Shown here: positions 1 to 64,000 of the stretch, one piece after another
How positions within the stretch are numbered: position 1 is the stretch's first letter
Layout of the letters: each line of letters begins with the position of its first letter
Origin: Epilithonimonas vandammei
GTDB taxonomy: Bacteria > Bacteroidota > Bacteroidia > Flavobacteriales > Weeksellaceae
DNA length: 64,000 nt
Direction: 5' to 3'
Assembly: GCF_003860525.1 (NCBI RefSeq)
Contig: NZ_CP034161.1
Coordinates: 2,852,001 to 2,916,000 of the forward strand
Notes under the pieces: model-generated
Told to the model about the DNA's origin: nothing
Database searches by the model: none
The model's input: the letters and a program-made list of their open reading frames with translations, nothing else
Made by a program: the position numbers and the translations under genes

Positions 1-1298
1 TATTGCAGAGCAGTAGACATATTACCTCCGCCACCTCTTAGAACCGCCTCAGCATAAATCAAATAAGCATCTGCTAAACGGAACAAAGGGAAATCTGTAT
101 CCACAAAATCACCTCCTGTATCCGAGCCAGCAGCTCCAGATTTTGTTATATTTTTAAATTTGATAAGTGGATAGCCATCTGTAAAAGCCCCTATTGCATT
201 AATCTCCAAACTTTGCCCATCTGTATGAAAAACACCTCTTTTATCTATAGAACCATCTGTAGCAGGAAAAAGATTTACTAGATTTTTAGTACTTCTAAGT
301 CCGCCCCAACCACTATTGATGCCAAAATCAGCGGCAGTCATAGAACCTCCCGTGGAAGCATGAATAATAAACGTTGTTCCACCATAAGTCCTAGTATGTG
401 TGCCATCAAAATTAACAGAGAAAATAACTTCGTTATTTTCCAAATTGTTATCTGCTAAGAAAAGCTCATTATAATTACTTTTAAGAGAATAGCCCGAATT
501 AATTACTTTTTCAGCATAAAGCAATGCATCTTTATATCTATTTTCTCCGGTATAAACTTCTGCATTTAAATATAATTTTGCTAATAACATGTAAACAGCA
601 CCCTTGTCCGCTCTACCGTATTCATTAGTTCTGGGATCTTTTAAGAGTCCTTCAAGGTCTTTTAGCTCAGACTCTACATACTTGAAAAGTTCTTTACGCT
701 CAATTCTTGGAGGAGCCGTTACACCTACATCATTTTTTTCAGTTACGAAAGGGCCGTTACCAAACAGATCAATAGCATGCGAATAACTTAAAGCTCTCAT
801 AAAACGAGCTTCATTTCTAAATAACCTAGCCTCATCAGCGTTTGTTCCTGTGATATTTCTAGAGGATAATTTATCATCTTGAGTTTCTCTGATGAATTCA
901 TTAGCCATAGCAATCTGATAATAGATCCTGTAATAAAGAGCTGTTATGTATTGATTATTGGCAGCCCAATTCATATTATGAATATCTGGAAGCCCCGAAT
1001 CCGACCAAGCAATAATCGCTTCATCAGTTGGTAGCTCTTGCAATTGGAATAATTGTCTCAAATAATTCGAAGTTCCTCCGTCAATACCTCCGATGTCAGC
1101 ATTACCATCACCACCTTCTTGCCCACTCATCGCAAGACCAGCATAGATTTTCCCTAAAACACCTTTATAATTACTAAAATTAGAATATACAGATGCTGAA
1201 GTAACTTCTGTCTCCGGCATACGATCTAAATCTTTCTCACAAGAGGCAAGAAATAATGATGCTGTTATACTTATTGTTAATATATTTTTAAATTTCAT
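1..1298 (-). CDS. SusD/RagB-family outer-membrane nutrient-binding lipoprotein (partial)
   Basis: This gene reads leftward and runs off the left edge of the window, so the C-terminus is missing. About 432 codons are present, starting at ATG 1298. The N-terminus has a lipoprotein signal ending in LFLASCEKD, so the mature protein should be a surface lipoprotein. The body has the SusD pattern: many helical TPR-like segments (for example RLFRNEARFMRALSYSHAID and the AKLYLNAEVYTG region). SusD proteins cap the SusC barrel and bind oligosaccharides or other polymers at the cell surface. It lies 12 bp downstream of the susC-like gene, so the two are probably co-transcribed. The substrate cannot be read from sequence, and no glycoside hydrolase is visible nearby. 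Confidence 0.93.
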   Translation of the reverse strand, partial: MKFKNILTISITASLFLASCEKDLDRMPETEVTSASVYSNFSNYKGVLGKIYAGLAMSGQEGGDGNADIGGIDGGTSNYLRQLFQLQELPTDEAIIAWSDSGLPDIHNMNWAANNQYITALYYRIYYQIAMANEFIRETQDDKLSSRNITGTNADEARLFRNEARFMRALSYSHAIDLFGNGPFVTEKNDVGVTAPPRIERKELFKYVESELKDLEGLLKDPRTNEYGRADKGAVYMLLAKLYLNAEVYTGENRYKDALLYAEKVINSGYSLKSNYNELFLADNNLENNEVIFSVNFDGTHTRTYGGTTFIIHASTGGSMTAADFGINSGWGGLRSTKNLVNLFPATDGSIDKRGVFHTDGQSLEINAIGAFTDGYPLIKFKNITKSGAAGSDTGGDFVDTDFPLFRLADAYLIYAEAVLRGGGGNMSTALQ

Positions 1299-1310
1299 GA
1301 TTTTTTTTAA

Positions 1311-4031
1311 TTAAAATTGAAAGTTTAACCCGATAGAATACACTCTTGGTCTTTGATAAAGGTTATTATCAATACCATTAAATACTTCTGGATCCAATCC
1401 ACTGTAATTAGTGATTAAGAATGCGTTTTGAACAGAACCAAAAACTCTTAATTTAGAATTTTCATTAATAAAGCTTGGAAAATTATATCCTATATTGATA
1501 TTATCCATTCTTAAGAATGACCCATTTTCGACATAATAGTCACTGAAATATTGAGGAGTATCAAACTGAGTATCCAGATAACTCGTATGTATGTTCTGTA
1601 AGTAGTTGTTTGCTTTTATTCCTGATAGGTTACCAAATTGGGAAGCTTGGTTATTATAAACATAATTACCAAAACTCGCTCTCATTGTAAATCCTAAATC
1701 CCAGTTTTTATATGTAAATCTAGATGAAAAACCCAGTAATAGTTCTGGTGCAGGAGATTTATATTGATACAGATCCCCACTATTAATAATCCCATCCCCG
1801 TTACGGTCCACATAGACACCTTCAATCGGTTTACCTTGCTGATTATAAACCTGTTGATAAACATAGAAAGCATTAGGTTGATATCCTTCTGCATGAACTT
1901 GGATCGTACTTCCCGTACCTCCAGAGATTCCACCTGTTAAAACAGAAGTTGATGCAAGGTTGGTAATTTCAGATTTATAATGAGTGGCATTCAAATTAAA
2001 CTCCCATGAGAAGTTTTCATTTTTGATCGCTTCAACTCCCATATTGAATTCGATACCTCTGTTTCTCATATCTCCAACATTGGTCAACAACAAGTTTGTT
2101 AAATTAGCTCCAGCAGGGACAGGCACTACACTCAACAAATCTTTTGTTTCTTTTTCATAAACCTCAATACTACCATTAATTCTATTATTTAAGAATCCAA
2201 AATCAAGTCCCAAGTTCTTAGTAGTAGTAGTTTCCCATTTGATATTTTTATCATAACCCTGTCCTCGTAAAGTATTATAAAAAACATCTCCAATTTGATA
2301 CTGGGCACCACTGTTAGATTGTACATATCTGGCTAAATAAGGGTAATCATTGTTATTAATATCCTGTTGACCAGTTTGTCCCCAACCAACTCTCAATTTT
2401 AAAGTAGAGAATACATTGGTATTTTTAATAAAGTTTTCCTGATCTATTCTCCATGCTAATGCCACAGATGGGAAATATCCTACTCTATTATCTTCACTAA
2501 ATCTTGAAGAAGCATCTCTTCTTACCGAAGCTGTTAAAAGGTACTTTTTATCAAAAGTATAGTTCAATCTGGCAAAGTAAGAAATCAATGTATTTTGGGT
2601 AAAGAAGTCGTTTCCTGTTTGTGGATTCATTGTTCCATTACCATAACTTGTTGGTGCAAAAGGTTCGCTTCGTTGCCAATCTTGATAAGAGTACCCCGCA
2701 GTAATATCCACTAATGAATTGATTGCTGATATATCTTTGGTATAATTTAAATAAAACTCTAATAACTTGTTTTTTTTCTCTTGAGTATATCTTCTGTAAG
2801 AGCCTTTTCTATAGTACTCTGTTGCTGCTGTTGGTAAAACCGTAGTATTCCCGTTAGAATCAGAATAATCGTAGCCTAAATTAAGATTTGCTCTTAACTC
2901 AGGCAGGAAATGCATTTTATAATCAAACTGGATATTACCCAAAACTCGGCTAACATACGAAAGATCATAGCGCTGATTAAGCATAGATAAAGGGTTTTTT
3001 GTTCCATTCGTATTTGGTGTACCAGTAGAATCCAACCATTCAAAATATCCACCATAGTTCTCAAAACCCGGTGCAAAAACAGATTGTGTTGGATCAAACA
3101 CTACAGCAGCACCTACAGCTCCATCATCCTTGAAACGGTTTTCAACATATGTACCTTTCAAATTGAAATTAATATCCAAGTGATTATCAAAAAATTTAGG
3201 ATTCAAATTTAATGAAGCAGTTGACCTTTCAATATTATTAGTTTTAATAATACCATCTTGATTAAGATAACCTAAGGATAATCTATATGGCAACCCTTTC
3301 ACTCCTCCAGATAGAGAAAGTGTGTTATCGAACCCAACCGCAGTTTGGTAGATTTCTTTTTGCCAATTAGTATTAGATTTTCCTAAAAGAAGTTTGTAAT
3401 TATTAGCAGCCTTAGAATTGACTACATCCCTGAACTGATCAGCCGATAACATCTCCACAGTCCCCATCTTATCATAAACAGAAGTAGTGGTGGTATAAGT
3501 CGCTTTTAATTTACCCGTTTTCCCTCTTTTCGTAGTGATAATAATAACTCCATTAGATGCTCTTGACCCATAGATAGCAGTAGCAGAAGCATCCTTCAAG
3601 ATATTAAACGACTCAATATCATTGGGGTTTATCAATGCCAATGGATTAGAAGCTCCACTAATACCATTATTATCCAAAGGCACACCATCAATAACGATCA
3701 ATGGATCATTACTAGCATTAAGGGAAGCTCCTCCTCTAATTCTAATAGTTGAACCAGCACCAGGCGCTCCACTGTTTGTAGTAATTTGTATACCCGAAGC
3801 TTTCCCTTGTATCAGTTGTTCTGGCGAATTAACACTCCCTTCGTTAAAGTCCTTTGCTGAAATAGCAGTAATAGAACCAGTAAGGTCTGTTTTTTTCTTA
3901 GCACCATAACCAATCAGCACAACCTGTTCGATCTCAGTTTCTTTTTTCACCGAATCATTTTGTTGTGCATGTAGCATTGATCCGAGCAATAGAAAAGCTG
4001 GAGCAATTTTTAATACATTATAGTTTCTCAC
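1311..4031 (-). CDS. SusC/RagA-family TonB-dependent outer-membrane transporter
   Basis: A 906-aa protein with a signal peptide (residues 1-22, ending LHAQ), then a TonB-box-like stretch (EIEQVVLIGYG, about 34-44), the plug domain (TDLTGSITAI, IRIRGGASLNASNDPLIVID, SNGVIIITTKRG), and a long beta-barrel ending in an aromatic terminus (IGLNFQF). SusC proteins import bound substrates across the outer membrane using TonB energy, together with the SusD lid encoded just downstream. The N-terminal carboxypeptidase-regulatory-like beta-sandwich found in many SusC proteins is absent: the TonB box follows the signal peptide almost directly. The 680-bp AT-rich region upstream should hold the promoter, but no convincing box was found. 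Confidence 0.95.
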   Translation of the reverse strand: MRNYNVLKIAPAFLLLGSMLHAQQNDSVKKETEIEQVVLIGYGAKKKTDLTGSITAISAKDFNEGSVNSPEQLIQGKASGIQITTNSGAPGAGSTIRIRGGASLNASNDPLIVIDGVPLDNNGISGASNPLALINPNDIESFNILKDASATAIYGSRASNGVIIITTKRGKTGKLKATYTTTTSVYDKMGTVEMLSADQFRDVVNSKAANNYKLLLGKSNTNWQKEIYQTAVGFDNTLSLSGGVKGLPYRLSLGYLNQDGIIKTNNIERSTASLNLNPKFFDNHLDINFNLKGTYVENRFKDDGAVGAAVVFDPTQSVFAPGFENYGGYFEWLDSTGTPNTNGTKNPLSMLNQRYDLSYVSRVLGNIQFDYKMHFLPELRANLNLGYDYSDSNGNTTVLPTAATEYYRKGSYRRYTQEKKNKLLEFYLNYTKDISAINSLVDITAGYSYQDWQRSEPFAPTSYGNGTMNPQTGNDFFTQNTLISYFARLNYTFDKKYLLTASVRRDASSRFSEDNRVGYFPSVALAWRIDQENFIKNTNVFSTLKLRVGWGQTGQQDINNNDYPYLARYVQSNSGAQYQIGDVFYNTLRGQGYDKNIKWETTTTKNLGLDFGFLNNRINGSIEVYEKETKDLLSVVPVPAGANLTNLLLTNVGDMRNRGIEFNMGVEAIKNENFSWEFNLNATHYKSEITNLASTSVLTGGISGGTGSTIQVHAEGYQPNAFYVYQQVYNQQGKPIEGVYVDRNGDGIINSGDLYQYKSPAPELLLGFSSRFTYKNWDLGFTMRASFGNYVYNNQASQFGNLSGIKANNYLQNIHTSYLDTQFDTPQYFSDYYVENGSFLRMDNINIGYNFPSFINENSKLRVFGSVQNAFLITNYSGLDPEVFNGIDNNLYQRPRVYSIGLNFQF

Positions 4032-4711
4032 AAAAAATAAATTTTTAAGGTTTATATTATTTTCTTATTTGTCTCTAAATTACACTTAATCTAGTTTTGC
4101 AATTTATAAAAAAAACAACATTGTGTTAAAATATTTTTAAAATTAGGGAATTTAGTACACCATTTTAATTAAAAAAACACTATAACTAAATTTAAACCTC
4201 TAAAAATCAAATATTTAAACCAATGTTAATTTTTTTAACAAATAATAATATTTAGTAATTTTTTCGGGTTTTAAGCTTGTTTTTCTTCTTCTAAATTAAC
4301 CAATATTAATCCTATATTAATCAAAAATGAAACAAATTATAATTTTTGAAATTTTTCCAATTGCTAAAAACCTCAATAAATTCGTGACTTTAACAAAACT
4401 TAAAAAATTAACACAAATAGAGTTTTAAATTAAATTAATCAACTAAAAACTATTAAAACATTAAATTAAAACAAATCTTTTACAAAAGAACAATGGAAGA
4501 AAAAAGAATCTAAAACGCATCAACAAAAACAAGAAAAATTATCATTTCCAATAATTTGATTTAGCAATTACAACTATAAGTTAAATGCTCTTTTTATAAT
4601 CTCATTAAACTAAAAACTTAATTGTTCTTGATCCATTTTAATATTGTTTTTACTTATCTGATTTTTAAAATGAAAAATCGTAATTTTGCATCTCAAATTT
4701 TTAATTAAAAA
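4032..4711. other. AT-rich intergenic region between susC and metG
   Basis: This 680-bp stretch separates two divergent genes and is extremely AT-rich with many A and T runs. I see no credible ORF, RNA gene or hairpin. The only recognisable element is the metG-proximal promoter box listed separately. It must also carry the susC promoter. Confidence 0.6.
4681..4688 (+). promoter_or_regulatory. Bacteroidetes-type -7 box for metG
   Basis: TAATTTTG matches the TAnnTTTG -7 consensus of Bacteroidetes sigma-A promoters and lies 23 bp before the metG ATG. No clear -33 TTG sits at the usual spacing. Confidence 0.5.
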
Positions 4712-6745
4712 ATGTCAAACAAAAAAATGATTACCGCCGCTTTGCCTTATGCAAATGGACCGGTTCATATAGGACATTTGGCGGGTGTTTATATTCCTGC
4801 GGATGTTTATGCTAGATTTCAAAGAAGATCAGGAAAAGATGTGGCGTTTATCTGCGGAAGCGATGAGCACGGGATTCCTATTACGATAAGAGCTAAAAAA
4901 GAAGGCGTTACTCCGCAAGATATTGTTGATAAATACCACGAAATCATCAAAAAATCATTCTCAGATTTGGGGATTTCTTTTGATGAGTATTCTAGAACAA
5001 CATCAGCGAATCACCGTGAAACAAGTCAGGATTTCTTCAAAGTTCTTTATGAAAAAGGGAAATTCACGGAAGAAATGTCTGAGCAGTATTTTGATGAGCA
5101 AGCAGGAGAATTCCTTGCGGACAGATATATAGTTGGAACTTGCCCAAATTGTGGCAACGAAAATGCTTACGGTGACCAGTGTGAAAAATGTGGTTCTACC
5201 CTTTCCCCATCAGAATTGATTAATCCAAAATCAATGTTGAGCGGAAATGTTCCGATTTTAAAAGAAACAAAAAACTGGTATTTACCATTAAATGAATATG
5301 AAGATTTCTTAAACGAATGGATTATCGAAGGTCATAAAGACGACTGGAAAACCAACGTTTACGGACAAGTAAAATCTTGGTTGAATGATGGTTTGAAGCC
5401 TCGTGCAATGACAAGAGATTTGAATTGGGGCGTTCCAGTTCCACTTCCGAATGCTGAAGGAAAAGTACTTTATGTTTGGTTTGATGCGCCGATTGGTTAT
5501 ATTTCTTTCACGAAAGAATGGGCAGCAAAGAACGGAAAAGACTGGAAAGATTATTGGCAAAACGAAAATTCTGATTTGATTCATTTCATTGGAAAGGATA
5601 ATATCGTTTTCCACTGTATTATTTTCCCAAGTATGATGAAGGCTCACGGCGATTATGTGATGCCGAAAAATGTTCCTGCTTTCGAATTCCTTAATCTTGA
5701 AAATGAAAAAATCTCCACTTCAAGAAACTGGGCAGTTTGGGCGCACGAATATGTGGAAGATTTCCCGGGTCAGCAGGATGTTTTGAGATACGCATTGCTT
5801 TCATCTGCTCCGGAAACTAAGGATAATAACTTTACGTGGAAAGATTTTCAGACCAAAAACAATTCTGAATTGGTTGGGATTTTCGGAAATTTCATCAACA
5901 GAGTGGCAGTTTTGATTCACAAATATTACAACGGAATTGTCCCTGAAGGAAATAACAATGCTGAGGAATTGAACGAAATCAAAAAAGCGGCAAAAGAAAT
6001 CGGAACTTTCCTAGATAATTTTGAATTCAGAAATGCGTTGTCAGCGTTGATGAATTTGGCAAGATTCGGGAATCAATATCTACAGACAGAAGAACCTTGG
6101 AAAACAATTAAAGATAATCCTGAAAAAGCAGCACATTCTTTATTTGTAGGCGCTCAGATTGCAGTTGCTTTGGCTCAGTTGTGTGAACCGTTTATGCCTT
6201 TCAGTTCTGAGAAATTATTGAAAATGTTCAACGTTCAAAAATCGAATTGGAATGATGTTGAAAATAAATCTGTTTTAATTGAAACAGGTCATAAAATCAA
6301 TGAAGCTTCTCTTCTATTCTCAAAAATCGAAGACGATGTTATCGAAGCTCAAATCCAGAAATTAGAAGACACCAAACAAAACAATAAAAAAACCAATCCT
6401 AACGCCAATCCTATGAAAGACGAAATTCAATTCGATGATTTTTCTAAAATCGACCTTAGAACTGCTACCATTCTTGAAGCTGAAAAAGTAGAGAAAGCAG
6501 ACAAATTATTGAAGTTCAAAGTGGATACTGGTGTTGATATTAGAACGGTTGTTTCCGGTGTTGCAGAAAGCTTTTCTCCGGAAGAATTGATTGGAAAGCA
6601 AGTAATGATTTTATTAAATCTTGCGCCAAGAAAAATCCGCGGAATCGAGTCTCAAGGAATGTTTTTATTGACAACAAAACCAGACGGAAAATTATCTTTC
6701 GTAACACCTGATGAAACCGTTGAGAATGGGATTGAGATTGGGTAA
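4712..6745 (+). CDS. metG: Methionyl-tRNA synthetase
   Basis: A 677-aa class I aminoacyl-tRNA synthetase that charges tRNA-Met. The HIGH-type motif is in YANGPVHIGHLAG (about residues 13-25). A zinc knuckle has two CxxC pairs (CPNCGN and CEKCGS, about 144-162). The KMSKS loop appears as KISTS (about 332-336). The anticodon-binding helical domain follows. A C-terminal Trbp111-like OB-fold, beginning near FDDFSKIDLRTATI, is typical of the dimeric long form of MetG. Length and domain order are normal for the family. It is flanked by a strong bidirectional terminator downstream. Confidence 0.98.
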   Translation: MSNKKMITAALPYANGPVHIGHLAGVYIPADVYARFQRRSGKDVAFICGSDEHGIPITIRAKKEGVTPQDIVDKYHEIIKKSFSDLGISFDEYSRTTSANHRETSQDFFKVLYEKGKFTEEMSEQYFDEQAGEFLADRYIVGTCPNCGNENAYGDQCEKCGSTLSPSELINPKSMLSGNVPILKETKNWYLPLNEYEDFLNEWIIEGHKDDWKTNVYGQVKSWLNDGLKPRAMTRDLNWGVPVPLPNAEGKVLYVWFDAPIGYISFTKEWAAKNGKDWKDYWQNENSDLIHFIGKDNIVFHCIIFPSMMKAHGDYVMPKNVPAFEFLNLENEKISTSRNWAVWAHEYVEDFPGQQDVLRYALLSSAPETKDNNFTWKDFQTKNNSELVGIFGNFINRVAVLIHKYYNGIVPEGNNNAEELNEIKKAAKEIGTFLDNFEFRNALSALMNLARFGNQYLQTEEPWKTIKDNPEKAAHSLFVGAQIAVALAQLCEPFMPFSSEKLLKMFNVQKSNWNDVENKSVLIETGHKINEASLLFSKIEDDVIEAQIQKLEDTKQNNKKTNPNANPMKDEIQFDDFSKIDLRTATILEAEKVEKADKLLKFKVDTGVDIRTVVSGVAESFSPEELIGKQVMILLNLAPRKIRGIESQGMFLLTTKPDGKLSFVTPDETVENGIEIG

Positions 6746-6765
6746 TATTAAAAATTACATAAACA

Positions 6766-6800
6766 AAAAGAGGCTGTCTCAAAAGGATAGCCTCTTTTTT
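6766..6800. terminator. Bidirectional hairpin terminator between metG and methyltransferase
   Basis: Arms AGAGGCTGTC (6770-6779) and GATAGCCTCT (6786-6795) pair with one G-T wobble and have an A run before and a T run after. It can therefore stop both convergent genes. It touches the stop codon of the minus-strand gene. Confidence 0.88.
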
Positions 6801-7503
6801 ATTTCTTAGTCAGTTTCGCCAGATAAGAATCTTCTTCCTGCAGAACTTTTTCAATTTTAAAACCATTATTTTCTGCAGCATTTTTCAACGTATTGAAATC
6901 TAGATACAGCCATTTTATCGGCTCTTCCGACTCGCCTTTGTAATGAACAATATAATCCAGCTCGCCATAATAACCATCTGCTGGGATATAAAAGCCACCG
7001 TCCTCATCTTCGTCAAACATATAGAGAATATCCGTACTGTCAATCAAAATTTGGCCTTTAGAACTCAATAAAGAATGAAGTTTTTTAAGATAAACATCAA
7101 TGACATTCAAACTTTGAAAAATTCCTGTTCCGTTCATCAATAAAAGAATCGTATCGAAATTACCTTCTGAAAAATGCAGCATATTTTCAGCGAACGCATT
7201 CTTGATTCCTCTAAGTTTACAAACTTCAATCGATTTTGGCGAAATATCCAATGCCGTAACTTCAAGTTTTTTTTCATTCTGAAGATAAAGAGAATGCGAA
7301 CCCGCTCCTGCTCCAATATCCAAAACTTTTCCGATGGCCAGTTTCAAAGCTTTTTGTTCGATTTTATTCATCTCATCAAAATCTCGGAAAAGATAATCCA
7401 CAGGAAGTTCATCCAGTTCAGAAATTGAAGTTTCGGTTTGTAAATCTTCAGGATTATCGTTGTGATAATAATCCCAGATTGCGCGTCCCATTAGGTCTTT
7501 CAT
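6799..7503 (-). CDS. Class I SAM-dependent methyltransferase
   Basis: A 234-aa protein with a Rossmann methyltransferase core. Motif I is VLDIGAGAGSHSLYL (about residues 57-71), followed by the acidic motif II end ALDIS and a motif IV-like TILLLMNGTG. The N-terminal part has no recognised extra domain. The substrate cannot be assigned. It is transcribed alone, with its own promoter box 17 bp upstream (7520-7527) and the metG terminator at its end. Confidence 0.85.
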   Translation of the reverse strand: MKDLMGRAIWDYYHNDNPEDLQTETSISELDELPVDYLFRDFDEMNKIEQKALKLAIGKVLDIGAGAGSHSLYLQNEKKLEVTALDISPKSIEVCKLRGIKNAFAENMLHFSEGNFDTILLLMNGTGIFQSLNVIDVYLKKLHSLLSSKGQILIDSTDILYMFDEDEDGGFYIPADGYYGELDYIVHYKGESEEPIKWLYLDFNTLKNAAENNGFKIEKVLQEEDSYLAKLTKK

Positions 7504-7519
7504 AGCGGTAAATCTTTTG

Positions 7520-7527
7520 CAAAGATA
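7520..7527 (-). promoter_or_regulatory. -7 promoter box of the methyltransferase gene
   Basis: On the minus strand this reads TATCTTTG, a full match to TAnnTTTG, 17 bp upstream of the ATG at 7503. A -33 TTG is not evident. Confidence 0.6.
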
Positions 7528-7552
7528 GAATTTTAGTTTCGTAGTTTTAAGT

Positions 7553-7702
7553 TAAACACAAAGGCACAAAATATTTTTTTTCGATTCGTTTTTAAGGCAC
7601 AAAGATATTTTCACAACAATATTTCATCTTTCTTAAAGTTGAAAACTTTTGTGCCTTAAAAGAATTATTGATTAAAATTAAAGCCTTGTGTCTTTGTGTT
7701 TA
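7553..7702. repeat. Intergenic element with nested inverted repeats (element A)
   Basis: Outer arms at 7553-7569 and 7686-7702 pair at 16 of 17 positions. Inner arms at 7591-7603 (TTTAAGGCACAAA) and 7648-7660 pair perfectly. The arms share the CACAAAGGCAC/GTGTCTTTGTG theme and the same single mismatch with the element at 28546-28653. This suggests a dispersed intergenic repeat family rather than a simple terminator. It fills most of the 297-bp gap between two divergent genes. Confidence 0.7.
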
Positions 7703-7800
7703 ATGTATAAGTTTATCATTGTCATTACTTTTTTCTATTTTCTTACGGTTCAGATTTTGCTAATAATGCCTAAATTGTATCTCAAATTTGAAATCAATCT

Positions 7801-8943
7801 ATGACAGATAAAAATAAAAACTTCCAGACGGGATTTACTTTCAGTAAGCATATTCCGGAAGAGGTTTCGCATTTTGACAGGGTATTTGGCATTTTCAAAG
7901 ACTTGCTCATCCACACTTCGGGAGATTTGGACGAGGCTTTTGATTGGTTGGATATGCTGGATAAAGAGTACGATATTTTCAATGAAAAATATGGTTTGGA
8001 CGACTTTATCGAAGACCTTAAAAAACGAGGTTACATCAAGGAAGAAATCAAACCTGAAGATGGTAATACAGGTTCTGGAGAAGGCAGAAATATCCTGACA
8101 GCCAAATTGGAAGCCACTTTGCGAGATTATGCATTGGACCAAATCTTTGGAAAGTTGAGAAAAAGCGGTGTTGGAAATCACAGAACCAACAAAAGCGGTG
8201 TCGGCGACGAAAAAGATGGCGAAACCCGAAATTTCCAATTTGGCGATGACCTCGCATTGGTCAATCTAACGGAAAGCATTAAGAATGCACAAATCAACAA
8301 CGGAATTTCGGATTTGAGGTTAACGGAAAACGACCTCATCGTAGAAGAAACCAAACATAAAGCGCAGATGAGCACGGTTTTGATGATTGACATCAGCCAC
8401 TCGATGATTTTGTATGGCGAAGACCGAATCACGCCTGCCAAAAAAGTAGCGATGGCTTTGGTGGAACTCATCAAAAGAAAATATCCGAAAGATTCCATTG
8501 ATATTATTGTTTTTGGGAACGATGCGTGGCCAATTCAGATTAAAGATTTGCCTTATCTACAAGTCGGACCTTATCATACTAATACGGTTGCAGGATTAGA
8601 ATTAGCAATGGATATTCTCCGAAGAAAAAGAAACACCAACAAACAAATCTTTATGATTACGGACGGAAAACCAAGTTGTCTGAAACTCCCAACCGGCGAA
8701 TATTATATGAACAGCGTGGGTCTGGATGAAAAAATCGTCTCCGAATGTCTCAACAGAGCGGCACAAGCCAGAAAACTGAAAATCCCAATCACCACTTTTA
8801 TGATTGCGCAAGATCCATATTTGAGACAATTTGTGAAAGCTTTCACCGCTCAAAACAAAGGAAAAGCTTTCTTAACAGGACTTTCAGGTTTGGGACAAAT
8901 GATATTTGAAGATTACGAAAAAAATAGAATTAAAAGGATTTAA
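7801..8943 (+). CDS. VWA-domain protein, partner of the downstream MoxR-like AAA+ ATPase
   Basis: A 380-aa protein with an N-terminal helical/charged region (1-185) and a C-terminal von Willebrand factor A domain. The MIDAS metal site is visible as DISHS (D197, S199, S201), with later conserved TDGKPS. It has no signal peptide, so it is cytoplasmic. The gene is followed 80 bp downstream by an AAA+ ATPase, and this MoxR-VWA pairing is common: the ATPase and VWA protein act together as a metal-chelatase-like or chaperone complex. The client is unknown. The glycine/charge-rich linker (about 86-145) contains a short repeat, KSGVGNHRTN/KSGVGDEKDG. Confidence 0.88.
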   Translation: MTDKNKNFQTGFTFSKHIPEEVSHFDRVFGIFKDLLIHTSGDLDEAFDWLDMLDKEYDIFNEKYGLDDFIEDLKKRGYIKEEIKPEDGNTGSGEGRNILTAKLEATLRDYALDQIFGKLRKSGVGNHRTNKSGVGDEKDGETRNFQFGDDLALVNLTESIKNAQINNGISDLRLTENDLIVEETKHKAQMSTVLMIDISHSMILYGEDRITPAKKVAMALVELIKRKYPKDSIDIIVFGNDAWPIQIKDLPYLQVGPYHTNTVAGLELAMDILRRKRNTNKQIFMITDGKPSCLKLPTGEYYMNSVGLDEKIVSECLNRAAQARKLKIPITTFMIAQDPYLRQFVKAFTAQNKGKAFLTGLSGLGQMIFEDYEKNRIKRI

Positions 8944-8950
8944 AATAAAG

Positions 8951-9004
8951 CGGGAAGCTGGATGTCAGAAGTTAGAAGACTTCCAGCATCCATCTTCCAG
9001 CATC
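8951..9004. repeat. Small repeat of GAAGCTGGATG / CTTCCAGCATC units
   Basis: In the gap between the VWA and AAA+ genes, CTTCCAGCATC occurs twice (8980-8990 and 8994-9004). A near-inverse copy, GGAAGCTGGATG, is at 8953-8964. They could fold into a weak hairpin. Short repeats of this kind are often scattered in intergenic DNA; no function is assigned. Confidence 0.5.
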
Positions 9005-9023
9005 ATACAAATTAATATTAAAA

Positions 9024-10478
9024 ATGAAAAACGATACAACATTCAAAGAATTAAAAAAATCTGGATACACAGATAAAACAATTAATCAGGAAATCCAAGC
9101 GAACCTGATTGCAAAAATCAAAGCTAAAGAACCAGTTTTCGAAGGACTTTGGGGTTACGAAGACACCGTGATTCCACAATTGAAAAAAGCAATTTTGGCA
9201 GGGCATCACATCAATCTTTTAGGATTACGCGGACAGGCAAAAACCAGAATTGCCAGAAGTATGGTTAATCTTTTGGACGAATATATGCCGATTGTGAAAG
9301 GTTCGGAAATCAACGACAGTCCGTTTCAGCCGATATCGAAATTTGCTAGAGATTTGATTGCTGAGTTAGGAGATGAAACACCAATTTCTTGGGTTCATCG
9401 TTCGGAGAGATTCTTTGAAAAACTGGCAACTCCAGACGTTAATGTGGCAGATTTGATTGGAGATATTGACCCAATCAAAGCAGCAACGTTGAAGCTGCCT
9501 TATTCTGACGAGCGCGTTTTACATTACGGGATGATTCCGAGGGCAAACCGTTCTATTTTTGTTTTGAATGAATTGCCAGATTTACAGGCGAGAATTCAGG
9601 TTTCTTTGTTTAATATTTTGCAGGAAGGCGATGTCCAGATCCGAGGTTTCCAGTTGAGAATGCCTTTGGATATTCAGTTTATATTTACTGCGAATCCTGA
9701 AGACTATACGAACAGAGGAAGTATCGTAACGCCTTTGAAAGACAGAATCGGTTCTCAGATTTTTACACATTATCCAAAAACCATAGCATTAGCAAGACAA
9801 ATTACCGAACAGGAAGCATTGATTTCTGAAGATGATAAATCGAAAATCCAAGTTCCGGACTTGGCACGAAATCTTTTGGAAGAAGTCGCTTTTGCCGCCA
9901 GAGAAAGTGAATATGTAGATGCGAAAAGTGGTGTGAGTGCGAGGTTAACTATTAGCGCGATGGAAAACCTAATTGCAGCTGCTAAATTGAGACTATTGGA
10001 ATCTGATTCGGATAAGACGCAAGTTCGTTTGTTGGATTTTATGTCAATTATTCCATCCATTACTGGTAAGATTGAATTGGTATATGAAGGCGAACAGGAA
10101 GGCGCAGATTTCGTAGCCAAAATATTAATTGATCACGCTGTGATGACACAATTCGAAAGCCTTTTCCCAAGAGTTCCAAAACTGGAAAAAGAAGGTTTGA
10201 AAACACCTTACACCGATATCATCCAATGGTTCAACAACAATCATCTGGAACTCAATTATTCTGATACGGATAAAGAATTCTACAACAAATTGGACAGCGT
10301 AAAGCCTCTTACCACTTTGATTGAAGAAAATGTTCCTGAATTGGATGACAACGATAAAAACTTCTGCAAAGAATTGGTTCTTTGGGCTTTGACCATCAGC
10401 AAGAAATTGGATAAGTCTGAAAATGCTTCTGCTTTTAGTTTCGAGTCAGCTGGGATTGGTCAGTTTTTTAGAAAATAA
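9024..10478 (+). CDS. MoxR/magnesium-chelatase-like AAA+ ATPase
   Basis: A 484-aa AAA+ ATPase. The Walker A loop is GLRGQAKTR (67-75). The Walker B position reads FVLNE (179-183), with Asn where Asp is usual. A sensor-1 Asn is in FIFTANPEDY, followed by an arginine-containing PLKDRIGSQI segment. The C-terminal third is helical and unassigned. It follows the VWA gene in the same orientation and is probably co-transcribed. Such pairs remodel or activate partner proteins with ATP and Mg2+. No enzyme that could be the client is adjacent. A strong terminator follows. Confidence 0.88.
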   Translation: MKNDTTFKELKKSGYTDKTINQEIQANLIAKIKAKEPVFEGLWGYEDTVIPQLKKAILAGHHINLLGLRGQAKTRIARSMVNLLDEYMPIVKGSEINDSPFQPISKFARDLIAELGDETPISWVHRSERFFEKLATPDVNVADLIGDIDPIKAATLKLPYSDERVLHYGMIPRANRSIFVLNELPDLQARIQVSLFNILQEGDVQIRGFQLRMPLDIQFIFTANPEDYTNRGSIVTPLKDRIGSQIFTHYPKTIALARQITEQEALISEDDKSKIQVPDLARNLLEEVAFAARESEYVDAKSGVSARLTISAMENLIAAAKLRLLESDSDKTQVRLLDFMSIIPSITGKIELVYEGEQEGADFVAKILIDHAVMTQFESLFPRVPKLEKEGLKTPYTDIIQWFNNNHLELNYSDTDKEFYNKLDSVKPLTTLIEENVPELDDNDKNFCKELVLWALTISKKLDKSENASAFSFESAGIGQFFRK

Positions 10479-10495
10479 TTTGGTCAATTTTAACT

Positions 10496-10532
10496 AAAAA
10501 AGCCTCAGAGAAAATTATCTGAGGCTTTTTTT
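10496..10532. terminator. Bidirectional terminator
   Basis: AAAAAAGCCTCAGA pairs with TCTGAGGCTTTTTT around an 8-nt loop. It lies between the convergent AAA+ gene and the RND efflux operon and fits both directions. Confidence 0.92.
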
Positions 10533-10571
10533 ATCATTAATTAGAAGTAAAAAACATAGTTCTAAACCATT

Positions 10572-11975
10572 TTAAAATTGCCCTCCACCTAGAGCTCTGT
10601 AAAACTCTGTAACAGCTTGCAACTGTTGAAGCTTATCATTGACTCCAGCTAATTTAGCTGCTAGCAATGATTGTTCAGAAGTCAGAACATTGACATAATT
10701 GGTTTTTGAAGAGTAAGTCAGCAATTCTTTATTAAACTCAAGTGACTTTTCCAGAGATTGGATTTGCAGTTGTCTCGTTGTTTCCTTTTCCTTGGCTTTT
10801 TGATAAGACAATATAGAGTTGGAAACCTCGGAACCAGCAGTTAACAATGTTTTTTCAAAGGTGTAATACGCCTGCATTTTTCTGGCTTCCATTATTTTCA
10901 CCTGCGCTTTTCTGTTCCCCATCTGGAAAATATTCTGCGTCAGTGTTCCGCCTGCTGTATAAAACAGGGAATTGGTGAAAAAGTCTTGCAAAGTTCTGGA
11001 AGACAGTCCTAAAGTTCCCGTAATATTAAGTGCAGGATAAACTTGGACCATTGCTATATTTTTATTTTCAAATGCCTGACGGAAGGATAATTCAGCGGCT
11101 TGAACATCCGGACGATTTTTCAGCAATGATGCCGGAATTCCTGTTTTCAGATCCGTGTAAACCACCTGCGAATCGATAGAATTTCTATCGATAGATTGCG
11201 GATTATCATTCATTAAAACATTTAATGAATTCTCAGTTTGTTGAATTTGCAGTTCAAGATCCGGAATGGTTAGCTGTGCAGAATAAAGATTTGCTTTGCT
11301 TTGCTCCACATCTGCTCCTGTAAGATAAGCAGCGTCCATCAAAGCTTCTACCGTTTCCACATCTTTTTTACGAAGCTCTACGGTTTGTTTTGTGATTTCC
11401 AATTGCTTGTCCAAAGAAATCAGCTGATAATAGAGATTTGCTGCCTGCGCAACCAATTGTGTCTGAACGGCACGTTTAGCCGCATCGGTCTGCAAGAAAC
11501 CTGCGTAAGCTGTTTTTTTAAGCGCTTTAATTCTTCCCCAAACATCAATTTCCCAACCCGTCGAAATTCCTAATCTGTAAACCAACAAATCAGGCATTAC
11601 AAAGTTTCCACCTTGTGCGGCACCACTATTTTTGGTCTCAGTGATAGAAGCAACTCCGTCCAGACTTGGTAGATTCTGCAATTGAGATTGTTTGAAAACG
11701 GCACTAGCTTCTTGAATTCTCGCAACTGCAACTTTCAAATCCAGATTATTCTGAATGGTTTTATTGATGATATTTTGAAGTTTGACATCTGTGAAAATCT
11801 GATTCCAGGCAACATTAGCTGTAGAAATACTGTCATTACTGGTTTTCTGTCGAAAAAGATTATCCTGCCTGCTTTTTTCTATCTGCGGATCCTGATAGGT
11901 ATCCGTTACTTTACAAGAGTAAAAGAAACCCGCGATACCAGCCAACAGAACTAAATTTATGATTTTAATTTTCAT
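10572..11975 (-). CDS. RND efflux outer-membrane factor (NodT/OprM-like lipoprotein)
   Basis: A 467-aa TolC-superfamily outer-membrane lipoprotein. The signal ends in GFFYSCK, giving an acylated Cys. Two repeats of the OEP family follow, with long coiled-coil stretches (for example IINKTIQNNLDLKVAVARIQ and the QLEITKQTVELRKKDVETVE region). The C-terminus, AVTEFYRALGGGQF, is characteristic of the family. It forms the exit duct of a tripartite pump. It is the last gene of the three-gene operon and starts 19 bp after the pump gene, so it belongs to that RND system. Confidence 0.94.
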   Translation of the reverse strand: MKIKIINLVLLAGIAGFFYSCKVTDTYQDPQIEKSRQDNLFRQKTSNDSISTANVAWNQIFTDVKLQNIINKTIQNNLDLKVAVARIQEASAVFKQSQLQNLPSLDGVASITETKNSGAAQGGNFVMPDLLVYRLGISTGWEIDVWGRIKALKKTAYAGFLQTDAAKRAVQTQLVAQAANLYYQLISLDKQLEITKQTVELRKKDVETVEALMDAAYLTGADVEQSKANLYSAQLTIPDLELQIQQTENSLNVLMNDNPQSIDRNSIDSQVVYTDLKTGIPASLLKNRPDVQAAELSFRQAFENKNIAMVQVYPALNITGTLGLSSRTLQDFFTNSLFYTAGGTLTQNIFQMGNRKAQVKIMEARKMQAYYTFEKTLLTAGSEVSNSILSYQKAKEKETTRQLQIQSLEKSLEFNKELLTYSSKTNYVNVLTSEQSLLAAKLAGVNDKLQQLQAVTEFYRALGGGQF

Positions 11976-11994
11976 TGTTTTACGTTGCTTTAAG

Positions 11995-14900
11995 TTACTC
12001 GCTTAGTTGTCCGTCGTATTTTTCAAGGTCTTTTTTACCGCTTACTTTTTCCTGAAGGTACATAAATACCGCAAATAATATCGGTATAAAAAACACTCCG
12101 AAAATAGTTCCGAACAACATTCCGCCAATAGCACCGATACCTATAGACTGGTTACCGACAGCGCCGGCTCCTGTTGAAATGGCTAATGGAATCAAACCAA
12201 AGATAAAGGCAAATGACGTCATCAGAATCGGACGGATTCTTTGCTTTGCTCCACTAATAGCGGCGAGACCAATGGTATAACCTTTCTTCCTGGCATCGAG
12301 AGCAAATTCTACAATCAGAATTGCATTTTTCGCCAAGAGACCAATCAACATAATCAATGAAATCTGCGTATAAATATTGTTAGAACCTCCAATCCAAGCA
12401 CTGAACATCATCACCCCAGCTAAGCCGACAGGTAATGACAACATTACTGCAAATGGAAGCAGATAACTCTCATACTGCGCTGCCAATAGAAAATAGACGA
12501 AAACGCAGCATAAAATAAAGATATAAATCGTCTGACTGCTGGAATTGACCTCTTCCCTAGTTAGTCCGGAATATTCGAAACCGTAGCCTTGAGGTAAAGT
12601 CTGCTTAGCTACTTCTTCTACAGCGTTGATGGCATCACCAGAAGAGAATCCAGGATTCGGTGTTCCGTTTATTGAAATTGCCGTAAACAAATTGAATCGT
12701 CCGATCGCCTGAGGTCCGTACACTCTTTTAGCAGTAATGAATCTGCTAAGCGGTGCCATTTCACCATTTTTATTTCTGACCTGAATCTGATTAAAACTTT
12801 CGACATTTTCCCGATTTTCAAAAGGCGCCTGGTAAATCACCCTATATTGCTTACCGAATAAATTGACATTGGAAGAGTAAACACCTCCGTAATAACCTTG
12901 CATGGTTCCCAATATATCCGAGACTGTAAATCCGGCAGCTTTAGTAGCCGCCACATCTATATCGATCATATACTGTGGATAGTTCGGGTTAAAAGAGGTA
13001 AAAGTCCTTTGGATCTCCGGACGCTGGTTCATCTTGTCAATAAAATCATTGGTCACTTTGGTAAGGTCGCTGATGCTTCCGCCTTTTTGATCTTGGATCT
13101 GCAATTCAAAACCGGCAGCATTACCAAACCCTTGAAGCGTAGGTCTTCCGAAGAAAGTCAATTTCGCATCTTTAATTCCTGCTGTTTCCTTATATAATTT
13201 TGCTATGAATGACTGGATATCCGATCCTTTTTTAGTTCTGTCTTTCCAGTCTTTCAGTTTTACAATCAGCATTCCGTTATTGGATCCGCTACCGCTAATC
13301 ATCCCTCTTCCCGAAACTTTGAATATATGCAGCACTTCTGGTTGTTTTTCCACAATTTTTTCAACCTTTGCCATCACTTCTTTCGTTCGGTTTTCATTGG
13401 ATCCTATCGGTAAAGAAATATCCATAAAAACACCGCCCATATCTTCACTTGGAACAAAAGATTTTGGAGTGGTATTCATTAGCCAGGCAAAAATTCCTGT
13501 AAAAACAACTAATCCTGCAAAAGCCATCCATTTTTTTCTAAGAAGAAACAAAACACCTCTAGAATACCGCTTTACAAAAGCATCAAAAATGATATTGAAA
13601 TTGGTAAAAAACCGTTGTATAAAGTTCCGCTTCTTCTCTTCGTCGGAATGAGGTTTTAAAAATATAGCACAAAGTGCCGGGCTTAATGTCAAGGCATTTA
13701 CTGCAGAAAGAACAATTGAAATTGCCAATGTTAATCCAAATTGTTTATAAAAAACACCTGCAGAACCTGTAATGAAACTGACCGGGATAAATACAGCTGC
13801 CATTACCAATGTTATACTTATAATCGCTCCACTGATCTCATTCATAGCATCGACAGAAGCTTTCAGCGGAGATTTTTCGCCCTGTTCTAGCTTACTGTGA
13901 ACTGCTTCTACCACCACAATGGCATCGTCCACCACAATTCCTACTGCTAATATCAATGCGAAAAGGGTTAATAAATTGATGGTAAATCCAAAAATATCGA
14001 GAAAGAAAAACGTTCCCACAATAGCTACCGGAACCGAAATAGCAGGAATCAATGTTGAACGCCAATCCTGAAGAAATAAGAATACAACTATAAATACAAG
14101 GATAAACGCTTCAAACAGTGTATGAATTACTTTTTCAATAGAAGCATCCAAAAAGTCATTGGCATTCACTAACGCCACATATTTCACTCCTTTCGGAAAT
14201 GATTCTTGGGCTTTATCTAAAACCGCTATCGACTGATTAATAACATCCTGAGCATTGGAACCCGCAGTCTGCGCCACTGCCATACCAATAGCCGGATGAC
14301 CGTCCGTAACGCTGCTTCCTGTGTAATCCTGAGCCCCTAGCTCAATTTTTGCAACATCTTTAAGCTTTAGGATCTGACCGTTTTCAGTCGCTTTGATAAT
14401 GATATTATCAAATTCAGGAATCTCCGTTAATCTACCTTTATACTTGAGCGTATAGCGGAAGCTCTGGTCACTTTCATCACCTAAACTTCCCGGTGCTGCC
14501 TCAATATTCTGCTCAGCAAGAACCGTATTAATATCGGACGGAACCAGTCCGTACGCCGCCATTTTATTAGGATCGAGCCAGATTCTGACGGAATAATCCT
14601 TATTACCAAAAACCGTTACATCCCCCACACCGGTTACCCTTTTGATCTGCGGTGTAATATTGATGCTTGCATAATTCTGAAGGAAAGTCATATCATACGC
14701 CGGGTTTTCACTGTATAAAGAGAAAATCAAAACGTTGGAGCTTTGTCTTTTGGTGGTTGTAACTCCAGCTCTCGTTACTTCTGCAGGTAGCAAGGGTGTG
14801 GCCCTGGAAACCCTGTTCTGTACATTGACAGCAGCAATATCAGGATCAACGCCCTGTTTGAAATAAACCGTAACGGAACCGGAACCATCATTGGTTGCAG

Positions 14901-15141
14901 AAGAGGTCATATATGTCATCCCTTCCACACCATTGATCTGCTCTTCTAGCGGAACAATGACACTTTTCAGAATAACATCTGCATTGGCTCCTTGATAACT
15001 TGCACTCACTACTACTGTAGGCGGTGCAATATCGGGGTATTGTGAGACCGGAAGCGAAACAATTCCCAAAACACCAAGAATAACAATGATGATGGAAATT
15101 ACTGTAGATAAAACCGGACGTTCTATAAATTTTTTAAACAT
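11995..15141 (-). CDS. RND multidrug efflux permease, HAE1 (AcrB-like)
   Basis: A 1048-aa inner-membrane RND pump with normal family length. The start MFKKFIERPVLSTVISIIIV gives TM1. The proton-relay region of TM4 reads LILAVGIVVDDAIVVVEAVH, with the paired Asp. There are two large periplasmic loops and a second TM bundle (LIMLIGLLAKNAILIVEFAL; RPILMTSFAFIFGLIPLAIS). It exports hydrophobic compounds using proton motive force together with the adaptor and outer-membrane factor encoded on either side. The drug profile cannot be read from sequence. Confidence 0.97.
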   Translation of the reverse strand: MFKKFIERPVLSTVISIIIVILGVLGIVSLPVSQYPDIAPPTVVVSASYQGANADVILKSVIVPLEEQINGVEGMTYMTSSATNDGSGSVTVYFKQGVDPDIAAVNVQNRVSRATPLLPAEVTRAGVTTTKRQSSNVLIFSLYSENPAYDMTFLQNYASINITPQIKRVTGVGDVTVFGNKDYSVRIWLDPNKMAAYGLVPSDINTVLAEQNIEAAPGSLGDESDQSFRYTLKYKGRLTEIPEFDNIIIKATENGQILKLKDVAKIELGAQDYTGSSVTDGHPAIGMAVAQTAGSNAQDVINQSIAVLDKAQESFPKGVKYVALVNANDFLDASIEKVIHTLFEAFILVFIVVFLFLQDWRSTLIPAISVPVAIVGTFFFLDIFGFTINLLTLFALILAVGIVVDDAIVVVEAVHSKLEQGEKSPLKASVDAMNEISGAIISITLVMAAVFIPVSFITGSAGVFYKQFGLTLAISIVLSAVNALTLSPALCAIFLKPHSDEEKKRNFIQRFFTNFNIIFDAFVKRYSRGVLFLLRKKWMAFAGLVVFTGIFAWLMNTTPKSFVPSEDMGGVFMDISLPIGSNENRTKEVMAKVEKIVEKQPEVLHIFKVSGRGMISGSGSNNGMLIVKLKDWKDRTKKGSDIQSFIAKLYKETAGIKDAKLTFFGRPTLQGFGNAAGFELQIQDQKGGSISDLTKVTNDFIDKMNQRPEIQRTFTSFNPNYPQYMIDIDVAATKAAGFTVSDILGTMQGYYGGVYSSNVNLFGKQYRVIYQAPFENRENVESFNQIQVRNKNGEMAPLSRFITAKRVYGPQAIGRFNLFTAISINGTPNPGFSSGDAINAVEEVAKQTLPQGYGFEYSGLTREEVNSSSQTIYIFILCCVFVYFLLAAQYESYLLPFAVMLSLPVGLAGVMMFSAWIGGSNNIYTQISLIMLIGLLAKNAILIVEFALDARKKGYTIGLAAISGAKQRIRPILMTSFAFIFGLIPLAISTGAGAVGNQSIGIGAIGGMLFGTIFGVFFIPILFAVFMYLQEKVSGKKDLEKYDGQLSE

Positions 15142-15218
15142 ATTTTTTAGACTAGAAGGAAGTAGATATATGATGAAGATTAAAAATCACAACATCTATC
15201 TTTCTGATTAAACTACGA

Positions 15219-16367
15219 CTACTTTTTGTTGATGGCGCTTTGCAAGCTCACTTCTTTCGGCACTACCTGAGTGTCATCTTTCAGAAGACCAATACCTTCC
15301 ACCACCACTTTGTCACCTTGTTTTAGGCCGGAGGTTACAGCATAAGTAAGCCCATCCGGAAGTTCTTCGATTTTGATCTCTACAGATTTGACTTTATTAT
15401 CAGTCCCGATTACATAAGCAAACACTTTTCCCTGCAATTCGTAAGTTGCTGACTGAGGTATAATGATAACATTTTCCAAGTTGTTTGGAAACTGTATTGT
15501 TGCGCTATAGCCGCTTCTGAGTAATCCGTTTGGATTAGGGAAAGTCGCACGCATTGAGAAGGATCCCGTGCTAGGATCTACCAAACCACTGATTGATTCT
15601 ATTTTTCCTTTATGATCATACTGGCTTCCGTCCGACAAAATAAGATTTACTAAAGGAGAATTTTTGATTTTGTCCTGAATCGTAGCACCTGTGGAATGTT
15701 TGAAGAATTCCAGCTGTTGCTTTTCATTAATTGAAAAATAAGCGAATATTTTTGAAACGTTTGAAACTGTAGTTAGAGGTTGTGATGTAGCACTGCTGAT
15801 ATAACTTCCCGCTTTGTATGGTAGTGTTCCAACTACTCCACTTACTGGGCTGTAAAGTTTCGTATAACCTTGATTTACTTGTGCATTGGTTAATTGAGCT
15901 TGTGTTTCGGCCAAAGCTGCTTTTGCTGATTTGAGTGCTAGTTCTGCTGCTTGAAGTTCGTAAGCCGAGATAATCTTTTTATCTACCAACGGCTTGGTTT
16001 TTGTCACCTGCATCTGGGCGGTTGCCACTTGCGCTCTTGCACTATTTACCGTTGCTTGTGCGGCTAGCACAGATTGTTCGTACTGTGGATTTCTAATCAG
16101 GAAGAGCAGCTGCCCTTTATTCACCTGGCTGCCCTCGTCCACAAAAATCTTTTCTACAAAACCATCAATTTTTGGACGAATCTCAACATTTTGTATGCCT
16201 TCCAATCTTGCAGGATATTGTGTAAGATTTTCAGCTGGGCCAGTTTTCGCAACGATATACTGATACGGTTGTGGTGGCAGTTCTTTTTTGTCATCTTTTT
16301 TCTCAGCCTTTGAACAAGCCGTCAAAATACCTAAAACAACATAAATGCATAACGCAATATTCCTCAT
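15219..16367 (-). CDS. RND efflux periplasmic adaptor (AcrA/MexA-like lipoprotein)
   Basis: A 382-aa membrane-fusion lipoprotein with lipobox LTACS near residue 18. Biotinyl-lipoyl halves flank a helical hairpin: VEKIFVDEGSQVNKGQLLF on one side and YTKLYSPVSGVVG on the other. The Ala/Gln-rich coiled coil between them spans about 85-155. It links the pump to the outer-membrane factor. It is the first gene of the operon. The two near-identical palindromic sequences upstream (16391-16410 and 16541-16560) are candidate repressor sites. No tetR or marR gene is adjacent. Confidence 0.95.
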   Translation of the reverse strand: MRNIALCIYVVLGILTACSKAEKKDDKKELPPQPYQYIVAKTGPAENLTQYPARLEGIQNVEIRPKIDGFVEKIFVDEGSQVNKGQLLFLIRNPQYEQSVLAAQATVNSARAQVATAQMQVTKTKPLVDKKIISAYELQAAELALKSAKAALAETQAQLTNAQVNQGYTKLYSPVSGVVGTLPYKAGSYISSATSQPLTTVSNVSKIFAYFSINEKQQLEFFKHSTGATIQDKIKNSPLVNLILSDGSQYDHKGKIESISGLVDPSTGSFSMRATFPNPNGLLRSGYSATIQFPNNLENVIIIPQSATYELQGKVFAYVIGTDNKVKSVEIKIEELPDGLTYAVTSGLKQGDKVVVEGIGLLKDDTQVVPKEVSLQSAINKK

Positions 16368-16390
16368 AAATACTTATTTTTAGATCTATT

Positions 16391-16410
16391 TTCAAACAAA
16401 CGTTCAAATT
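16391..16410. promoter_or_regulatory. Candidate operator 1 of the RND operon
   Basis: TCAAACAAACGTTCAAATT lies 25 bp upstream of the adaptor start and matches the second site at 16541 in 17 of 19 positions. Placement near the start codon suits repression. TetR-type control is inference. Confidence 0.5.
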
Positions 16411-16540
16411 TATCGATTATATATAAATTATCTATTATGTAATTAATAATAAAATCTATCAAATATAATCAAGAAAAACTATTATTATTGATATACAATA
16501 AGTTAAAAAATAATTTTAAAGAATATTTAAGACAATCCAA

Positions 16541-16560
16541 TCAAACAAACGTTTGAATTA
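16541..16560. promoter_or_regulatory. Candidate operator 2 of the RND operon
   Basis: TCAAACAAACGTTTGAATT contains the perfect 10-bp palindrome CAAACGTTTG (16546-16555) and repeats the promoter-proximal site at 16391. The rest of the 387-bp gap to the divergent gene at 16755 shows nothing else. Confidence 0.5.
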
Positions 16561-16754
16561 AACATTGAAAGTTGATAAAAAAATAATAATATTTTGAAGC
16601 TGATATGATAGAACTTTAAATTAAAGATTCATATTGAAGCAATTTTACATCACATTTTGCAAAAAACTATTACCAGAATTACGGAATAGATTACCATTTT
16701 TACTTTCATTACTAACCTCCAGAATAAAATATTTTTTGCAAATTTGATAGTAAT

Positions 16755-17306
16755 ATGAAACCTCAACCGCTTCCAATTCTATTCAGTTTCAATTCGCTTT
16801 ACTTATCGTTTTTGTACTTTAGGTTATTTTGGATGTCGGATGGAGAAGAAACGCCAGAACTGCTGATTTACAAATATATGTTGTACTCGGTTTTTCTGGT
16901 TTATCCGCTTTTCATTTTCTCGACTTTGATTTTTTCAAAAATGACAAAAGCGAGTATGTTTCTTAAATTTTTGATTTTTGGATTGGTTTTGTCTGGTCCG
17001 GTTTTATATTTCTACACGTTCGATTTGTTTGAGCAAGAAGAACTTTTGTGCGGTTATTTGGTGATTTTGATTCAATGCTTGATTCAATCTCAAACCATAA
17101 AAGATGAAGAAATGACAGTGAGATTTGCAAGTGTTTATGCAGGGAAATTATTGTTATGGTTTTTCCTTTTACTCTTTTCTTTATCTTATTTTTTGTTTGA
17201 TGACAACGAAATCAAGATGAATCTGATGTTTGGCGGAATCTATTATTTAGGCGTGGCAATCTTAGATTATTATGTCAATAAATCTAAATTCCTAACAGAA
17301 CAATAG
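16755..17306 (+). CDS. Hypothetical integral membrane protein
   Basis: A 183-aa protein, almost entirely hydrophobic, with about five predicted membrane spans (roughly residues 8-25, 41-62, 70-88, 95-112, 133-150, 155-172). The loops are rich in aromatic residues. I do not recognise the family. It stands alone, divergent from the RND operon and convergent with the methyltransferase gene, whose end is 3 bp away. Codon use and AT content match the neighbours, and the long hydrophobic reading frame supports a real gene. Confidence 0.7.
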   Translation: MKPQPLPILFSFNSLYLSFLYFRLFWMSDGEETPELLIYKYMLYSVFLVYPLFIFSTLIFSKMTKASMFLKFLIFGLVLSGPVLYFYTFDLFEQEELLCGYLVILIQCLIQSQTIKDEEMTVRFASVYAGKLLLWFFLLLFSLSYFLFDDNEIKMNLMFGGIYYLGVAILDYYVNKSKFLTEQ

Positions 17307-17309
17307 TTT

Positions 17310-18074
17310 TCATTTTCTTACGACAGGAAGAATTTCATTCTTATTTAGACCGAATCTTTTGATATCAGCCTCAGAGAATTTTTGAGAATAGAAATTGATT
17401 TCGGTTTCAAAACCAACACTTTTCAAACGGTCAAAATAATCCATTCCGTACCAGCGAACATGGTCGTACTGTCCAAAATGCTTTTGACGTTCTTTAGGAT
17501 CTGTTATTGTAAAATCTTCGTAAGTTTTTTCCAGAGAGTTTTTCATTGGAACTTGAACAATTCCCCAACCTCCATTTTTCATCACTCTGTAAAGTTCGGA
17601 CATTGCTTTTCTGTCATCAACAATGTGTTCCAAAACGTGGTTACATATGATGACATCAAAACTATTATCTTCAAATGGTAAATCCACAATATCTGCTTTT
17701 ACATCCACAATCGGCGAAAATAAATCAGCAGAGGTGTACTCCAAATTCTTCATCTTTTTGAATTTTCTGAGAAATTCCTGTTCTGGTGCGATATGAAGAA
17801 CTTTTAATTTATGGGTAAAAAAATTGGTTTCGTTTTGGAGATAAAGCCACATCTGGCGGTGTCTTTCTAAGGATAAAGTTCCGGGAGACAACGCATTGGG
17901 ACGTTGCTTCCCATAACCGTAAGGCAGAAACTTGCGATAAGATTTCCCATCAATTGGGTCGGTGAAATTATTTCCTTTGAAAAACAAAACAATTACTGGA
18001 CGCAAAAAAATGCTCAGGTTAATAAGCATTGGTCTTGGAATCGCGTTCAGTAGGAATTTGGCAATTTTTTTCAA
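17310..18074 (-). CDS. Class I SAM-dependent methyltransferase
   Basis: A 254-aa protein. Residues 1-30 are basic and hydrophobic and may associate with the membrane. The methyltransferase core follows: VLHIAPEQEF in the motif I position, SADLFSPIVDVKADIVDLPF, and the motif IV/post-IV stretch DVIICNHVLEHI. The motif I glycines are replaced (HIAPEQ), as in some Methyltransf_11 proteins acting on lipid or glycan intermediates. The substrate is unknown. It ends 24 bp before map starts on the same strand, so it is probably co-transcribed downstream of map. Confidence 0.82.
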   Translation of the reverse strand: MKKIAKFLLNAIPRPMLINLSIFLRPVIVLFFKGNNFTDPIDGKSYRKFLPYGYGKQRPNALSPGTLSLERHRQMWLYLQNETNFFTHKLKVLHIAPEQEFLRKFKKMKNLEYTSADLFSPIVDVKADIVDLPFEDNSFDVIICNHVLEHIVDDRKAMSELYRVMKNGGWGIVQVPMKNSLEKTYEDFTITDPKERQKHFGQYDHVRWYGMDYFDRLKSVGFETEINFYSQKFSEADIKRFGLNKNEILPVVRK

Positions 18075-18098
18075 AATCGGAAATTGAGATTAGCTTAA

Positions 18099-18908
18099 TT
18101 AAAAATCAACCTGAAAAGCTTTCTCCTCATCAGATTTAATGCCTAGAGCTTCGTAAATATAATCGTACGTCGACAGCAAAACCGGTTTACCATTGTAAAC
18201 ACAAACATCATGTTCAAAATGCGCAGAAGGCTGGTTGTCCAATGTTGTAACCGTCCACCCATCATTATGAAACTTCACTTTTTCTGTTCCAAGGTTAATC
18301 ATAGGTTCTATAGCCAGGCAAATGCCATCTTTCAGCACTTTCCCGCTTCCTGGTTTTCCGTAGTTTGGAACTTGTGGATCTTCGTGCATTTGTCTTCCGA
18401 CACCGTGACCAACCAATTCTCTAACAACGCCATAACCTTCTTTCTCACAATGTCTTTGGATAGCGTGAGAAATATCGCCTACACGTTTTCCTCTTATACA
18501 CTGTTCAATTCCTTTATATAATGATTCTTTGGTAACTCTCAATAATTTTTTAACCTCATCGGATACTTCTCCAACTTCAAAAGTGTAAGCATGGTCACCG
18601 ACAAATCCGTTCCAGAAAACACCACAATCTACGGAAAGAATCGTTCCTTCTTTTATCGGTTCTGAGTTTGGGATACCGTGTACAACCTGTTCGTTTGGAG
18701 AAATACATAGTGAAGCCGGAAAACCACCATAGCCAAGGAATGCAGGTTCTGCACCGTGGTCTTTTATAAAATCGTAAGCCAATTTGTCAAGATAAAGTGT
18801 TGTAACACCAGGCTTTATTTCCTTAGCCAACATTCCCAATGTCTGGGAAACCAATCTTGCACTTTGCTTCATCAGGCGAAGCTCATCTATATTTTTAAGT
18901 TGAATCAT
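18099..18908 (-). CDS. map: Type I methionine aminopeptidase
   Basis: A 269-aa protein of standard length that removes the initiator Met from nascent proteins. The di-metal ligands are visible: the Asp residues in SVDCGVFWNGFVGDHAYTF, the His in HGVGRQMHEDP, the Glu in CLAIEPMINLG, and the final Glu in HFEHDVCV. It is a cytosolic enzyme that works at the ribosome exit. Here it is not in the usual ribosomal-protein cluster but followed by a methyltransferase gene. Confidence 0.97.
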   Translation of the reverse strand: MIQLKNIDELRLMKQSARLVSQTLGMLAKEIKPGVTTLYLDKLAYDFIKDHGAEPAFLGYGGFPASLCISPNEQVVHGIPNSEPIKEGTILSVDCGVFWNGFVGDHAYTFEVGEVSDEVKKLLRVTKESLYKGIEQCIRGKRVGDISHAIQRHCEKEGYGVVRELVGHGVGRQMHEDPQVPNYGKPGSGKVLKDGICLAIEPMINLGTEKVKFHNDGWTVTTLDNQPSAHFEHDVCVYNGKPVLLSTYDYIYEALGIKSDEEKAFQVDF

Positions 18909-18999
18909 TTATAACTGTATTAATGTATTATGCAAAATGTACAATGTATTTTCAAAGTCACACTTAGTACTTATTACATCTTACTTTTAACAAAAAGAC

Positions 19000-19434
19000 T
19001 TACCAAAAAAGTCCTTTCTTCTTTTCTTTTTTCATTTTGGAGTAAGCGTGAACTTCTCCACCGGCCACTTGGAACTCTATTTTTTCATTGATGATTTGGT
19101 AGATTTCGCCCCAGCCAGGGAATCCTCCAAGATTTCTGTCATCAATAAAAAGATCTGCATCTATTTTTCTTGATTGTGTTTCCGAATCAAAAACTTCGCC
19201 TTCAAAACTAGAATTAACTGCATAGAATTCTAATCCGTTTTTTCGGCAAAATTCTACAGCGTCTTCTAGAGATTTTCCGTGACGGTAAGTCCACAAAATT
19301 AATCGGTAACCCTCGCTCTGAAGTTTTTTTAAAGTTTCAAATGCAAAAGTTTTTGCTTTTCCAATTCCCGGATAAGCATCTTCTACGATGGTTCCGTCAA
19401 AATCGATTGCAAGTTTTTTGTTGCTTTTTATCAT
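19000..19434 (-). CDS. Small HAD-superfamily hydrolase (BT0820-like)
   Basis: A 144-aa HAD phosphatase. Motif I is IDFDGTIVED (catalytic Asp in DFDGT), motif II is in RLILWTYRHG, and motif IV is LFIDDRN. There is no large cap domain, so small accessible phosphorylated substrates are likely. Such proteins are common in Bacteroidetes and the exact substrate is unknown. It is transcribed separately from map, with a 91-bp gap that shows only AT-rich sequence. Confidence 0.85.
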   Translation of the reverse strand: MIKSNKKLAIDFDGTIVEDAYPGIGKAKTFAFETLKKLQSEGYRLILWTYRHGKSLEDAVEFCRKNGLEFYAVNSSFEGEVFDSETQSRKIDADLFIDDRNLGGFPGWGEIYQIINEKIEFQVAGGEVHAYSKMKKEKKKGLFW

Positions 19435-19506
19435 TTGGTTTGTAAATAAACATTAAAACGTACAAATATACGAAATAATAAAAAGTGAGATACAGAATAT
19501 TCTGCA

Positions 19507-19534
19507 ATAAAAAAGTGCACCCATTGGTGCACTT
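19507..19534 (-). terminator. Terminator of the desaturase gene
   Basis: Perfect arms AAGTGCACC (19513-19521) and GGTGCACTT (19526-19534) with a 4-nt loop. Read on the minus strand, they are followed by a run of six T. Confidence 0.9.
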
Positions 19535-19542
19535 ATATTAAT

Positions 19543-20523
19543 TTAGTTCTTAACCCATTTGAAACTGTAAGGCAGCTGTGGTGCAGGTATCCTGTCGGAT
19601 ATTCTTTGTAATCTGTCCGGCAATTTCATCAGATAATCTCTTGCGCGTTCAGCTTTGTCATTCAGGTTTTTCATACCTTCAATTTTCCACTCTTCCAAAA
19701 GATCCTTCAGAATATTGATATAATCTTGTCCTGTGTACACCATAGCACGTTGAGCCGCATCAGAAAAATGCTCCCAAAGCTCGCCTGCTTTCTGTCCCGA
19801 TTCTCTCAGAAGATGCGCCGGCATTACAATTTTCCTTCTCATCATATCTTCAAAAGCTAGCATCATTCCGCTGGCATCCATTTCAAAAATTCTTGCAGAA
19901 AAATCTTTATAAGCTTTGGCGTGTCTGGCTTCATCTGCAGCAATGACTCCACACATCTGCGCCAGCTTTTTATTGCCCGATTGTTTTGCCAATGTTCCCA
20001 CTCTTCTGTGGGAAATATTCGTTGCTGTTTCCTGAAAACTGGTATAGACGAAATTTTTAAATGGATCTGAGCTGGTACCAATATCAAAGCCATCATTGAT
20101 CAAATGATGCGTTGTGATTTCCATCTCACGCATATTCACTCGTCCGCAGAGGTACAGATATTTTCCTAAAAGATCACCGTGGCGGTTCTCTTCCGCTGTC
20201 CAAGCTCTCACCCATTGTGTCCAGCCAGTTTTATTTTCCTGATTTACTCCTTCTAATCCCATCAGCCAAGATTCATAGGTTGGCAAAGCCTCTTCAGTAA
20301 TGCAATCACCTATCAGTGTTACAAAAAGATCATACGGCATCTCTCTGGCAAATGTCTGCAGTTCTTCGATTTCTTCTTTGAAATTCTCACCTGAACTGTC
20401 TGGTAGAAAATCCGAAGGTTGCCATATTTTTTCTATTGGGGTAAGATATGAACTGATGAACTCGTCCATATTTTGCTCCAATGTTCTCATAACTTCTAAT
20501 TGTAACTCTTTCTCTTGCATCAA
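19543..20523 (-). CDS. Acyl-ACP (stearoyl-type) fatty acid desaturase
   Basis: A 326-aa soluble ferritin-like di-iron desaturase. The two iron-binding helices are visible as EENRHGD (about 131-137) and DEARHAK (about 196-202), the ExxH pairs of the FA_desaturase_2 family. This enzyme introduces a double bond into acyl-ACP, usually giving monounsaturated C16/C18 acids. In this window it is the likely source of the oleoyl or palmitoleoyl chains that the oleate hydratase at 50 kb would act on; that link is inference. It is a single-gene unit bounded by hairpins on both sides. Confidence 0.93.
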   Translation of the reverse strand: MMQEKELQLEVMRTLEQNMDEFISSYLTPIEKIWQPSDFLPDSSGENFKEEIEELQTFAREMPYDLFVTLIGDCITEEALPTYESWLMGLEGVNQENKTGWTQWVRAWTAEENRHGDLLGKYLYLCGRVNMREMEITTHHLINDGFDIGTSSDPFKNFVYTSFQETATNISHRRVGTLAKQSGNKKLAQMCGVIAADEARHAKAYKDFSARIFEMDASGMMLAFEDMMRRKIVMPAHLLRESGQKAGELWEHFSDAAQRAMVYTGQDYINILKDLLEEWKIEGMKNLNDKAERARDYLMKLPDRLQRISDRIPAPQLPYSFKWVKN

Positions 20524-20613
20524 AAAAATAATAATTTAAGTCAGTAAATGTACAATAAAAATATTATTCAACGCATAATGAACCAAGATTTAACATAATC
20601 TCAAGGCTTAACA

Positions 20614-20646
20614 TACAAAAGCCGATTCTAATAATCGGCTTTTGTA
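20614..20646 (-). terminator. Terminator downstream of gpmI
   Basis: Perfect 14-bp arms TACAAAAGCCGATT and AATCGGCTTTTGTA with a 5-nt loop, between gpmI and the desaturase gene on the same strand. Confidence 0.85.
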
Positions 20647-20670
20647 TTTTTAATTGATTTAATTGATTTT

Positions 20671-22197
20671 TTAACTTACAAGAATATTCCCTGTCATTTC
20701 CTCAGGAATATCTACGCCCATCACTTTAAGGATTGTTGGCGCAACATCGCCCAATTTTCCTGGTGTCAAATTCCAAGTGTGGTCTTTGTCCATCACAATA
20801 AACGGAACCAAATTCGTAGAGTGTTGCGTGTTTGGAGAACCATCTGGATTTATCATCACATCAGAATTACCGTGGTCTGCCAAAATAAAAACAGCGTAGC
20901 CGTGCTCATACGCTGCAGTTGCTACTTTCTGGATACATTCATCCACCACTTCCGCCGCTTTTACCGCCGCTGAGAAAACACCTGTATGACCAACCATATC
21001 TGTATTCGCAAAGTTAAGAACTACAAAATCTGCAGATTCTTTTACCAATTCCGGAACTATGGCGTTTGTGATATCATAAGCAGACATTTCCGGTTTCAAA
21101 TCGTAAGTCGGAACATCTTTCGGGCTTGGGCAGAGCAAACGTCTTTCCTGCACAAACTCTGCTTCGCGACCACCAGAGAAGAAGAATGTCACGTGCGGAT
21201 ATTTCTCAGTTTCCGCAATTCTGATTTGGGATTTCCCCGCACTTTCCAAAACCTCACCCATTGTTTTCTGGAGAACATTCTCATCAAAAACAACTTTTAC
21301 ATTCTGGAAGGTTTTATCATAATTAGTCAAGGTCACATAATACAAGTCCAGCTTTTTCATTCCATATTCTGGGAAGTCTTGTTGAGAAAGCACTTCGGTA
21401 ATTTCACGACCCCTGTCTGTACGGAAATTGAAACAAATGACCACATCGTGGTCTTCGATTTTGGCAATCGGAAAATGATTCTGAACACCTACAATCGGTT
21501 TGATAAACTCATCGGTCACATCCTGATTATAAGAATCCTGAATAGATTGCACGAAATCTTTGGTCTCTGCACCCACACCGTTCACCAGAAGGTCATACGC
21601 CAGCTTCACACGCTCCCAACGCTTGTCTCTGTCCATCGCATAATAACGACCAATCACAGAGGCCAATTTTCCGGTTGTGGATTTCATATGATTTAATAAA
21701 TCTTCGATGAAACCTTTTCCGGATTTCGGGTCGCAGTCACGTCCGTCTGTGAAGGCGTGAACAAAAACATTTTCTGTAAATCCAAATTCGTGCGCCGCTG
21801 TCAATAATCCTTTCAAATGATTGATATGAGAATGCACGCCACCATTGGAAACCAATCCTATGAAATGTACTTTTTTGTTGTTCGCTTTAGCATATTCGAA
21901 AGCGTGCTGAATGACCGGTTCCTTTCCAAGGCTACCATTTTCTACCGCCATATTCAGTTTTACAAGGTTTTGATAAACGACTCTACCCGCACCCAGATTC
22001 ATATGTCCTACTTCCGAGTTTCCCATTTGTCCTGCTGGTAGTCCAACCGCTAGTCCACTAGCTTCAAGTGTGGTATTTGGGAATGTTTTTAAGGCATAAT
22101 CCATAAAAGGTGTGTTGGCCTGAGCAATGGCGGAAACAGCGGGATTTGGCCCGATTCCCCAGCCGTCCAATATAGCGAGAATTGCTTTTTTTGACAT
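20671..22197 (-). CDS. gpmI: 2,3-bisphosphoglycerate-independent phosphoglycerate mutase
   Basis: A 508-aa enzyme, full length for the family, interconverting 3- and 2-phosphoglycerate in glycolysis and gluconeogenesis. The N-terminal metal motif is AILDGWGIGP. The catalytic Ser region is MGNSEVGHMNLGAGRVVYQ (Ser about 62). Later metal ligands are in NFANTDMVGHTG and FILADHGNSD. It uses two Mn2+ ions and a phosphoserine intermediate. It is a single-gene unit with its own terminator. Confidence 0.97.
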   Translation of the reverse strand: MSKKAILAILDGWGIGPNPAVSAIAQANTPFMDYALKTFPNTTLEASGLAVGLPAGQMGNSEVGHMNLGAGRVVYQNLVKLNMAVENGSLGKEPVIQHAFEYAKANNKKVHFIGLVSNGGVHSHINHLKGLLTAAHEFGFTENVFVHAFTDGRDCDPKSGKGFIEDLLNHMKSTTGKLASVIGRYYAMDRDKRWERVKLAYDLLVNGVGAETKDFVQSIQDSYNQDVTDEFIKPIVGVQNHFPIAKIEDHDVVICFNFRTDRGREITEVLSQQDFPEYGMKKLDLYYVTLTNYDKTFQNVKVVFDENVLQKTMGEVLESAGKSQIRIAETEKYPHVTFFFSGGREAEFVQERRLLCPSPKDVPTYDLKPEMSAYDITNAIVPELVKESADFVVLNFANTDMVGHTGVFSAAVKAAEVVDECIQKVATAAYEHGYAVFILADHGNSDVMINPDGSPNTQHSTNLVPFIVMDKDHTWNLTPGKLGDVAPTILKVMGVDIPEEMTGNILVS

Positions 22198-22568
22198 TGT
22201 TGATTTTGTTTTGTTATCACAAATTTACGAAATGGAAAAGCATTGACAGAATTCCACAACTTATTTTTTAATAATTGACATATATTCCATCATTTATATT
22301 TAAGTCCTGTAAAAATTTATTCTCTAGCATCCCTCACTTCCTTGGGCATATGTCCGGTACAACTTCAATATAATATCAGTGTTACATCGGATCTATATTA
22401 TTGTTACTACGCATTTAATACGAAAGAAATGATCTACCAAGCATATAGTAATATACGTAAATCTCTTCTTTCTAAATCGAGAAAAAAAGCAGGCGAACAA
22501 TAATTTCCGGGGTGTTTTGCCAATCGACAAATATTCTTACCTTTAAGACCCTTTTTTAAAAAAATATA
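22198..22568. other. Intergenic region upstream of gpmI and the SUI1 gene
   Basis: A 371-bp divergent spacer. I find no ORF or RNA gene. A possible promoter box for the rightward gene is TACCTTTA at 22538-22545. The middle (about 22300-22500) is less AT-rich than other spacers and may be decayed sequence, but nothing is recognisable. Confidence 0.5.
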
Positions 22569-22901
22569 ATGGACTTAAGAGACCAACTAAAAAACCTTTT
22601 CCCCGAACACGAAGAACAGGATTTTCAAATGCCGGATGAAGCGAAAGAAAATTTCAAACAGAAAGAACCTTTGGTCTGCAAATTCGAGAAGAAAGGCCGA
22701 AATGGAAAACCTGTAACTCTAATCGAAGGTTGGGAAGGCGATGACGAAGGCCTGAAAGAGATTTCAAAAAAAATTAAAACGACACTTGGGATTGGTGGCT
22801 CGGAAAAAGACGGTGTCATCATAATACAGGGGGACAATCGGGATAAAATCATGAACATCCTGAAAGATATGGGCTATAAAACCAAACGTGTAGGAGGATA
22901 A
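22569..22901 (+). CDS. SUI1/YciH-family translation factor
   Basis: A 110-aa protein. The C-terminal SUI1 (eIF1-like) fold is recognisable from the basic RNGKPVTLIEGWEG, from LKEISKKIKTTLGIGGSEKD, and from the final IQGDNRDKIMNILKDMGYK. In bacteria the YciH family is associated with fidelity of translation initiation at the 30S subunit. The N-terminal 35 residues are acidic and poorly conserved. It lies 52 bp before the phosphorylase gene and may be co-transcribed with it. Confidence 0.9.
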   Translation: MDLRDQLKNLFPEHEEQDFQMPDEAKENFKQKEPLVCKFEKKGRNGKPVTLIEGWEGDDEGLKEISKKIKTTLGIGGSEKDGVIIIQGDNRDKIMNILKDMGYKTKRVGG

Positions 22902-22953
22902 CAATATAATTGATAATTGATAATTAAAATTTAAAAATCTTAAAATAATATAT

Positions 22954-23808
22954 ATGATTAACAAACTAGCAGCTTCCGAATTGGTTCTAAACGACGACGG
23001 AAGTGTTTATCACCTTAATCTGCTTCCAGAAGACATTGCAGACAAAGTACTTCTGGTGGGCGACCCAGACAGAGTTCCGAAAGTTTCTAAATTCTTCGAT
23101 ACCGTCGAAATCAAAAAGAATAAGAGAGAATTCTATACGCACACGGGAACGTTGCGTGGTGAAAGAATCACGGTAATGTCTACGGGAATCGGAACAGAAA
23201 ATATTGATATTGTGATGAATGAGCTCGACGCGCTTGTTAATATCGACCTGAAAGAAAAAGAATTCAGAAAGGATCATAAAGCTTTACAGCTATTCCGAAT
23301 GGGAACCTGTGGCAGCGTGAATCCTGATATCGAGGTCAATACTATGTTGGTTACTCAGAATGTGGTAGGCTTAGATGGATTGTTGCATTTCTATCAGGAT
23401 TATCAGTTTGAGAATGAATTCAGCAAAAATTTCCTCGAGAAGTTTCCTTACGAAAGAATCAAGCCGATGCTCTACTTTGCAGACTGGGCGGAAGAACTTA
23501 GCGCGTTATACTCCGATGCAAAATACAAAGGGAACACTGCAACTTTCCCTGGCTTCTATGCACCACAAGGTCGCCAGCTGAGGTTGAAAGCTTTGGATGA
23601 TCAGTTCCTGGAAACGCTTAATTATCTTGGTGTTTCCAACTTTGAAATGGAAACATCTGCTATCTATGGCTTGTCAAAATTATTGGGTCACAAAGCCATT
23701 ACGGTAAACTGCGTAATCGCCAACAGAAGACGGGGCGAATTTGCAAGTGACCACCACGCATCAGAAAAAATGATGATTGAATGGGTGCTTGACAGAGTTA
23801 TCCAATAA
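22954..23808 (+). CDS. Nucleoside phosphorylase (uridine phosphorylase-like)
   Basis: A 284-aa protein of the PNP/UDP phosphorylase family, which cleaves nucleosides with phosphate in salvage. Visible motifs are the phosphate-binding VGDPDRVPKV near the N-terminus, GTENIDIVMNEL, FRMGTCGSVNPD, and the substrate motif FEMETSAIYGL. The family is clear. Uridine rather than purine specificity is less certain. A short hairpin terminator follows the stop codon. Confidence 0.9.
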   Translation: MINKLAASELVLNDDGSVYHLNLLPEDIADKVLLVGDPDRVPKVSKFFDTVEIKKNKREFYTHTGTLRGERITVMSTGIGTENIDIVMNELDALVNIDLKEKEFRKDHKALQLFRMGTCGSVNPDIEVNTMLVTQNVVGLDGLLHFYQDYQFENEFSKNFLEKFPYERIKPMLYFADWAEELSALYSDAKYKGNTATFPGFYAPQGRQLRLKALDDQFLETLNYLGVSNFEMETSAIYGLSKLLGHKAITVNCVIANRRRGEFASDHHASEKMMIEWVLDRVIQ

Positions 23809-23830
23809 AAATTATAAAATTAGGTTTAAT

Positions 23831-23862
23831 AAGCAACTTTCATTTGGAGGTTGCTTTTTTGT
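23831..23862 (+). terminator. Terminator of the nucleoside phosphorylase gene
   Basis: AAGCAACTT pairs with AGGTTGCTT (one G-T wobble) around an 8-nt loop, followed by a T run. Confidence 0.8.
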
Positions 23863-23975
23863 TTGTAAATTTTTATAGTTTTATTAACGTTCATTAAGAC
23901 TTTACGGCATCCTTATTGGATAAATGATAAGCATCAAATCAAATTTTTCAATATTAACCCAAAAATCAAAATATT

Positions 23976-24314
23976 ATGAGTACGCCAAATGAAAATTACA
24001 ATGATGCTGAAAGAGCTGTGGACAGAACAGAAAATTCATTAGAAAATGCAGCTGATACCGCAAAAGACAAAGTCAATGAATATGCTGCCAAAGCGAGAAA
24101 TTATATTGAAGAGCAAAAAAGAAAGAATGAGGAGCCAACAAGAGAAGGATTTTTTGATAATCTAAAATCTAACCTCGCTGATGCATGGGAAGACACCAAA
24201 GATTTTGCTGATAAAGCATGGGAAAGCACAAAAGACACAGCTAACGATGCTTGGGAAAAAACAAAAGATGCAGCAGAAGATGTAAAAGCAGAAGTTAGAA
24301 AAGCAACCAATTAG
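23976..24314 (+). CDS. LEA-like/YtxH-like helical stress protein with 11-residue repeats
   Basis: A 112-aa, highly charged, Ala/Lys/Asp/Glu-rich protein with no Cys, no signal peptide and no membrane span. Residues 70-102 are three exact 11-residue units: AWEDTKDFADK, AWESTKDTAND and AWEKTKDAAED. The N-terminal half has looser units of the same kind (AADTAKDKVNEYAAKARNYI). Eleven-residue amphipathic repeats are the hallmark of group 3 LEA proteins and apolipoprotein-like helices, which protect membranes or proteins during drying or freezing. That role is inference. It is a single-gene unit with a strong terminator. Confidence 0.82.
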   Translation: MSTPNENYNDAERAVDRTENSLENAADTAKDKVNEYAAKARNYIEEQKRKNEEPTREGFFDNLKSNLADAWEDTKDFADKAWESTKDTANDAWEKTKDAAEDVKAEVRKATN

Positions 24315-24344
24315 TTTTTAAGTTAGTAATAGTTTTTCACAACG

Positions 24345-24379
24345 AAAGGAGAAGATTTTTATAAGTCTTCTCCTTTTTA
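24345..24379 (+). terminator. Terminator of the LEA-like gene
   Basis: Perfect 11-bp arms AAAGGAGAAGA (24345-24355) and TCTTCTCCTTT (24366-24376), followed by T-rich sequence. Confidence 0.9.
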
Positions 24380-24382
24380 TTT

Positions 24383-24390
24383 TATATTTG
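24383..24390 (+). promoter_or_regulatory. -7 promoter box of the M28 peptidase gene
   Basis: TATATTTG fully matches TAnnTTTG and lies 18 bp upstream of the ATG, directly after the preceding terminator. Confidence 0.55.
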
Positions 24391-24408
24391 CTGATTATTT
24401 ATTAAGCA

Positions 24409-25578
24409 ATGAGAAAGCGTTTTGTGTTCAGTTTATTTCTACTCAGTTTTTTAGCAAATTCCCAAACATTCAATCAGGAATATGCGAATGTGAGCAATCT
24501 TGTTTCACAAAGCAACATCAATAGTTACCTTGAGGAATTTGAAGCGCTTGGTGTTAAGACTACCGGATCTACGGCTAATAACAATGCTTACACGTGGCTT
24601 AAAAATAAGTACCTGTCTTTTGGCTATACAGAAAATGACATTAGTAAAGATAATTTCACATACAACGGACAATCCACTTCCAACATCATCGTCACCAAAC
24701 AAGGTACAAAATATCCTAATATCTACGTCATAGTGTGTGGTCATTACGATACCATTGTAGGAACCGGAACCAATGATAATGGCAGCGGTGTATCCGTCAT
24801 TCTGGAAACAGCAAGGCTCTTAAAAAATATACCCACGGAATATTCTATCAAGTTCATCAATTTTTCGGGTGAAGAACAAGGGCTTTTGGGCTCCGCTCAC
24901 TATGTGAGCAGTGTGGTAAACGCCACCAGCCCTAAGATGAATATCCGGCTGGTTCTTAATATTGATGAAGTAGGCGGTATAAAAGGTCAGACAAATGATA
25001 CCGTAACCTGCGAAAGAGATGAATCCAATTCCCCAAGTGCTAACAATGCCGCTTCCAACACCTTCACACAACAGTTGATTAATTGCATCAAATTATATTC
25101 TCCTCTCAAAACCAATCTGAGCTATGCATACGCTTCGGATTATATGCCTTTTCAGTCCAATGGAGAAATCATCACCGGCCTTTTCGAATATAATGAAACA
25201 CCGTACGCCCATACAGCAAATGATAAGTATGCCAATCTGGATTCTGTGTACATCTACAATATAGCAAAAGGAACCGCAGGAGCGGTACAGCACTTTGCCG
25301 TTGCATCTGGTAATCAAGATCTGGACGCTTGCACGCCGAAACAAATTGCCGGAAGTTTCAAATTCTACCCAAATCCAGCAAAAGATTTTATCCAGCTCGA
25401 ATTCCTAAACAGTAAAACCCAACGCTTCAGTTTTGTAATTACCGATTATGAAGGCAGAGTTCTCAGCAAAACAGAAAATCAGACCAGAGTAGATATTTCT
25501 GGTCTTCCAAAAGGTAGTTATCTGGGAACTTTCTATGTAGAAGATCAGCAAATCAGCAAAAAAATCATAATAGAATAA
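24409..25578 (+). CDS. Secreted M28-family zinc aminopeptidase with type IX secretion tail
   Basis: A 389-aa protein with a signal peptide (1-19, ending ANSQ). The M28 peptidase core has the zinc ligands His112 (GHYDT), Asp123 (TNDNGSG), the Glu pair 155/156 (SGEEQG), Asp186 (NIDEVG) and a late His in YAHTANDK. The last 70 or so residues form a type IX (Por) sorting domain starting at FKFYPNPAKDFIQL and ending in Lys/Ile-rich KKIIIE. It is expected to be exported through the Sec system and then across the outer membrane by T9SS, releasing N-terminal amino acids outside the cell. Confidence 0.93.
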   Translation: MRKRFVFSLFLLSFLANSQTFNQEYANVSNLVSQSNINSYLEEFEALGVKTTGSTANNNAYTWLKNKYLSFGYTENDISKDNFTYNGQSTSNIIVTKQGTKYPNIYVIVCGHYDTIVGTGTNDNGSGVSVILETARLLKNIPTEYSIKFINFSGEEQGLLGSAHYVSSVVNATSPKMNIRLVLNIDEVGGIKGQTNDTVTCERDESNSPSANNAASNTFTQQLINCIKLYSPLKTNLSYAYASDYMPFQSNGEIITGLFEYNETPYAHTANDKYANLDSVYIYNIAKGTAGAVQHFAVASGNQDLDACTPKQIAGSFKFYPNPAKDFIQLEFLNSKTQRFSFVITDYEGRVLSKTENQTRVDISGLPKGSYLGTFYVEDQQISKKIIIE

Positions 25579-25620
25579 TCTTTTATCTTTTATCTTTTAT
25601 CTTTTATCTTTTATCTTTTA
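25577..25620. repeat. Heptanucleotide tandem repeat (TTTTATC)n
   Basis: Starting directly at the stop codon of the M28 gene, TTTTATC is repeated five full times plus a partial unit (25581-25620). Its length could vary by slippage, but it is outside any coding sequence. Confidence 0.9.
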
Positions 25621-25630
25621 AAAATAAATT

Positions 25631-25750
25631 AGGGCAATCCCCTCGCCTTCGCTTTTCCCTCACCTCGGGTCGTGCTATCCGCTCATATCTTTTTTGCCAA
25701 AGCTTTTGTCCAAGCAAAAAAAAGGATAACCGCTGCTATCACTATTGCAT
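25631..25750. repeat. REP-like GC-richer intergenic element
   Basis: This stretch is clearly richer in G and C than the flanks. It contains related segments: CGTGCTATCCGCTC (25672-25685) and GGATAACCGCTGCTATCAC (25724-25742). It also has a hairpin-like pair, ATCTTTTTTGC and GCAAAAAAAAGGAT. I recall similar mobile-looking intergenic repeats in other flavobacterial genomes, but that is from memory and cannot be checked here. Confidence 0.5.
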
Positions 25751-25848
25751 AACAGATTACACACTTAATTTTGGTTTCGAAATGCGACTACTTTCATTTT
25801 GAAAATAAAACAATTGTAATAATACAGTTTTACGAAAACAAAAATTCC

Positions 25849-25856
25849 TATCTTTG
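25849..25856 (+). promoter_or_regulatory. -7 promoter box directly before the response regulator
   Basis: TATCTTTG fully matches TAnnTTTG and ends only 6 bp before the ATG at 25863. The transcript would therefore begin at or next to the start codon, which implies a leaderless mRNA. A T run near 25828-25831 occupies the -33 position. Confidence 0.6.
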
Positions 25857-25862
25857 CAACCT

Positions 25863-27047
25863 ATGCAGAAAATCTTAATCGTAGAAGACGAAAAAGCAAT
25901 ATCGGGAGTTCTACACAGTATTTTATCAGACGAGTTACCAGATTACCATTTCGAGATTGCGGAAGACGGTCTGGAAGGTTATAAATATATCGAAAAAGAA
26001 GATTTTGCTTTGGTAATTTCCGATATCAAAATGCCTAAACTTTCCGGGACAGAACTGCTGAAACAAACTATGCAGGTGAAGCCTGACACCACATTCTTAA
26101 TGATTTCCGGTCACGCCGACATTGATACAGCCGTGAGATGTCTGAAAGAAGGCGCTTATGATTTTATATCAAAGCCAATAGACATCAACAGGTTGATTAC
26201 AAGTGTTAAAAACGCCTTAGACAAAGGTAATCTTCAGAAAGACAACAAGCACCTGAAGCAGGAAAACAATCAGCTTAAGAAAAAGGTGAACAAGAAATAC
26301 CAAATGATTGGTAATTCTGCGGCACTGAAAAGAATCCAGGAAATCATTGATAAAGTCGCTCCATCGGATGCAAGAGTTATGATTACAGGACCAAACGGAG
26401 CAGGAAAAGAATTGGTAGCACACGCCATTCATTCGCAAAGCGAACGTTCCCGAGGACCAATGATAGAGGTAAACTGTGCGGCAATTCCTTCTGAGTTGAT
26501 TGAAAGCGAATTGTTCGGCCACGTAAAAGGCTCATTTACAGGCGATATAAAAGATAAATCCGGTAAATTCGAACAAGCCAACGGCGGAACTATTTTCTTG
26601 GATGAAATTGGAGATATGAGCTTGGTTGCCCAGGCAAAAGTCCTTAGAGTACTACAGGAAAGCAAAGTTTCCCCAGTCGGAAGCGACAAGGAAAACAAAG
26701 TGGATGTCCGTGTGATTGCAGCGACGAATAAAAATCTGACAAAGGAAATAGAAGCGGGAAAATTCCGCGAAGACTTGTTCCACAGGCTTTCTGTGATTGA
26801 GATCAATGTGCCGTCACTTAATGACAGAAGAGAAGATATTCCTTTGTTAGTAGAATATTTTACGCAAGTAATTGCTAATGAAACCGGCAGTTCTCCTAAA
26901 AAGTTTGATGAAAAATCTATCAAAGCTTTGCAGCAATTTGACTGGACTGGAAACATCAGAGAACTTAGAAACGTAGTGGAAAGACTAATCATCTTAGGTG
27001 CAGATCCTGTAACTGCTGATGACGTAGCTAATTTTGTTAAGAAATGA
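25863..27047 (+). CDS. NtrC-type response regulator (receiver + AAA+), no DNA-binding domain
   Basis: Starting at ATG 25863 (MQKILIVEDE) gives 394 aa. An upstream in-frame TTG at 25854 lies inside the promoter box and is unlikely to be used. The receiver domain (1-120) has the phospho-acceptor Asp54 in VISDIKMP. The sigma-54 activator AAA+ domain (about 140-390) has Walker A GPNGAGKE, Walker B GGTIFLDEIGD and an arginine-finger region FREDLFHRLS. The sigma-54 contact loop reads GSFTGD instead of GAFTGA. The protein stops right after the AAA+ lid and has no Fis-type HTH. No histidine kinase gene is adjacent. Confidence 0.92.
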   Translation: MQKILIVEDEKAISGVLHSILSDELPDYHFEIAEDGLEGYKYIEKEDFALVISDIKMPKLSGTELLKQTMQVKPDTTFLMISGHADIDTAVRCLKEGAYDFISKPIDINRLITSVKNALDKGNLQKDNKHLKQENNQLKKKVNKKYQMIGNSAALKRIQEIIDKVAPSDARVMITGPNGAGKELVAHAIHSQSERSRGPMIEVNCAAIPSELIESELFGHVKGSFTGDIKDKSGKFEQANGGTIFLDEIGDMSLVAQAKVLRVLQESKVSPVGSDKENKVDVRVIAATNKNLTKEIEAGKFREDLFHRLSVIEINVPSLNDRREDIPLLVEYFTQVIANETGSSPKKFDEKSIKALQQFDWTGNIRELRNVVERLIILGADPVTADDVANFVKK

Positions 27048-27069
27048 GATTAAATAAATAAAAATATTT

Positions 27070-27106
27070 AACCGTCTCGTTCTTTAGTGCGAGACGGTTT
27101 TTTTTT
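27070..27106 (+). terminator. Terminator of the response regulator gene
   Basis: Perfect 10-bp arms AACCGTCTCG and CGAGACGGTT with a 10-nt loop, followed by a long T run. Confidence 0.93.
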
Positions 27107-27166
27107 GAATAAAAATGAAGAGTTTGCGATTATGACTTTTCTTTTAATAAAATTATATGAAATAAA

Positions 27167-28525
27167 ATGAACTTTTTAAACAAACAATATACTCAAGAAG
27201 GACTGAAGTTAGCACTTCCTGTAATGCTGACACAAGTGGGGCAAGTTTCTGTCAATCTGTTCGATAACATTATCGTTGGAAAACTTCTGGGTGCTCAGGC
27301 TTTGGCTTCTGTGTCTCTTGGTAATGGTTTATTTTTCTCAATTTTCGTATTGGCTTTAGGCTTTTCTTTTGCGATTCCACCATTGGTTTCAGAAGCAAAT
27401 TCTCAGAAGAAACACGATGTGATTAACTCAGTTTTCAGACACGGATTTGTGATTAATCTGGGTATCGGGATTTTGCTGATGATAATTTTGTTATCTGCAC
27501 TTCCATTGATTTATCATCTTGACCAACCAAAAGAAATTATTCCAAACACGATTAGTTTCTTAAGCATAATGGCATTTACGATGATTCCGTTTATGATGTT
27601 CCAAACTCTGAGAGAAGTTTCGGAAGGATTGTCGTTTACAATTGGAGTAACGAAAGCAACTATTATTGCAAACGTGATTAATATCGTTTTAAATTATGTT
27701 TTTATCAAAGGTCTTTTCGGATTACCAGCAATGGGCGTTCAGGGTTCTGCTTTAGCAACTTTGATTGCGAGAATTTTTATGGTGGTTTTCCTTTACTTTG
27801 TCTTGGTAAAAGAGCCAAAAACAAGACGTTACATCAAAGAATTTTCTTTGAAAATCAGTCTTTTCACAAAAGAGATGTTCAATAAAATGTTCAAACTTGG
27901 TTTACCAACTGCTCTACAAATGTTTTTTGAAGTTACTGCTTTTGCTGCAGCAGCTTTTATCTGTGGATTAATCAGTTCTACTGATATTGCTTCACATCAG
28001 ATTGCGCTCTCTATGGCCTCATTTACTTTCAACCTTTGTATTGGTTTCAGTGTGGCTTCTACGGTGATGATTGGAAACAAAATGGGTGTTGGAGATTATG
28101 TAGGTTTGAGAAAAATCGGAATTAATAACTTTAAACTGACTCTGATTTATATGGGATTCTGTGGATTGATGTTTATCCTTTTCAGAAATGTTTTACCTCA
28201 TTTTTTCACAAAAGAAAGCGATGTTTTAGTAATCAACTTAGCTTCTAAATTGATGATTATTGCGGCGCTTTTCCAATTATCAGACGGAATTCAGGTTACG
28301 GCTTTGGGTTGTTTGAGAGGAATCCAAGATGTGAAAATCCCGAGTGTAATTACATTCCTGGCTTATTGGGTTTTTACCATTCCAATGGGTTATTTTCTTT
28401 GTGTCACTTTGAAAATGGGTGCTTTCGGGATGTGGATTGCGTTGGGAATCGGTTTGACGATTTCTGCGATTCTTTTAGTAATAAGATTTTTGAGGCTGAG
28501 CAAGAGGAAAGCTTTGGCTAATTAA
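27167..28525 (+). CDS. MATE-family multidrug/Na+ efflux transporter
   Basis: A 452-aa protein with twelve predicted TM helices in two homologous halves, as in NorM/DinF transporters. The N-terminal half begins LALPVMLTQVGQVSVNLFDN, which fits the MATE substrate-cavity helices. The second half repeats the pattern at LGLPTALQMFFEVTAFAAAA. MATE proteins export cationic or toxic compounds in exchange for Na+ or H+. It is a single gene, with a terminator upstream and a repeat element downstream. Confidence 0.95.
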   Translation: MNFLNKQYTQEGLKLALPVMLTQVGQVSVNLFDNIIVGKLLGAQALASVSLGNGLFFSIFVLALGFSFAIPPLVSEANSQKKHDVINSVFRHGFVINLGIGILLMIILLSALPLIYHLDQPKEIIPNTISFLSIMAFTMIPFMMFQTLREVSEGLSFTIGVTKATIIANVINIVLNYVFIKGLFGLPAMGVQGSALATLIARIFMVVFLYFVLVKEPKTRRYIKEFSLKISLFTKEMFNKMFKLGLPTALQMFFEVTAFAAAAFICGLISSTDIASHQIALSMASFTFNLCIGFSVASTVMIGNKMGVGDYVGLRKIGINNFKLTLIYMGFCGLMFILFRNVLPHFFTKESDVLVINLASKLMIIAALFQLSDGIQVTALGCLRGIQDVKIPSVITFLAYWVFTIPMGYFLCVTLKMGAFGMWIALGIGLTISAILLVIRFLRLSKRKALAN

Positions 28526-28545
28526 TTATACTCAAACGCTAATAC

Positions 28546-28653
28546 AACCACATAGGCACAATAGGAAAATCATTAAAAGATTAAAATAGAATTCTATTTA
28601 AACTTAAAATTAAACTTAAAAGAATTTTAAAAAAACTATGTGTCTATGTGGTT
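28546..28653. repeat. Intergenic inverted-repeat element (element B)
   Basis: Arms AACCACATAGGCACA (28546-28560) and TGTGTCTATGTGGTT (28639-28653) pair at 14 of 15 positions. The single mismatch is at the same place as in element A (7553-7702), and the arm sequences are clearly related. This points to a dispersed repeat family. It fills most of the gap between the MATE and argS genes. Confidence 0.7.
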
Positions 28654-28710
28654 AATAAATTATTTCAAAACCTATTTTAAATTTTTAAATTTGCAACTCA
28701 ATATTTTATA

Positions 28711-30474
28711 ATGACGATTAAACAACATATACAATCTAAAATATCGGAAATCGTTTCCAAATTATACGGCATCGAGAATGTGACGCTGGAAGTCCAGAAG
28801 AATAAAACCGAGTTTGAGGGAGATTTCACAATCGTCATTTTTCCTTTGGTGAAACAGGCGAAAAAAAGTCCGGATGTTATCGGAAACGAATTGGGCGAAG
28901 AAGTAAAAAATCAAATCGATTTTGTTGAAAACTTCGGAATCGTGAAAGGTTTCTTGAACTTGAAAGTTAAAGATTCGGCTTTCTTACAAGAGTTTTCTGA
29001 AACGGAACAAAACTTCGACTCCACACCTTCCAAAAACGAAACGGTAATGGTGGAATATTCTTCGCCAAACACCAACAAACCACTCCATTTGGGACACATC
29101 AGAAATAATCTTCTCGGTTTTTCTGTTGCTGAAATCTTGAAAGCGGACGGTTACAACGTTATCAAATCTCAAATCATCAACGACCGTGGAATCCACATCT
29201 GCAAATCTATGTTGGCGTGGAAAAAATTTGGGAACGGGGCAACTCCGGAATCTACTGGTTTGAAAGGCGATAAATTGGTCGGAAACTATTATGTAGAATT
29301 CGATAAATTATATAAATCCGAAATCAAAGCAATGGTTGCTGACGGAATAGATGAGGATACTGCGAAAAAGCAGGCGCCATCCATCATCGAAGCTCAGGAA
29401 ATGCTTTTGAAATGGGAAAAAAATGACCCTGAAGTTCGTAAACTTTGGGAGATGATGAACGAATGGGTTTATGCAGGATTTAATCAAACTTACTCCAGAT
29501 TGGGTGTTAATTTTGACCAAGTTCAGTATGAGAGCAATACTTATATTCTTGGAAAAGATTTGATTCAGAAAGGTTTGGAAGACGGTATTCTTTACAAAAA
29601 AGATGACGGTTCTGTTTGGTGTGATCTGACGGATGAAGGTCTTGACCAGAAATTGTTATTGCGTTCTGACGGGACTTCGGTTTATATGACTCAGGATCTT
29701 GGAACTGCTGTGGAGCGTTTCAAAAAGAATGACCTTCAGAAACTAATTTATACTGTTGGAAATGAACAGGATTATCACTTTCAGGTTCTTTTCAAAATCC
29801 TTAAAAAATTAGGATATGAGTGGGCAGACCAGCTTTATCATTTGTCTTACGGAATGGTAGAATTGCCGGAAGGAAAAATGAAATCGCGTGAAGGAACCGT
29901 GGTTGACGCGGATGATTTGGTGGAAGAGATGTATAAAACTGCGAAGGAAAAATCTCAGGAGTTAGGTAAACTGGAAAATCTGAGCGATGAAGAAAAGGAG
30001 CGTTCTTATGAGACTGTTGGTCTTGGCGCTTTGAAGTATTTTATCCTGAAAGTGGATCCGAAGAAAAAGATGCTTTTCAATCCTGCGGAAAGTATTGATT
30101 TCAACGGCAATACTGGACCGTTTATTCAGTATACTTATGCCAGAATCCAGTCGCTATTGGATAAAGCCGGCTTTGAAACAAAAGAATTAACTGATTCTTA
30201 TCTTCCAAACGACAGTGAAAAGGATCTGATTATGCTTTTATCCGAATTCAAAGATGTTGTAAATAAAGCTGCAGCATCACTTAGTCCTGCTCTGGTTGCC
30301 AACTATGTTTATGAATTGGTGAAAGGCTATAATTCTTTCTACCAAAATAATCCGATCCTGAATCAGGATAATGAAACGGCGAAACAATTCCGTCTTCAGT
30401 TGTCTGAACTGGCTGGAAGAACCATTAAAAAAGGATTATCATTACTTGGAATTGGTACCGTAAACAGAATGTAA
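28711..30474 (+). CDS. argS: Arginyl-tRNA synthetase
   Basis: A 587-aa class I synthetase charging tRNA-Arg. The N-terminal ArgRS additional domain (about 1-85) is followed by the catalytic core with HIGH-type motif SSPNTNKPLHLGHIRNN (about 113-129). A KMSKS-like site is MKSREG (about 390-395). The DALR anticodon-binding domain lies at the C-terminus, ending in the typical LLGIGTVNRM. A -7 box TAAATTTG (28686-28693) lies 17 bp before the ATG, and a long terminator hairpin follows. Confidence 0.97.
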   Translation: MTIKQHIQSKISEIVSKLYGIENVTLEVQKNKTEFEGDFTIVIFPLVKQAKKSPDVIGNELGEEVKNQIDFVENFGIVKGFLNLKVKDSAFLQEFSETEQNFDSTPSKNETVMVEYSSPNTNKPLHLGHIRNNLLGFSVAEILKADGYNVIKSQIINDRGIHICKSMLAWKKFGNGATPESTGLKGDKLVGNYYVEFDKLYKSEIKAMVADGIDEDTAKKQAPSIIEAQEMLLKWEKNDPEVRKLWEMMNEWVYAGFNQTYSRLGVNFDQVQYESNTYILGKDLIQKGLEDGILYKKDDGSVWCDLTDEGLDQKLLLRSDGTSVYMTQDLGTAVERFKKNDLQKLIYTVGNEQDYHFQVLFKILKKLGYEWADQLYHLSYGMVELPEGKMKSREGTVVDADDLVEEMYKTAKEKSQELGKLENLSDEEKERSYETVGLGALKYFILKVDPKKKMLFNPAESIDFNGNTGPFIQYTYARIQSLLDKAGFETKELTDSYLPNDSEKDLIMLLSEFKDVVNKAAASLSPALVANYVYELVKGYNSFYQNNPILNQDNETAKQFRLQLSELAGRTIKKGLSLLGIGTVNRM

Positions 30475-30494
30475 ACCTATTATTCATTAAAAAC

Positions 30495-30526
30495 AATAGC
30501 CTCGAAAAATATTTTTCGAGGCTATT
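30495..30526. terminator. Bidirectional terminator between argS and the S8 peptidase
   Basis: Arms AATAGCCTCGAAAAA (30495-30509) and TTTTTCGAGGCTATT (30512-30526) are perfectly complementary over 15 bp, between convergent genes. Confidence 0.92.
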
Positions 30527-30548
30527 TTATTTATAAAATCCGGCTGGA

Positions 30549-32633
30549 TTATTCCTTGATAACTTTCTTAGCTACAATTCCGGATTTCGTTTTAACCGTC
30601 ACTATATAAAGACCTTTTGGATACTGAGCAAGACTTAACGTCTGAGTTCTGGAATTAATCAAACTTTCGAAAATCATTTTACCATTCATATCAAACAGCG
30701 CAATTCTTTCCGGATTATTCTGAAGATTTACATTTATAATATCCTTCGTTTTTGTAGGGAAAACTTTTACTTCATCTTTTGTGATGTCAGCAGAAGCCAT
30801 TGTTATTTTCTTAGTTCCGGTGGCAACCAAAGCAAAGTCCTGTGTTACTGCATTTCCGACCTGATTTACAAGCGGATTCTTATTAGTAACCTCAATTCTG
30901 TACAATCCGTTTGCTGTTGGATTATCAATCACAATCTGTTCTACATTATCTACCGAGTTATCGCCTTTTGTGGCATTGGCATTAGGATTCGAAATGTCAA
31001 GTTTCCACGGATAATAAACGCTACCGTTAGCTTCATCAATTACTCTCACATCCAAGTCATTAACCAATCTGGAACTATTATTTTGCTGAAGATCTGTATC
31101 ATTAGTAAAATATGCAATTGCGGGATCAACCCAAGAAACACTGACTTTGAGAGGTTCACTTCCGGAAGCTTTGACCTGTTTTGTAAATTTAATACCAGAT
31201 TGGAGATTATTTTTTTCCAGATAAGCATCTTCATTCAGCCTATTGACTAAAACCTGAGCCGCCTTTTTGGCGTCTACCAATCCCCAGCCATACCAGACAT
31301 CTGGACCAGGTCTTCCGGCCTCATTAGCCGTATGCGTTAATAAAGCCTTCATCTCATCTGCTTTAAAAATAAAGGAATTGTTTCCAGATATATTTCTTTG
31401 AATCTGGGTCAATGCACCTGCAATTCCGGTTACGATTGGTGCGGCGTAAGATGTCCCATAATTTACTACATACAGATTAGTAGCACTAGGATTGGATGTT
31501 ATGTAGTTTGCCATGATCATATCTACACCAACAGCTGTGAGATCAGGTTTCACTGCACCGTCTTTTCTAGGTCCTGCACTACTGAAGCTTCCTTTTACCA
31601 CATCAGAAGCCTGAGTATATTTTAGATCTGGCGTAGTTAGCTGATTAACTGCACCCACTGTAATAATATTTTTTGCTAATGATCCGAAGTAGATACAATT
31701 ATTACCTTGGCTGCAATTCGCTGGAGGCACTTCATCATTAGCGCCAAAGAGAACCCAAGCATTTGTAGTTGTATTATATCTGTATTTTACAGAGCTTGCG
31801 TTAGGTCCTACGCCATAGTAATTCCCTGTAGATTTTACAATGATCTGTTGAGGCTGAGAATAAACAATTTTATCAAAATTATAATCCTGCACGCCATAAG
31901 CTCCGGCATAAGTATCCTGGTGATTAAGATCATAATTGCCGTACCAATAGTACGTATTAGCTGTTCCCGGCTTATTCCATCCGGAATTGATTCCATAAGA
32001 GTGGTTCGAGATATTAAGATCTGGCAAACTCGCCAGCTTTTCATAATTATTCTGAACAGTACCGTTGATGGTAGTTGCTCCAAACATATAATTATCTGTC
32101 ACAGCTTGCGGAAGTATCCCTTTTGCATTGGCTTTGGGATAGGAAACACTGCTTTGAGTAAAATTACCCGTTGCCAATCCATTTCCAATTAAAAGACTAT
32201 TTACATTAGTTCCGTGATAATGTTTTGCTTCCGTTGAAGCCTCCTTGTTTACCGCTCTGTTAGTTGCAAATTGCTCGTGGGTATCTTGAATACGTCCAGC
32301 ATCGAAAATCGTGATTTTGATACCGTTTCCTGTTACAGCAGGCACCCCTGAAACTGTCCCTGCCTGTAGCTCATCTACGTTAGAGGTAGCGTTGGCACTA
32401 GTCTCTTCAATGGAATAAAAAAGTGGAACCTCACCTGCAAAACCGGCCAGATTTTTCTTAAGATCCTCAGCTGATTTATCAGAATAATGCTTGGCAGTTT
32501 TCGGAAGGAATTGATCTAATTTTTTTTCATTTTCAACACGCTGTAAGGCAAACTCATTTTTCAGTTTACGATCCTGACCATTGATGTAATACAATGAAAA
32601 TAAAAAACTTACACTGAATAAAACTTTTGTCAT
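30549..32633 (-). CDS. Secreted S8 (subtilisin-like) serine peptidase with type IX secretion tail
   Basis: The start is placed at ATG 32633 (MTKVLFSVSF), giving 694 aa. An upstream in-frame TTG at 32651 overlaps the promoter box TATCTTTG (32656-32649). There is a signal peptide (to about YINGQ). The subtilase triad is Asp111 (TIFDAGR), His140 (HYHGTNV) and Ser395 (YGTSYAAP). A P-domain-like beta-sandwich follows (about 470-620). The final 70 or so residues form a type IX sorting domain (VKVFPTKTKDIINVNL to KKVIKE). Expected to be a surface or secreted protease. The GTSYA motif, where Met is more usual after Ser, is a tolerated variant. Confidence 0.93.
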   Translation of the reverse strand: MTKVLFSVSFLFSLYYINGQDRKLKNEFALQRVENEKKLDQFLPKTAKHYSDKSAEDLKKNLAGFAGEVPLFYSIEETSANATSNVDELQAGTVSGVPAVTGNGIKITIFDAGRIQDTHEQFATNRAVNKEASTEAKHYHGTNVNSLLIGNGLATGNFTQSSVSYPKANAKGILPQAVTDNYMFGATTINGTVQNNYEKLASLPDLNISNHSYGINSGWNKPGTANTYYWYGNYDLNHQDTYAGAYGVQDYNFDKIVYSQPQQIIVKSTGNYYGVGPNASSVKYRYNTTTNAWVLFGANDEVPPANCSQGNNCIYFGSLAKNIITVGAVNQLTTPDLKYTQASDVVKGSFSSAGPRKDGAVKPDLTAVGVDMIMANYITSNPSATNLYVVNYGTSYAAPIVTGIAGALTQIQRNISGNNSFIFKADEMKALLTHTANEAGRPGPDVWYGWGLVDAKKAAQVLVNRLNEDAYLEKNNLQSGIKFTKQVKASGSEPLKVSVSWVDPAIAYFTNDTDLQQNNSSRLVNDLDVRVIDEANGSVYYPWKLDISNPNANATKGDNSVDNVEQIVIDNPTANGLYRIEVTNKNPLVNQVGNAVTQDFALVATGTKKITMASADITKDEVKVFPTKTKDIINVNLQNNPERIALFDMNGKMIFESLINSRTQTLSLAQYPKGLYIVTVKTKSGIVAKKVIKE

Positions 32634-32760
32634 CGGAGCTATTTTTTGCAAAGATAATCAATCATTCAGCAACTTATAATCTTTTTAACACTATTAATAT
32701 CAATAATATTTATAGACTTTTTTTTTGTCTGTCAAAACTGTAACTTTACACAAATTTCTA

Positions 32761-35700
32761 ATGCAGATGTATTTAGTTTTCGATACCGAAACCACAGGTT
32801 TACCCAAAAATTTCAACGCACCGCTTTCCGATTCCGACAACTGGCCCAGAATGGTTCAGATTGCGTGGCAGTTACACGATGAAAATGGAAATCTTATAGA
32901 AAACCAGGACTATATCATAAAGCCAGAAGGTTATGATATTCCTTTCAACGCTGCCAGAATCCATGGAATCACGACAAAAATCGCCCAAGAAGAAGGCCGG
33001 GATCTGCAAGAAGTTTTGGAAGAGTTTTCTCAGGTTCTGGAAAAAGTCACCGTAGTTTCCGGTCATAACGTAGAATTTGATTATAATATTGTTGGTGCCG
33101 AATTTCTTCGGAAAAACATCACCGATAATTTACAGCAAAAACCGAAAGCCGATACGATGATTTTGGGAACAGATTATTGTAAATTGGAAGGTGGGCGCGG
33201 CGGAAAATATAAATCGCCAAAACTGGAAGAGCTCTACGAAAAACTATACGGTCACAAATTTGACGAAGCGCACAATGCCGCCGCCGACGTAAATGCAACT
33301 GCGCAAGTTTTTTTCGAGATGATGAGAATTGGTGTAATTCCTGCAGATGTCCTGAAAATCACTGATGACAAGTTAAAAGAATATCAGGCTGCCAATCCAA
33401 ATCCTATAAAACCGTTCGGAATTGTCATCAGAAGACAGGTTGCCAGCTTCAACAATAAGAAAAAACAAACCGACTTTGGCAGTGTGGACGAAATTGATCT
33501 GGGAAAATATTTCCATTTCGACAACCACAGTGTTTTCTCTACACTCACCGCCACTACCAATATCAATGACCTCATCAACAAAGCCAAACAGGATAATTTC
33601 CCTGCTGTAGGAATGGTAGATCTGGGCAATATGATGGGCGCATTCAAATTTGTATCTGCAGTAGAAAGCGCCAATTCCGAGATCAGTAAAAAACATAAAG
33701 ATTATCTTGCTAAAAAGCAGGAAGCGGAGGAAAAAGGCGAGGTTTTCAATGAGGAAGAACCCAATGCCAATCCGCTGATTCCAATTGTTGGTTGCGAATT
33801 TTATATTTCTGACCGCTACGAGCAGAAACAATTTACCAAAGATGATCCGGACAGAAGAACACAAGTTGTGCTTTTGGCGAAGGATTTTAACGGTTATAAA
33901 AATCTTGTAAAACTATCCAGTATTGGTTTCCAAAAAGGTTTTTATTTTGGCGTTCCAAGGATCAGCCGAGAACTGATTGCGCAATATAAAGAAGGTCTAA
34001 TAGCCCTCACTTCTGGGATTTTTGGAGATATTCCCAGCACCATTCTGAACATTGGTGAACAGCGTGGTGAAGAATTGTTCCAGTGGTGGAAAAATACATT
34101 TGAAGACGATTTCTATGTTCAGATCCAGAATCATAAACTACCGGAAGAAGAGCATTTGAATGAAGTGTTACTGCAATTTGCAGATAAGTATAATGTAAAA
34201 ATCCTTGCTCAAAACGAAACATTTTACACCAATAAAAGCGATGCTAACATTCAGGATATTTTGAGTTGTATCAAAGATGGTGAAAAATTATCTACACCTA
34301 TTGGTAAAGGATTCGGGAAAAGAAAAGGACTCACAACTCGTGAATATTACATCAAAAATGCGGACGAGTTAAAAGAAACTTTCCTTGCTTATCCCGATGC
34401 ATTCGAAGCTTATGAAGAGTTTTTTGCAAAATTCACTCCATACACTTTGAAACGTGATGTGTTGCTTCCGAAATTCGATATTCCTCAAGAATTCATCCAT
34501 CCGGAAGATGATTTAGACGGTGGAAAGCGCGGCGAAATGGCGTATCTTACTTTCCTTACATATGAAGGTGCAAAAAAACGTTACACAGAAACAGGCATCA
34601 CGCCAGAAATAAAAGAACGCCTTGATTTTGAGCTGGATGTAATTGCCAACACCGGTTATCCGGGCTACTTTTTGATTGTTCAGGATTTCTGTAATGAGGC
34701 CCGAAACATGGGCGTTTGGGTTGGTCCCGGCCGTGGATCTGCGGCAGGATCTGCAGTTGCTTATTGTATTGGAATTACCAATGTAGACCCGATTAAATAC
34801 GATTTACTTTTCGAGAGATTCCTGAATCCGGAAAGGGTTTCGATGCCCGACATCGATATCGATTTTGATGATGAAGGACGAGATAAAATCATCAAATGGG
34901 TGGTGGACAAATATGGACAGGATCAAGTGGCGCAAATCATCACTTATTCTGTTTTAGGAGGCAAATCTGCCATAAAAGATGCAGGAAGAGTTTTGGATCT
35001 TTCTATTCCGGAAACCAATATGATTGCCAAATTAATCCCATCTACACCTGGGATGAATATCGCCAAAGCATTATCAAAATATGATAAACTGAAACCGGAA
35101 GAGCAACAACTGGTGGATGAAATGAAGGCTATCCTAAACAACGAAAATGATTCTAGATTTTCCGTTTTGGAAAGTGCCAAAAAAATGGAAGGCTGCATCC
35201 GTAATACAGGAATCCACGCTTGTGGCGTTATCATCACACCAGAACCTGTTAGCAACCTTGTTCCGATTACTATTGCTGCGAAAGATGCTGATATTTTGGT
35301 TTCCCAGTTCGACAACTCTGTTGCGGAAAGCGCAGGCCTTCTGAAAATGGACTTTCTAGGTCTGCGAACTTTAACGATTATTAAAGATGCCGTAAAACTG
35401 GTTAAAGAACGGCACGGTGTTGATATTGACCCGGATGCTATTCCGCTGGATGATGCGAAAACGTATCAGTTATTCAAAGAAGGGCGGACTATCGGGATTT
35501 TCCAATATGAAAGTCCGGGAATGCAAAAATATATGCGTGAGCTGAAACCAACTGTTTTTGCAGATCTTATTGCAATGAATGCGCTGTACAGACCTGGCCC
35601 TATTAAATACATCCCGAATTTCATCAACAGGAAACACGGAACAGAAGAAATCATTTATGATTTACCGGAAACGCAAGAATATCTGGAAGAAACTTATGGC

Positions 35701-37419
35701 ATCACAGTTTATCAGGAGCAGGTAATGCTCTTGTCTCAGAAACTCGCCAACTTTACCAAAGGTGAGGCCGATACACTGAGAAAAGCGATGGGAAAAAAGC
35801 AGATAGACGTGCTGAATAAAATGTATCCGAAATTTATAGAAGGCGGACGAAAAAATAATCTGGATGAGGAAAGATTAGAAAAAATCTGGAACGACTGGAA
35901 AGCGTTTGCAGAATATGCTTTTAACAAATCCCACTCTACTTGTTATGCGTGGATTGCCTACCAGACTGCCTACTTAAAAGCCAATTATCCGGCTGAATAT
36001 ATGGCAAGTGTGATGAGCAACAACATCAACAATACTGCTTCTATCACGATGTTTATGGAAGATTGCAAAGCGATAGGTGTAGATGTTTTGGGTCCCGATG
36101 TGAATGAGTCTCAATATAAATTCTCTGTAAATGAGAAAGGGCAAATTCGTTTTGGTTTGGGCGCCATCAAAGGAATTGGCGAAGGTCCAAGTGAGGCTAT
36201 CACCAAAGAGAGACAAAACGGAAGATTCAAAACGATTTATGAGTTTTTTGAGCGTGTTCCTTCTTCTCAAGTCAATAAAAGAGTGGCAGAAAGTTTGGTT
36301 ATTGCTGGTGCATTTGATGAATTGGATTCTTATCACCGTGGGCAATATTTTGATACAGACACAGCCGGAAGAACCAATTTGGAAAGACTATTGCGCTACG
36401 GGCAAAGTTTTCAGGAGAGTAAAAACGAAATGGAAAATTCGCTTTTTGCAGATTTTGCAGACGAGGTAAAAATAGAACAGCCCAAATTATTGCCTTGTGC
36501 AGAATGGCCTAATATGCACAAACTGAATAAGGAAAAAGAAATCATAGGGTTTTATCTCTCTGCTCATCCGCTGGACGAATTCAAATATCAATTTCAATTT
36601 TTGCAAGGCGTACTTTCTAAAAAGGCCGTTTTGGAAGAAAAGAAAGAAGAAATTATTTTGGAAGAAGTGGTTCCAATTTTAGAAAAAGATAGTTCTCCAG
36701 ACGAGGAAGTTCCTGACATTTTAGTTTCTGATGATCCTGGATTGGAAGACGAAATCATCGAAGAATCTACAAAAAAAGCAGAGCCAAAAGGAAACTTTAA
36801 CTTTCTGAATTTGGAAGAAGTAGAAGCATTCAAAGACTTGGCTTTCCCACCAAAAACAGCAGAATTGTTTGAGGAAAAGAAAAGTTGGAAAGACAAAATG
36901 AATGAAAAAGACAATACAAAAGAATATACTGTTGCAGGACTAATCACTGAATATCGTGTGACAGATGGTTTCCGAAGCGGAGAAAAAGTTGCTTTTGTGA
37001 TGTTGGAAGATTATACAGGCTCCTACTCTTTCCGGTTGGGCGATAGAGATTATATGCGATTAAAAGATAAACTAGAAGTTCAACGATTCGTCATTATGAA
37101 AATCAAATATTCTCAAGGTAAAGATGGACGTGTTTTCGTTAATGTGAATGAAGTTTTGGAACTGAAAGAAGCATTCGAAAAATTTGCTAAAAGTTTGTCT
37201 GTTGTTGTTCCACTAGATTCATTGCGACAATCTGATATTGAGTTTTTCAAAGAAAACATCATACAAAATCAAGGAGAGCAAAAACTTAATTTCTTTATCA
37301 AAAATCCGGAAGACGAATCTGTTTTAGAAGTGGTTTCTATGCAGCATAAGATTAACATCAATGAAAATCTTTTGGAAGTGATTCATCAAATCAATAATTA
37401 CGAGGTTTTTTTGAATTAA
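32761..37419 (+). CDS. dnaE: DNA polymerase III alpha subunit with fused N-terminal proofreading exonuclease
   Basis: ATG 32761 gives 1552 aa. An upstream TTG (32725) precedes the TAACTTTA box (32741-32748) and is not a credible start. Residues 3-200 are a DEDDh exonuclease: FDTETTG (Exo I), HNVEFD (Exo II), HNAAADVNAT (Exo III). A PHP domain begins near HFDNHSVFSTL. The polymerase core includes GPGRGSAAGS and the catalytic Asp pair in PDIDIDFDDE. An acidic, probably flexible insert (about 1290-1360) precedes the OB-fold region near YTVAGLITEYRV. It is the chromosomal replicase, and the fusion puts synthesis and proofreading in one chain. Confidence 0.95.
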   Translation: MQMYLVFDTETTGLPKNFNAPLSDSDNWPRMVQIAWQLHDENGNLIENQDYIIKPEGYDIPFNAARIHGITTKIAQEEGRDLQEVLEEFSQVLEKVTVVSGHNVEFDYNIVGAEFLRKNITDNLQQKPKADTMILGTDYCKLEGGRGGKYKSPKLEELYEKLYGHKFDEAHNAAADVNATAQVFFEMMRIGVIPADVLKITDDKLKEYQAANPNPIKPFGIVIRRQVASFNNKKKQTDFGSVDEIDLGKYFHFDNHSVFSTLTATTNINDLINKAKQDNFPAVGMVDLGNMMGAFKFVSAVESANSEISKKHKDYLAKKQEAEEKGEVFNEEEPNANPLIPIVGCEFYISDRYEQKQFTKDDPDRRTQVVLLAKDFNGYKNLVKLSSIGFQKGFYFGVPRISRELIAQYKEGLIALTSGIFGDIPSTILNIGEQRGEELFQWWKNTFEDDFYVQIQNHKLPEEEHLNEVLLQFADKYNVKILAQNETFYTNKSDANIQDILSCIKDGEKLSTPIGKGFGKRKGLTTREYYIKNADELKETFLAYPDAFEAYEEFFAKFTPYTLKRDVLLPKFDIPQEFIHPEDDLDGGKRGEMAYLTFLTYEGAKKRYTETGITPEIKERLDFELDVIANTGYPGYFLIVQDFCNEARNMGVWVGPGRGSAAGSAVAYCIGITNVDPIKYDLLFERFLNPERVSMPDIDIDFDDEGRDKIIKWVVDKYGQDQVAQIITYSVLGGKSAIKDAGRVLDLSIPETNMIAKLIPSTPGMNIAKALSKYDKLKPEEQQLVDEMKAILNNENDSRFSVLESAKKMEGCIRNTGIHACGVIITPEPVSNLVPITIAAKDADILVSQFDNSVAESAGLLKMDFLGLRTLTIIKDAVKLVKERHGVDIDPDAIPLDDAKTYQLFKEGRTIGIFQYESPGMQKYMRELKPTVFADLIAMNALYRPGPIKYIPNFINRKHGTEEIIYDLPETQEYLEETYGITVYQEQVMLLSQKLANFTKGEADTLRKAMGKKQIDVLNKMYPKFIEGGRKNNLDEERLEKIWNDWKAFAEYAFNKSHSTCYAWIAYQTAYLKANYPAEYMASVMSNNINNTASITMFMEDCKAIGVDVLGPDVNESQYKFSVNEKGQIRFGLGAIKGIGEGPSEAITKERQNGRFKTIYEFFERVPSSQVNKRVAESLVIAGAFDELDSYHRGQYFDTDTAGRTNLERLLRYGQSFQESKNEMENSLFADFADEVKIEQPKLLPCAEWPNMHKLNKEKEIIGFYLSAHPLDEFKYQFQFLQGVLSKKAVLEEKKEEIILEEVVPILEKDSSPDEEVPDILVSDDPGLEDEIIEESTKKAEPKGNFNFLNLEEVEAFKDLAFPPKTAELFEEKKSWKDKMNEKDNTKEYTVAGLITEYRVTDGFRSGEKVAFVMLEDYTGSYSFRLGDRDYMRLKDKLEVQRFVIMKIKYSQGKDGRVFVNVNEVLELKEAFEKFAKSLSVVVPLDSLRQSDIEFFKENIIQNQGEQKLNFFIKNPEDESVLEVVSMQHKININENLLEVIHQINNYEVFLN

Positions 37420-37558
37420 TCAAATATATAATCTATTCTAGCTTTACAAATCCAATTAAATTTTAAATTTAGTTAGATTTTTTATTATAAATTAATTTAG
37501 CAATACAATTTCCGCAAATTAGAATAAAATACTAATTGAAAATAATTCAAAATTTTAA

Positions 37559-37589
37559 TTGTTTATTTCAAAAGTACTTATTATATTTG
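37559..37589 (+). promoter_or_regulatory. Promoter of the first GEVED gene
   Basis: TTG at 37559-37561, a 20-bp spacer, and TATATTTG at 37582-37589: a complete Bacteroidetes promoter, 25 bp upstream of the ATG. Confidence 0.7.
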
Positions 37590-37614
37590 AAGGATTTTTA
37601 AAATTAAAATAATT

Positions 37615-39201
37615 ATGAAAAAAATTTTACTTTCAAGCTTTCTAGCTTTGGGAATCTTTGCTAATGCTCAGTTCGTACAAAATTTTGACGCAGGTACTAC
37701 AACACCAGCTGGGTGGACTGTGATCAATGGCGGAGACCCTAATGGCTTTGTATTTGGAACAGTTCCTACTGGCGGATCAGTAACAGCTGCGCAATCCGGA
37801 TCCAACGTTGCCAGAATTCAGTATAACGCTGCAGCGCACGATGACTATTTAGTAACACCAGCCATTACTGTACAAGCTGGTGTAAATGATAGGTTATCAT
37901 ATTATGTAGCAAGTTATAGTTCCTCTTATACGGAAAATTACAACGTAATGCTATCAACTACTACTCCTACAGCAGCTGCGTTTACAACCACTCTAAAAGC
38001 TACTTCAAAAGCACCTGCAGCTTGGACAAAAGTCACTTTAGACCTCACACCTTATGTGGGACAAACGGTTTATGTTGGTTTTCACGCAGTTGACACGGAT
38101 CAATGGTATCTGATGTTTGATTCCGTTGTAAATGATACAGTACCATCAACGGTTCCTTCTTGTACAACCCCAACAGCACCTGCTAATGGCGCAACAGATG
38201 TGAATGTAAGAACTACATTTACTTGGCCTGATGCAAGTGGCGCAACTTCCTACAAATTATACTTAGGAACTACTCCAGGTGGAAATGAAGTACTTAATGG
38301 TGTAACAGCTTCTTCTGGGGCAACACTTACAAACAATCCTCCGTTGAATGCTAATACTACCTATTATTATAAAGTAGTTCCAGTGAATGATATTGGTGAC
38401 GCAACAGGGTGTGTTGAAACATCTTTTACAACAGGATCTAATCCATATGCACCGTACTGTGGCCCATTCACCTCTAGTACTCCAACTCAGATAACACCAA
38501 TTACTTCTTTCACTTTAAATGGTGTAACTAATGATTCTGATACTACTGCTACAACATTTGGAAGTTTTGCTACAAATGAAAGTTTCACAGGTACTGCAAT
38601 TGAAGTTAAAAATAATATAACCACAATACCTTTTAGTGTAACAGGAATTGGAGTTGCAAATAATGGTTGGGGTGCTTCGGTATTCATCGACTGGAACGAG
38701 GATGGAGACTTCCTAGATGCAGGTGAATCCTATTTCAATACTACAGCCACCATGTTAAGAACAACGACTGTGACCAATGGAAAAGCAACTCTTTCTGGCA
38801 ACCTAGCTATACCTACTGGAGCTACATTAGGTCAAAAAAGACTGAGAGTTAAATACAATTTTACTGGTACTACTATTAACTTACCATTAACGACAGCTTG
38901 TACGGATTTAAGTAATGGACAAGTTGAAGACTACACTATTGATTATAAATCATTCCTAGCTGTATCTGACCTTAATAAAGCTGATATTTCCGTATATCCT
39001 AATCCATTCAAAGACATCTTGAAAATATCTGATGTAAAAGGCGTTAAGTCAATTACTGTAAATGATATGTCTGGAAGAGCGGTTAAATCTCTGGAGCCAG
39101 CTGCAGAAATCAACTTATCTAATCTTAAAGAAGGATTATATATCGTAAACCTTAAGATGGAAGACGGAAGCGTGAAAACTTTCAAAGCGATTAAAAAATA
39201 A
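37615..39201 (+). CDS. Secreted T9SS protein with GEVED domain, paralogue 1
   Basis: A 528-aa protein. Signal peptide 1-18 (ALGIFANAQ). A jelly-roll-like choice-of-anchor domain (about 20-180, AARIQYNAAAHDDYLVTPAI-type pattern) is followed by a fibronectin-III-like domain (about 185-275), then a GEVED domain (VFIDWNEDGDFLDAGE, GQVEDYTIDY). A type IX sorting tail starts at ISVYPNPFKDILKI and ends FKAIKK. The domain order suggests an adhesin or matrix-binding secreted protein; no catalytic residues are evident. Its neighbour at 39352 is a close paralogue in tandem. Confidence 0.9.
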   Translation: MKKILLSSFLALGIFANAQFVQNFDAGTTTPAGWTVINGGDPNGFVFGTVPTGGSVTAAQSGSNVARIQYNAAAHDDYLVTPAITVQAGVNDRLSYYVASYSSSYTENYNVMLSTTTPTAAAFTTTLKATSKAPAAWTKVTLDLTPYVGQTVYVGFHAVDTDQWYLMFDSVVNDTVPSTVPSCTTPTAPANGATDVNVRTTFTWPDASGATSYKLYLGTTPGGNEVLNGVTASSGATLTNNPPLNANTTYYYKVVPVNDIGDATGCVETSFTTGSNPYAPYCGPFTSSTPTQITPITSFTLNGVTNDSDTTATTFGSFATNESFTGTAIEVKNNITTIPFSVTGIGVANNGWGASVFIDWNEDGDFLDAGESYFNTTATMLRTTTVTNGKATLSGNLAIPTGATLGQKRLRVKYNFTGTTINLPLTTACTDLSNGQVEDYTIDYKSFLAVSDLNKADISVYPNPFKDILKISDVKGVKSITVNDMSGRAVKSLEPAAEINLSNLKEGLYIVNLKMEDGSVKTFKAIKK

Positions 39202-39225
39202 TTTGAAAACTTAATTAAATTATAT

Positions 39226-39256
39226 AGCCACTTCTTGTACAGGAGTGGCTTTTTTG
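39226..39256 (+). terminator. Terminator after GEVED paralogue 1
   Basis: AGCCACTTCT pairs with AGGAGTGGCT (one wobble) across a 5-nt loop, then a T run. It separates the two paralogues into independent units. Confidence 0.88.
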
Positions 39257-39351
39257 TTTCACTAACACTATTTAAATTTTAATGTTAATTTCCTTTTATT
39301 AATTTAAAAAAAATTTTATATTCGTATCAGTTTAAATAAATTTATAATTTT

Positions 39352-40935
39352 ATGAAAAAAATTCTATTATCTTGTCTTTTGGCATTAGGTATTGGAGTCA
39401 ATGCTCAGTATGACTTCTCTCAAGATTTTGAAGATGACACAACTGGTTTCTACCAATTTGGTGGAGGTGGTTTTAACACAGTGAACTATTGTAGCGCAAC
39501 TACATCTGGGTCTTTGACTTACAGTGCAACAGTAACACAAACTGGATGGTTTGCAGATCTTTTAGAAATTGGAGATCTTTATGGTCAAACTAACAATGGT
39601 CAAGCTATGACTGTTAGCTTCAATTACAAAAAAGCAGCTAACCTTACAGGGACACTTTATGTAATGTATGCTGAGTTAAATGAAGAAACAAATAGCTGGT
39701 CTATCACAACTGTTGGAACAGGTGTAACTTTGGGAGCTGCGGCAATCACTACTTGCGAAAATCTTAGTACAGTAATTCCTGCAGGAACATTCGATCCAAA
39801 TAAAAATTATGGTGTAGGGACTTGGTTACAAAGATCAGGAACTTCTACCGGTGCGCTGTATATTGATGATTTTGTTGTAAAACAAGCAGTAGTTACCAAT
39901 GCTCCAGCTTGTACAACTTTTACAAGCCCAGCTAACGGAAGTACTATTTCTGCCGGAACTGCAGGATTATCTTGGCCAAGTGTGCCAGAGGCAGCAGGTT
40001 ACAAGGTAACAGTAGGAACGACTCCTGGCGGATCTGACGTATTGAATACTTCAGTTATCGGAACATCTATTAATACTTCTTTAGTTGCTAATACAACTTA
40101 TTATGCTAAAGTTGTTCCTACAAACAACGTAGGAGATGCAACAGGTTGTCAAGAGATTACTTTTATGACCAACTCTACTGTAGGTCACTGTGGTCCTTTG
40201 ACATCTTCTGCTCCAACAGCTATTGCTCCAATCAGATCTGTAAGTTTTGCAGGAATGACTAATACTTCTGATCCAACTCCTGCTGGTATCGGAAGCTTCC
40301 CTGTTCATCAAGATTACACAAGTATAGAATTCCCTTGGTACCGTGATATAAGTACTATGCCTTTATCTATAGTAGGAAGTAATAACACTAATATAACAAA
40401 TGGATGGGCAATGTCTGTGTTCATTGACTGGAATAACGATGGTGATTTCGACGATGCCGGAGAAGCTTACTTCAACACTACACCTACAATGATCAGAGTA
40501 GTGGGAATCCCTACAACAATTCCTGTAACTGGAAATATCACTATTCCTGCAGGTACTTCTTTTGGTAAAAAATTCATGAGAATCAAGTATAACTTCTGCG
40601 GAACTACAATCCACGATGCTTTAACCACTGGTTGTACTAATATGATCAATGGACAGGTTGAAGATTATACAATTAACTATATTGATGCTCTTGCCGTTTC
40701 TGATGTTGCTAAAAAAGGAGTTTCTGTATATCCTAACCCATTCACAGATGTTCTTAATATCTCTGACGTGAAAGGAGTTAAATCAGTTTCTGTAAACGAT
40801 ATCTCTGGTAGAGAAGTTAAATCTCTTGCTCCAGCAGCAGAACTTAATCTTTCTAGCTTGAAAACAGGTCTTTACATTGTAAACTTGAAGATGGAAGATG
40901 GAAGTGTTAAAACTTTCAAAGCTATCAAAAAATAA
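39352..40935 (+). CDS. Secreted T9SS protein with GEVED domain, paralogue 2
   Basis: A 527-aa protein with the same plan as its upstream neighbour: signal peptide (ALGIGVNAQ), an N-terminal domain that differs from that of paralogue 1, a fibronectin-III-like domain (CTTFTSPANGSTISA), a GEVED domain (VFIDWNNDGDFDDAGE, GQVEDYTINY), and a nearly identical sorting tail (VSVYPNPFTDVLNISDVKGV to FKAIKK). A near-match promoter box, TATATTCG, is at 39317-39324. The tandem arrangement points to gene duplication with a diverged or swapped N-terminal domain. The function is unknown, possibly adhesion. Confidence 0.9.
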   Translation: MKKILLSCLLALGIGVNAQYDFSQDFEDDTTGFYQFGGGGFNTVNYCSATTSGSLTYSATVTQTGWFADLLEIGDLYGQTNNGQAMTVSFNYKKAANLTGTLYVMYAELNEETNSWSITTVGTGVTLGAAAITTCENLSTVIPAGTFDPNKNYGVGTWLQRSGTSTGALYIDDFVVKQAVVTNAPACTTFTSPANGSTISAGTAGLSWPSVPEAAGYKVTVGTTPGGSDVLNTSVIGTSINTSLVANTTYYAKVVPTNNVGDATGCQEITFMTNSTVGHCGPLTSSAPTAIAPIRSVSFAGMTNTSDPTPAGIGSFPVHQDYTSIEFPWYRDISTMPLSIVGSNNTNITNGWAMSVFIDWNNDGDFDDAGEAYFNTTPTMIRVVGIPTTIPVTGNITIPAGTSFGKKFMRIKYNFCGTTIHDALTTGCTNMINGQVEDYTINYIDALAVSDVAKKGVSVYPNPFTDVLNISDVKGVKSVSVNDISGREVKSLAPAAELNLSSLKTGLYIVNLKMEDGSVKTFKAIKK

Positions 40936-40958
40936 TTCTAAGAATTATAAATAAATTC

Positions 40959-40987
40959 AATCCCATCTCTTGCGAGATGGGATTTTT
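40959..40987 (+). terminator. Terminator after GEVED paralogue 2
   Basis: Perfect 11-bp arms AATCCCATCTC and GAGATGGGATT with a TTGC loop, followed by T-rich sequence. Confidence 0.93.
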
Positions 40988-41155
40988 GTTTACTAATAAA
41001 AAAGCAAGCTTACTTCCGTATAATATTAATTTCTTACTTTTCCTTAAACCAAGCTTTTTAGCACAAAGCCTACTCTATTCAATAACAAATTTATCCTTGA
41101 TATTGAACTTTCGAAGCAAAACACAATATCATTTAAAAACCTTTAGAAATTACAT

Positions 41156-41190
41156 AAAAAATACCCTGCGAAAATCACAGGGTAATTTTT
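41156..41190 (-). terminator. Terminator of the M13 peptidase gene
   Basis: TACCCTG (41162-41168) pairs with CAGGGTA (41178-41184). On the minus strand a run of T follows. It lies about 20 bp beyond the peptidase stop codon. Confidence 0.78.
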
Positions 41191-41205
41191 TATAAGGAAA
41201 TTGTA

Positions 41206-43230
41206 TTACCAGATTTTAACTCGTTCTTCTGGTTTTTTATAAAGTTTATCACCCTCCTTAAGATCAAATGCCTTATAAAAAGCATCTGTGTTAACCAACG
41301 GTCCAAAGCTTCTGAAGAAACCTGGAGAATGCGGATCTGTCTTCACCTGATTGCTCATATACTTGTCCGTAGATAATGTCCTCCAAACAGTTGCCCAGCT
41401 TAGGAAAAATCTCTGTTCAGGAGTATATCCGTCAATTTTGCCAGGATTTCCTTTATCTTTAAGATACATTTGCAAAGCATCAAAAGCGATATTAACGCCA
41501 CCAAGATCTGCAATATTTTCACCATTGGTAAACGTACCATTTACGTGAACATCTTTCACTGGCTCATATTTGTCATATTGAGAAGCTAAGCTCTTTGTTG
41601 CTTTTTCAAAATTGGTTTTATCTTCTGCAGTCCACCAGTCTGTAAGATTACCGTCACCATCGAATTGCGCACCACTGTCATCAAAACCGTGCGTCATTTC
41701 GTGACCGATTACACCACCGATTGCCCCGAAATTAACCGCAGCATCTGCATTTGGATTGAAGAAAGGAGGCTGAAGAATAGCAGCAGGGAATACGATCTCA
41801 TTATTTACAGGATTATAATAAGCATTTACCGTTTGCGGAGACATTCCCCATTCCGATTTATCTACAGGTTTGCCAATTTTTTCTAATTCTTTATTATAAC
41901 TCCAGCTTTCTACATTTTGAAGGTTAGAATACAATGTTCCTCCGTCTTTCTCAGATTTAAGTTGTAATTTAGAATAATCTTTCCATTTGTCCGGGTAAGC
42001 AATTTTAACCGTGAACTTATTCAGCTTATCCATCGCTTTCTGCTTAGTTACTGATGACATCCAAGCAAGATTACTGATATGCATTGCAAAGCTTTTCTTC
42101 AGATAATCAACGTAAGTCATCATCTGAGCTTTAGCTTCCGGTGTAAAATACTTTTCTACATACACCTTTCCGAAAGCCTCACCTACGACACCATTTATCA
42201 ATGATAATGCTCTTTTGTTGAGTGCTCTTTGTTCCTTTTGACCTTGTAGATATTTGCTGTAGAAATCAAACTTAATATCATCCATTTTCTGGTTAAGATA
42301 ACTTGCGCTACCGGAAGTCAGATGGAATTTAAGATAATCCTTGATCAGCGGGATATTTTTTTCTGTAAGAAACGTGTCTAGATTTTTATAGTAATTCAGT
42401 TCTCCGATAATTACTTTATCCGTATTAACGCCAGCATCAGTAAGGTATTTTGCAAGATTTACATTTTTTACCAGCGTCTTTAGTTCAGGTAATGTTTTCG
42501 GATTGTACTGTAGGTTGGCATCACGGATCTGCTCATTAGTCAGCAATGTTTTCGCCATTTTCTTTTCAAAGTCTACTATTTGACCCGCTACAGCATCAGC
42601 ATTTTTATATCCGATCTCTGTAAGAACCTTTGCTACATATTTTTTGTATTCCGCAATAGTTTCTGTATTCTTAGGAGATTCTTTCTGATAATAGTCTCTT
42701 CCAAGCCCGAAAGATGCAACGCCTAGATAAACAGCATTCATTTTAGAATTTTTGAGATCTCCGTCTACACCCCATCCGTAGAATGCATTCTCACCTCTTC
42801 TTGTGGCTTCAGTCAGATATTTCTGCAGGTCGGAAAGGTTTTTAATGGCATCAATTTTTGCAAGATCTGCTTTAATAGGGTTCAATCCGTCCGCATTACG
42901 CTTGTTCATGTCCATATAAGTTTCATACAGCGCTTGGATTTTTTGACCTTCCGATCCATTCTCAAATTTCTCTTTCAGGATGTTATCCAAAAGAAGAAGT
43001 GAGTTGTTATCGGTCGTTTCCCTAAGTTGGTTGAATGAACCCCAGCTAGGTTTATCTGCAGGAATTTTAGCCGTTTTCATCCAGGTGCCGTTCACATAGC
43101 TGTAGAAGTCATCTTGCGGACGCACAGATGTGTCCATGTAGTTGAGATCTAATGCAGCTTGTTTTGTTTGTGCCGATGTTATGCTGAAAAAAGAAGCAAG
43201 CATCAAAGCACTAAGAGAGATCTTTTTCAT
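41206..43230 (-). CDS. M13-family (neprilysin-like) zinc metallopeptidase
   Basis: A 674-aa protein with a signal peptide (1-20, FFSITSAQ). The N-terminal M13 helical domain begins at YMDTSVRPQDDFYSYVNGTW. The catalytic domain has the zinc site HEMTH (510-514), with the third ligand Glu571 in GENIADLGG. The conserved NAYYNP segment and the C-terminal Trp (VKIW) are family hallmarks. There is no type IX tail, so it is probably periplasmic or outer-membrane associated. It degrades oligopeptides. It is a single gene with its own terminator. Confidence 0.95.
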   Translation of the reverse strand: MKKISLSALMLASFFSITSAQTKQAALDLNYMDTSVRPQDDFYSYVNGTWMKTAKIPADKPSWGSFNQLRETTDNNSLLLLDNILKEKFENGSEGQKIQALYETYMDMNKRNADGLNPIKADLAKIDAIKNLSDLQKYLTEATRRGENAFYGWGVDGDLKNSKMNAVYLGVASFGLGRDYYQKESPKNTETIAEYKKYVAKVLTEIGYKNADAVAGQIVDFEKKMAKTLLTNEQIRDANLQYNPKTLPELKTLVKNVNLAKYLTDAGVNTDKVIIGELNYYKNLDTFLTEKNIPLIKDYLKFHLTSGSASYLNQKMDDIKFDFYSKYLQGQKEQRALNKRALSLINGVVGEAFGKVYVEKYFTPEAKAQMMTYVDYLKKSFAMHISNLAWMSSVTKQKAMDKLNKFTVKIAYPDKWKDYSKLQLKSEKDGGTLYSNLQNVESWSYNKELEKIGKPVDKSEWGMSPQTVNAYYNPVNNEIVFPAAILQPPFFNPNADAAVNFGAIGGVIGHEMTHGFDDSGAQFDGDGNLTDWWTAEDKTNFEKATKSLASQYDKYEPVKDVHVNGTFTNGENIADLGGVNIAFDALQMYLKDKGNPGKIDGYTPEQRFFLSWATVWRTLSTDKYMSNQVKTDPHSPGFFRSFGPLVNTDAFYKAFDLKEGDKLYKKPEERVKIW

Positions 43231-43478
43231 TTGTTGGATTCTGATATTTAAATTAATTGGTATAAAACCTTATTTAAAAGTTACAAATAGCTATAAAAAT
43301 TTTACGAAATAAAAATAATATTGTGATAGTGATCTATATTTATAATCTTCTAAAAATTAAACATTTACCTACTACGCAATACTTATAACCATTCGTTTGT
43401 CATATAATAATTCAGATCTTTAGGAGTTTAGACTGTATAATTATATTTTTACAATCAAAAATATTTTAAAGTTATAAA

Positions 43479-44951
43479 ATGCATGATAATTTATTACTGA
43501 TATTGGCTTTACTATTTTCCGTTTTTATGATGGTAATGGCCGCCCAAAAAATGAAGATCGCTTATCCTATTTTTTTGGTTTTAGCGGGATTGGTCATAAG
43601 CCTATTACCTGGTATCCCGGATGTGGAACTGGATCCAGATCTTGTGTTTCTGATCTTCCTGCCGCCCTTGCTATACGAAGCCGCCTGGTACACATCCTGG
43701 AATGATTTCTGGAGGTGGAAACGTCCTATTTCATTGTTAGCATTTGGGTTAGTATTTGCCACTTCTTTGATTGTTGCTTATGTATCACAAGCACTGATCC
43801 CTGGATTTACATTAGCTTTGGGTTTTCTTTTAGGCGGAATCGTTTCTCCACCAGATGCTGTAGCAGCAACTACCGTTCTAAAAGGCTTACCCGTTCCTAA
43901 AAGAATCTTAAGCATTTTGGAAGGCGAAAGTCTGGTGAATGACGCCTCCTCACTTATCGTATTTCGTTTTGCATTGGCTGCGATCCTTACAGGAACTTTT
44001 TCTATACATCAGGCTGTGGGTCAGTTTTTTCTAGTCGCAGGAATGGGAATTGTAGTCGGATTAATTGGTGCCACATTTATGTATTTGATTCACCGGTTTT
44101 TACCTACCACTTCAGCCATAGATGCTGCACTTACATTAATGACTCCTTATCTATTATATCTTGGTGCAGAGCAATTTCATTTTTCGGGTGTAATGGCTGT
44201 GGTCACAGGCGGACTTTTCATATCCTACAGATCTCACGAAATTTTCAAAAACGGAAATACACGGTTGAATATGCTCGGCGTATGGACCACAGTTATTTTT
44301 GTGATGAATGCCATGGTTTTCGTACTAATTGGACTATCCCTTCCATCTATTATCAATGGCTTGGAAGAGTCCTCCTTAATTCAAGGCATAAAATACGGTG
44401 TCATCATCAGTATAATAATCATCCTGATAAGATTTCTGTGGGTATATCCAACGACCTTTATCCCAAGATGGCTTTTCAAATCTGTTCGAAAAGAGCAGTC
44501 ACCCGGCTGGAAAGTTCCTTTAGTCATTGGCTGGACAGGGATGAGAGGAGTTGTGTCTCTCGCCACCGCACTATCAATTCCCTTTGCTTTGGATAATGGC
44601 TCGCCTTTCCCACATAGAAATCTTATTCTGCTCATCACGTTTGTCGTCATATTCATAACACTGGTGATTCAGGGTCTGACACTACCTTTTCTGGTGAAAA
44701 AGCTGAAAATTCCAGCTTTAGATTATGTATTACCTCAAGAACAGCAGGAAGCTCAGATAAAAATCAGACTAAACCGCTTGGCTATCAATCATATAAATAC
44801 TAATTACTATGAGATGATTGAAAGGAGTAATCTTTTAAAAAATTACTATTCTCAAATCTTGACCGAAACGGAGAATACTGAAATCAGCTTGATATTTTTG
44901 AATGCAATACTTGTACAAGTCAAGAAATGCAAAGATTTGAATCTATTTTGA
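43479..44951 (+). CDS. Na+/H+ antiporter, CPA1 family (C-terminus frameshifted)
   Basis: The open frame gives 490 aa with about twelve TM helices. The family core FLLGGIVSPPDAVAATTVLK and EGESLVNDASSLIVF (the NDA/ND ion-binding pair) identify a CPA1 antiporter of the NhaP/YjcE type that exchanges Na+ for H+. After residue about 470 (ENTEISL) the sequence becomes KKCKDLNLF and stops. Another frame then continues with a typical cytosolic tail (next entry). The likely break is near the T5 run at 44895-44899. Truncation should spare the membrane domain, so activity may persist. Confidence 0.9.
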   Translation: MHDNLLLILALLFSVFMMVMAAQKMKIAYPIFLVLAGLVISLLPGIPDVELDPDLVFLIFLPPLLYEAAWYTSWNDFWRWKRPISLLAFGLVFATSLIVAYVSQALIPGFTLALGFLLGGIVSPPDAVAATTVLKGLPVPKRILSILEGESLVNDASSLIVFRFALAAILTGTFSIHQAVGQFFLVAGMGIVVGLIGATFMYLIHRFLPTTSAIDAALTLMTPYLLYLGAEQFHFSGVMAVVTGGLFISYRSHEIFKNGNTRLNMLGVWTTVIFVMNAMVFVLIGLSLPSIINGLEESSLIQGIKYGVIISIIIILIRFLWVYPTTFIPRWLFKSVRKEQSPGWKVPLVIGWTGMRGVVSLATALSIPFALDNGSPFPHRNLILLITFVVIFITLVIQGLTLPFLVKKLKIPALDYVLPQEQQEAQIKIRLNRLAINHINTNYYEMIERSNLLKNYYSQILTETENTEISLIFLNAILVQVKKCKDLNLF

Positions 44952-45085
44952 AAGAAATCTATGAAAAGCAGAGACTTGCTATATTCCAAATGAGGCGTGA
45001 AAAATATTATGATGATGAAGAAATTAGAAAAGCAGAACTCCAATTGGATCTCAACGATCTAAAAATTAACCCGAATTTCCACTAA
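44915..45085 (+). pseudogene. Out-of-frame C-terminal tail of the antiporter
   Basis: From ACA 44915 to TAA 45083-45085 an uninterrupted frame reads TSQEMQRFESILKEIYEKQR and ends ELQLDLNDLKINPNFH. This resembles the usual cytosolic ending of this antiporter family and is in a different frame from 43479. The hairpin terminator lies just after this stop, not after the earlier one, which supports the longer original gene. Either a real 1-nt indel or a sequence error would explain it. Confidence 0.75.
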
Positions 45086-45088
45086 AAT

Positions 45089-45118
45089 AAACTCTTCCAT
45101 TTTTGGAAGAGTTTTTTT
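45089..45118 (+). terminator. Terminator of the antiporter gene
   Basis: Perfect arms AAACTCTTCC and GGAAGAGTTT with a 6-nt loop and a T run. Confidence 0.93.
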
Positions 45119-45277
45119 ATAAATATTATGTCTAGTCGTACTAATGCAATCATTTTCCGCAAACAGCTTAGTATTATTTTAACCCTATTTTCACTGCTCA
45201 CAAATGGTCTTAACAATAATCAAATACAAATTTATGTCATCTAAATCCTATTAAGATTAAAAAAAATTTAACATAAA

Positions 45278-45312
45278 TAGTTGTTACCACAACTATTGTT
45301 TGATTAACTTTG
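45278..45312 (+). promoter_or_regulatory. Promoter with overlapping palindromic MarR-type operator
   Basis: A perfect inverted repeat TAGTTGT-TACC-ACAACTA (45278-45295) covers the -33 TTG (45281-45283). After a 21-bp spacer comes a perfect -7 box TAACTTTG (45305-45312), 18 bp before the marR start. Operator and -33 overlap, so binding would block transcription. Autoregulation by the adjacent MarR protein is the simplest reading. Confidence 0.8.
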
Positions 45313-45330
45313 TCCAATGATAATTTTTAT

Positions 45331-45786
45331 ATGAAAGCTGAAAAAATATTAACTGAACAAGATGGATACAATCTGCTTACCGGTAATGTACCTCTACTGT
45401 TTAACCGTTTTTTGGGTCAGCAGTTTAAATTGAATAATATTAACCTGACCCTCGAACAATGGTCGGTGCTAGTACCTTTATGGAAACAACAGGGATGTTC
45501 ACAACAGGCAATAGCAGATTTTACCCACAGGGATAAACCCAGCATCACTAGACTTATTGATCAATTGGAAAAAGAAGGGTATGTAGAAAGAATGTCCCAC
45601 CCTACTGATAGAAGGCAAAACCTAATATATTTAACAAATAAAGGAAAGGAGATAGAGGAAAAAGTAATGTATATTGTTAACAATGTAACCGAAAGAGCAA
45701 CCAGAGGACTTTCAGAAAATCAAATTATGGAGATAAAAAACTTCTTTCAGCATATTCAAAACAACATTCAAAACGAAATGGTATGA
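45331..45786 (+). CDS. MarR-family transcriptional regulator
   Basis: ATG 45331 gives 151 aa. A TTG at 45310, also in frame, is part of the -7 box and is rejected as start. The winged-helix domain is clear: LEQWSVLVPLWKQQGCSQQA, recognition helix in THRDKPSITRLIDQLEKEGY, and wing with HPTDRRQNLIYLT (the conserved DxR). It overlaps the next gene by 4 bp (ATGA), so regulator and efflux genes form one operon and the regulator probably represses it through the palindrome upstream. The ligand is unknown. Confidence 0.95.
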   Translation: MKAEKILTEQDGYNLLTGNVPLLFNRFLGQQFKLNNINLTLEQWSVLVPLWKQQGCSQQAIADFTHRDKPSITRLIDQLEKEGYVERMSHPTDRRQNLIYLTNKGKEIEEKVMYIVNNVTERATRGLSENQIMEIKNFFQHIQNNIQNEMV

Positions 45787-47165
45787 AAAAAATAAAGTTA
45801 GCCATTACATTGATCCTACTCGGCACTATCACCAACGCACAGATTCTTATAAGTAAGGATTTGGATTATGCAATCGGAAAGGCATTGCAAAAAAACACTG
45901 AAATAAGGAATCAAGATCTTGAATTACAAAAATTAGAATTAGAACGCAAAAGCATATTGGCCAAATATATCCCGAAGGTCGAGGCTTCAGGTTTATACTC
46001 TTACATCAGCAGTGATGCAAAAGTAGATCTAGCTACCCTGAATTTACCCATCACAGGATATCCTATTTTTGGGGGATCTTCCGATTTCAGCACAAATGCG
46101 AATATCCTTTATGGAGGTCTTACCGCAAAAGCTGTACTGTTCAGTGGCGGACAAATCCTAAATGGAGCCAAGGCTCTCAAAGAAAAAAATACAGGCACAG
46201 CTTTTATGATGGAAAATCAGAAAAATGAGGTCATAAAAGATATCATAGGGAGCTTTGACCGTCTCAAACTTCTGGAAACCGCCGAAACACTGATCGATAA
46301 CAGCGAAAAGAGATTGAATAAGGAAAAAGAAAGAGTAGAAAAGGCGATATCCGAAGGGTTGGCAATTCCTTATGACCGCGATAAAATCAAACTCTCCACT
46401 CTGGAATTGGCTTCCAAACGTGCAGATGTTCAAAATAAAAGAAAACTTCTCATACTCAAGATAAAACAGTCCACCAATCTTTCAGAAGAAGAAATTCTTA
46501 AAACCAATCATCAGTTGGAGCCCATCATTATTTTGGACAGCCTGAGCACAGCCGAACGAAATGAGGTAAAAGCACTGGAATATTTCAAAAAAGCTTCCGA
46601 ATATGCCGTTAAAAAAGAAAAAGGAAGCCTTCTTCCCACAGTTGGGGCTTTTGCGGGATATAGCTATGCATCATTATATAATGCCAATACAAAAGTGCCG
46701 ATTGAACAATTAAATACGACCGCCAATTTGAAACTAAATGAATTGACACTACATCCTAACTGGATGTTGGGCGTGGCCGTGAAATGGGAACTCTTCAGCG
46801 GATTTGAACGTAAACATAAAATAGACGAAGCCAAAATAGGACTCGCCCAGGTTGAAAATAAACTGGCAGACACCAAAGAAAAAGTAGACCTGGAATTGGA
46901 AAAAAACAAGGTAGAATACAATACCACGTTACATACGGTAGATATTGCGATCCAAAGGGAAAAAATAGCCCAAAATAATAATGAAATAGCATCAAAGCAA
47001 TACAGATTAGGACTTATTAACGTCACTGAACGCCTTGGAGCGGAAAATGATATATACAAAGAATCCTTAAACAAAGTAGAAACCGTGATTGAACAGCGTA
47101 CTGCTGCTATTGAAGTTTACCGGTCATCGGGAAAATTATCAAACTTTATTAAAATCCAAAACTAG
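45783..47165 (+). CDS. TolC-family outer-membrane efflux protein
   Basis: A 460-aa protein with a signal peptide (ending TITNAQ) and no lipobox, unlike the RND partner at 10.6 kb. Two OEP repeats have long coiled coils (IRNQDLELQKLELERKSILA; IGLAQVENKLADTKEKVDLE). It would be the outer-membrane duct for the adaptor and permease encoded directly downstream. Start by 4-bp overlap with marR implies translational coupling. Confidence 0.93.
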   Translation: MKKIKLAITLILLGTITNAQILISKDLDYAIGKALQKNTEIRNQDLELQKLELERKSILAKYIPKVEASGLYSYISSDAKVDLATLNLPITGYPIFGGSSDFSTNANILYGGLTAKAVLFSGGQILNGAKALKEKNTGTAFMMENQKNEVIKDIIGSFDRLKLLETAETLIDNSEKRLNKEKERVEKAISEGLAIPYDRDKIKLSTLELASKRADVQNKRKLLILKIKQSTNLSEEEILKTNHQLEPIIILDSLSTAERNEVKALEYFKKASEYAVKKEKGSLLPTVGAFAGYSYASLYNANTKVPIEQLNTTANLKLNELTLHPNWMLGVAVKWELFSGFERKHKIDEAKIGLAQVENKLADTKEKVDLELEKNKVEYNTTLHTVDIAIQREKIAQNNNEIASKQYRLGLINVTERLGAENDIYKESLNKVETVIEQRTAAIEVYRSSGKLSNFIKIQN

Positions 47166-47170
47166 GCAAA

Positions 47171-48127
47171 ATGAAAAAAATTATTTACATACTCAGCATT
47201 GCAGGCATTTTAGCTTCTTGTGAGAATAAACCGAAAGTATCACAAACCATCCAGGGAAAAACCGAGCGGGAAGAGATTGCAGTAGTAGGCAAAATAGCAG
47301 GCAGGATAGATAAAATTCTGATCAGCGAGGGAGCTCTTGTTAAAAAGGGAGATACATTGGCGATATTGGAAATCCCAGAAGTAGACGCAAAAAAATCACA
47401 GGCACAGGGAGCGGTAAAATCTGCTCAGGCACAGTATGATATGAGTGTACACGGTGCTACTGCTAATCAGTTGGCACAGCTCTATGCCAAAAAATCCGCT
47501 TTGGTAGAGCAATATGAGTTTGCAAAAAAATCCCTGGCAAGAATGAATGCAATGGTAAAGGATTCATTGGTTCCGCAACAGCAATATGATGAAGTATTCG
47601 CAAAGTATCAGGGAGCCAAATCACAAATGATAGCCGTAGATGCAGAAATTGCCGATGTTAAAAACGGGGTCCGCATAGAACAGCAAACAATGGCGTTGGG
47701 ACAAAAAGACCGTGCACAGGGAGCTTTGGAAGAAGTACAGGTTGCCGAGAAAGAAAGGTATATCATTGCACCACAGGATATGAAAATAGAATCGATCACA
47801 TTGAAGCAGGGGGAACTGGCACTACCAGGATACACGCTTTTCAAAGGTTCTCTTAATAATTCCATTTATTTCCGTTTTACTATTCCTGAAAGTCAATTGG
47901 CAAATTATGCAGAAGGAAAAGAAATCAATGTGCATATACCTTACAAAAATCGGGATATCAGAGGGAAAATCAGAAATATAAAACAAATAGGTGCCTATGC
48001 TAATATTGCTACAGCATATCCTGATTATGAAGTGCAGGACGCTTTATATGAAATATTGATAGACCCTATTAACATCCAACAAGCAAACGATATCCTAAGC
48101 AAAACAACAGTAACGCTAAAACCATAA
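47171..48127 (+). CDS. HlyD/EmrA-type efflux adaptor lipoprotein
   Basis: A 318-aa membrane-fusion protein with lipobox ILASCEN (Cys about 17). The lipoyl domain half IDKILISEGALVKKGDTLAI is followed by an Ala/Gln-rich coiled coil (about 78-185) and a beta-barrel region (LKQGELALPGYTLFKGSLNN). It connects the inner-membrane ABC-2 permease to TolC. It begins 5 bp after the tolC-like stop and ends 2 bp before the permease gene. Confidence 0.93.
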   Translation: MKKIIYILSIAGILASCENKPKVSQTIQGKTEREEIAVVGKIAGRIDKILISEGALVKKGDTLAILEIPEVDAKKSQAQGAVKSAQAQYDMSVHGATANQLAQLYAKKSALVEQYEFAKKSLARMNAMVKDSLVPQQQYDEVFAKYQGAKSQMIAVDAEIADVKNGVRIEQQTMALGQKDRAQGALEEVQVAEKERYIIAPQDMKIESITLKQGELALPGYTLFKGSLNNSIYFRFTIPESQLANYAEGKEINVHIPYKNRDIRGKIRNIKQIGAYANIATAYPDYEVQDALYEILIDPINIQQANDILSKTTVTLKP

Positions 48128-48129
48128 TA

Positions 48130-49290
48130 ATGAAAACATTTCTCAATCTGATCAAACGGGAGTTCGGTTTGTTCTGGAGCAACAAGGTTCTCCGAATTTT
48201 GTTTATTGGGGCTCCTTTGATGTACGGTATTTTGTTGGGATATGTGTACAGCAAAGGGAAAGTGACAGATTTACCAATCATAGTGGTGGATTATGACCGA
48301 AGCGCACTCAGCCGGAAAGCAATCGAAATGATGAATGACAACGAAGTTTTGTCTGTTGCAAGGCTGCAGTTTGATGAGACAAACCTCAATCGTTTGATGA
48401 TTGAGAAAGATGCAACCTGCGTCGTTATTATCCCAAAAGATTTTGAGAAAGATGTGCTGACAAAACGATATCCTGAAGTCACCACCATAGTCAATACAGC
48501 AAATGTATTGACGGCAAATTATTCTTCATCAGCACTTCAGCTGGTCTTAGGAACCCTCAAAGCAGGAACACAGGTCGAAACCTTACGTAAACAAGGAGTT
48601 CCTGAAAATTTGCTGATGAGTCAGTATGAGCCATTTAAAACCACGTTTATAAAAAAGAACAACAGAAGCACCAACTATATGTATTTTTTGTGGCCAGGTG
48701 TTTTGGCTACTGTGCTTCAGCAGGTATTACTATTGGGACTGGCTCTTTCTTTTGCTTCCGAGTTTGAAAACGGCACTTTTAAATATCTGGTAAACAAAAG
48801 CCGTTCTGCATTTATGCTGATACTGGTTAAAATCATGCCTTATCTCATAATGAGCTTCGGGATATGGCTGATGTACTGGGGTTTTACCAAGTGGTTCAGA
48901 ATTCCTTTTTATGAAAACATTTTTCCGCTTACTCTAATAGCGGGTGTTTTTGTAATCTCGGTCTGCTTTATAGGAATTTTAGTAAGTATCCTTGTTCCAA
49001 ACCAGCTGAAAGCTACGGAAATCCTTATGGTTATTGCCACACCCAGCTTTATCCTGTCAGGATTTACCTGGCCGCTCAGCCAAATGCCGGCTTGGGTTCA
49101 GTACATTGCAAATATCATCCCGCTTACACATTTCCTGCCTGCCTTTAGAATACTTATCATAGAAAAAGGCGCTGTAGACCTCACCTATCCCTATGTTATA
49201 AAAATGATAATCATAGGAACAGTAAGCGCCATTGCCAGTTATAGTGTTTTATTTTACAAAGTCCGAAAGATTAAAAGAGAGGAGCTATAG
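48130..49290 (+). CDS. ABC-2-type transporter permease
   Basis: A 386-aa inner-membrane protein. TM1 near residues 22-42 (ILFIGAPLMYGILLGYVYS) is followed by a large periplasmic domain (about 43-185), then five TM helices at the C-terminal half, including the family motif FILSGFTWPLSQMPAWVQYI. This is the YhhJ/YbhR-type permease topology. These usually need an ATP-binding partner. None is encoded in this operon, which ends here. It may recruit an ATPase from elsewhere. Confidence 0.9.
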   Translation: MKTFLNLIKREFGLFWSNKVLRILFIGAPLMYGILLGYVYSKGKVTDLPIIVVDYDRSALSRKAIEMMNDNEVLSVARLQFDETNLNRLMIEKDATCVVIIPKDFEKDVLTKRYPEVTTIVNTANVLTANYSSSALQLVLGTLKAGTQVETLRKQGVPENLLMSQYEPFKTTFIKKNNRSTNYMYFLWPGVLATVLQQVLLLGLALSFASEFENGTFKYLVNKSRSAFMLILVKIMPYLIMSFGIWLMYWGFTKWFRIPFYENIFPLTLIAGVFVISVCFIGILVSILVPNQLKATEILMVIATPSFILSGFTWPLSQMPAWVQYIANIIPLTHFLPAFRILIIEKGAVDLTYPYVIKMIIIGTVSAIASYSVLFYKVRKIKREEL

Positions 49291-49349
49291 CGAGATAAAT
49301 ATAAGGCGAAAAATATATCTTTCTGCATAAATCCATTAAATAAGAAGCT

Positions 49350-50225
49350 ATGAAAGCTTACGAAAGTATTAAAGAAATATTATCTTTTTATCACGTACAT
49401 TGCGACAAACCTTACTTTATATCGTCAGGAAAACTCATTTTTGAATTCCCAAAAAGACTCTTCCGAATGGATTTTTATGCATTCTGCATCTGTGTTTCTG
49501 GTAGTATAGATTTAGAAATTGATAATCAGCATTACAAGATATCCCAAAATGGATTCCTGATATCTGCTCCGTCAACAATGATAAAATTTGTAAATAACAG
49601 CAAAGATTTCCGTATGAAAGTTCTTTTCTTTGAAAAGAATTTCCTGCTCAAGAACATTTCTAATCCATTTTTTATCGAGAATCTGTCTCTATTCAATAAA
49701 AATAGCTTTAACGTAGTAATTTCCAACGAATCAAGTAGTGCGCACTTAATCAATTTATTGGATTATCTTCAACAGCAGACCACGAGAAATGGTCGTTTTA
49801 CAGAAGATATTGTTCGTACTATTATTATTAATATTTTATTGGAAGTTGCCGTCCTAACTGATGAAGACAGAAAAGAAAACGCATATCCAACTCCACAGGA
49901 TAACAATCATATTTTTTTTAAATTCAATGAATTGGTTAAAGAAAATATTTTGCAGCATAAGGACGTACAATACTATGCGGACAAGCTATTCATTACCAAC
50001 AAATATCTTATTCTGATTGTAAAAAAAGCGACCGGCAAAACGCCACATCAGATTATTGACGAGGCCTTATTAAAAGAAGTATGCGTTCTGCTTGGCTATC
50101 CAGAAAAAAATATTTCTCAGATTGCATTTGAAACAGGCTTTAATTCTACCTCTGCATTCGGCCGTTTCTTTAAAAAGCATGCGTCAATATCGCCCCAAAG
50201 GTATCGAAGACAACAGCATTTTTAA
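49350..50225 (+). CDS. AraC-family transcriptional regulator
   Basis: A 291-aa protein. The N-terminal cupin-like sensor region (about 20-140) is followed by the C-terminal double HTH: first helix pair VQYYADKLFITNKYLILIVK, second ISQIAFETGFNSTSAFGRFF, with the characteristic closing SPQRYRR. It lies between the efflux operon and the oleate hydratase gene, 100 bp upstream of the latter in the same direction, so it could control either. A lipid or drug ligand is possible but unproven. Confidence 0.93.
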   Translation: MKAYESIKEILSFYHVHCDKPYFISSGKLIFEFPKRLFRMDFYAFCICVSGSIDLEIDNQHYKISQNGFLISAPSTMIKFVNNSKDFRMKVLFFEKNFLLKNISNPFFIENLSLFNKNSFNVVISNESSSAHLINLLDYLQQQTTRNGRFTEDIVRTIIINILLEVAVLTDEDRKENAYPTPQDNNHIFFKFNELVKENILQHKDVQYYADKLFITNKYLILIVKKATGKTPHQIIDEALLKEVCVLLGYPEKNISQIAFETGFNSTSAFGRFFKKHASISPQRYRRQQHF

Positions 50226-50324
50226 AAAAGAAATTCCGTATATGATTTTCGAATTTAGGGATACCAAGGAATTAATGTATATCAATACCTTTATTATATA
50301 AAAATAACCTAAAAAAAATATCAT

Positions 50325-51917
50325 ATGAGCAATTCGAACAAACAGGCATACTTCATCGGAGGCGGATTGGCAAGTCTTGCTGGTGCCGTGTATCTGTTAG
50401 AAGACGGAGACTTTAAAGGCGAAAACATTCACATCATTGAAGCCCTGCCGATTTTGGGCGGTAGCAACGATGGTGCGGGATCTAAAGAAAAAGGGTTCAT
50501 CTGTCGTGGCGGGCGTATGCTTAACGAAGAAACCTATGAAAACTTTTGGGAATTAACATCCCGTATCCCTTCTCTGGATATCCCGAACATTTCCGTAAAA
50601 GACGAAATTCTAGCATTTGACCACGCAAATCCTACCAATGCAAAAGCGCGGTTGATTGACAAGAACGGAAATATTTTACCCGTAACGGATATGGGTTTCA
50701 ACACTCAGGACCGGATGAAATTTTTGAAATTGTTTTTTGCCGATGAAAATGATTTAGACAATATTACTATTCGTGATTGGTTTGACGATCATTTTTTTAC
50801 AACCAACTTTTGGTATATGTGGCAAACCACTTTTGCCTGGCAGGAATGGAGCAGTATTTTTGAATTTCAACGCTATATGAAACGTATGCTGTTGGAATTT
50901 TCAAGAATCGAAACACTCGAAGGGGTTACCAGAACACCATACAACCAATATGAATCCGTTATCTTGCCGTTGAAGGCATTTCTGGACCAGCATAAAGTGG
51001 ACTTTTCATTAAGAAAAACCGTTACCGATTTGGATTTTGCCGATGATGATAATGGCATTACCGTAACGGAAATAGAATGCATCAATGCAGAAGGAAACAC
51101 AGAGAAAATAACCGTAAATGAAGGCGATTTGGTATTCTTTACCAACGGATGCATTACAGACAATTCTAATAACGGCGATTATTACACGCCTGCAAAATAT
51201 TTGCCGTCAAATCCGCCAAGTTTTGCATTATGGCGTAAAATTGCCAACAAGAAACCCGGCACGTTGGGTAACCCAGACCCGTTCTTTACCAAACCGGACG
51301 AAACAAAATGGTATTCATTTACGCCAACATTCAAAGGAAATAATTTTCTGAAACTTATTGAAGAATACACTGGCAACAAACCGGGCAGCGGGGCTTTGAT
51401 GACGTTTAAAGATTCATCGTGGCGAATGTCAATTGTGGTGGCTGCACAACCGCATTTCAAAGCGCAAGGCGATGATACTACTATTCTTTGGGGCTACGGA
51501 TTATATCCCGATGCAGTGGGAGATTATGTGAAAAAGCCGATGATTGATTGCACGGGCGAAGAAATTTTGACGGAGTTGATTCATCATTTGCATTTTGAAA
51601 AACACGAACAGGAAATAAAAGATAGCGTTATCAATGTTATTCCGTGTATGATGCCTTACATCGATGCTTTGTTTCAGCCAAGAGCTAAAAAAGACCGTCC
51701 TGCAGTTGTTCCTGAAGGCAGCACCAACCTAGCAATGATTAGTCAGTTTGTAGAAATACCGGAAGATATGGTTTTCACGGAAGAATATTCGGTTCGTGCA
51801 GCACGCATCGCGGTATATACCCTACTCGGTCTCGATAAAAAAGTAGCACCAGTAACAGAACACTGGAAAAAACCAGACGTTTTGGCAAAAGCCATTCATA
51901 CCTCTTACAGAAATTAA
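50325..51917 (+). CDS. ohyA: Oleate hydratase (short, 530-aa form)
   Basis: A 530-aa FAD-dependent fatty-acid double-bond hydratase (myosin-cross-reactive antigen family). The N-terminal dinucleotide fold is FIGGGLASLAGAVYLLEDG (10-28). The FAD/active-site loop is GGSNDGAGSKEKGFICRGGR (45-64). It adds water to cis-9 unsaturated fatty acids to give 10-hydroxy acids. After GGR, the position that is Glu in many characterised enzymes is Met65 (GGRML), and the protein is shorter than the 590-650-aa forms. Both fit a distinct subgroup of the family. A box TACCTTTA (50286-50293) is a possible promoter. Confidence 0.93.
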   Translation: MSNSNKQAYFIGGGLASLAGAVYLLEDGDFKGENIHIIEALPILGGSNDGAGSKEKGFICRGGRMLNEETYENFWELTSRIPSLDIPNISVKDEILAFDHANPTNAKARLIDKNGNILPVTDMGFNTQDRMKFLKLFFADENDLDNITIRDWFDDHFFTTNFWYMWQTTFAWQEWSSIFEFQRYMKRMLLEFSRIETLEGVTRTPYNQYESVILPLKAFLDQHKVDFSLRKTVTDLDFADDDNGITVTEIECINAEGNTEKITVNEGDLVFFTNGCITDNSNNGDYYTPAKYLPSNPPSFALWRKIANKKPGTLGNPDPFFTKPDETKWYSFTPTFKGNNFLKLIEEYTGNKPGSGALMTFKDSSWRMSIVVAAQPHFKAQGDDTTILWGYGLYPDAVGDYVKKPMIDCTGEEILTELIHHLHFEKHEQEIKDSVINVIPCMMPYIDALFQPRAKKDRPAVVPEGSTNLAMISQFVEIPEDMVFTEEYSVRAARIAVYTLLGLDKKVAPVTEHWKKPDVLAKAIHTSYRN

Positions 51918-52026
51918 ATATAAAAAAGTGTTGCTTTTAACTTTGTCCAAGTTCTTTCTTGCTAAAGGCGTATCTCTCTTTAATCTATAAAAGAAATTGT
52001 CTATAATAACCAATTTATCTAACTTT

Positions 52027-52066
52027 ATTCTGCTCTTGCTTTTGTCAAGGGCAGAATATTTATTTT
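52027..52066 (+). terminator. Terminator downstream of ohyA
   Basis: ATTCTGCTCTTG (52027-52038) pairs with CAAGGGCAGAAT (52046-52057) with one wobble, followed by T-rich sequence. The T-rich part doubles as the box TATTTTTG (52061-52068), a likely promoter for the lipase gene. Confidence 0.78.
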
Positions 52067-52085
52067 TGTACAAAACCAACCGACT

Positions 52086-53054
52086 ATGGCAAAACACACA
52101 TCAGGATATATAAAGAGGAAGAAAATTGCCAACTCAGGTACGCACAATCTTTTTTATGAATTATTCGAACCAATAAATGAACCTCCAAAGGCTACTGTCC
52201 TTATACTACACGGGATGCAGGAGCATAGCGGTCGTTATAAAAATTTTGCAGAATATCTGGCGAACAACGGTTTTGCAGTTCTATTATATGACCATCTCGG
52301 ACACGGAAAAACGGCGGAAAATCGGGAAGAACTTGGCTATTTTCAAAAAGAAAATCCCAAGCAGCAACTGATAGACGATGCCGCAACGATGGCAGCATTT
52401 TTAGAAAACAACTACCCTAAAATTCCTCACTTTTTACTAGGTCATTCTATGGGGTCTTTCATTGCAAGATGCTTACTTCAGAATCAGGAAGCTGATTTTA
52501 AAGGCGCTGTCATCGTGGGAACGGGAGGAAAAATCAACGGAATCGGTTTGGCTAAATTTTTCCTGTCCATCAACAATATTATTGCTCCAAAACACCGGAG
52601 CAAATTCATCAACCAAACTTTTTCAAAAATTAATAATCAACATTTTAAAGGCGAGAAAGATGGCGACCTTACCAGTTGGCTGAGCCTCAGCAAATCCAAC
52701 CGGGAATCATTTTGCCGGGACAGCCTATGCGGAGTACCTTTTACCAATAATGGTTTTTACGCATTAGTTTCTCTAAACCAACAGGCAACGGAAAGAAAAT
52801 GGGCAGAAAAATTACCAAAGGAATTTCCTTTTCTTTTTGTAAGCGGAGCTGATGATCCGATAGGAGACTTCGGAAAAGGGGTTGAAAAAACGGTAACACA
52901 AATGCAAAAAGATGGTTTTACAGATGTTAAAACTAAAATTTATCCTGCTATGCGGCACGAAATACTTAATGAGGATATTAAAGAATATGTTTATGAAAGT
53001 ATAAAAGATTGGCTCTATGAAAAAATATTAAAAACAAAAAAGTATTTTAATTAA
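52086..53054 (+). CDS. Alpha/beta hydrolase, monoacylglycerol-lipase-like
   Basis: A 322-aa serine hydrolase. The oxyanion-hole motif is LILHGMQEHSGRY (about 39-51). The nucleophile elbow is GHSMGS (about 119-124). The acid is Asp in SGADDPIGD, and the His is in YPAMRHEILNE. This is the Hydrolase_4 / monoacylglycerol lipase (lysophospholipase L2) type. It has no signal peptide. It would release free fatty acids from glycerides or lysolipids, which fits the oleate hydratase next door. Confidence 0.88.
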   Translation: MAKHTSGYIKRKKIANSGTHNLFYELFEPINEPPKATVLILHGMQEHSGRYKNFAEYLANNGFAVLLYDHLGHGKTAENREELGYFQKENPKQQLIDDAATMAAFLENNYPKIPHFLLGHSMGSFIARCLLQNQEADFKGAVIVGTGGKINGIGLAKFFLSINNIIAPKHRSKFINQTFSKINNQHFKGEKDGDLTSWLSLSKSNRESFCRDSLCGVPFTNNGFYALVSLNQQATERKWAEKLPKEFPFLFVSGADDPIGDFGKGVEKTVTQMQKDGFTDVKTKIYPAMRHEILNEDIKEYVYESIKDWLYEKILKTKKYFN

Positions 53055-53082
53055 AAATAATTGATTAATAATTAAAATACTT
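53040..53082. terminator. AT-rich hairpin between convergent genes
   Basis: AAGTATTTTAAT (53040-53051) and ATTAAAATACTT (53071-53082) pair perfectly. It lies between the lipase and dehydrogenase stops. It is weak because it is almost all A-T, and it is the only terminator candidate here. Confidence 0.5.
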
Positions 53083-53108
53083 AGTTTACAATGGAAATTT
53101 AGCATTTA

Positions 53109-54914
53109 TTAAGCTTTCAAAAAATCCTTCCTTTGCCATTCCGGATCAGGATATTTGTAAAAACCTTCGCCGGATTGCTGACCAAGTTTTCCTTTGTCGA
53201 TAAGTTCGGTTTTTAGCTTTTCTGCTATTTTCTCTGTTAGTTCTCCCGGGATTTCTTTTAAGATGTTGTAATTGGTGTTCATCCCATTCAAATCTAAAAT
53301 AGCCATTGGTCCAAAAGGAGCACCTGTTGCTATTCCCCAGGTTTTATCGATTGTTGCAGGATCGGCAACGTCATTCGCCCACAGTGCAAGGCCAGCCACC
53401 AAAAGCGGAATCAACAAAGAATCCAGAACGTAGCCTGATTTTTCCTTCTTCAGTTCCACGGGAAGCATAGCAATGGATTTTGCAAACTCTACAATCTCGT
53501 TATAAACCGTTGGGTCGGTTTTATCAGAACCCATTATTTCTGCCGTATTACGAACCATTATATGATTGGCAAAATGTAAATGGATGAATTTTTCCGGACG
53601 ATCAGTAAATGTGCTTAATCTGCTCGGCAAAAGTGTGGATGAGTTGCTCGCGAAAATGGTTTTTTCCGGCGCGTGCTCAGAAGCTTTTTCCCAGAAATCT
53701 TTTTTGATATCGATGCTTTCCGGTACGGCTTCTATCAATAAATCAGCATCTTGTAAAGAAGCTTTCAAATCTGTAGAATAAGTGAGATTATTTTTGGTAT
53801 TTTGGATTTTTTCTTCATCAGCTTTCAGGTAGTTCTTATATTCTTCAGCCAAGACATCAAAACGGTTTTTGGCTTTACTTAAAGCTTCATCATTAACATC
53901 ATAAACCATGACTTTATAGCCGAAATAAGCACACTGCACCGCAATCTGAAAACCGAGAACGCCACTTCCAGCCACCACAACATTTTTGATACTGATTTTA
54001 GATAAATCGGCTTCCGGCACTTTCAAAAAATCTGGACTTTGCCACGAAGGATTTGGATATTTGTAAAAGCCTTCGCCAGTAGAAATTCCCAGTTTATTTT
54101 GGTCAATGAAGGTTGATTTAAGTTTATCCAGCACAATCTCATCATCTGTTTTGCCCTTGTCTACTTGCATTTTGTAAATGTTGTATGGTGTCGTCAATCC
54201 GATAATATCATACAAAGCCATTGGTCCGTAAGGCGAACCAGTTCCCAGCATCCAGGTTTTGTCTATGGTTTCTGGCGTAGCATAATCGCCAATCCAAAGC
54301 TGCATTCCGGCATTCAGAAATGGATTTAATAAAGAATTGAGCACATAACCTGGAACTTCTTTTTTTACCAAAATAGGCACCATCCCTATCGCCTTTGAAA
54401 AATCGACTATTTCCTCGGTTATTTTTTCGTCGGTTCCTGGATGTGGCATAATTTCCGCCGTATTTCGCAACCATATTTGATTGGCAAAATGCAGGTTAAG
54501 GTATTGAGCCGGTCTTCCTGTCACCTCAGCAAACTGACTTGGCAACAAGGTGGATGAATTACTTACAAAAATGGTTTTCTCCGGTGCAATTGCGGAGAGT
54601 TGCTTATAAAATTCCGTTTTTATTTTAATATCTTCTGGCACTGCTTCTATCAAAAGATCGGCATCTTTCACAGCAAATGCCAAATCGGATGAATAGTGCA
54701 GTCTTTCCCTGGCTTTTGTAATTTGTTCTTCGGTGGTTCCAAGATCCTTTTTATGACTTTCGGCCAAGCCCTCGAACTTTGCTTTCGCCTTTTCCAACAC
54801 CTCATCACTGATATCGTAAACAGTGGTTTCAAATCCGTGAATTGCTGTTTGAAAAGCAATTTGGAATCCTAAAACACCACTTCCGGCTACCGTTACATTT
54901 TTTATTTTGCTCAT
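53109..54914 (-). CDS. Tandem double-domain 3-hydroxyacyl-CoA dehydrogenase
   Basis: A 601-aa protein made of two complete copies of the 3HCDH module. Copy 1 (about 1-300) has the NAD loop GSGVLG (11-16), SNSSTLLPS and the catalytic His142 in LHFAN. Copy 2 (about 306-601) has GSGVLG (316-321), the same SNSSTLLPS and LHFAN. Each ends with an almost identical EGFYKYP signature. There is no hydratase/isomerase domain as in FadB/FadJ. It should oxidise 3-hydroxy (or other hydroxy) acyl-CoA with NAD+. It is the last gene of a four-gene operon with peroxidases, 63 bp after the catalase-like gene. Confidence 0.92.
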   Translation of the reverse strand: MSKIKNVTVAGSGVLGFQIAFQTAIHGFETTVYDISDEVLEKAKAKFEGLAESHKKDLGTTEEQITKARERLHYSSDLAFAVKDADLLIEAVPEDIKIKTEFYKQLSAIAPEKTIFVSNSSTLLPSQFAEVTGRPAQYLNLHFANQIWLRNTAEIMPHPGTDEKITEEIVDFSKAIGMVPILVKKEVPGYVLNSLLNPFLNAGMQLWIGDYATPETIDKTWMLGTGSPYGPMALYDIIGLTTPYNIYKMQVDKGKTDDEIVLDKLKSTFIDQNKLGISTGEGFYKYPNPSWQSPDFLKVPEADLSKISIKNVVVAGSGVLGFQIAVQCAYFGYKVMVYDVNDEALSKAKNRFDVLAEEYKNYLKADEEKIQNTKNNLTYSTDLKASLQDADLLIEAVPESIDIKKDFWEKASEHAPEKTIFASNSSTLLPSRLSTFTDRPEKFIHLHFANHIMVRNTAEIMGSDKTDPTVYNEIVEFAKSIAMLPVELKKEKSGYVLDSLLIPLLVAGLALWANDVADPATIDKTWGIATGAPFGPMAILDLNGMNTNYNILKEIPGELTEKIAEKLKTELIDKGKLGQQSGEGFYKYPDPEWQRKDFLKA

Positions 54915-54977
54915 AATTTTGGTTGATTTTTGGTAATAAAATTTACGAAACTAGGACTCAGCAATCTTCATTTTCAA

Positions 54978-56114
54978 TTATAATTGATAAAACTCCGGAC
55001 TGAATGCTTCCTCCAAATTCTTTGGTTCTTTACGTTTTTTGTGATTTAGCTCGTGTCTTGAGGTTGAAGATGTTACATACGCTGACTGCCGTGAACGCTG
55101 TAAATTTCCGATCGGTGAATTCTCTTCGATGGTTCTGAACGGTGTAAAAGACAGATTTTCCATAATTTCAAAATTACCATCCTCAGGAACAGTTTGTTTT
55201 GGTATTGTGATTTTTGCCACCGTACGGAATGGTGATAATTCCTGCGACCATTCTTTTGTAAGGTCATTCACAGGCATTTCTTTCAGGTTTTTGCAAAGTT
55301 GTATTTGCAACTCAAACGTAAGGTTTTTTTGAGCTATTTCTTTGATAATTCCTTTTCTGTACGGCCATTCTGCGCTGTCTAGATCAATATCTTTTTGCGT
55401 GATGGCGTTCTTGGTCTGCTCAGTTGGGATCACTCTTACTTTGGCGATATAATCACCGTGGCGTACCGCTCCCATACTGTAAAATTCATAAAGAAAACTG
55501 TTGATGGAAGGGATTTTTTCAAAAGTTTTAAGAGCTCCCAATTCCTTCAAAGCCTCAAAATTTGGAAATGCTTTTTTATTTTCGGTGACCCAAAGTGTGG
55601 CAAATTCCAATTTTCCCAAGGCTCCCTTTTCAAAGAAATCATTTAGCTTTAAAAAAAGCTTTGAAATGAAAACATAATGTTCTGCCGAGTTACAAAAAAA
55701 CACCGGATTATTAATCAGGTTAAAATCAACATTCATAGAATCTTCCTCTCCGGGAGATAATTTTTTGCCATCTATCCCAAAAATCTTTAAAGCAAATCCT
55801 TGTGCGTTACCGCTTAGTTTATCGGGCAAAACTCTGGACGAACCATTGGAAAAGCGAACTGCTGCCTGGTGTTTTCCGGGTTTCGCATAAATGCCCTGCG
55901 CCAGTTCTTCGGGCAGATTATCCAAAATTTCAACCTCTGCTTTCAGCACTGCATAGCCATTGGCGTGCGCATCTCTTGTATGATGGGTCGCCCTGCTTAG
56001 GTTTGGCGTATTTTTGATGTATTCGCGGATATCGTTATTAATGGTGGTAATATACTCATCGAAATTTTCTGGAATTTCTTCCACTTCGTAACTGTACTTG
56101 ATGTATTCTTCCAT
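54978..56114 (-). CDS. Catalase-like haem protein (catalase superfamily)
   Basis: A 378-aa protein, shorter than true catalases (about 480 aa or more) and close in size to minicatalases and catalase-related lipid-hydroperoxide enzymes. The distal-side signature reads RATHHTRDAHANGYA (41-55, His50 as the likely distal His), followed by HQAAVRFSNGSSRV and DFNLINNPVFF, the catalase Asn/Phe region. The segment FYSMGAVRHGDYIAK probably holds the proximal haem side. There is no signal peptide. It starts 11 bp after the Dyp peroxidase gene. It could act on H2O2 or on fatty-acid hydroperoxides; sequence alone cannot decide. Confidence 0.82.
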   Translation of the reverse strand: MEEYIKYSYEVEEIPENFDEYITTINNDIREYIKNTPNLSRATHHTRDAHANGYAVLKAEVEILDNLPEELAQGIYAKPGKHQAAVRFSNGSSRVLPDKLSGNAQGFALKIFGIDGKKLSPGEEDSMNVDFNLINNPVFFCNSAEHYVFISKLFLKLNDFFEKGALGKLEFATLWVTENKKAFPNFEALKELGALKTFEKIPSINSFLYEFYSMGAVRHGDYIAKVRVIPTEQTKNAITQKDIDLDSAEWPYRKGIIKEIAQKNLTFELQIQLCKNLKEMPVNDLTKEWSQELSPFRTVAKITIPKQTVPEDGNFEIMENLSFTPFRTIEENSPIGNLQRSRQSAYVTSSTSRHELNHKKRKEPKNLEEAFSPEFYQL

Positions 56115-56125
56115 AGTGCTTTTTT

Positions 56126-57484
56126 TTATTTTAATTCGCTAATCCATTTTAAAGCAGAAATGCTTGGGATAAAACAATATTCGCCGCCTTTCACGATGTT
56201 GTAGGTCTGCAAACCACGGTATCTTTTGATGAGGGGTTCTCCAGGTACAGAAAACAGTGCGTCTTCGTCCTGTACACCGATCACAGGATCTTTTTCTGTT
56301 CCCAGATTTTGGGCGTTACCATCGTTTGCCCATTGTTTTTGCAGAAATTCCAGTGTTCCCATTGCATCGGCACTAATGCCAATAAAATACTGTCCACGTT
56401 CCTTACCGTCATTTTTGGTTACCTCCGGCGGAACAATGTCGCCAAAAGTTACACTTTTTCTGATGATCCTGTGCAAACGTTCATCCTCCAAAACAAAAGA
56501 TTTGGAATCTCTTGGGTTCATCCTGCGGATATGCGAACTGAACGGACACTTTTTACCGTACTCATCATTCTTGAAAGAAAAATCATTGTTTTTTTGCATA
56601 TCATCTCCTAGCGATTTATCATCCTTTTCGGGAGCTAAAACCAAAGGTGCACCACTTCGCCAGCGACCTACCATTTTAGCAGCCAAGAGCTCTCCCTCTT
56701 CCGGCGAAGAAGAATTTTCTTTAACGAATTGATTAAATTCTGCCACTTGGCTCTGGTACTTTCTGAAAACCATAAAAGAACCGTTCTTTCCTAAAACTTC
56801 AGGTTGTGGAAATGGCTTTATGAAGCCTGCTTCTCCAGGATAGCCCAGTATAAATTCGCCTGCTTTAAGCGGGCGGTCAAATCCAGGCGGAACTTCTATC
56901 CCACTGCCTTCAATTTCCGGGTTGCTAATACCGTCTCTGAATCCGAACACATTTTTAACCTCTTCAGATACGCTGAAATTGTGACTCATTATTACTTCTA
57001 TGCCGCTGTTATTCGCCAATTTAGAACGAAATTCCTCCAGCTTGCTTTTCCACGCCTCTTCATTGTTGGCGATAATCGCCGCAGCGATGTGAATATGTGA
57101 TCTTCTAAAAACCTTTTCCCAGTTTTTAGGGTCATTGACTCCAATGTCATACAGAAACCGGGAACGTTCTGCCATTCCCTCCTTGAAGGATTCGGGGAAA
57201 GTCTCAAGCGACTCTTGAGGGACACCGATTTTTTCTAGACCTTTATAAGTGAATGTCAAAGTAAGCGATGCGCCTTCATTCTTATGCCAGTCTTCCGCAG
57301 AACTCACAATCGGCAAAAGTTTTTGGAGCATTTGTCTGGCTGCCACGGCATCTTTGATTTCAATAATACCCACTGTTCCGAAATATGGTATAGGTCGGCT
57401 TCTGAGAATTAAGGCCTGTATTTCATTCAGCTCAATTTCTACTTTATTGGGATTAAAAATCCGCTTTAAAAATTCCAGTGCCAT
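56126..57484 (-). CDS. Dyp-type haem peroxidase
   Basis: A 452-aa dye-decolorising-type peroxidase. The hallmark GxxDG is GFRDG (181-185, catalytic Asp184). The proximal haem His is His318 in CPFSSHIRRMNPR. It has no twin-arginine or Sec signal, so it is cytoplasmic or packaged in a shell; no encapsulin gene is visible here. It follows the 183-aa gene by 3 bp and precedes the catalase-like gene by 11 bp, so the three are co-transcribed. It oxidises organic substrates with peroxides, including possibly lipid peroxides. Confidence 0.93.
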   Translation of the reverse strand: MALEFLKRIFNPNKVEIELNEIQALILRSRPIPYFGTVGIIEIKDAVAARQMLQKLLPIVSSAEDWHKNEGASLTLTFTYKGLEKIGVPQESLETFPESFKEGMAERSRFLYDIGVNDPKNWEKVFRRSHIHIAAAIIANNEEAWKSKLEEFRSKLANNSGIEVIMSHNFSVSEEVKNVFGFRDGISNPEIEGSGIEVPPGFDRPLKAGEFILGYPGEAGFIKPFPQPEVLGKNGSFMVFRKYQSQVAEFNQFVKENSSSPEEGELLAAKMVGRWRSGAPLVLAPEKDDKSLGDDMQKNNDFSFKNDEYGKKCPFSSHIRRMNPRDSKSFVLEDERLHRIIRKSVTFGDIVPPEVTKNDGKERGQYFIGISADAMGTLEFLQKQWANDGNAQNLGTEKDPVIGVQDEDALFSVPGEPLIKRYRGLQTYNIVKGGEYCFIPSISALKWISELK

Positions 57485-57487
57485 AGA

Positions 57488-58039
57488 TTAGATTGTATTT
57501 GCTTCGTCAATTGCCTTATTCAGTCCTTTAATGATTTTATCATATCTCCTTGTATCATTCACCGTAAGATGCGGAACACCTACATACCAACCTGTCGCGG
57601 TAATCTGATGGTCTAGAATGAACTGTTTTACACTCGGGTCTTTTATGCCTGGCCATCCTTCTATATTCCCGAAAATGATGTCCATCAGCTGCGGAATTTT
57701 TGTAGCGAAATCATCAATATAAGCATCCCAATCACCATCGTAAGCCGTGCAGAAAAGAATCTTGGTATCGTTATCAAACAAAACTATACGAAGATCATGC
57801 AGCGTTCCTACTCTGTTTGCACCTTTCAGATTTCCGCCTGCAATTTCCATTATGGTTTTGAGATTTTCTGCACCTCCGGGTTTTAGGTTTGCCATCGCAG
57901 TTAACTCAGATACACGACCGGATCTTAACCCTTTTTTTCCGGCAGATGTAGTGGAATGGTCGTAACCATCATCGATACCTTCACTGAAATTCGCCTTTGC
58001 TAGCTGGGCAGCCAATTTTACTTTGTCTATAATACTCAT
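57488..58039 (-). CDS. Conserved-looking 183-aa protein of unknown function, first gene of the peroxidase operon
   Basis: I do not recognise a family. The protein is soluble, with no signal peptide or TM segment. A helical N-terminus (IIDKVKLAAQLAKANFSEGI) leads to a Gly/Ser-rich loop (STTSAGKKGLRSGR) and two mixed alpha/beta stretches: VGTLHDLRIVLFDNDTKILF and FCTAYDGDWDAYIDDFATKI. It ends in helices. Those patterns look like a ferredoxin-like fold of the kind found in Dyp peroxidases, with which it is 3 bp spaced, so it may be a partner or a pseudo-domain. The -7 box TACATTTG (58114-58107) lies upstream. Confidence 0.8.
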   Translation of the reverse strand: MSIIDKVKLAAQLAKANFSEGIDDGYDHSTTSAGKKGLRSGRVSELTAMANLKPGGAENLKTIMEIAGGNLKGANRVGTLHDLRIVLFDNDTKILFCTAYDGDWDAYIDDFATKIPQLMDIIFGNIEGWPGIKDPSVKQFILDHQITATGWYVGVPHLTVNDTRRYDKIIKGLNKAIDEANTI

Positions 58040-58106
58040 AATTAAAGATTTTGATTAATGATTAATATTGTTTTGTAAATCAACAATAATTTTGAGGAGA
58101 ATAATA

Positions 58107-58114
58107 CAAATGTA
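58107..58114 (-). promoter_or_regulatory. -7 promoter box of the peroxidase operon
   Basis: On the minus strand this reads TACATTTG, a full match to TAnnTTTG, 67 bp upstream of the first gene of the operon. No -33 TTG is evident at the normal spacing. Confidence 0.5.
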
Positions 58115-58598
58115 AAGCCATAGCAATCTATCGTAATGTACCGAAATTCGTATTTTGTGTACTGAAAGTATGAATTTTTAAACTTTATTAAAAGACGTCA
58201 ATTGACAAATGATAAAATCTTAAGTCTACTCATATTGTAATTATTGATAGGATATATTACATTTAAATATGGCAACATCGAAAAAGAAACCAACCTACAC
58301 GTAAAAGAAACTCGGCTGTATTGATTCAATCTACCTTTTGCTAATTCAATTCCAATAAGCTCCTCCTTACGGTTATTATGTTCTTTGAAAATACAGATTA
58401 AAGTTCATAGCCGCTCATATTTACTTAACAATTTATTTCTTAAGCATTATTACAGGTAACAGCGTCGTCCGTTCTCAACAAAGTATTGTAAGCTACGCTG
58501 TAGAATTCAACTTCGCAGTATGCACAATTTGATGTAAATCCTATAGGTCACTGAAATAGATCATTTCTTAAGTCAATAATCTTAAATAAATGCGCATA
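58115..58598. other. Gene-poor DNA before the insertion-sequence cluster
   Basis: A 484-bp stretch with no credible gene, less uniform in base use than other spacers. A 12-codon ORF (58269-58304) is the only in-frame start of note and is probably chance or a remnant. At 58543-58565 there is TAGGTCACTGAAATAG-type sequence that resembles 63222-63245 beyond the tRNA. I read the region as decayed or element-derived DNA. Confidence 0.5.
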
Positions 58599-58664
58599 GA
58601 AAGTTCAAATTGTTCATTGACCTACTTTATCAAATCTTTTAGAACACTGAATGGTAACTTTTAT
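58599..58664. repeat. 66-bp direct repeat, left copy
   Basis: It begins GAAAGTTCAAATTGTTC and ends GGTAACTTTTAT, directly abutting the left end of IS copy 1. The right copy (60066-60103 plus 62922-62949, split by IS copy 2) differs only at one base, T versus C, near position 13. Confidence 0.9.
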
Positions 58665-58714
58665 GGATCAATCTCAAACCTTGGGGAGGAAAATAAAAAT
58701 GATAACTTTGGTAA

Positions 58715-59068
58715 ATGTTAAACGATGCTGAAATTCTGAAATTATTTTTACCTGAATTATTAATCGAACACTTCGATATTATAAAATTTGAAGAAGAAAA
58801 TAAGATTTTACATATCTATTTTGAAGAGAAAAATAGTGCTCCTATAGAATTTTCTTCGTTAATACTACAGTCGAAAGGATTTGTTCCGGAAATTACAGTT
58901 GATGACTTCCCTCTCCGTGGAAAAACCGTAAAACTCCATATCAAACGCAGAAGATGGACGGAAACAAAAACCGGAAACATCATCCAGAGAGATTGGTCTC
59001 TAATTGCCAAAGGAACCCGCATGACCCAGGATTTTGCCGAGTTCTTAAAAAAAATCTGCCGATACTAA
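58715..59068 (+). CDS. ISAon1-type transposase N-terminal region, copy 1
   Basis: A 117-aa basic protein. KLHIKRRRWT and GTRMTQDFAEF resemble the DNA-binding N-terminal part that precedes the DDE domain in this IS type. It ends at an A8 run (59047-59054), after which frame +1 leads into the transposase ORF, so a frameshift or transcript slippage could join them. The promoter has TTG at 58681-58683, a 19-bp spacer and TAACTTTG at 58703-58710, only 4 bp before the ATG, so the mRNA would be leaderless. Confidence 0.85.
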   Translation: MLNDAEILKLFLPELLIEHFDIIKFEEENKILHIYFEEKNSAPIEFSSLILQSKGFVPEITVDDFPLRGKTVKLHIKRRRWTETKTGNIIQRDWSLIAKGTRMTQDFAEFLKKICRY

Positions 59069-59096
59069 AGCCCTTCCCTGCAAGACCATTGGTGAA

Positions 59097-60042
59097 ATGT
59101 ACGGCGTGGATGGCCGGAAATTTCAAAGACAATATAAAAAACAGCATCAGCAATTTTAAAAACTGGGAACAAAAATCTCATGCAGAAGACTGGATTCTCT
59201 ATCCCGAAAACCTTTCAGGAAGGCTTTCGCTGGATGAAGTCGCACTTTCAGACGGCGAATTATACACTGTTCTTACGTCCAAAGCTGCAAAAGGCAGAAA
59301 AGGATCCATCGTTGCTGTCATAAAAGGAACAAGGAGTGAAACCGTCATCGAAAACCTCTTTAAAATCAATAGAGATCTGAGAATAAGAGTAAAAGAAGTG
59401 ACCCTTGATATGGCAGGATCGATGAAACTTATCGCCAAAAAATGTTTCCCAAATGCCGTGCAGGTTATAGACCGTTTCCATGTTCAGAAGCTTGCCACAG
59501 AAGCCTTGCAGGATATCAGAATCCGATATCGGTGGGAAGCAATCGAACAGGAAAATATTCTTTTAGCAGAAGCAAAAGAGAAGAAACTGAAACCTGAAAT
59601 CGAAATCTTCGAAAACGGAGATACCCGAAAACAGCTTTTGGCAAGAAGCCGTTATTTACTCTATAAAACCAGAGAAAAATGGACGGCATCTCAAAAGCAG
59701 AGGGCTAAAATATTATTTTCAGAATATACGGATATGGAAAAAGCTTATAATTTAGCTGATGGACTCCGAAAAATTTACAATCAAAAGATTCAAAAATCTG
59801 TGGCAATGCTCAAACTTGCCCATTGGTTTAAAGAAGTGGAAGAGTCGGGATTCAAAGCTTTTTCAGTACTGATGAAAACGATTATGAATCATTACAGCGA
59901 TATTCTGAATTACTTTGACCAAAGAAGTACAAATGCTTCAGCAGAATCGTTCAATGCAAAAATAAAAAACTTTAGATTGCAACTCAGAGGTGTGAGAGAT
60001 AAATCGTTTTTCCTCTTCAGATTATCAAAACTTTTTGCCTAG
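59097..60042 (+). pseudogene. ISL3-like DDE transposase, copy 1 (frameshifted)
   Basis: From ATG 59097 the frame matches the intact transposase (MYGVDGRKFQRQYK). It then breaks at an A6 run (59136-59141), where copies 2 and 3 have one base less. The ORF is 946 bp long against 945 bp in copy 3, confirming one extra base. Beyond the break the rest is intact: DDE residues in LSLDEVALSDG, TLDMAGSMK and NASAESFNAKIK, and the normal end LFRLSKLFA. Confidence 0.85.
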
Positions 60043-60065
60043 TCCCCAAGTTTTGAAACTAATCC

Positions 60066-60103
60066 GAAAGTTCAAATCGTTCATTGACCTACTTTATCAA
60101 ATC
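60066..60103. repeat. 66-bp direct repeat, right copy, first part
   Basis: These 38 bp directly follow the right end of IS copy 1 and match the start of the left repeat with one mismatch. The remaining 28 bp are at 62922-62949, displaced by insertion of IS copy 2. The last 8 bp, ATCAAATC (60096-60103), are the target site duplicated at 62914-62921. Confidence 0.9.
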
Positions 60104-60154
60104 GGATCAAGATCAAAAGTTGGGGAGAAAAATAAAAAAGGATAAATTTGAACT

Positions 60155-60508
60155 ATGTTAAATGATAGCGAACTCCTCAAATTATTACTTCCGGAATACT
60201 TAATCGAATATTTCGATATTATAAAATTTGAAGAAAAAGATAAAGTGCTTCACCTTTATTTTGAAGAGAAAGATACAATCCCCAAAGAATTTTCATCTTT
60301 ACAGCTTCAATCCAAAGGTTTTCACGACGAAATAACTGTAGATGACTTTCCGCTTCGTGGTAAATCCGTAAAGCTTCATATCAAACGCAGAAGATGGACG
60401 GACACAAAATCAGGCAAAATCTTGCAAAGAGATTGGAATCTTATCGCTAAAGGAACCCGAATGACGCAGGATTTTGCCGAGTTCTTAAAAAAAATCAGCC
60501 GATACTAA
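60155..60508 (+). CDS. ISAon1-type transposase N-terminal region, copy 2
   Basis: A 117-aa basic protein identical to copy 3 except one residue (KSGK here, KSAK in copy 3). The A8 run at 60487-60494 allows a shift to the +1 frame. That frame is open from there through SADTKALPLETIGE into the transposase. Promoter: TTG 60120-60122, 20-bp spacer, TAAATTTG 60143-60150, 4 bp before ATG. Confidence 0.87.
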   Translation: MLNDSELLKLLLPEYLIEYFDIIKFEEKDKVLHLYFEEKDTIPKEFSSLQLQSKGFHDEITVDDFPLRGKSVKLHIKRRRWTDTKSGKILQRDWNLIAKGTRMTQDFAEFLKKISRY

Positions 60509-60536
60509 AGCACTTCCTTTAGAAACGATTGGAGAA

Positions 60537-61493
60537 ATGTATGGGGTTAACGGGAAAAAATTCCGAAGACATTACAGAAAGTCCCTCAGCGAATTTAAAG
60601 ATTGGAATCAAAAACAACACGCCGAAGATTATATTCTCTATCCCGAAAACTGCCTCTCACAGCTCTCATTGGATGAAGTAGCACTGTCTCAGGGCGAACT
60701 TTACACCGTGCTCACTTCCAAGCAAGCTAAAGGAAGGAAAGGGAGTATTGTTGCCATTATCAAAGAAACCAAAAGCGACGAAACTATTGATAAACTACTT
60801 AAAATCGATCGAAAATTAAGACTGAAAGTAAAAGAGATTACCTTGGATATGGCAGGTTCTATGAAACTCGTTGCCAAAAGATGCTTTCCTAATGCAATGC
60901 AGGTTATCGACCGATTCCACGTACAAAAACTCGCCACAGAAGCCGTTCAGGAGATTAGAATAAAACACCGTTGGGAAGCTATTGATTCAGAAAATGAAAT
61001 CCTGAAACAAGCTAAAGAAAAGAAAGTAAAACCAAAAATCCAAGTTTTTAGCAATGGCGATACCCGAAAACAACTCTTGGCAAGAAGCCGCTATTTTCTT
61101 TACAAAAGCAGAGAAAAATGGACGGAAAGTCAAAATATAAGAGCAGGAATTGTCTTTCAAGAATACCCGGATTTGGAAGTAGCCTACAACTTATCGGATA
61201 AATTAAGGAAAATTTATAATCAAAACATCACAAAATCCGTTGCAATGCTCAAACTTGCCCATTGGTTTAAAGATGTGGAAGAATCAGGTTTTAAATCCTT
61301 TTCAATACTTAAAAATACCATCACGAATCATTATAATGACATTCTCAACTATTTTGACGAAAGGAGTACAAATGCGTCCGCAGAAAGTTTCAATGCGAAA
61401 ATAAAGAACTTTAGAATGCAACTTCGAGGCGTGAGAGACAAAGCATTTTTCGGATCAAGATCAAAAGTTGGGGAGAAAAATAAAAAAGGATAA
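60537..61493 (+). pseudogene. ISL3-like DDE transposase, copy 2, 3-prime end replaced by insertion of copy 3
   Basis: A 318-aa frame that matches the intact transposase until RDKAFF. It then reads into the left end of copy 3 (GSRSKVGEKNKKG) and loses the last nine or so residues. The DDE residues are all present, so residual activity cannot be excluded. The missing end of the gene lies at 62861-62890. Confidence 0.88.
61444..61451. repeat. 8-bp target site duplication of IS copy 3 (left)
   Basis: CATTTTTC directly before the left end of copy 3, repeated at 62853-62860 directly after its right end. Confidence 0.95.
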
Positions 61494-61502
61494 ATTTGAA
61501 CT

Positions 61503-61856
61503 ATGTTAAATGATAGCGAACTCCTCAAATTATTACTTCCGGAATACTTAATCGAATATTTCGATATTATAAAATTTGAAGAAAAAGATAAAGTGCTTCA
61601 CCTTTATTTTGAAGAGAAAGATACAATCCCCAAAGAATTTTCATCTTTACAGCTTCAATCCAAAGGTTTTCACGACGAAATAACTGTAGATGACTTTCCG
61701 CTTCGTGGTAAATCCGTAAAGCTTCATATCAAACGCAGAAGATGGACGGACACAAAATCAGCCAAAATCTTGCAAAGAGATTGGAATCTTATCGCTAAAG
61801 GAACCCGAATGACGCAGGATTTTGCCGAGTTCTTAAAAAAAATCAGCCGATACTAA
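61503..61856 (+). CDS. ISAon1-type transposase N-terminal region, copy 3
   Basis: A 117-aa basic protein, probable DNA-binding part of the transposase. The A8 run near its end (61835-61842) precedes a +1-frame path into the next ORF. The promoter has TTG 61468-61470 inside the terminal repeat, a 20-bp spacer and TAAATTTG 61491-61498, 4 bp before the ATG. Confidence 0.88.
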   Translation: MLNDSELLKLLLPEYLIEYFDIIKFEEKDKVLHLYFEEKDTIPKEFSSLQLQSKGFHDEITVDDFPLRGKSVKLHIKRRRWTDTKSAKILQRDWNLIAKGTRMTQDFAEFLKKISRY

Positions 61857-61884
61857 AGCACTTCCTTTAGAAACGATTGGAGAA

Positions 61885-62829
61885 ATGTATGGGGTTAACG
61901 GGAAAAAATTCCGAAGACATTACAGAAAGTCCCTCAGCGAATTTAAAGATTGGAATCAAAAACAACACGCCGAAGATTATATTCTCTATTCCGAAAACTG
62001 CCTCTCACAGCTCTCATTGGATGAAGTAGCACTGTCTCAGGGCGAACTTTACACCGTGCTCACTTCCAAGCAAGCTAAAGGAAGGAAAGGGAGTATTGTT
62101 GCCATTATCAAAGGAACCAAAAGCGACGAAACTATTGATAAACTACTTAAAATCGATCGAAAATTAAGACTGAAAGTAAAAGAGATTACCTTGGATATGG
62201 CAGGTTCTATGAAACTCGTTGCCAAAAGATGCTTTCCTAATGCAATGCAGGTTATCGACCGATTCCACGTACAAAAACTCGCCACAGAAGCCGTTCAGGA
62301 GATTAGAATAAAACACCGTTGGGAAGCTATTGATTCAGAAAATGAAATCCTGAAACAAGCTAAAGAAAAGAAAGTAAAACCAAAAATCCAAGTTTTTAGC
62401 AATGGCGATACCCGAAAACAACTCTTGGCAAGAAGCCGCTATTTTCTTTACAAAAGCAGAGAAAAATGGACGGAAAGTCAAAATATAAGAGCAGGAATAG
62501 TCTTTCAAGAATACCCGGATTTGGAAGTAGCCTACAACTTATCGGATAAATTAAGGAAAATTTATAATCAAAACATCACAAAATCCGTTGCAATGCTCAA
62601 ACTTGCCCATTGGTTTAAAGATGTGGAAGAATCAGGTTTTAAATCCTTTTCAATACTTAAAAATACCATCACGAATCATTATAATGACATTCTCAACTAT
62701 TTTGACGAAAGGAGTACAAATGCGTCCGCAGAAAGTTTCAATGCGAAAATAAAGAACTTCAGAATGCAACTTCGAGGCGTGAGAGACAAAGCATTTTTCC
62801 TTTTCAGATTATCCAAACTTTTTGCCTAG
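61885..62829 (+). CDS. ISL3-like DDE transposase, copy 3 (intact)
   Basis: A 314-aa protein. The DDE catalytic residues are likely Asp46 (LSLDEVAL), Asp104 (ITLDMAGSM, or the nearby Asp in VIDRFHVQK) and Glu283 (NASAESFNAKIK). The FHVQK and SFNAKIKNFR strings are typical of the IS204/IS1001/IS1096/IS1165 (ISL3) transposase domain. It starts 28 bp after the first ORF but can be joined to it through the A8 run. It catalyses movement of the element and could supply transposase in trans to copies 1 and 2. Confidence 0.93.
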   Translation: MYGVNGKKFRRHYRKSLSEFKDWNQKQHAEDYILYSENCLSQLSLDEVALSQGELYTVLTSKQAKGRKGSIVAIIKGTKSDETIDKLLKIDRKLRLKVKEITLDMAGSMKLVAKRCFPNAMQVIDRFHVQKLATEAVQEIRIKHRWEAIDSENEILKQAKEKKVKPKIQVFSNGDTRKQLLARSRYFLYKSREKWTESQNIRAGIVFQEYPDLEVAYNLSDKLRKIYNQNITKSVAMLKLAHWFKDVEESGFKSFSILKNTITNHYNDILNYFDERSTNASAESFNAKIKNFRMQLRGVRDKAFFLFRLSKLFA

Positions 62830-62921
62830 TCCCCAACTTTTGATCTTGATCCCATTTTTCCTTTTCAGATTATCCAAACTTTTTGCCTAGTCCCCAACTT
62901 TTGATCTTGATCCATCAAATC

Positions 62922-62949
62922 TTTTAGAACACTGAATGGTAACTTTTAT
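62922..62949. repeat. 66-bp direct repeat, right copy, second part
   Basis: These 28 bp (TTTTAGAACACTG to ACTTTTAT) complete the right repeat that begins at 60066. Confidence 0.88.
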
Positions 62950-62986
62950 TCTGTTGAATTAGTCCACTTGAACAGATATAAAACAA

Positions 62987-63020
62987 AAAACGCTTTAAAA
63001 CGTATGTTTTAAAGCGTTTT
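62987..63020 (-). terminator. Terminator of tRNA-Asp
   Basis: Perfect 15-bp arms AAAACGCTTTAAAAC (62987-63001) and GTTTTAAAGCGTTTT (63006-63020) with a 4-nt loop. On the minus strand a T run follows. It lies 24 bp beyond the tRNA 3-prime end. Confidence 0.93.
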
Positions 63021-63043
63021 GCACTATTTTGATGTAATAGTTG

Positions 63044-63117
63044 CGATCCGGACGGGACTCGAACCCGCGACCTCCGCCGTGACAGGGCGGCATTCTAACC
63101 AGCTGAACTACCGGATC
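63044..63117 (-). tRNA. tRNA-Asp (anticodon GTC)
   Basis: A 74-nt tRNA on the minus strand. Acceptor arms GATCCGG and CCGGATC pair perfectly, and the T-arm GCGGGTTCGAGTCCCGT is standard. The anticodon stem and loop read CGCCCTGTCACGGCG with GTC in the loop. CCA is not encoded. The gene is followed by a terminator. Confidence 0.97.
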
Positions 63118-63148
63118 AATTTTTTGAAGATAAAATTGTAAATCTTTT

Positions 63149-63167
63149 TTGCGATCCGGACGGGACT
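63149..63167 (-). repeat. Duplicate of the tRNA-Asp 3-prime end (possible attachment site)
   Basis: TTGCGATCCGGACGGGACT here repeats 63041-63059, the last part of tRNA-Asp plus two bases beyond, over 19 identical bp. The sequence then diverges. Such fragments are typically left by tyrosine-recombinase integration at tRNA genes. No integrase gene is within the window. Confidence 0.8.
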
Positions 63168-63575
63168 TGTTCTTATTTGAAAAACTCCCTATCCATAAGC
63201 TTTATATCGTTCTCTTATTTTTAGGTCACCGAATAGGTCACTTTTTTAAACAAGATTAAGATTGTTTGTTTTTACTGGTGCAAATATAGGTCTTTTTTTA
63301 TTTTTCGCAAATTATTTTACTAAATCTCATAAAAAATCATTGTAAATACCAGAGTCTCAAACATAAAATTCTTAAATATTTTTACTCTTCAATTAAAATA
63401 TATTGATTCTGAAATTCATTCATAATTATTTAGGCTGTTATATATTTAAATGTACCGATTAAAAAAAAAACGAGTAATATTTTATTTTCAAGAAATTCAA
63501 GTATATAGGTGCCATATTTTACTTTAATTTTGCTATATATAATAAGAAATATTTTATAAAATATTGTGCTCATCA
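63168..63575. other. Spacer between the tRNA fragment and the AraC-type gene
   Basis: About 400 bp of AT-rich DNA. It has the direct repeat TAGGTCAC...TAGGTCAC (63222-63241) and a -7 box TAATTTTG at 63525-63532, 43 bp before the next gene. I see no gene in it. Confidence 0.5.
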
Positions 63576-64000
63576 ATGAAATTCGACAAACATTTTCCAA
63601 CAGCTCAACTTAAACCGTACATCAAGTATTTTGTAGTGTCAGAGAATGAATTGGAAAATGAGTACAAAGTGTTTCCGTCTTCGGGATTGGTGATCGGTTT
63701 TCAATATAAAGGAAAACTTTCTGTTGTAACAAATAATAGGGAAAACAGACTGACAACGGCAGGAATTACAGGTATTTCTGATGGTTACAAAATATTCAAA
63801 AACTCGGCTCACATAGGAACTATTTTGGTGTATTTCACTGAAATCGGTTTTACACATTTTGCATCACATCCTGCCAATGAGCTTTTTAATTTAAGCCTTT
63901 CGCTGGACGATATTTTTAATAAAAACAGTGTTGCAGAAGTGGAAGAGAAATTGACTATGGCCATTTCCGACAAACAAAGAATCAAAATAGTTGAGCAATT
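63576..64000 (+). CDS. AraC-family-type regulator, N-terminal part (partial)
   Basis: ATG 63576 opens a frame running off the right edge, 141 codons visible. MKFDKHFPTAQLKPYIKYFV and VFPSSGLVIGFQYKGKL match the N-terminal sensor domain common to a group of AraC-like regulators in Bacteroidetes (DUF6597-like); the C-terminal HTH would lie outside the window. The assignment rests on the N-terminal pattern only. A -7 box TAATTTTG lies at 63525-63532. Confidence 0.75.
   Translation, partial: MKFDKHFPTAQLKPYIKYFVVSENELENEYKVFPSSGLVIGFQYKGKLSVVTNNRENRLTTAGITGISDGYKIFKNSAHIGTILVYFTEIGFTHFASHPANELFNLSLSLDDIFNKNSVAEVEEKLTMAISDKQRIKIVEQ

What the first reader, a model, noticed from the sequence alone, without database searches (positions are those of the whole stretch)
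58665..62949. Three insertion sequences stacked in and around one 66-bp repeat
Copy 3 (61452-62852) sits in copy 2, bounded by an 8-bp duplication CATTTTTC. Copy 2 (60104-62913) sits in the right 66-bp repeat, bounded by ATCAAATC. Copy 1 lies beside it. All three are 1401 bp. The insertion order is therefore readable: copy 1 first, then 2, then 3. Copy 2 and copy 3 are nearly identical, so the last events are recent.
Basis: seen in the sequence. Interest (0 to 1): 0.55.

Follow-up and report, generated by a model that had tools for sequence, protein, structure and literature searches.

The report
Jumping genes stacking behind tRNA genes
The three stacked jumping genes are real, and they seem to be piled up because this kind of element tends to land, in one orientation, just downstream of tRNA and other RNA genes, so later arrivals hit the tail of earlier ones.

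Summary
Three 1401-bp ISAon1-type (ISL3-family) insertion sequences lie at 58665-60065, 60104-62913 and 61452-62852; copies 2 and 3 have exact 8-bp duplications. Copy 3 inside copy 2 is certain. "Copy 1 first" is not readable: copy 1 has no 8-bp duplication and sits between two 66-bp repeats.

The stack ends 74 bp from a terminator stem, followed by a tRNA-Asp gene pointing at it. This is a rule. Of 144 outermost right ends in related genomes, 76 have a tRNA gene within 350 bp, all 76 with its 3' end facing the element; 93 have a terminator within 120 bp. Left ends: 4 and 10 of 72. Sixty unrelated IS copies: 0 tRNA. In this genome 6 of 7 loci lie within 400 bp of one of 44 tRNA genes. Repeated hits then fall in the tail of resident copies, giving same-orientation nesting (24 of 155 right ends, 2 weak). 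Other Bacteroidota ISL3 elements lack this (0 of 29).

The mechanism (capture at terminating RNA polymerase) is inferred. I found no published description; one paper calls ISL3 target preference unknown.

The parts
58599..58664 (+). left copy of the 66-bp repeat
   Evidence: (D8, D9): 66 of 66 aligned to the right copy with one mismatch
58665..60065 (+). copy 1, subtype A, 1401 bp, no 8-bp target duplication; its orfB is shifted by one base near its start relative to copies 2 and 3
   Evidence: NCBIfam NF049916/NF049917; DNA alignment
60066..60103 (+). first 38 bp of the right 66-bp copy; last 8 (60096-60103, ATCAAATC) are the target duplication of copy 2
60104..62913 (+). copy 2, subtype B, interrupted by copy 3 at 61452-62852
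   Evidence: NF049916/NF049917
61452..62852 (+). copy 3, subtype B, 1401 bp, inserted 61 bp before the right end of copy 2; CATTTTTC duplication at 61444-61451 and 62853-62860
62914..62949 (+). second duplication copy of copy 2 (62914-62921) and the last 28 bp of the right 66-bp repeat
62988..63019 (-). intrinsic-terminator-like stem of the tRNA-Asp transcript; its T-tract side faces the stack; 74 bp from the right end of copy 2
   Evidence: own terminator finder, tested on controls
63043..63117 (-). tRNA-Asp(gtc), 3' end facing the stack
   Evidence: ARAGORN; Rfam tRNA model

Best explanation
The stack is the product of repeated, targeted, orientation-biased insertion. ISAon1-type elements preferentially insert about 30-70 bp beyond the intrinsic terminator of stable-RNA genes (mostly tRNA, also 5S rRNA and tmRNA, less often protein operons), with the right end facing the gene. 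Once one copy occupies the strip downstream of tRNA-Asp, the next insertion aimed at the same terminator falls in the 3' tail of the resident copy, in the same orientation. Shown: anatomy, association, orientation bias, distance window, recurrence in other genomes. Inferred: that the signal is the terminating RNA polymerase or the DNA just ahead of it rather than the tRNA sequence; and that 66-copy1-66 arose from two nearby copy-1-type insertions, 58 bp apart, joined by recombination or by a replicative jump between sister chromosomes.
For: Right ends: 93 of 144 with a terminator toward the element within 120 bp and 76 of 144 with a tRNA within 350 bp, 76 facing and 0 facing away; left ends 10 and 4 of 72, 1 away (Fisher 8e-13 and 4e-13). 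Loci from genomes of 1-5 contigs: right 54 and 41 of 72, left 7 and 2 of 51. Control IS of the PF01609 type: tRNA 0 of 60 on either side, terminators 9-10 of 60 right and 8-9 of 60 left. Random windows: terminator 5.5% per strand of 3000, tRNA 26 of 1500. Own genome: 6 of 7 loci within 400 bp of one of 44 tRNA genes. Sharp onset of insertions about 30 bp from the stem: 2 of 65 below 30 bp, 50 of 65 at 30-70 bp. Nesting: 24 of 155 right ends followed by another right end within 430 bp, 2 of them weak; 15 of the other 22 at 28-97 bp. IS ends lie behind tRNA-Asp in at least 6 of 23 same-genus genomes. Copies at least 99% identical to another in their genome already show it: 18 of 33 right tRNA against 2 of 33 left.
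Against: 40 of 144 right ends have neither a terminator nor a tRNA. Some elements face the RNA gene with the left end: the copy at 2521661, L074, L075, L150 and G018. 21 of 58 complete elements have no 8-bp duplication. Copies within a genome and sites shared by related genomes are not fully independent. The terminator finder is my own. Outside the family the bias is weaker: 7 of 24 right and 3 of 15 left ends. No experiment separates targeting from survival.
Confidence: 0.8

Rival explanations
1. Survivorship: insertion is near-random, but copies behind stable-RNA terminators are harmless enough to persist, and the orientation is kept because it avoids read-through transcription of the transposase.
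For: Such sites are plausibly harmless; left-end-facing copies are rare.
Against: Sixty unrelated IS copies in the same genomes show no tRNA link. Young copies already show the bias: 18 of 33 right against 2 of 33 left. Non-ISAon1 ISL3 elements of the phylum show none (0 of 29 right, 0 of 26 left).
Confidence: 0.12
2. Self-targeting: the elements recognise their own 3' end, so copies accumulate in tails wherever one copy sits.
For: Nested insertions cluster in the last 100 bp of the host copy: 15 of 22 at 28-97 bp.
Against: It does not explain the tRNA and terminator bias of the outermost ends. Seven of the 22 nested right ends lie 194-325 bp from the host end. Whether nesting also occurs away from terminators was not counted.
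Confidence: 0.05
3. Assembly artefact: the nested copies are a misassembled repeat.
For: Nested 1.4-kb repeats are hard to assemble and no reads could be inspected.
Against: Exact 8-bp duplications at both nested junctions and 5 differences between copies 2 and 3. The same architecture recurs at 2.42 and 2.70 Mb of this genome and in other genomes.
Confidence: 0.02

Closest known systems
ISAon1 group of the ISL3 insertion-sequence family
   Same: Transposase domain, split orfA/orfB, terminal inverted repeats, 8-bp duplications
   Different: No target preference described: one paper on Flavobacterium says ISL3 target preference is not known (PMC5395568, passages seen)
ISL3-linked insertion of vanHAX DNA downstream of an Enterococcus faecium rRNA operon (PMC11702846, passages seen)
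   Same: ISL3-family element, 8-bp duplication, landing in the terminator 27 bp downstream of 5S rRNA
   Different: A single rearrangement carrying extra DNA, not presented as a target rule; another bacterial phylum
TnGBS / ISLre2 / ISKra4 elements that insert upstream of sigma-A promoters (PMC3942029, passages seen)
   Same: DDE transposase, oriented insertion at a set distance from a transcription signal
   Different: Mutator-type transposase, promoters rather than terminators, narrow fixed distance
tRNA-gene-targeting retrotransposons such as Ty1, Ty3, Skipper-2 and Dictyostelium TRE3 (PMC5911963, passages seen)
   Same: Safe-haven insertion beside tRNA genes; TRE3 lands 40-150 bp downstream, much like the 58-204 bp here
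   Different: Eukaryotic retroelements guided by RNA polymerase III factors
Group IIC introns that insert after terminator hairpins (recalled, no call)
   Same: Terminators of transcription as insertion landmarks
   Different: Retroelement RNA recognises the hairpin region; no transposase

Membership tests
ISL3 insertion-sequence family | DDE_Tnp_ISL3 transposase domain | tested here: met
   PF01610 E about 1e-53 in orfB of all three copies
ISL3 insertion-sequence family | 8-bp target duplication | tested here: met
   Copies 2 and 3 exact; 35 of 58 complete elements exact, 2 with one mismatch, 21 none; copy 1 has none
ISL3 insertion-sequence family | imperfect terminal inverted repeats of 15-39 bp and about 1.2-1.55 kb length (values from PMC5395568) | tested here: met
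   23-bp perfect terminal match in copies 2 and 3, 1401 bp
ISAon1 group | NCBIfam ISAon1 upstream and downstream models above cut-off | tested here: met
   NF049916 154.7-160.9 bits (cut-off 55); NF049917 472.7-493.1 bits (cut-off 250)
tRNA-targeting mobile elements (functional class) | copies concentrated beside tRNA genes beyond controls | tested here: met
   76 of 144 right ends against 26 of 1500 random windows and 0 of 60 control IS right ends
tRNA-targeting mobile elements (functional class) | transposase or integrase recruited by the transcription machinery of the tRNA gene | not testable with these tools
   only the distance profile relative to the terminator is available
Integrative elements that use a tRNA gene as attachment site | integrase-type junction that splits and restores the tRNA 3' end | tested here: not met
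   The tRNA gene is intact and lies 130 bp beyond the right end of copy 2; the 20-bp tRNA piece at 63150 is explained by a lost second tRNA-Asp gene

The most novel reading that the evidence does not exclude
ISAon1-type transposition is guided by terminating RNA polymerase at intrinsic terminators of heavily transcribed genes: the transposition complex is captured just ahead of the stalled enzyme, with the right end toward it. This would be a bacterial counterpart of the RNA polymerase III-guided retrotransposons and, as far as I found, an undescribed way for a DDE transposase to choose its target.
Probability: 0.35. Interest if true: 0.85.

Novelty: new variant of a known kind. Interest (0 to 1): 0.7.

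Why it matters
A small insertion sequence that lands downstream of tRNA, 5S rRNA and tmRNA genes in a preferred orientation would be a bacterial parallel to the tRNA-seeking retrotransposons of yeast and slime moulds. It would answer a question left open in print for ISL3 elements in this class of bacteria (PMC5395568: target preference not known). It explains nested arrays as repeated hits on a small set of targets (44 tRNA genes in this genome), predicts where new copies will be found, and suggests a route to oriented insertion at sites that do little harm.

Tried and rejected
Rejected: the 66-bp repeat as an ordinary target duplication (the family size is 8 bp). I dropped my early idea that the tRNA piece at 63150 is an attachment site: relatives carry two tandem tRNA-Asp genes with a near-identical spacer, so it looks like the stump of a second gene. 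I first read the 2052532-2053961 element (subtype C plus 29 bp of a subtype B right end, duplication ATAATAAA) as a hybrid that jumped as one unit; a nested pair followed by a deletion between the two left ends fits at least as well, because its left tip is B-type. Self-targeting is kept as a rival. I looked at orfA for an extra targeting domain; by eye it resembles the usual ISL3 N-terminal region (alignment; the resemblance is recalled), so no structure prediction was run.

Led nowhere: literature searches for insertion sequences aimed at terminators or tRNA genes gave no description of the rule among the listings I saw; 'ISAon1' is in no paper of the library. They cover open-licence PubMed Central papers only; papers were seen as listings, or as passages for the five opened (the last was not relevant).

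Rows dropped before counting: 109 tblastn hits without a recognisable end, and ends with under 100 bp of flank; ends with the same 40-bp flank were counted once. In some searches, right ends followed within 420 bp by another right end were left out of the 144. In one search, two of the 24 nested rows (L081, L113) rest on weak matches. In one search I left out 5 right-end rows from this family when counting outside it. In one search the ORF choice was mechanical, a few may be wrong. Rfam was run on 60 loci, chosen mostly for lacking a tRNA hit, not on all.
Full report
WHAT IS THERE. Copies 1, 2 and 3 are each 1401 bp and in the same orientation, each with an orfA and an orfB. The three orfAs and three orfBs exceed the NCBIfam cut-offs for the ISAon1 group, and the orfBs carry the ISL3-family DDE domain. 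Copy 3 is bounded by CATTTTTC, copy 2 by ATCAAATC. Copies 2 and 3 differ at 5 of 1401 sites. Copy 1 is another subtype (76% identical by BLAST); its orfB is shifted by one base near its start relative to copies 2 and 3. Copy 1 has no 8-bp duplication: ACTTTTAT lies on its left, GAAAGTTC on its right, and it is enclosed by two copies of a 66-bp sequence with one mismatch. A search of the 3.28-Mb single-contig genome found that sequence nowhere else. By eye, the right copy resembles the native DNA downstream of tRNA-Asp in related genomes.

ORDER OF EVENTS. Only 3-after-2 is forced. 66-copy1-66 is what one gets when two insertions of the same element, 58 bp apart on sister chromosomes, recombine through the element, or when a replicative jump goes to a nearby site on the sister (inference). 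Copy 2 interrupts only the right 66-bp copy and could predate or follow that event.

THE SURROUNDINGS CHANGE THE STORY. Beyond the stack lie a terminator stem (62988-63019) 74 bp from the right end of copy 2, and tRNA-Asp (63043-63117); both point at the stack. The other copies and fragments found by BLAST fall into six more loci. Five lie beside a tRNA: tRNA-Leu (59 bp from the right end), tRNA-Met, tRNA-Phe, a tRNA about 356 bp from a nested remnant at 2417850, and tRNA-Gln faced by the left end of the copy at 2521661. The sixth, a fragment at 1224848, sits at the end of a tRNA-secE-nusG gene run, about 900 bp from the tRNA, with its right end facing a terminator. Six of seven loci within 400 bp of one of 44 tRNA genes has a binomial probability of 1.7e-13.

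GENERAL RULE. I collected ISAon1-type ends from 59 named loci, from the genus and family and from 16 further genomes of 1-5 contigs; flanks played no part in the choice. After removing repeats there were 144 outermost right ends and 72 left ends. Right ends: 93 with a terminator toward the element within 120 bp; 76 with a tRNA within 350 bp, 76 facing the element, none facing away. Left ends: 10 and 4, with 1 away. Genomes of 1-5 contigs alone: right 54 and 41 of 72, left 7 and 2 of 51. Random windows from the same loci: terminator 5.5% per strand of 3000, tRNA 26 of 1500. Sixty copies of eight PF01609 IS groups from the same genomes: terminator 10 right and 8 left of 60 (9 and 9 with fixed ends), tRNA 0 and 0. 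Rfam added 5S rRNA facing five more right ends (L098, L151, L163 twice, L186) and tmRNA facing one (L154). Against: 40 of 144 right ends had neither signal, some look by eye to lie in genes, and some elements face the RNA gene with the left end.

DISTANCE. In 65 cases with both tRNA and terminator, the gap from IS end to stem is below 30 bp in 2, 30-70 bp in 50 and more in 13; the gap to the tRNA end is never below 58 bp. The edge near 30 bp is about where the front of an RNA polymerase paused at the end of the T-tract would lie (footprint size recalled, not from a call). The spread is slightly tighter against the stem (sd 27.5) than against the tRNA end (sd 31.9), and terminators without a tRNA show a similar range (6-115 bp). 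The duplications are AT-rich at positions 3-7 (80-94%) and otherwise variable (35 exact duplications).

WHY THEY NEST. If hits concentrate on a few dozen short strips, second hits are common, and the strip next to the terminator is then the 3' tail of the resident copy. Right ends followed by another right end within 430 bp: 24 of 155, two of them weak; in 15 of the other 22 the distance is 28-97 bp, in 7 it is 194-325 bp. Copy 3 lies 61 bp from the end of copy 2. Another genome (G005) has a nested pair at the same step (61-62 bp), behind its own tRNA-Asp. In 23 same-genus genomes IS ends lie downstream of tRNA-Asp in at least six: G000, G002, G004, G005, G006, and G018 with its left end facing (read by eye).

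TARGETING OR SURVIVAL. Among 33 complete copies at least 99% identical to another in the same genome, 18 have a right-hand tRNA and 23 a right-hand terminator, against 2 and 6 on the left. Young copies already show the bias and other IS do not, so targeting is favoured over survivorship; only an insertion experiment can settle it. Elsewhere in the phylum the ISAon1 group keeps a weaker form of the rule: 7 of 24 right ends (within 500 bp of the stop codon) and 3 of 15 left ends beside a tRNA, each tRNA facing the element. Non-ISAon1 ISL3 elements show no tRNA link (0 of 29 right, 0 of 26 left) and few terminators (5 of 29, 2 of 26).

KNOWN OR NEW. The element is an ordinary member of a known family. 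The target rule I did not find in print. PMC5395568 says the target preference of ISL3 elements is not known and suggests AT-rich regions. PMC11702846 reports one ISL3-linked insertion into a 5S rRNA terminator. The nearest mechanistic relatives are promoter-targeting Mutator-type elements (PMC3942029) and tRNA-targeting retrotransposons, among which Dictyostelium TRE3 lands 40-150 bp downstream of tRNA genes (PMC5911963).

Noticed in passing
window 63150-63169: A 20-bp copy of the 3' end of tRNA-Asp; relatives such as G005 have two tandem tRNA-Asp genes with a near-identical spacer, so this looks like the stump of a lost second gene.
   Followed up: partly
L032 (G000:C1:2052532-2053961): A subtype C element followed by 29 bp of a subtype B right end, the whole flanked by ATAATAAA; probably a nested pair whose outer left part was deleted between the two left ends.
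   Followed up: partly
L033 (G000:C1:2417850-2422337): A complex array: a full C copy, 14 bp identical to the end of the window's 66-bp repeat, then an element whose left 1111 bp are B-type and right 290 bp C-type, split by another insertion sequence (IS3-like by eye), then an A-type tail.
   Followed up: partly
L034 (G000:C1:2521661-2523061) and L090: The same tRNA-Gln terminator carries an ISAon1 copy in this genome (left end facing, no 8-bp duplication) and another in Epilithonimonas bovis (right end facing).
   Followed up: partly
window 59047-59054, 60487-60494, 61835-61842: A run of eight A at the orfA/orfB junction, with at least seven A in 26 of the 30 distinct sequences printed; in copies 2 and 3 orfB is in the +1 frame relative to orfA, so slippage may join them.
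   Followed up: partly
L164 and other complete ISAon1 copies: 21 of 58 complete elements lack an 8-bp duplication; in L164 the inner copy seems to split a host tail with no duplication at all. Recombination among copies is likely but not shown.
   Followed up: no
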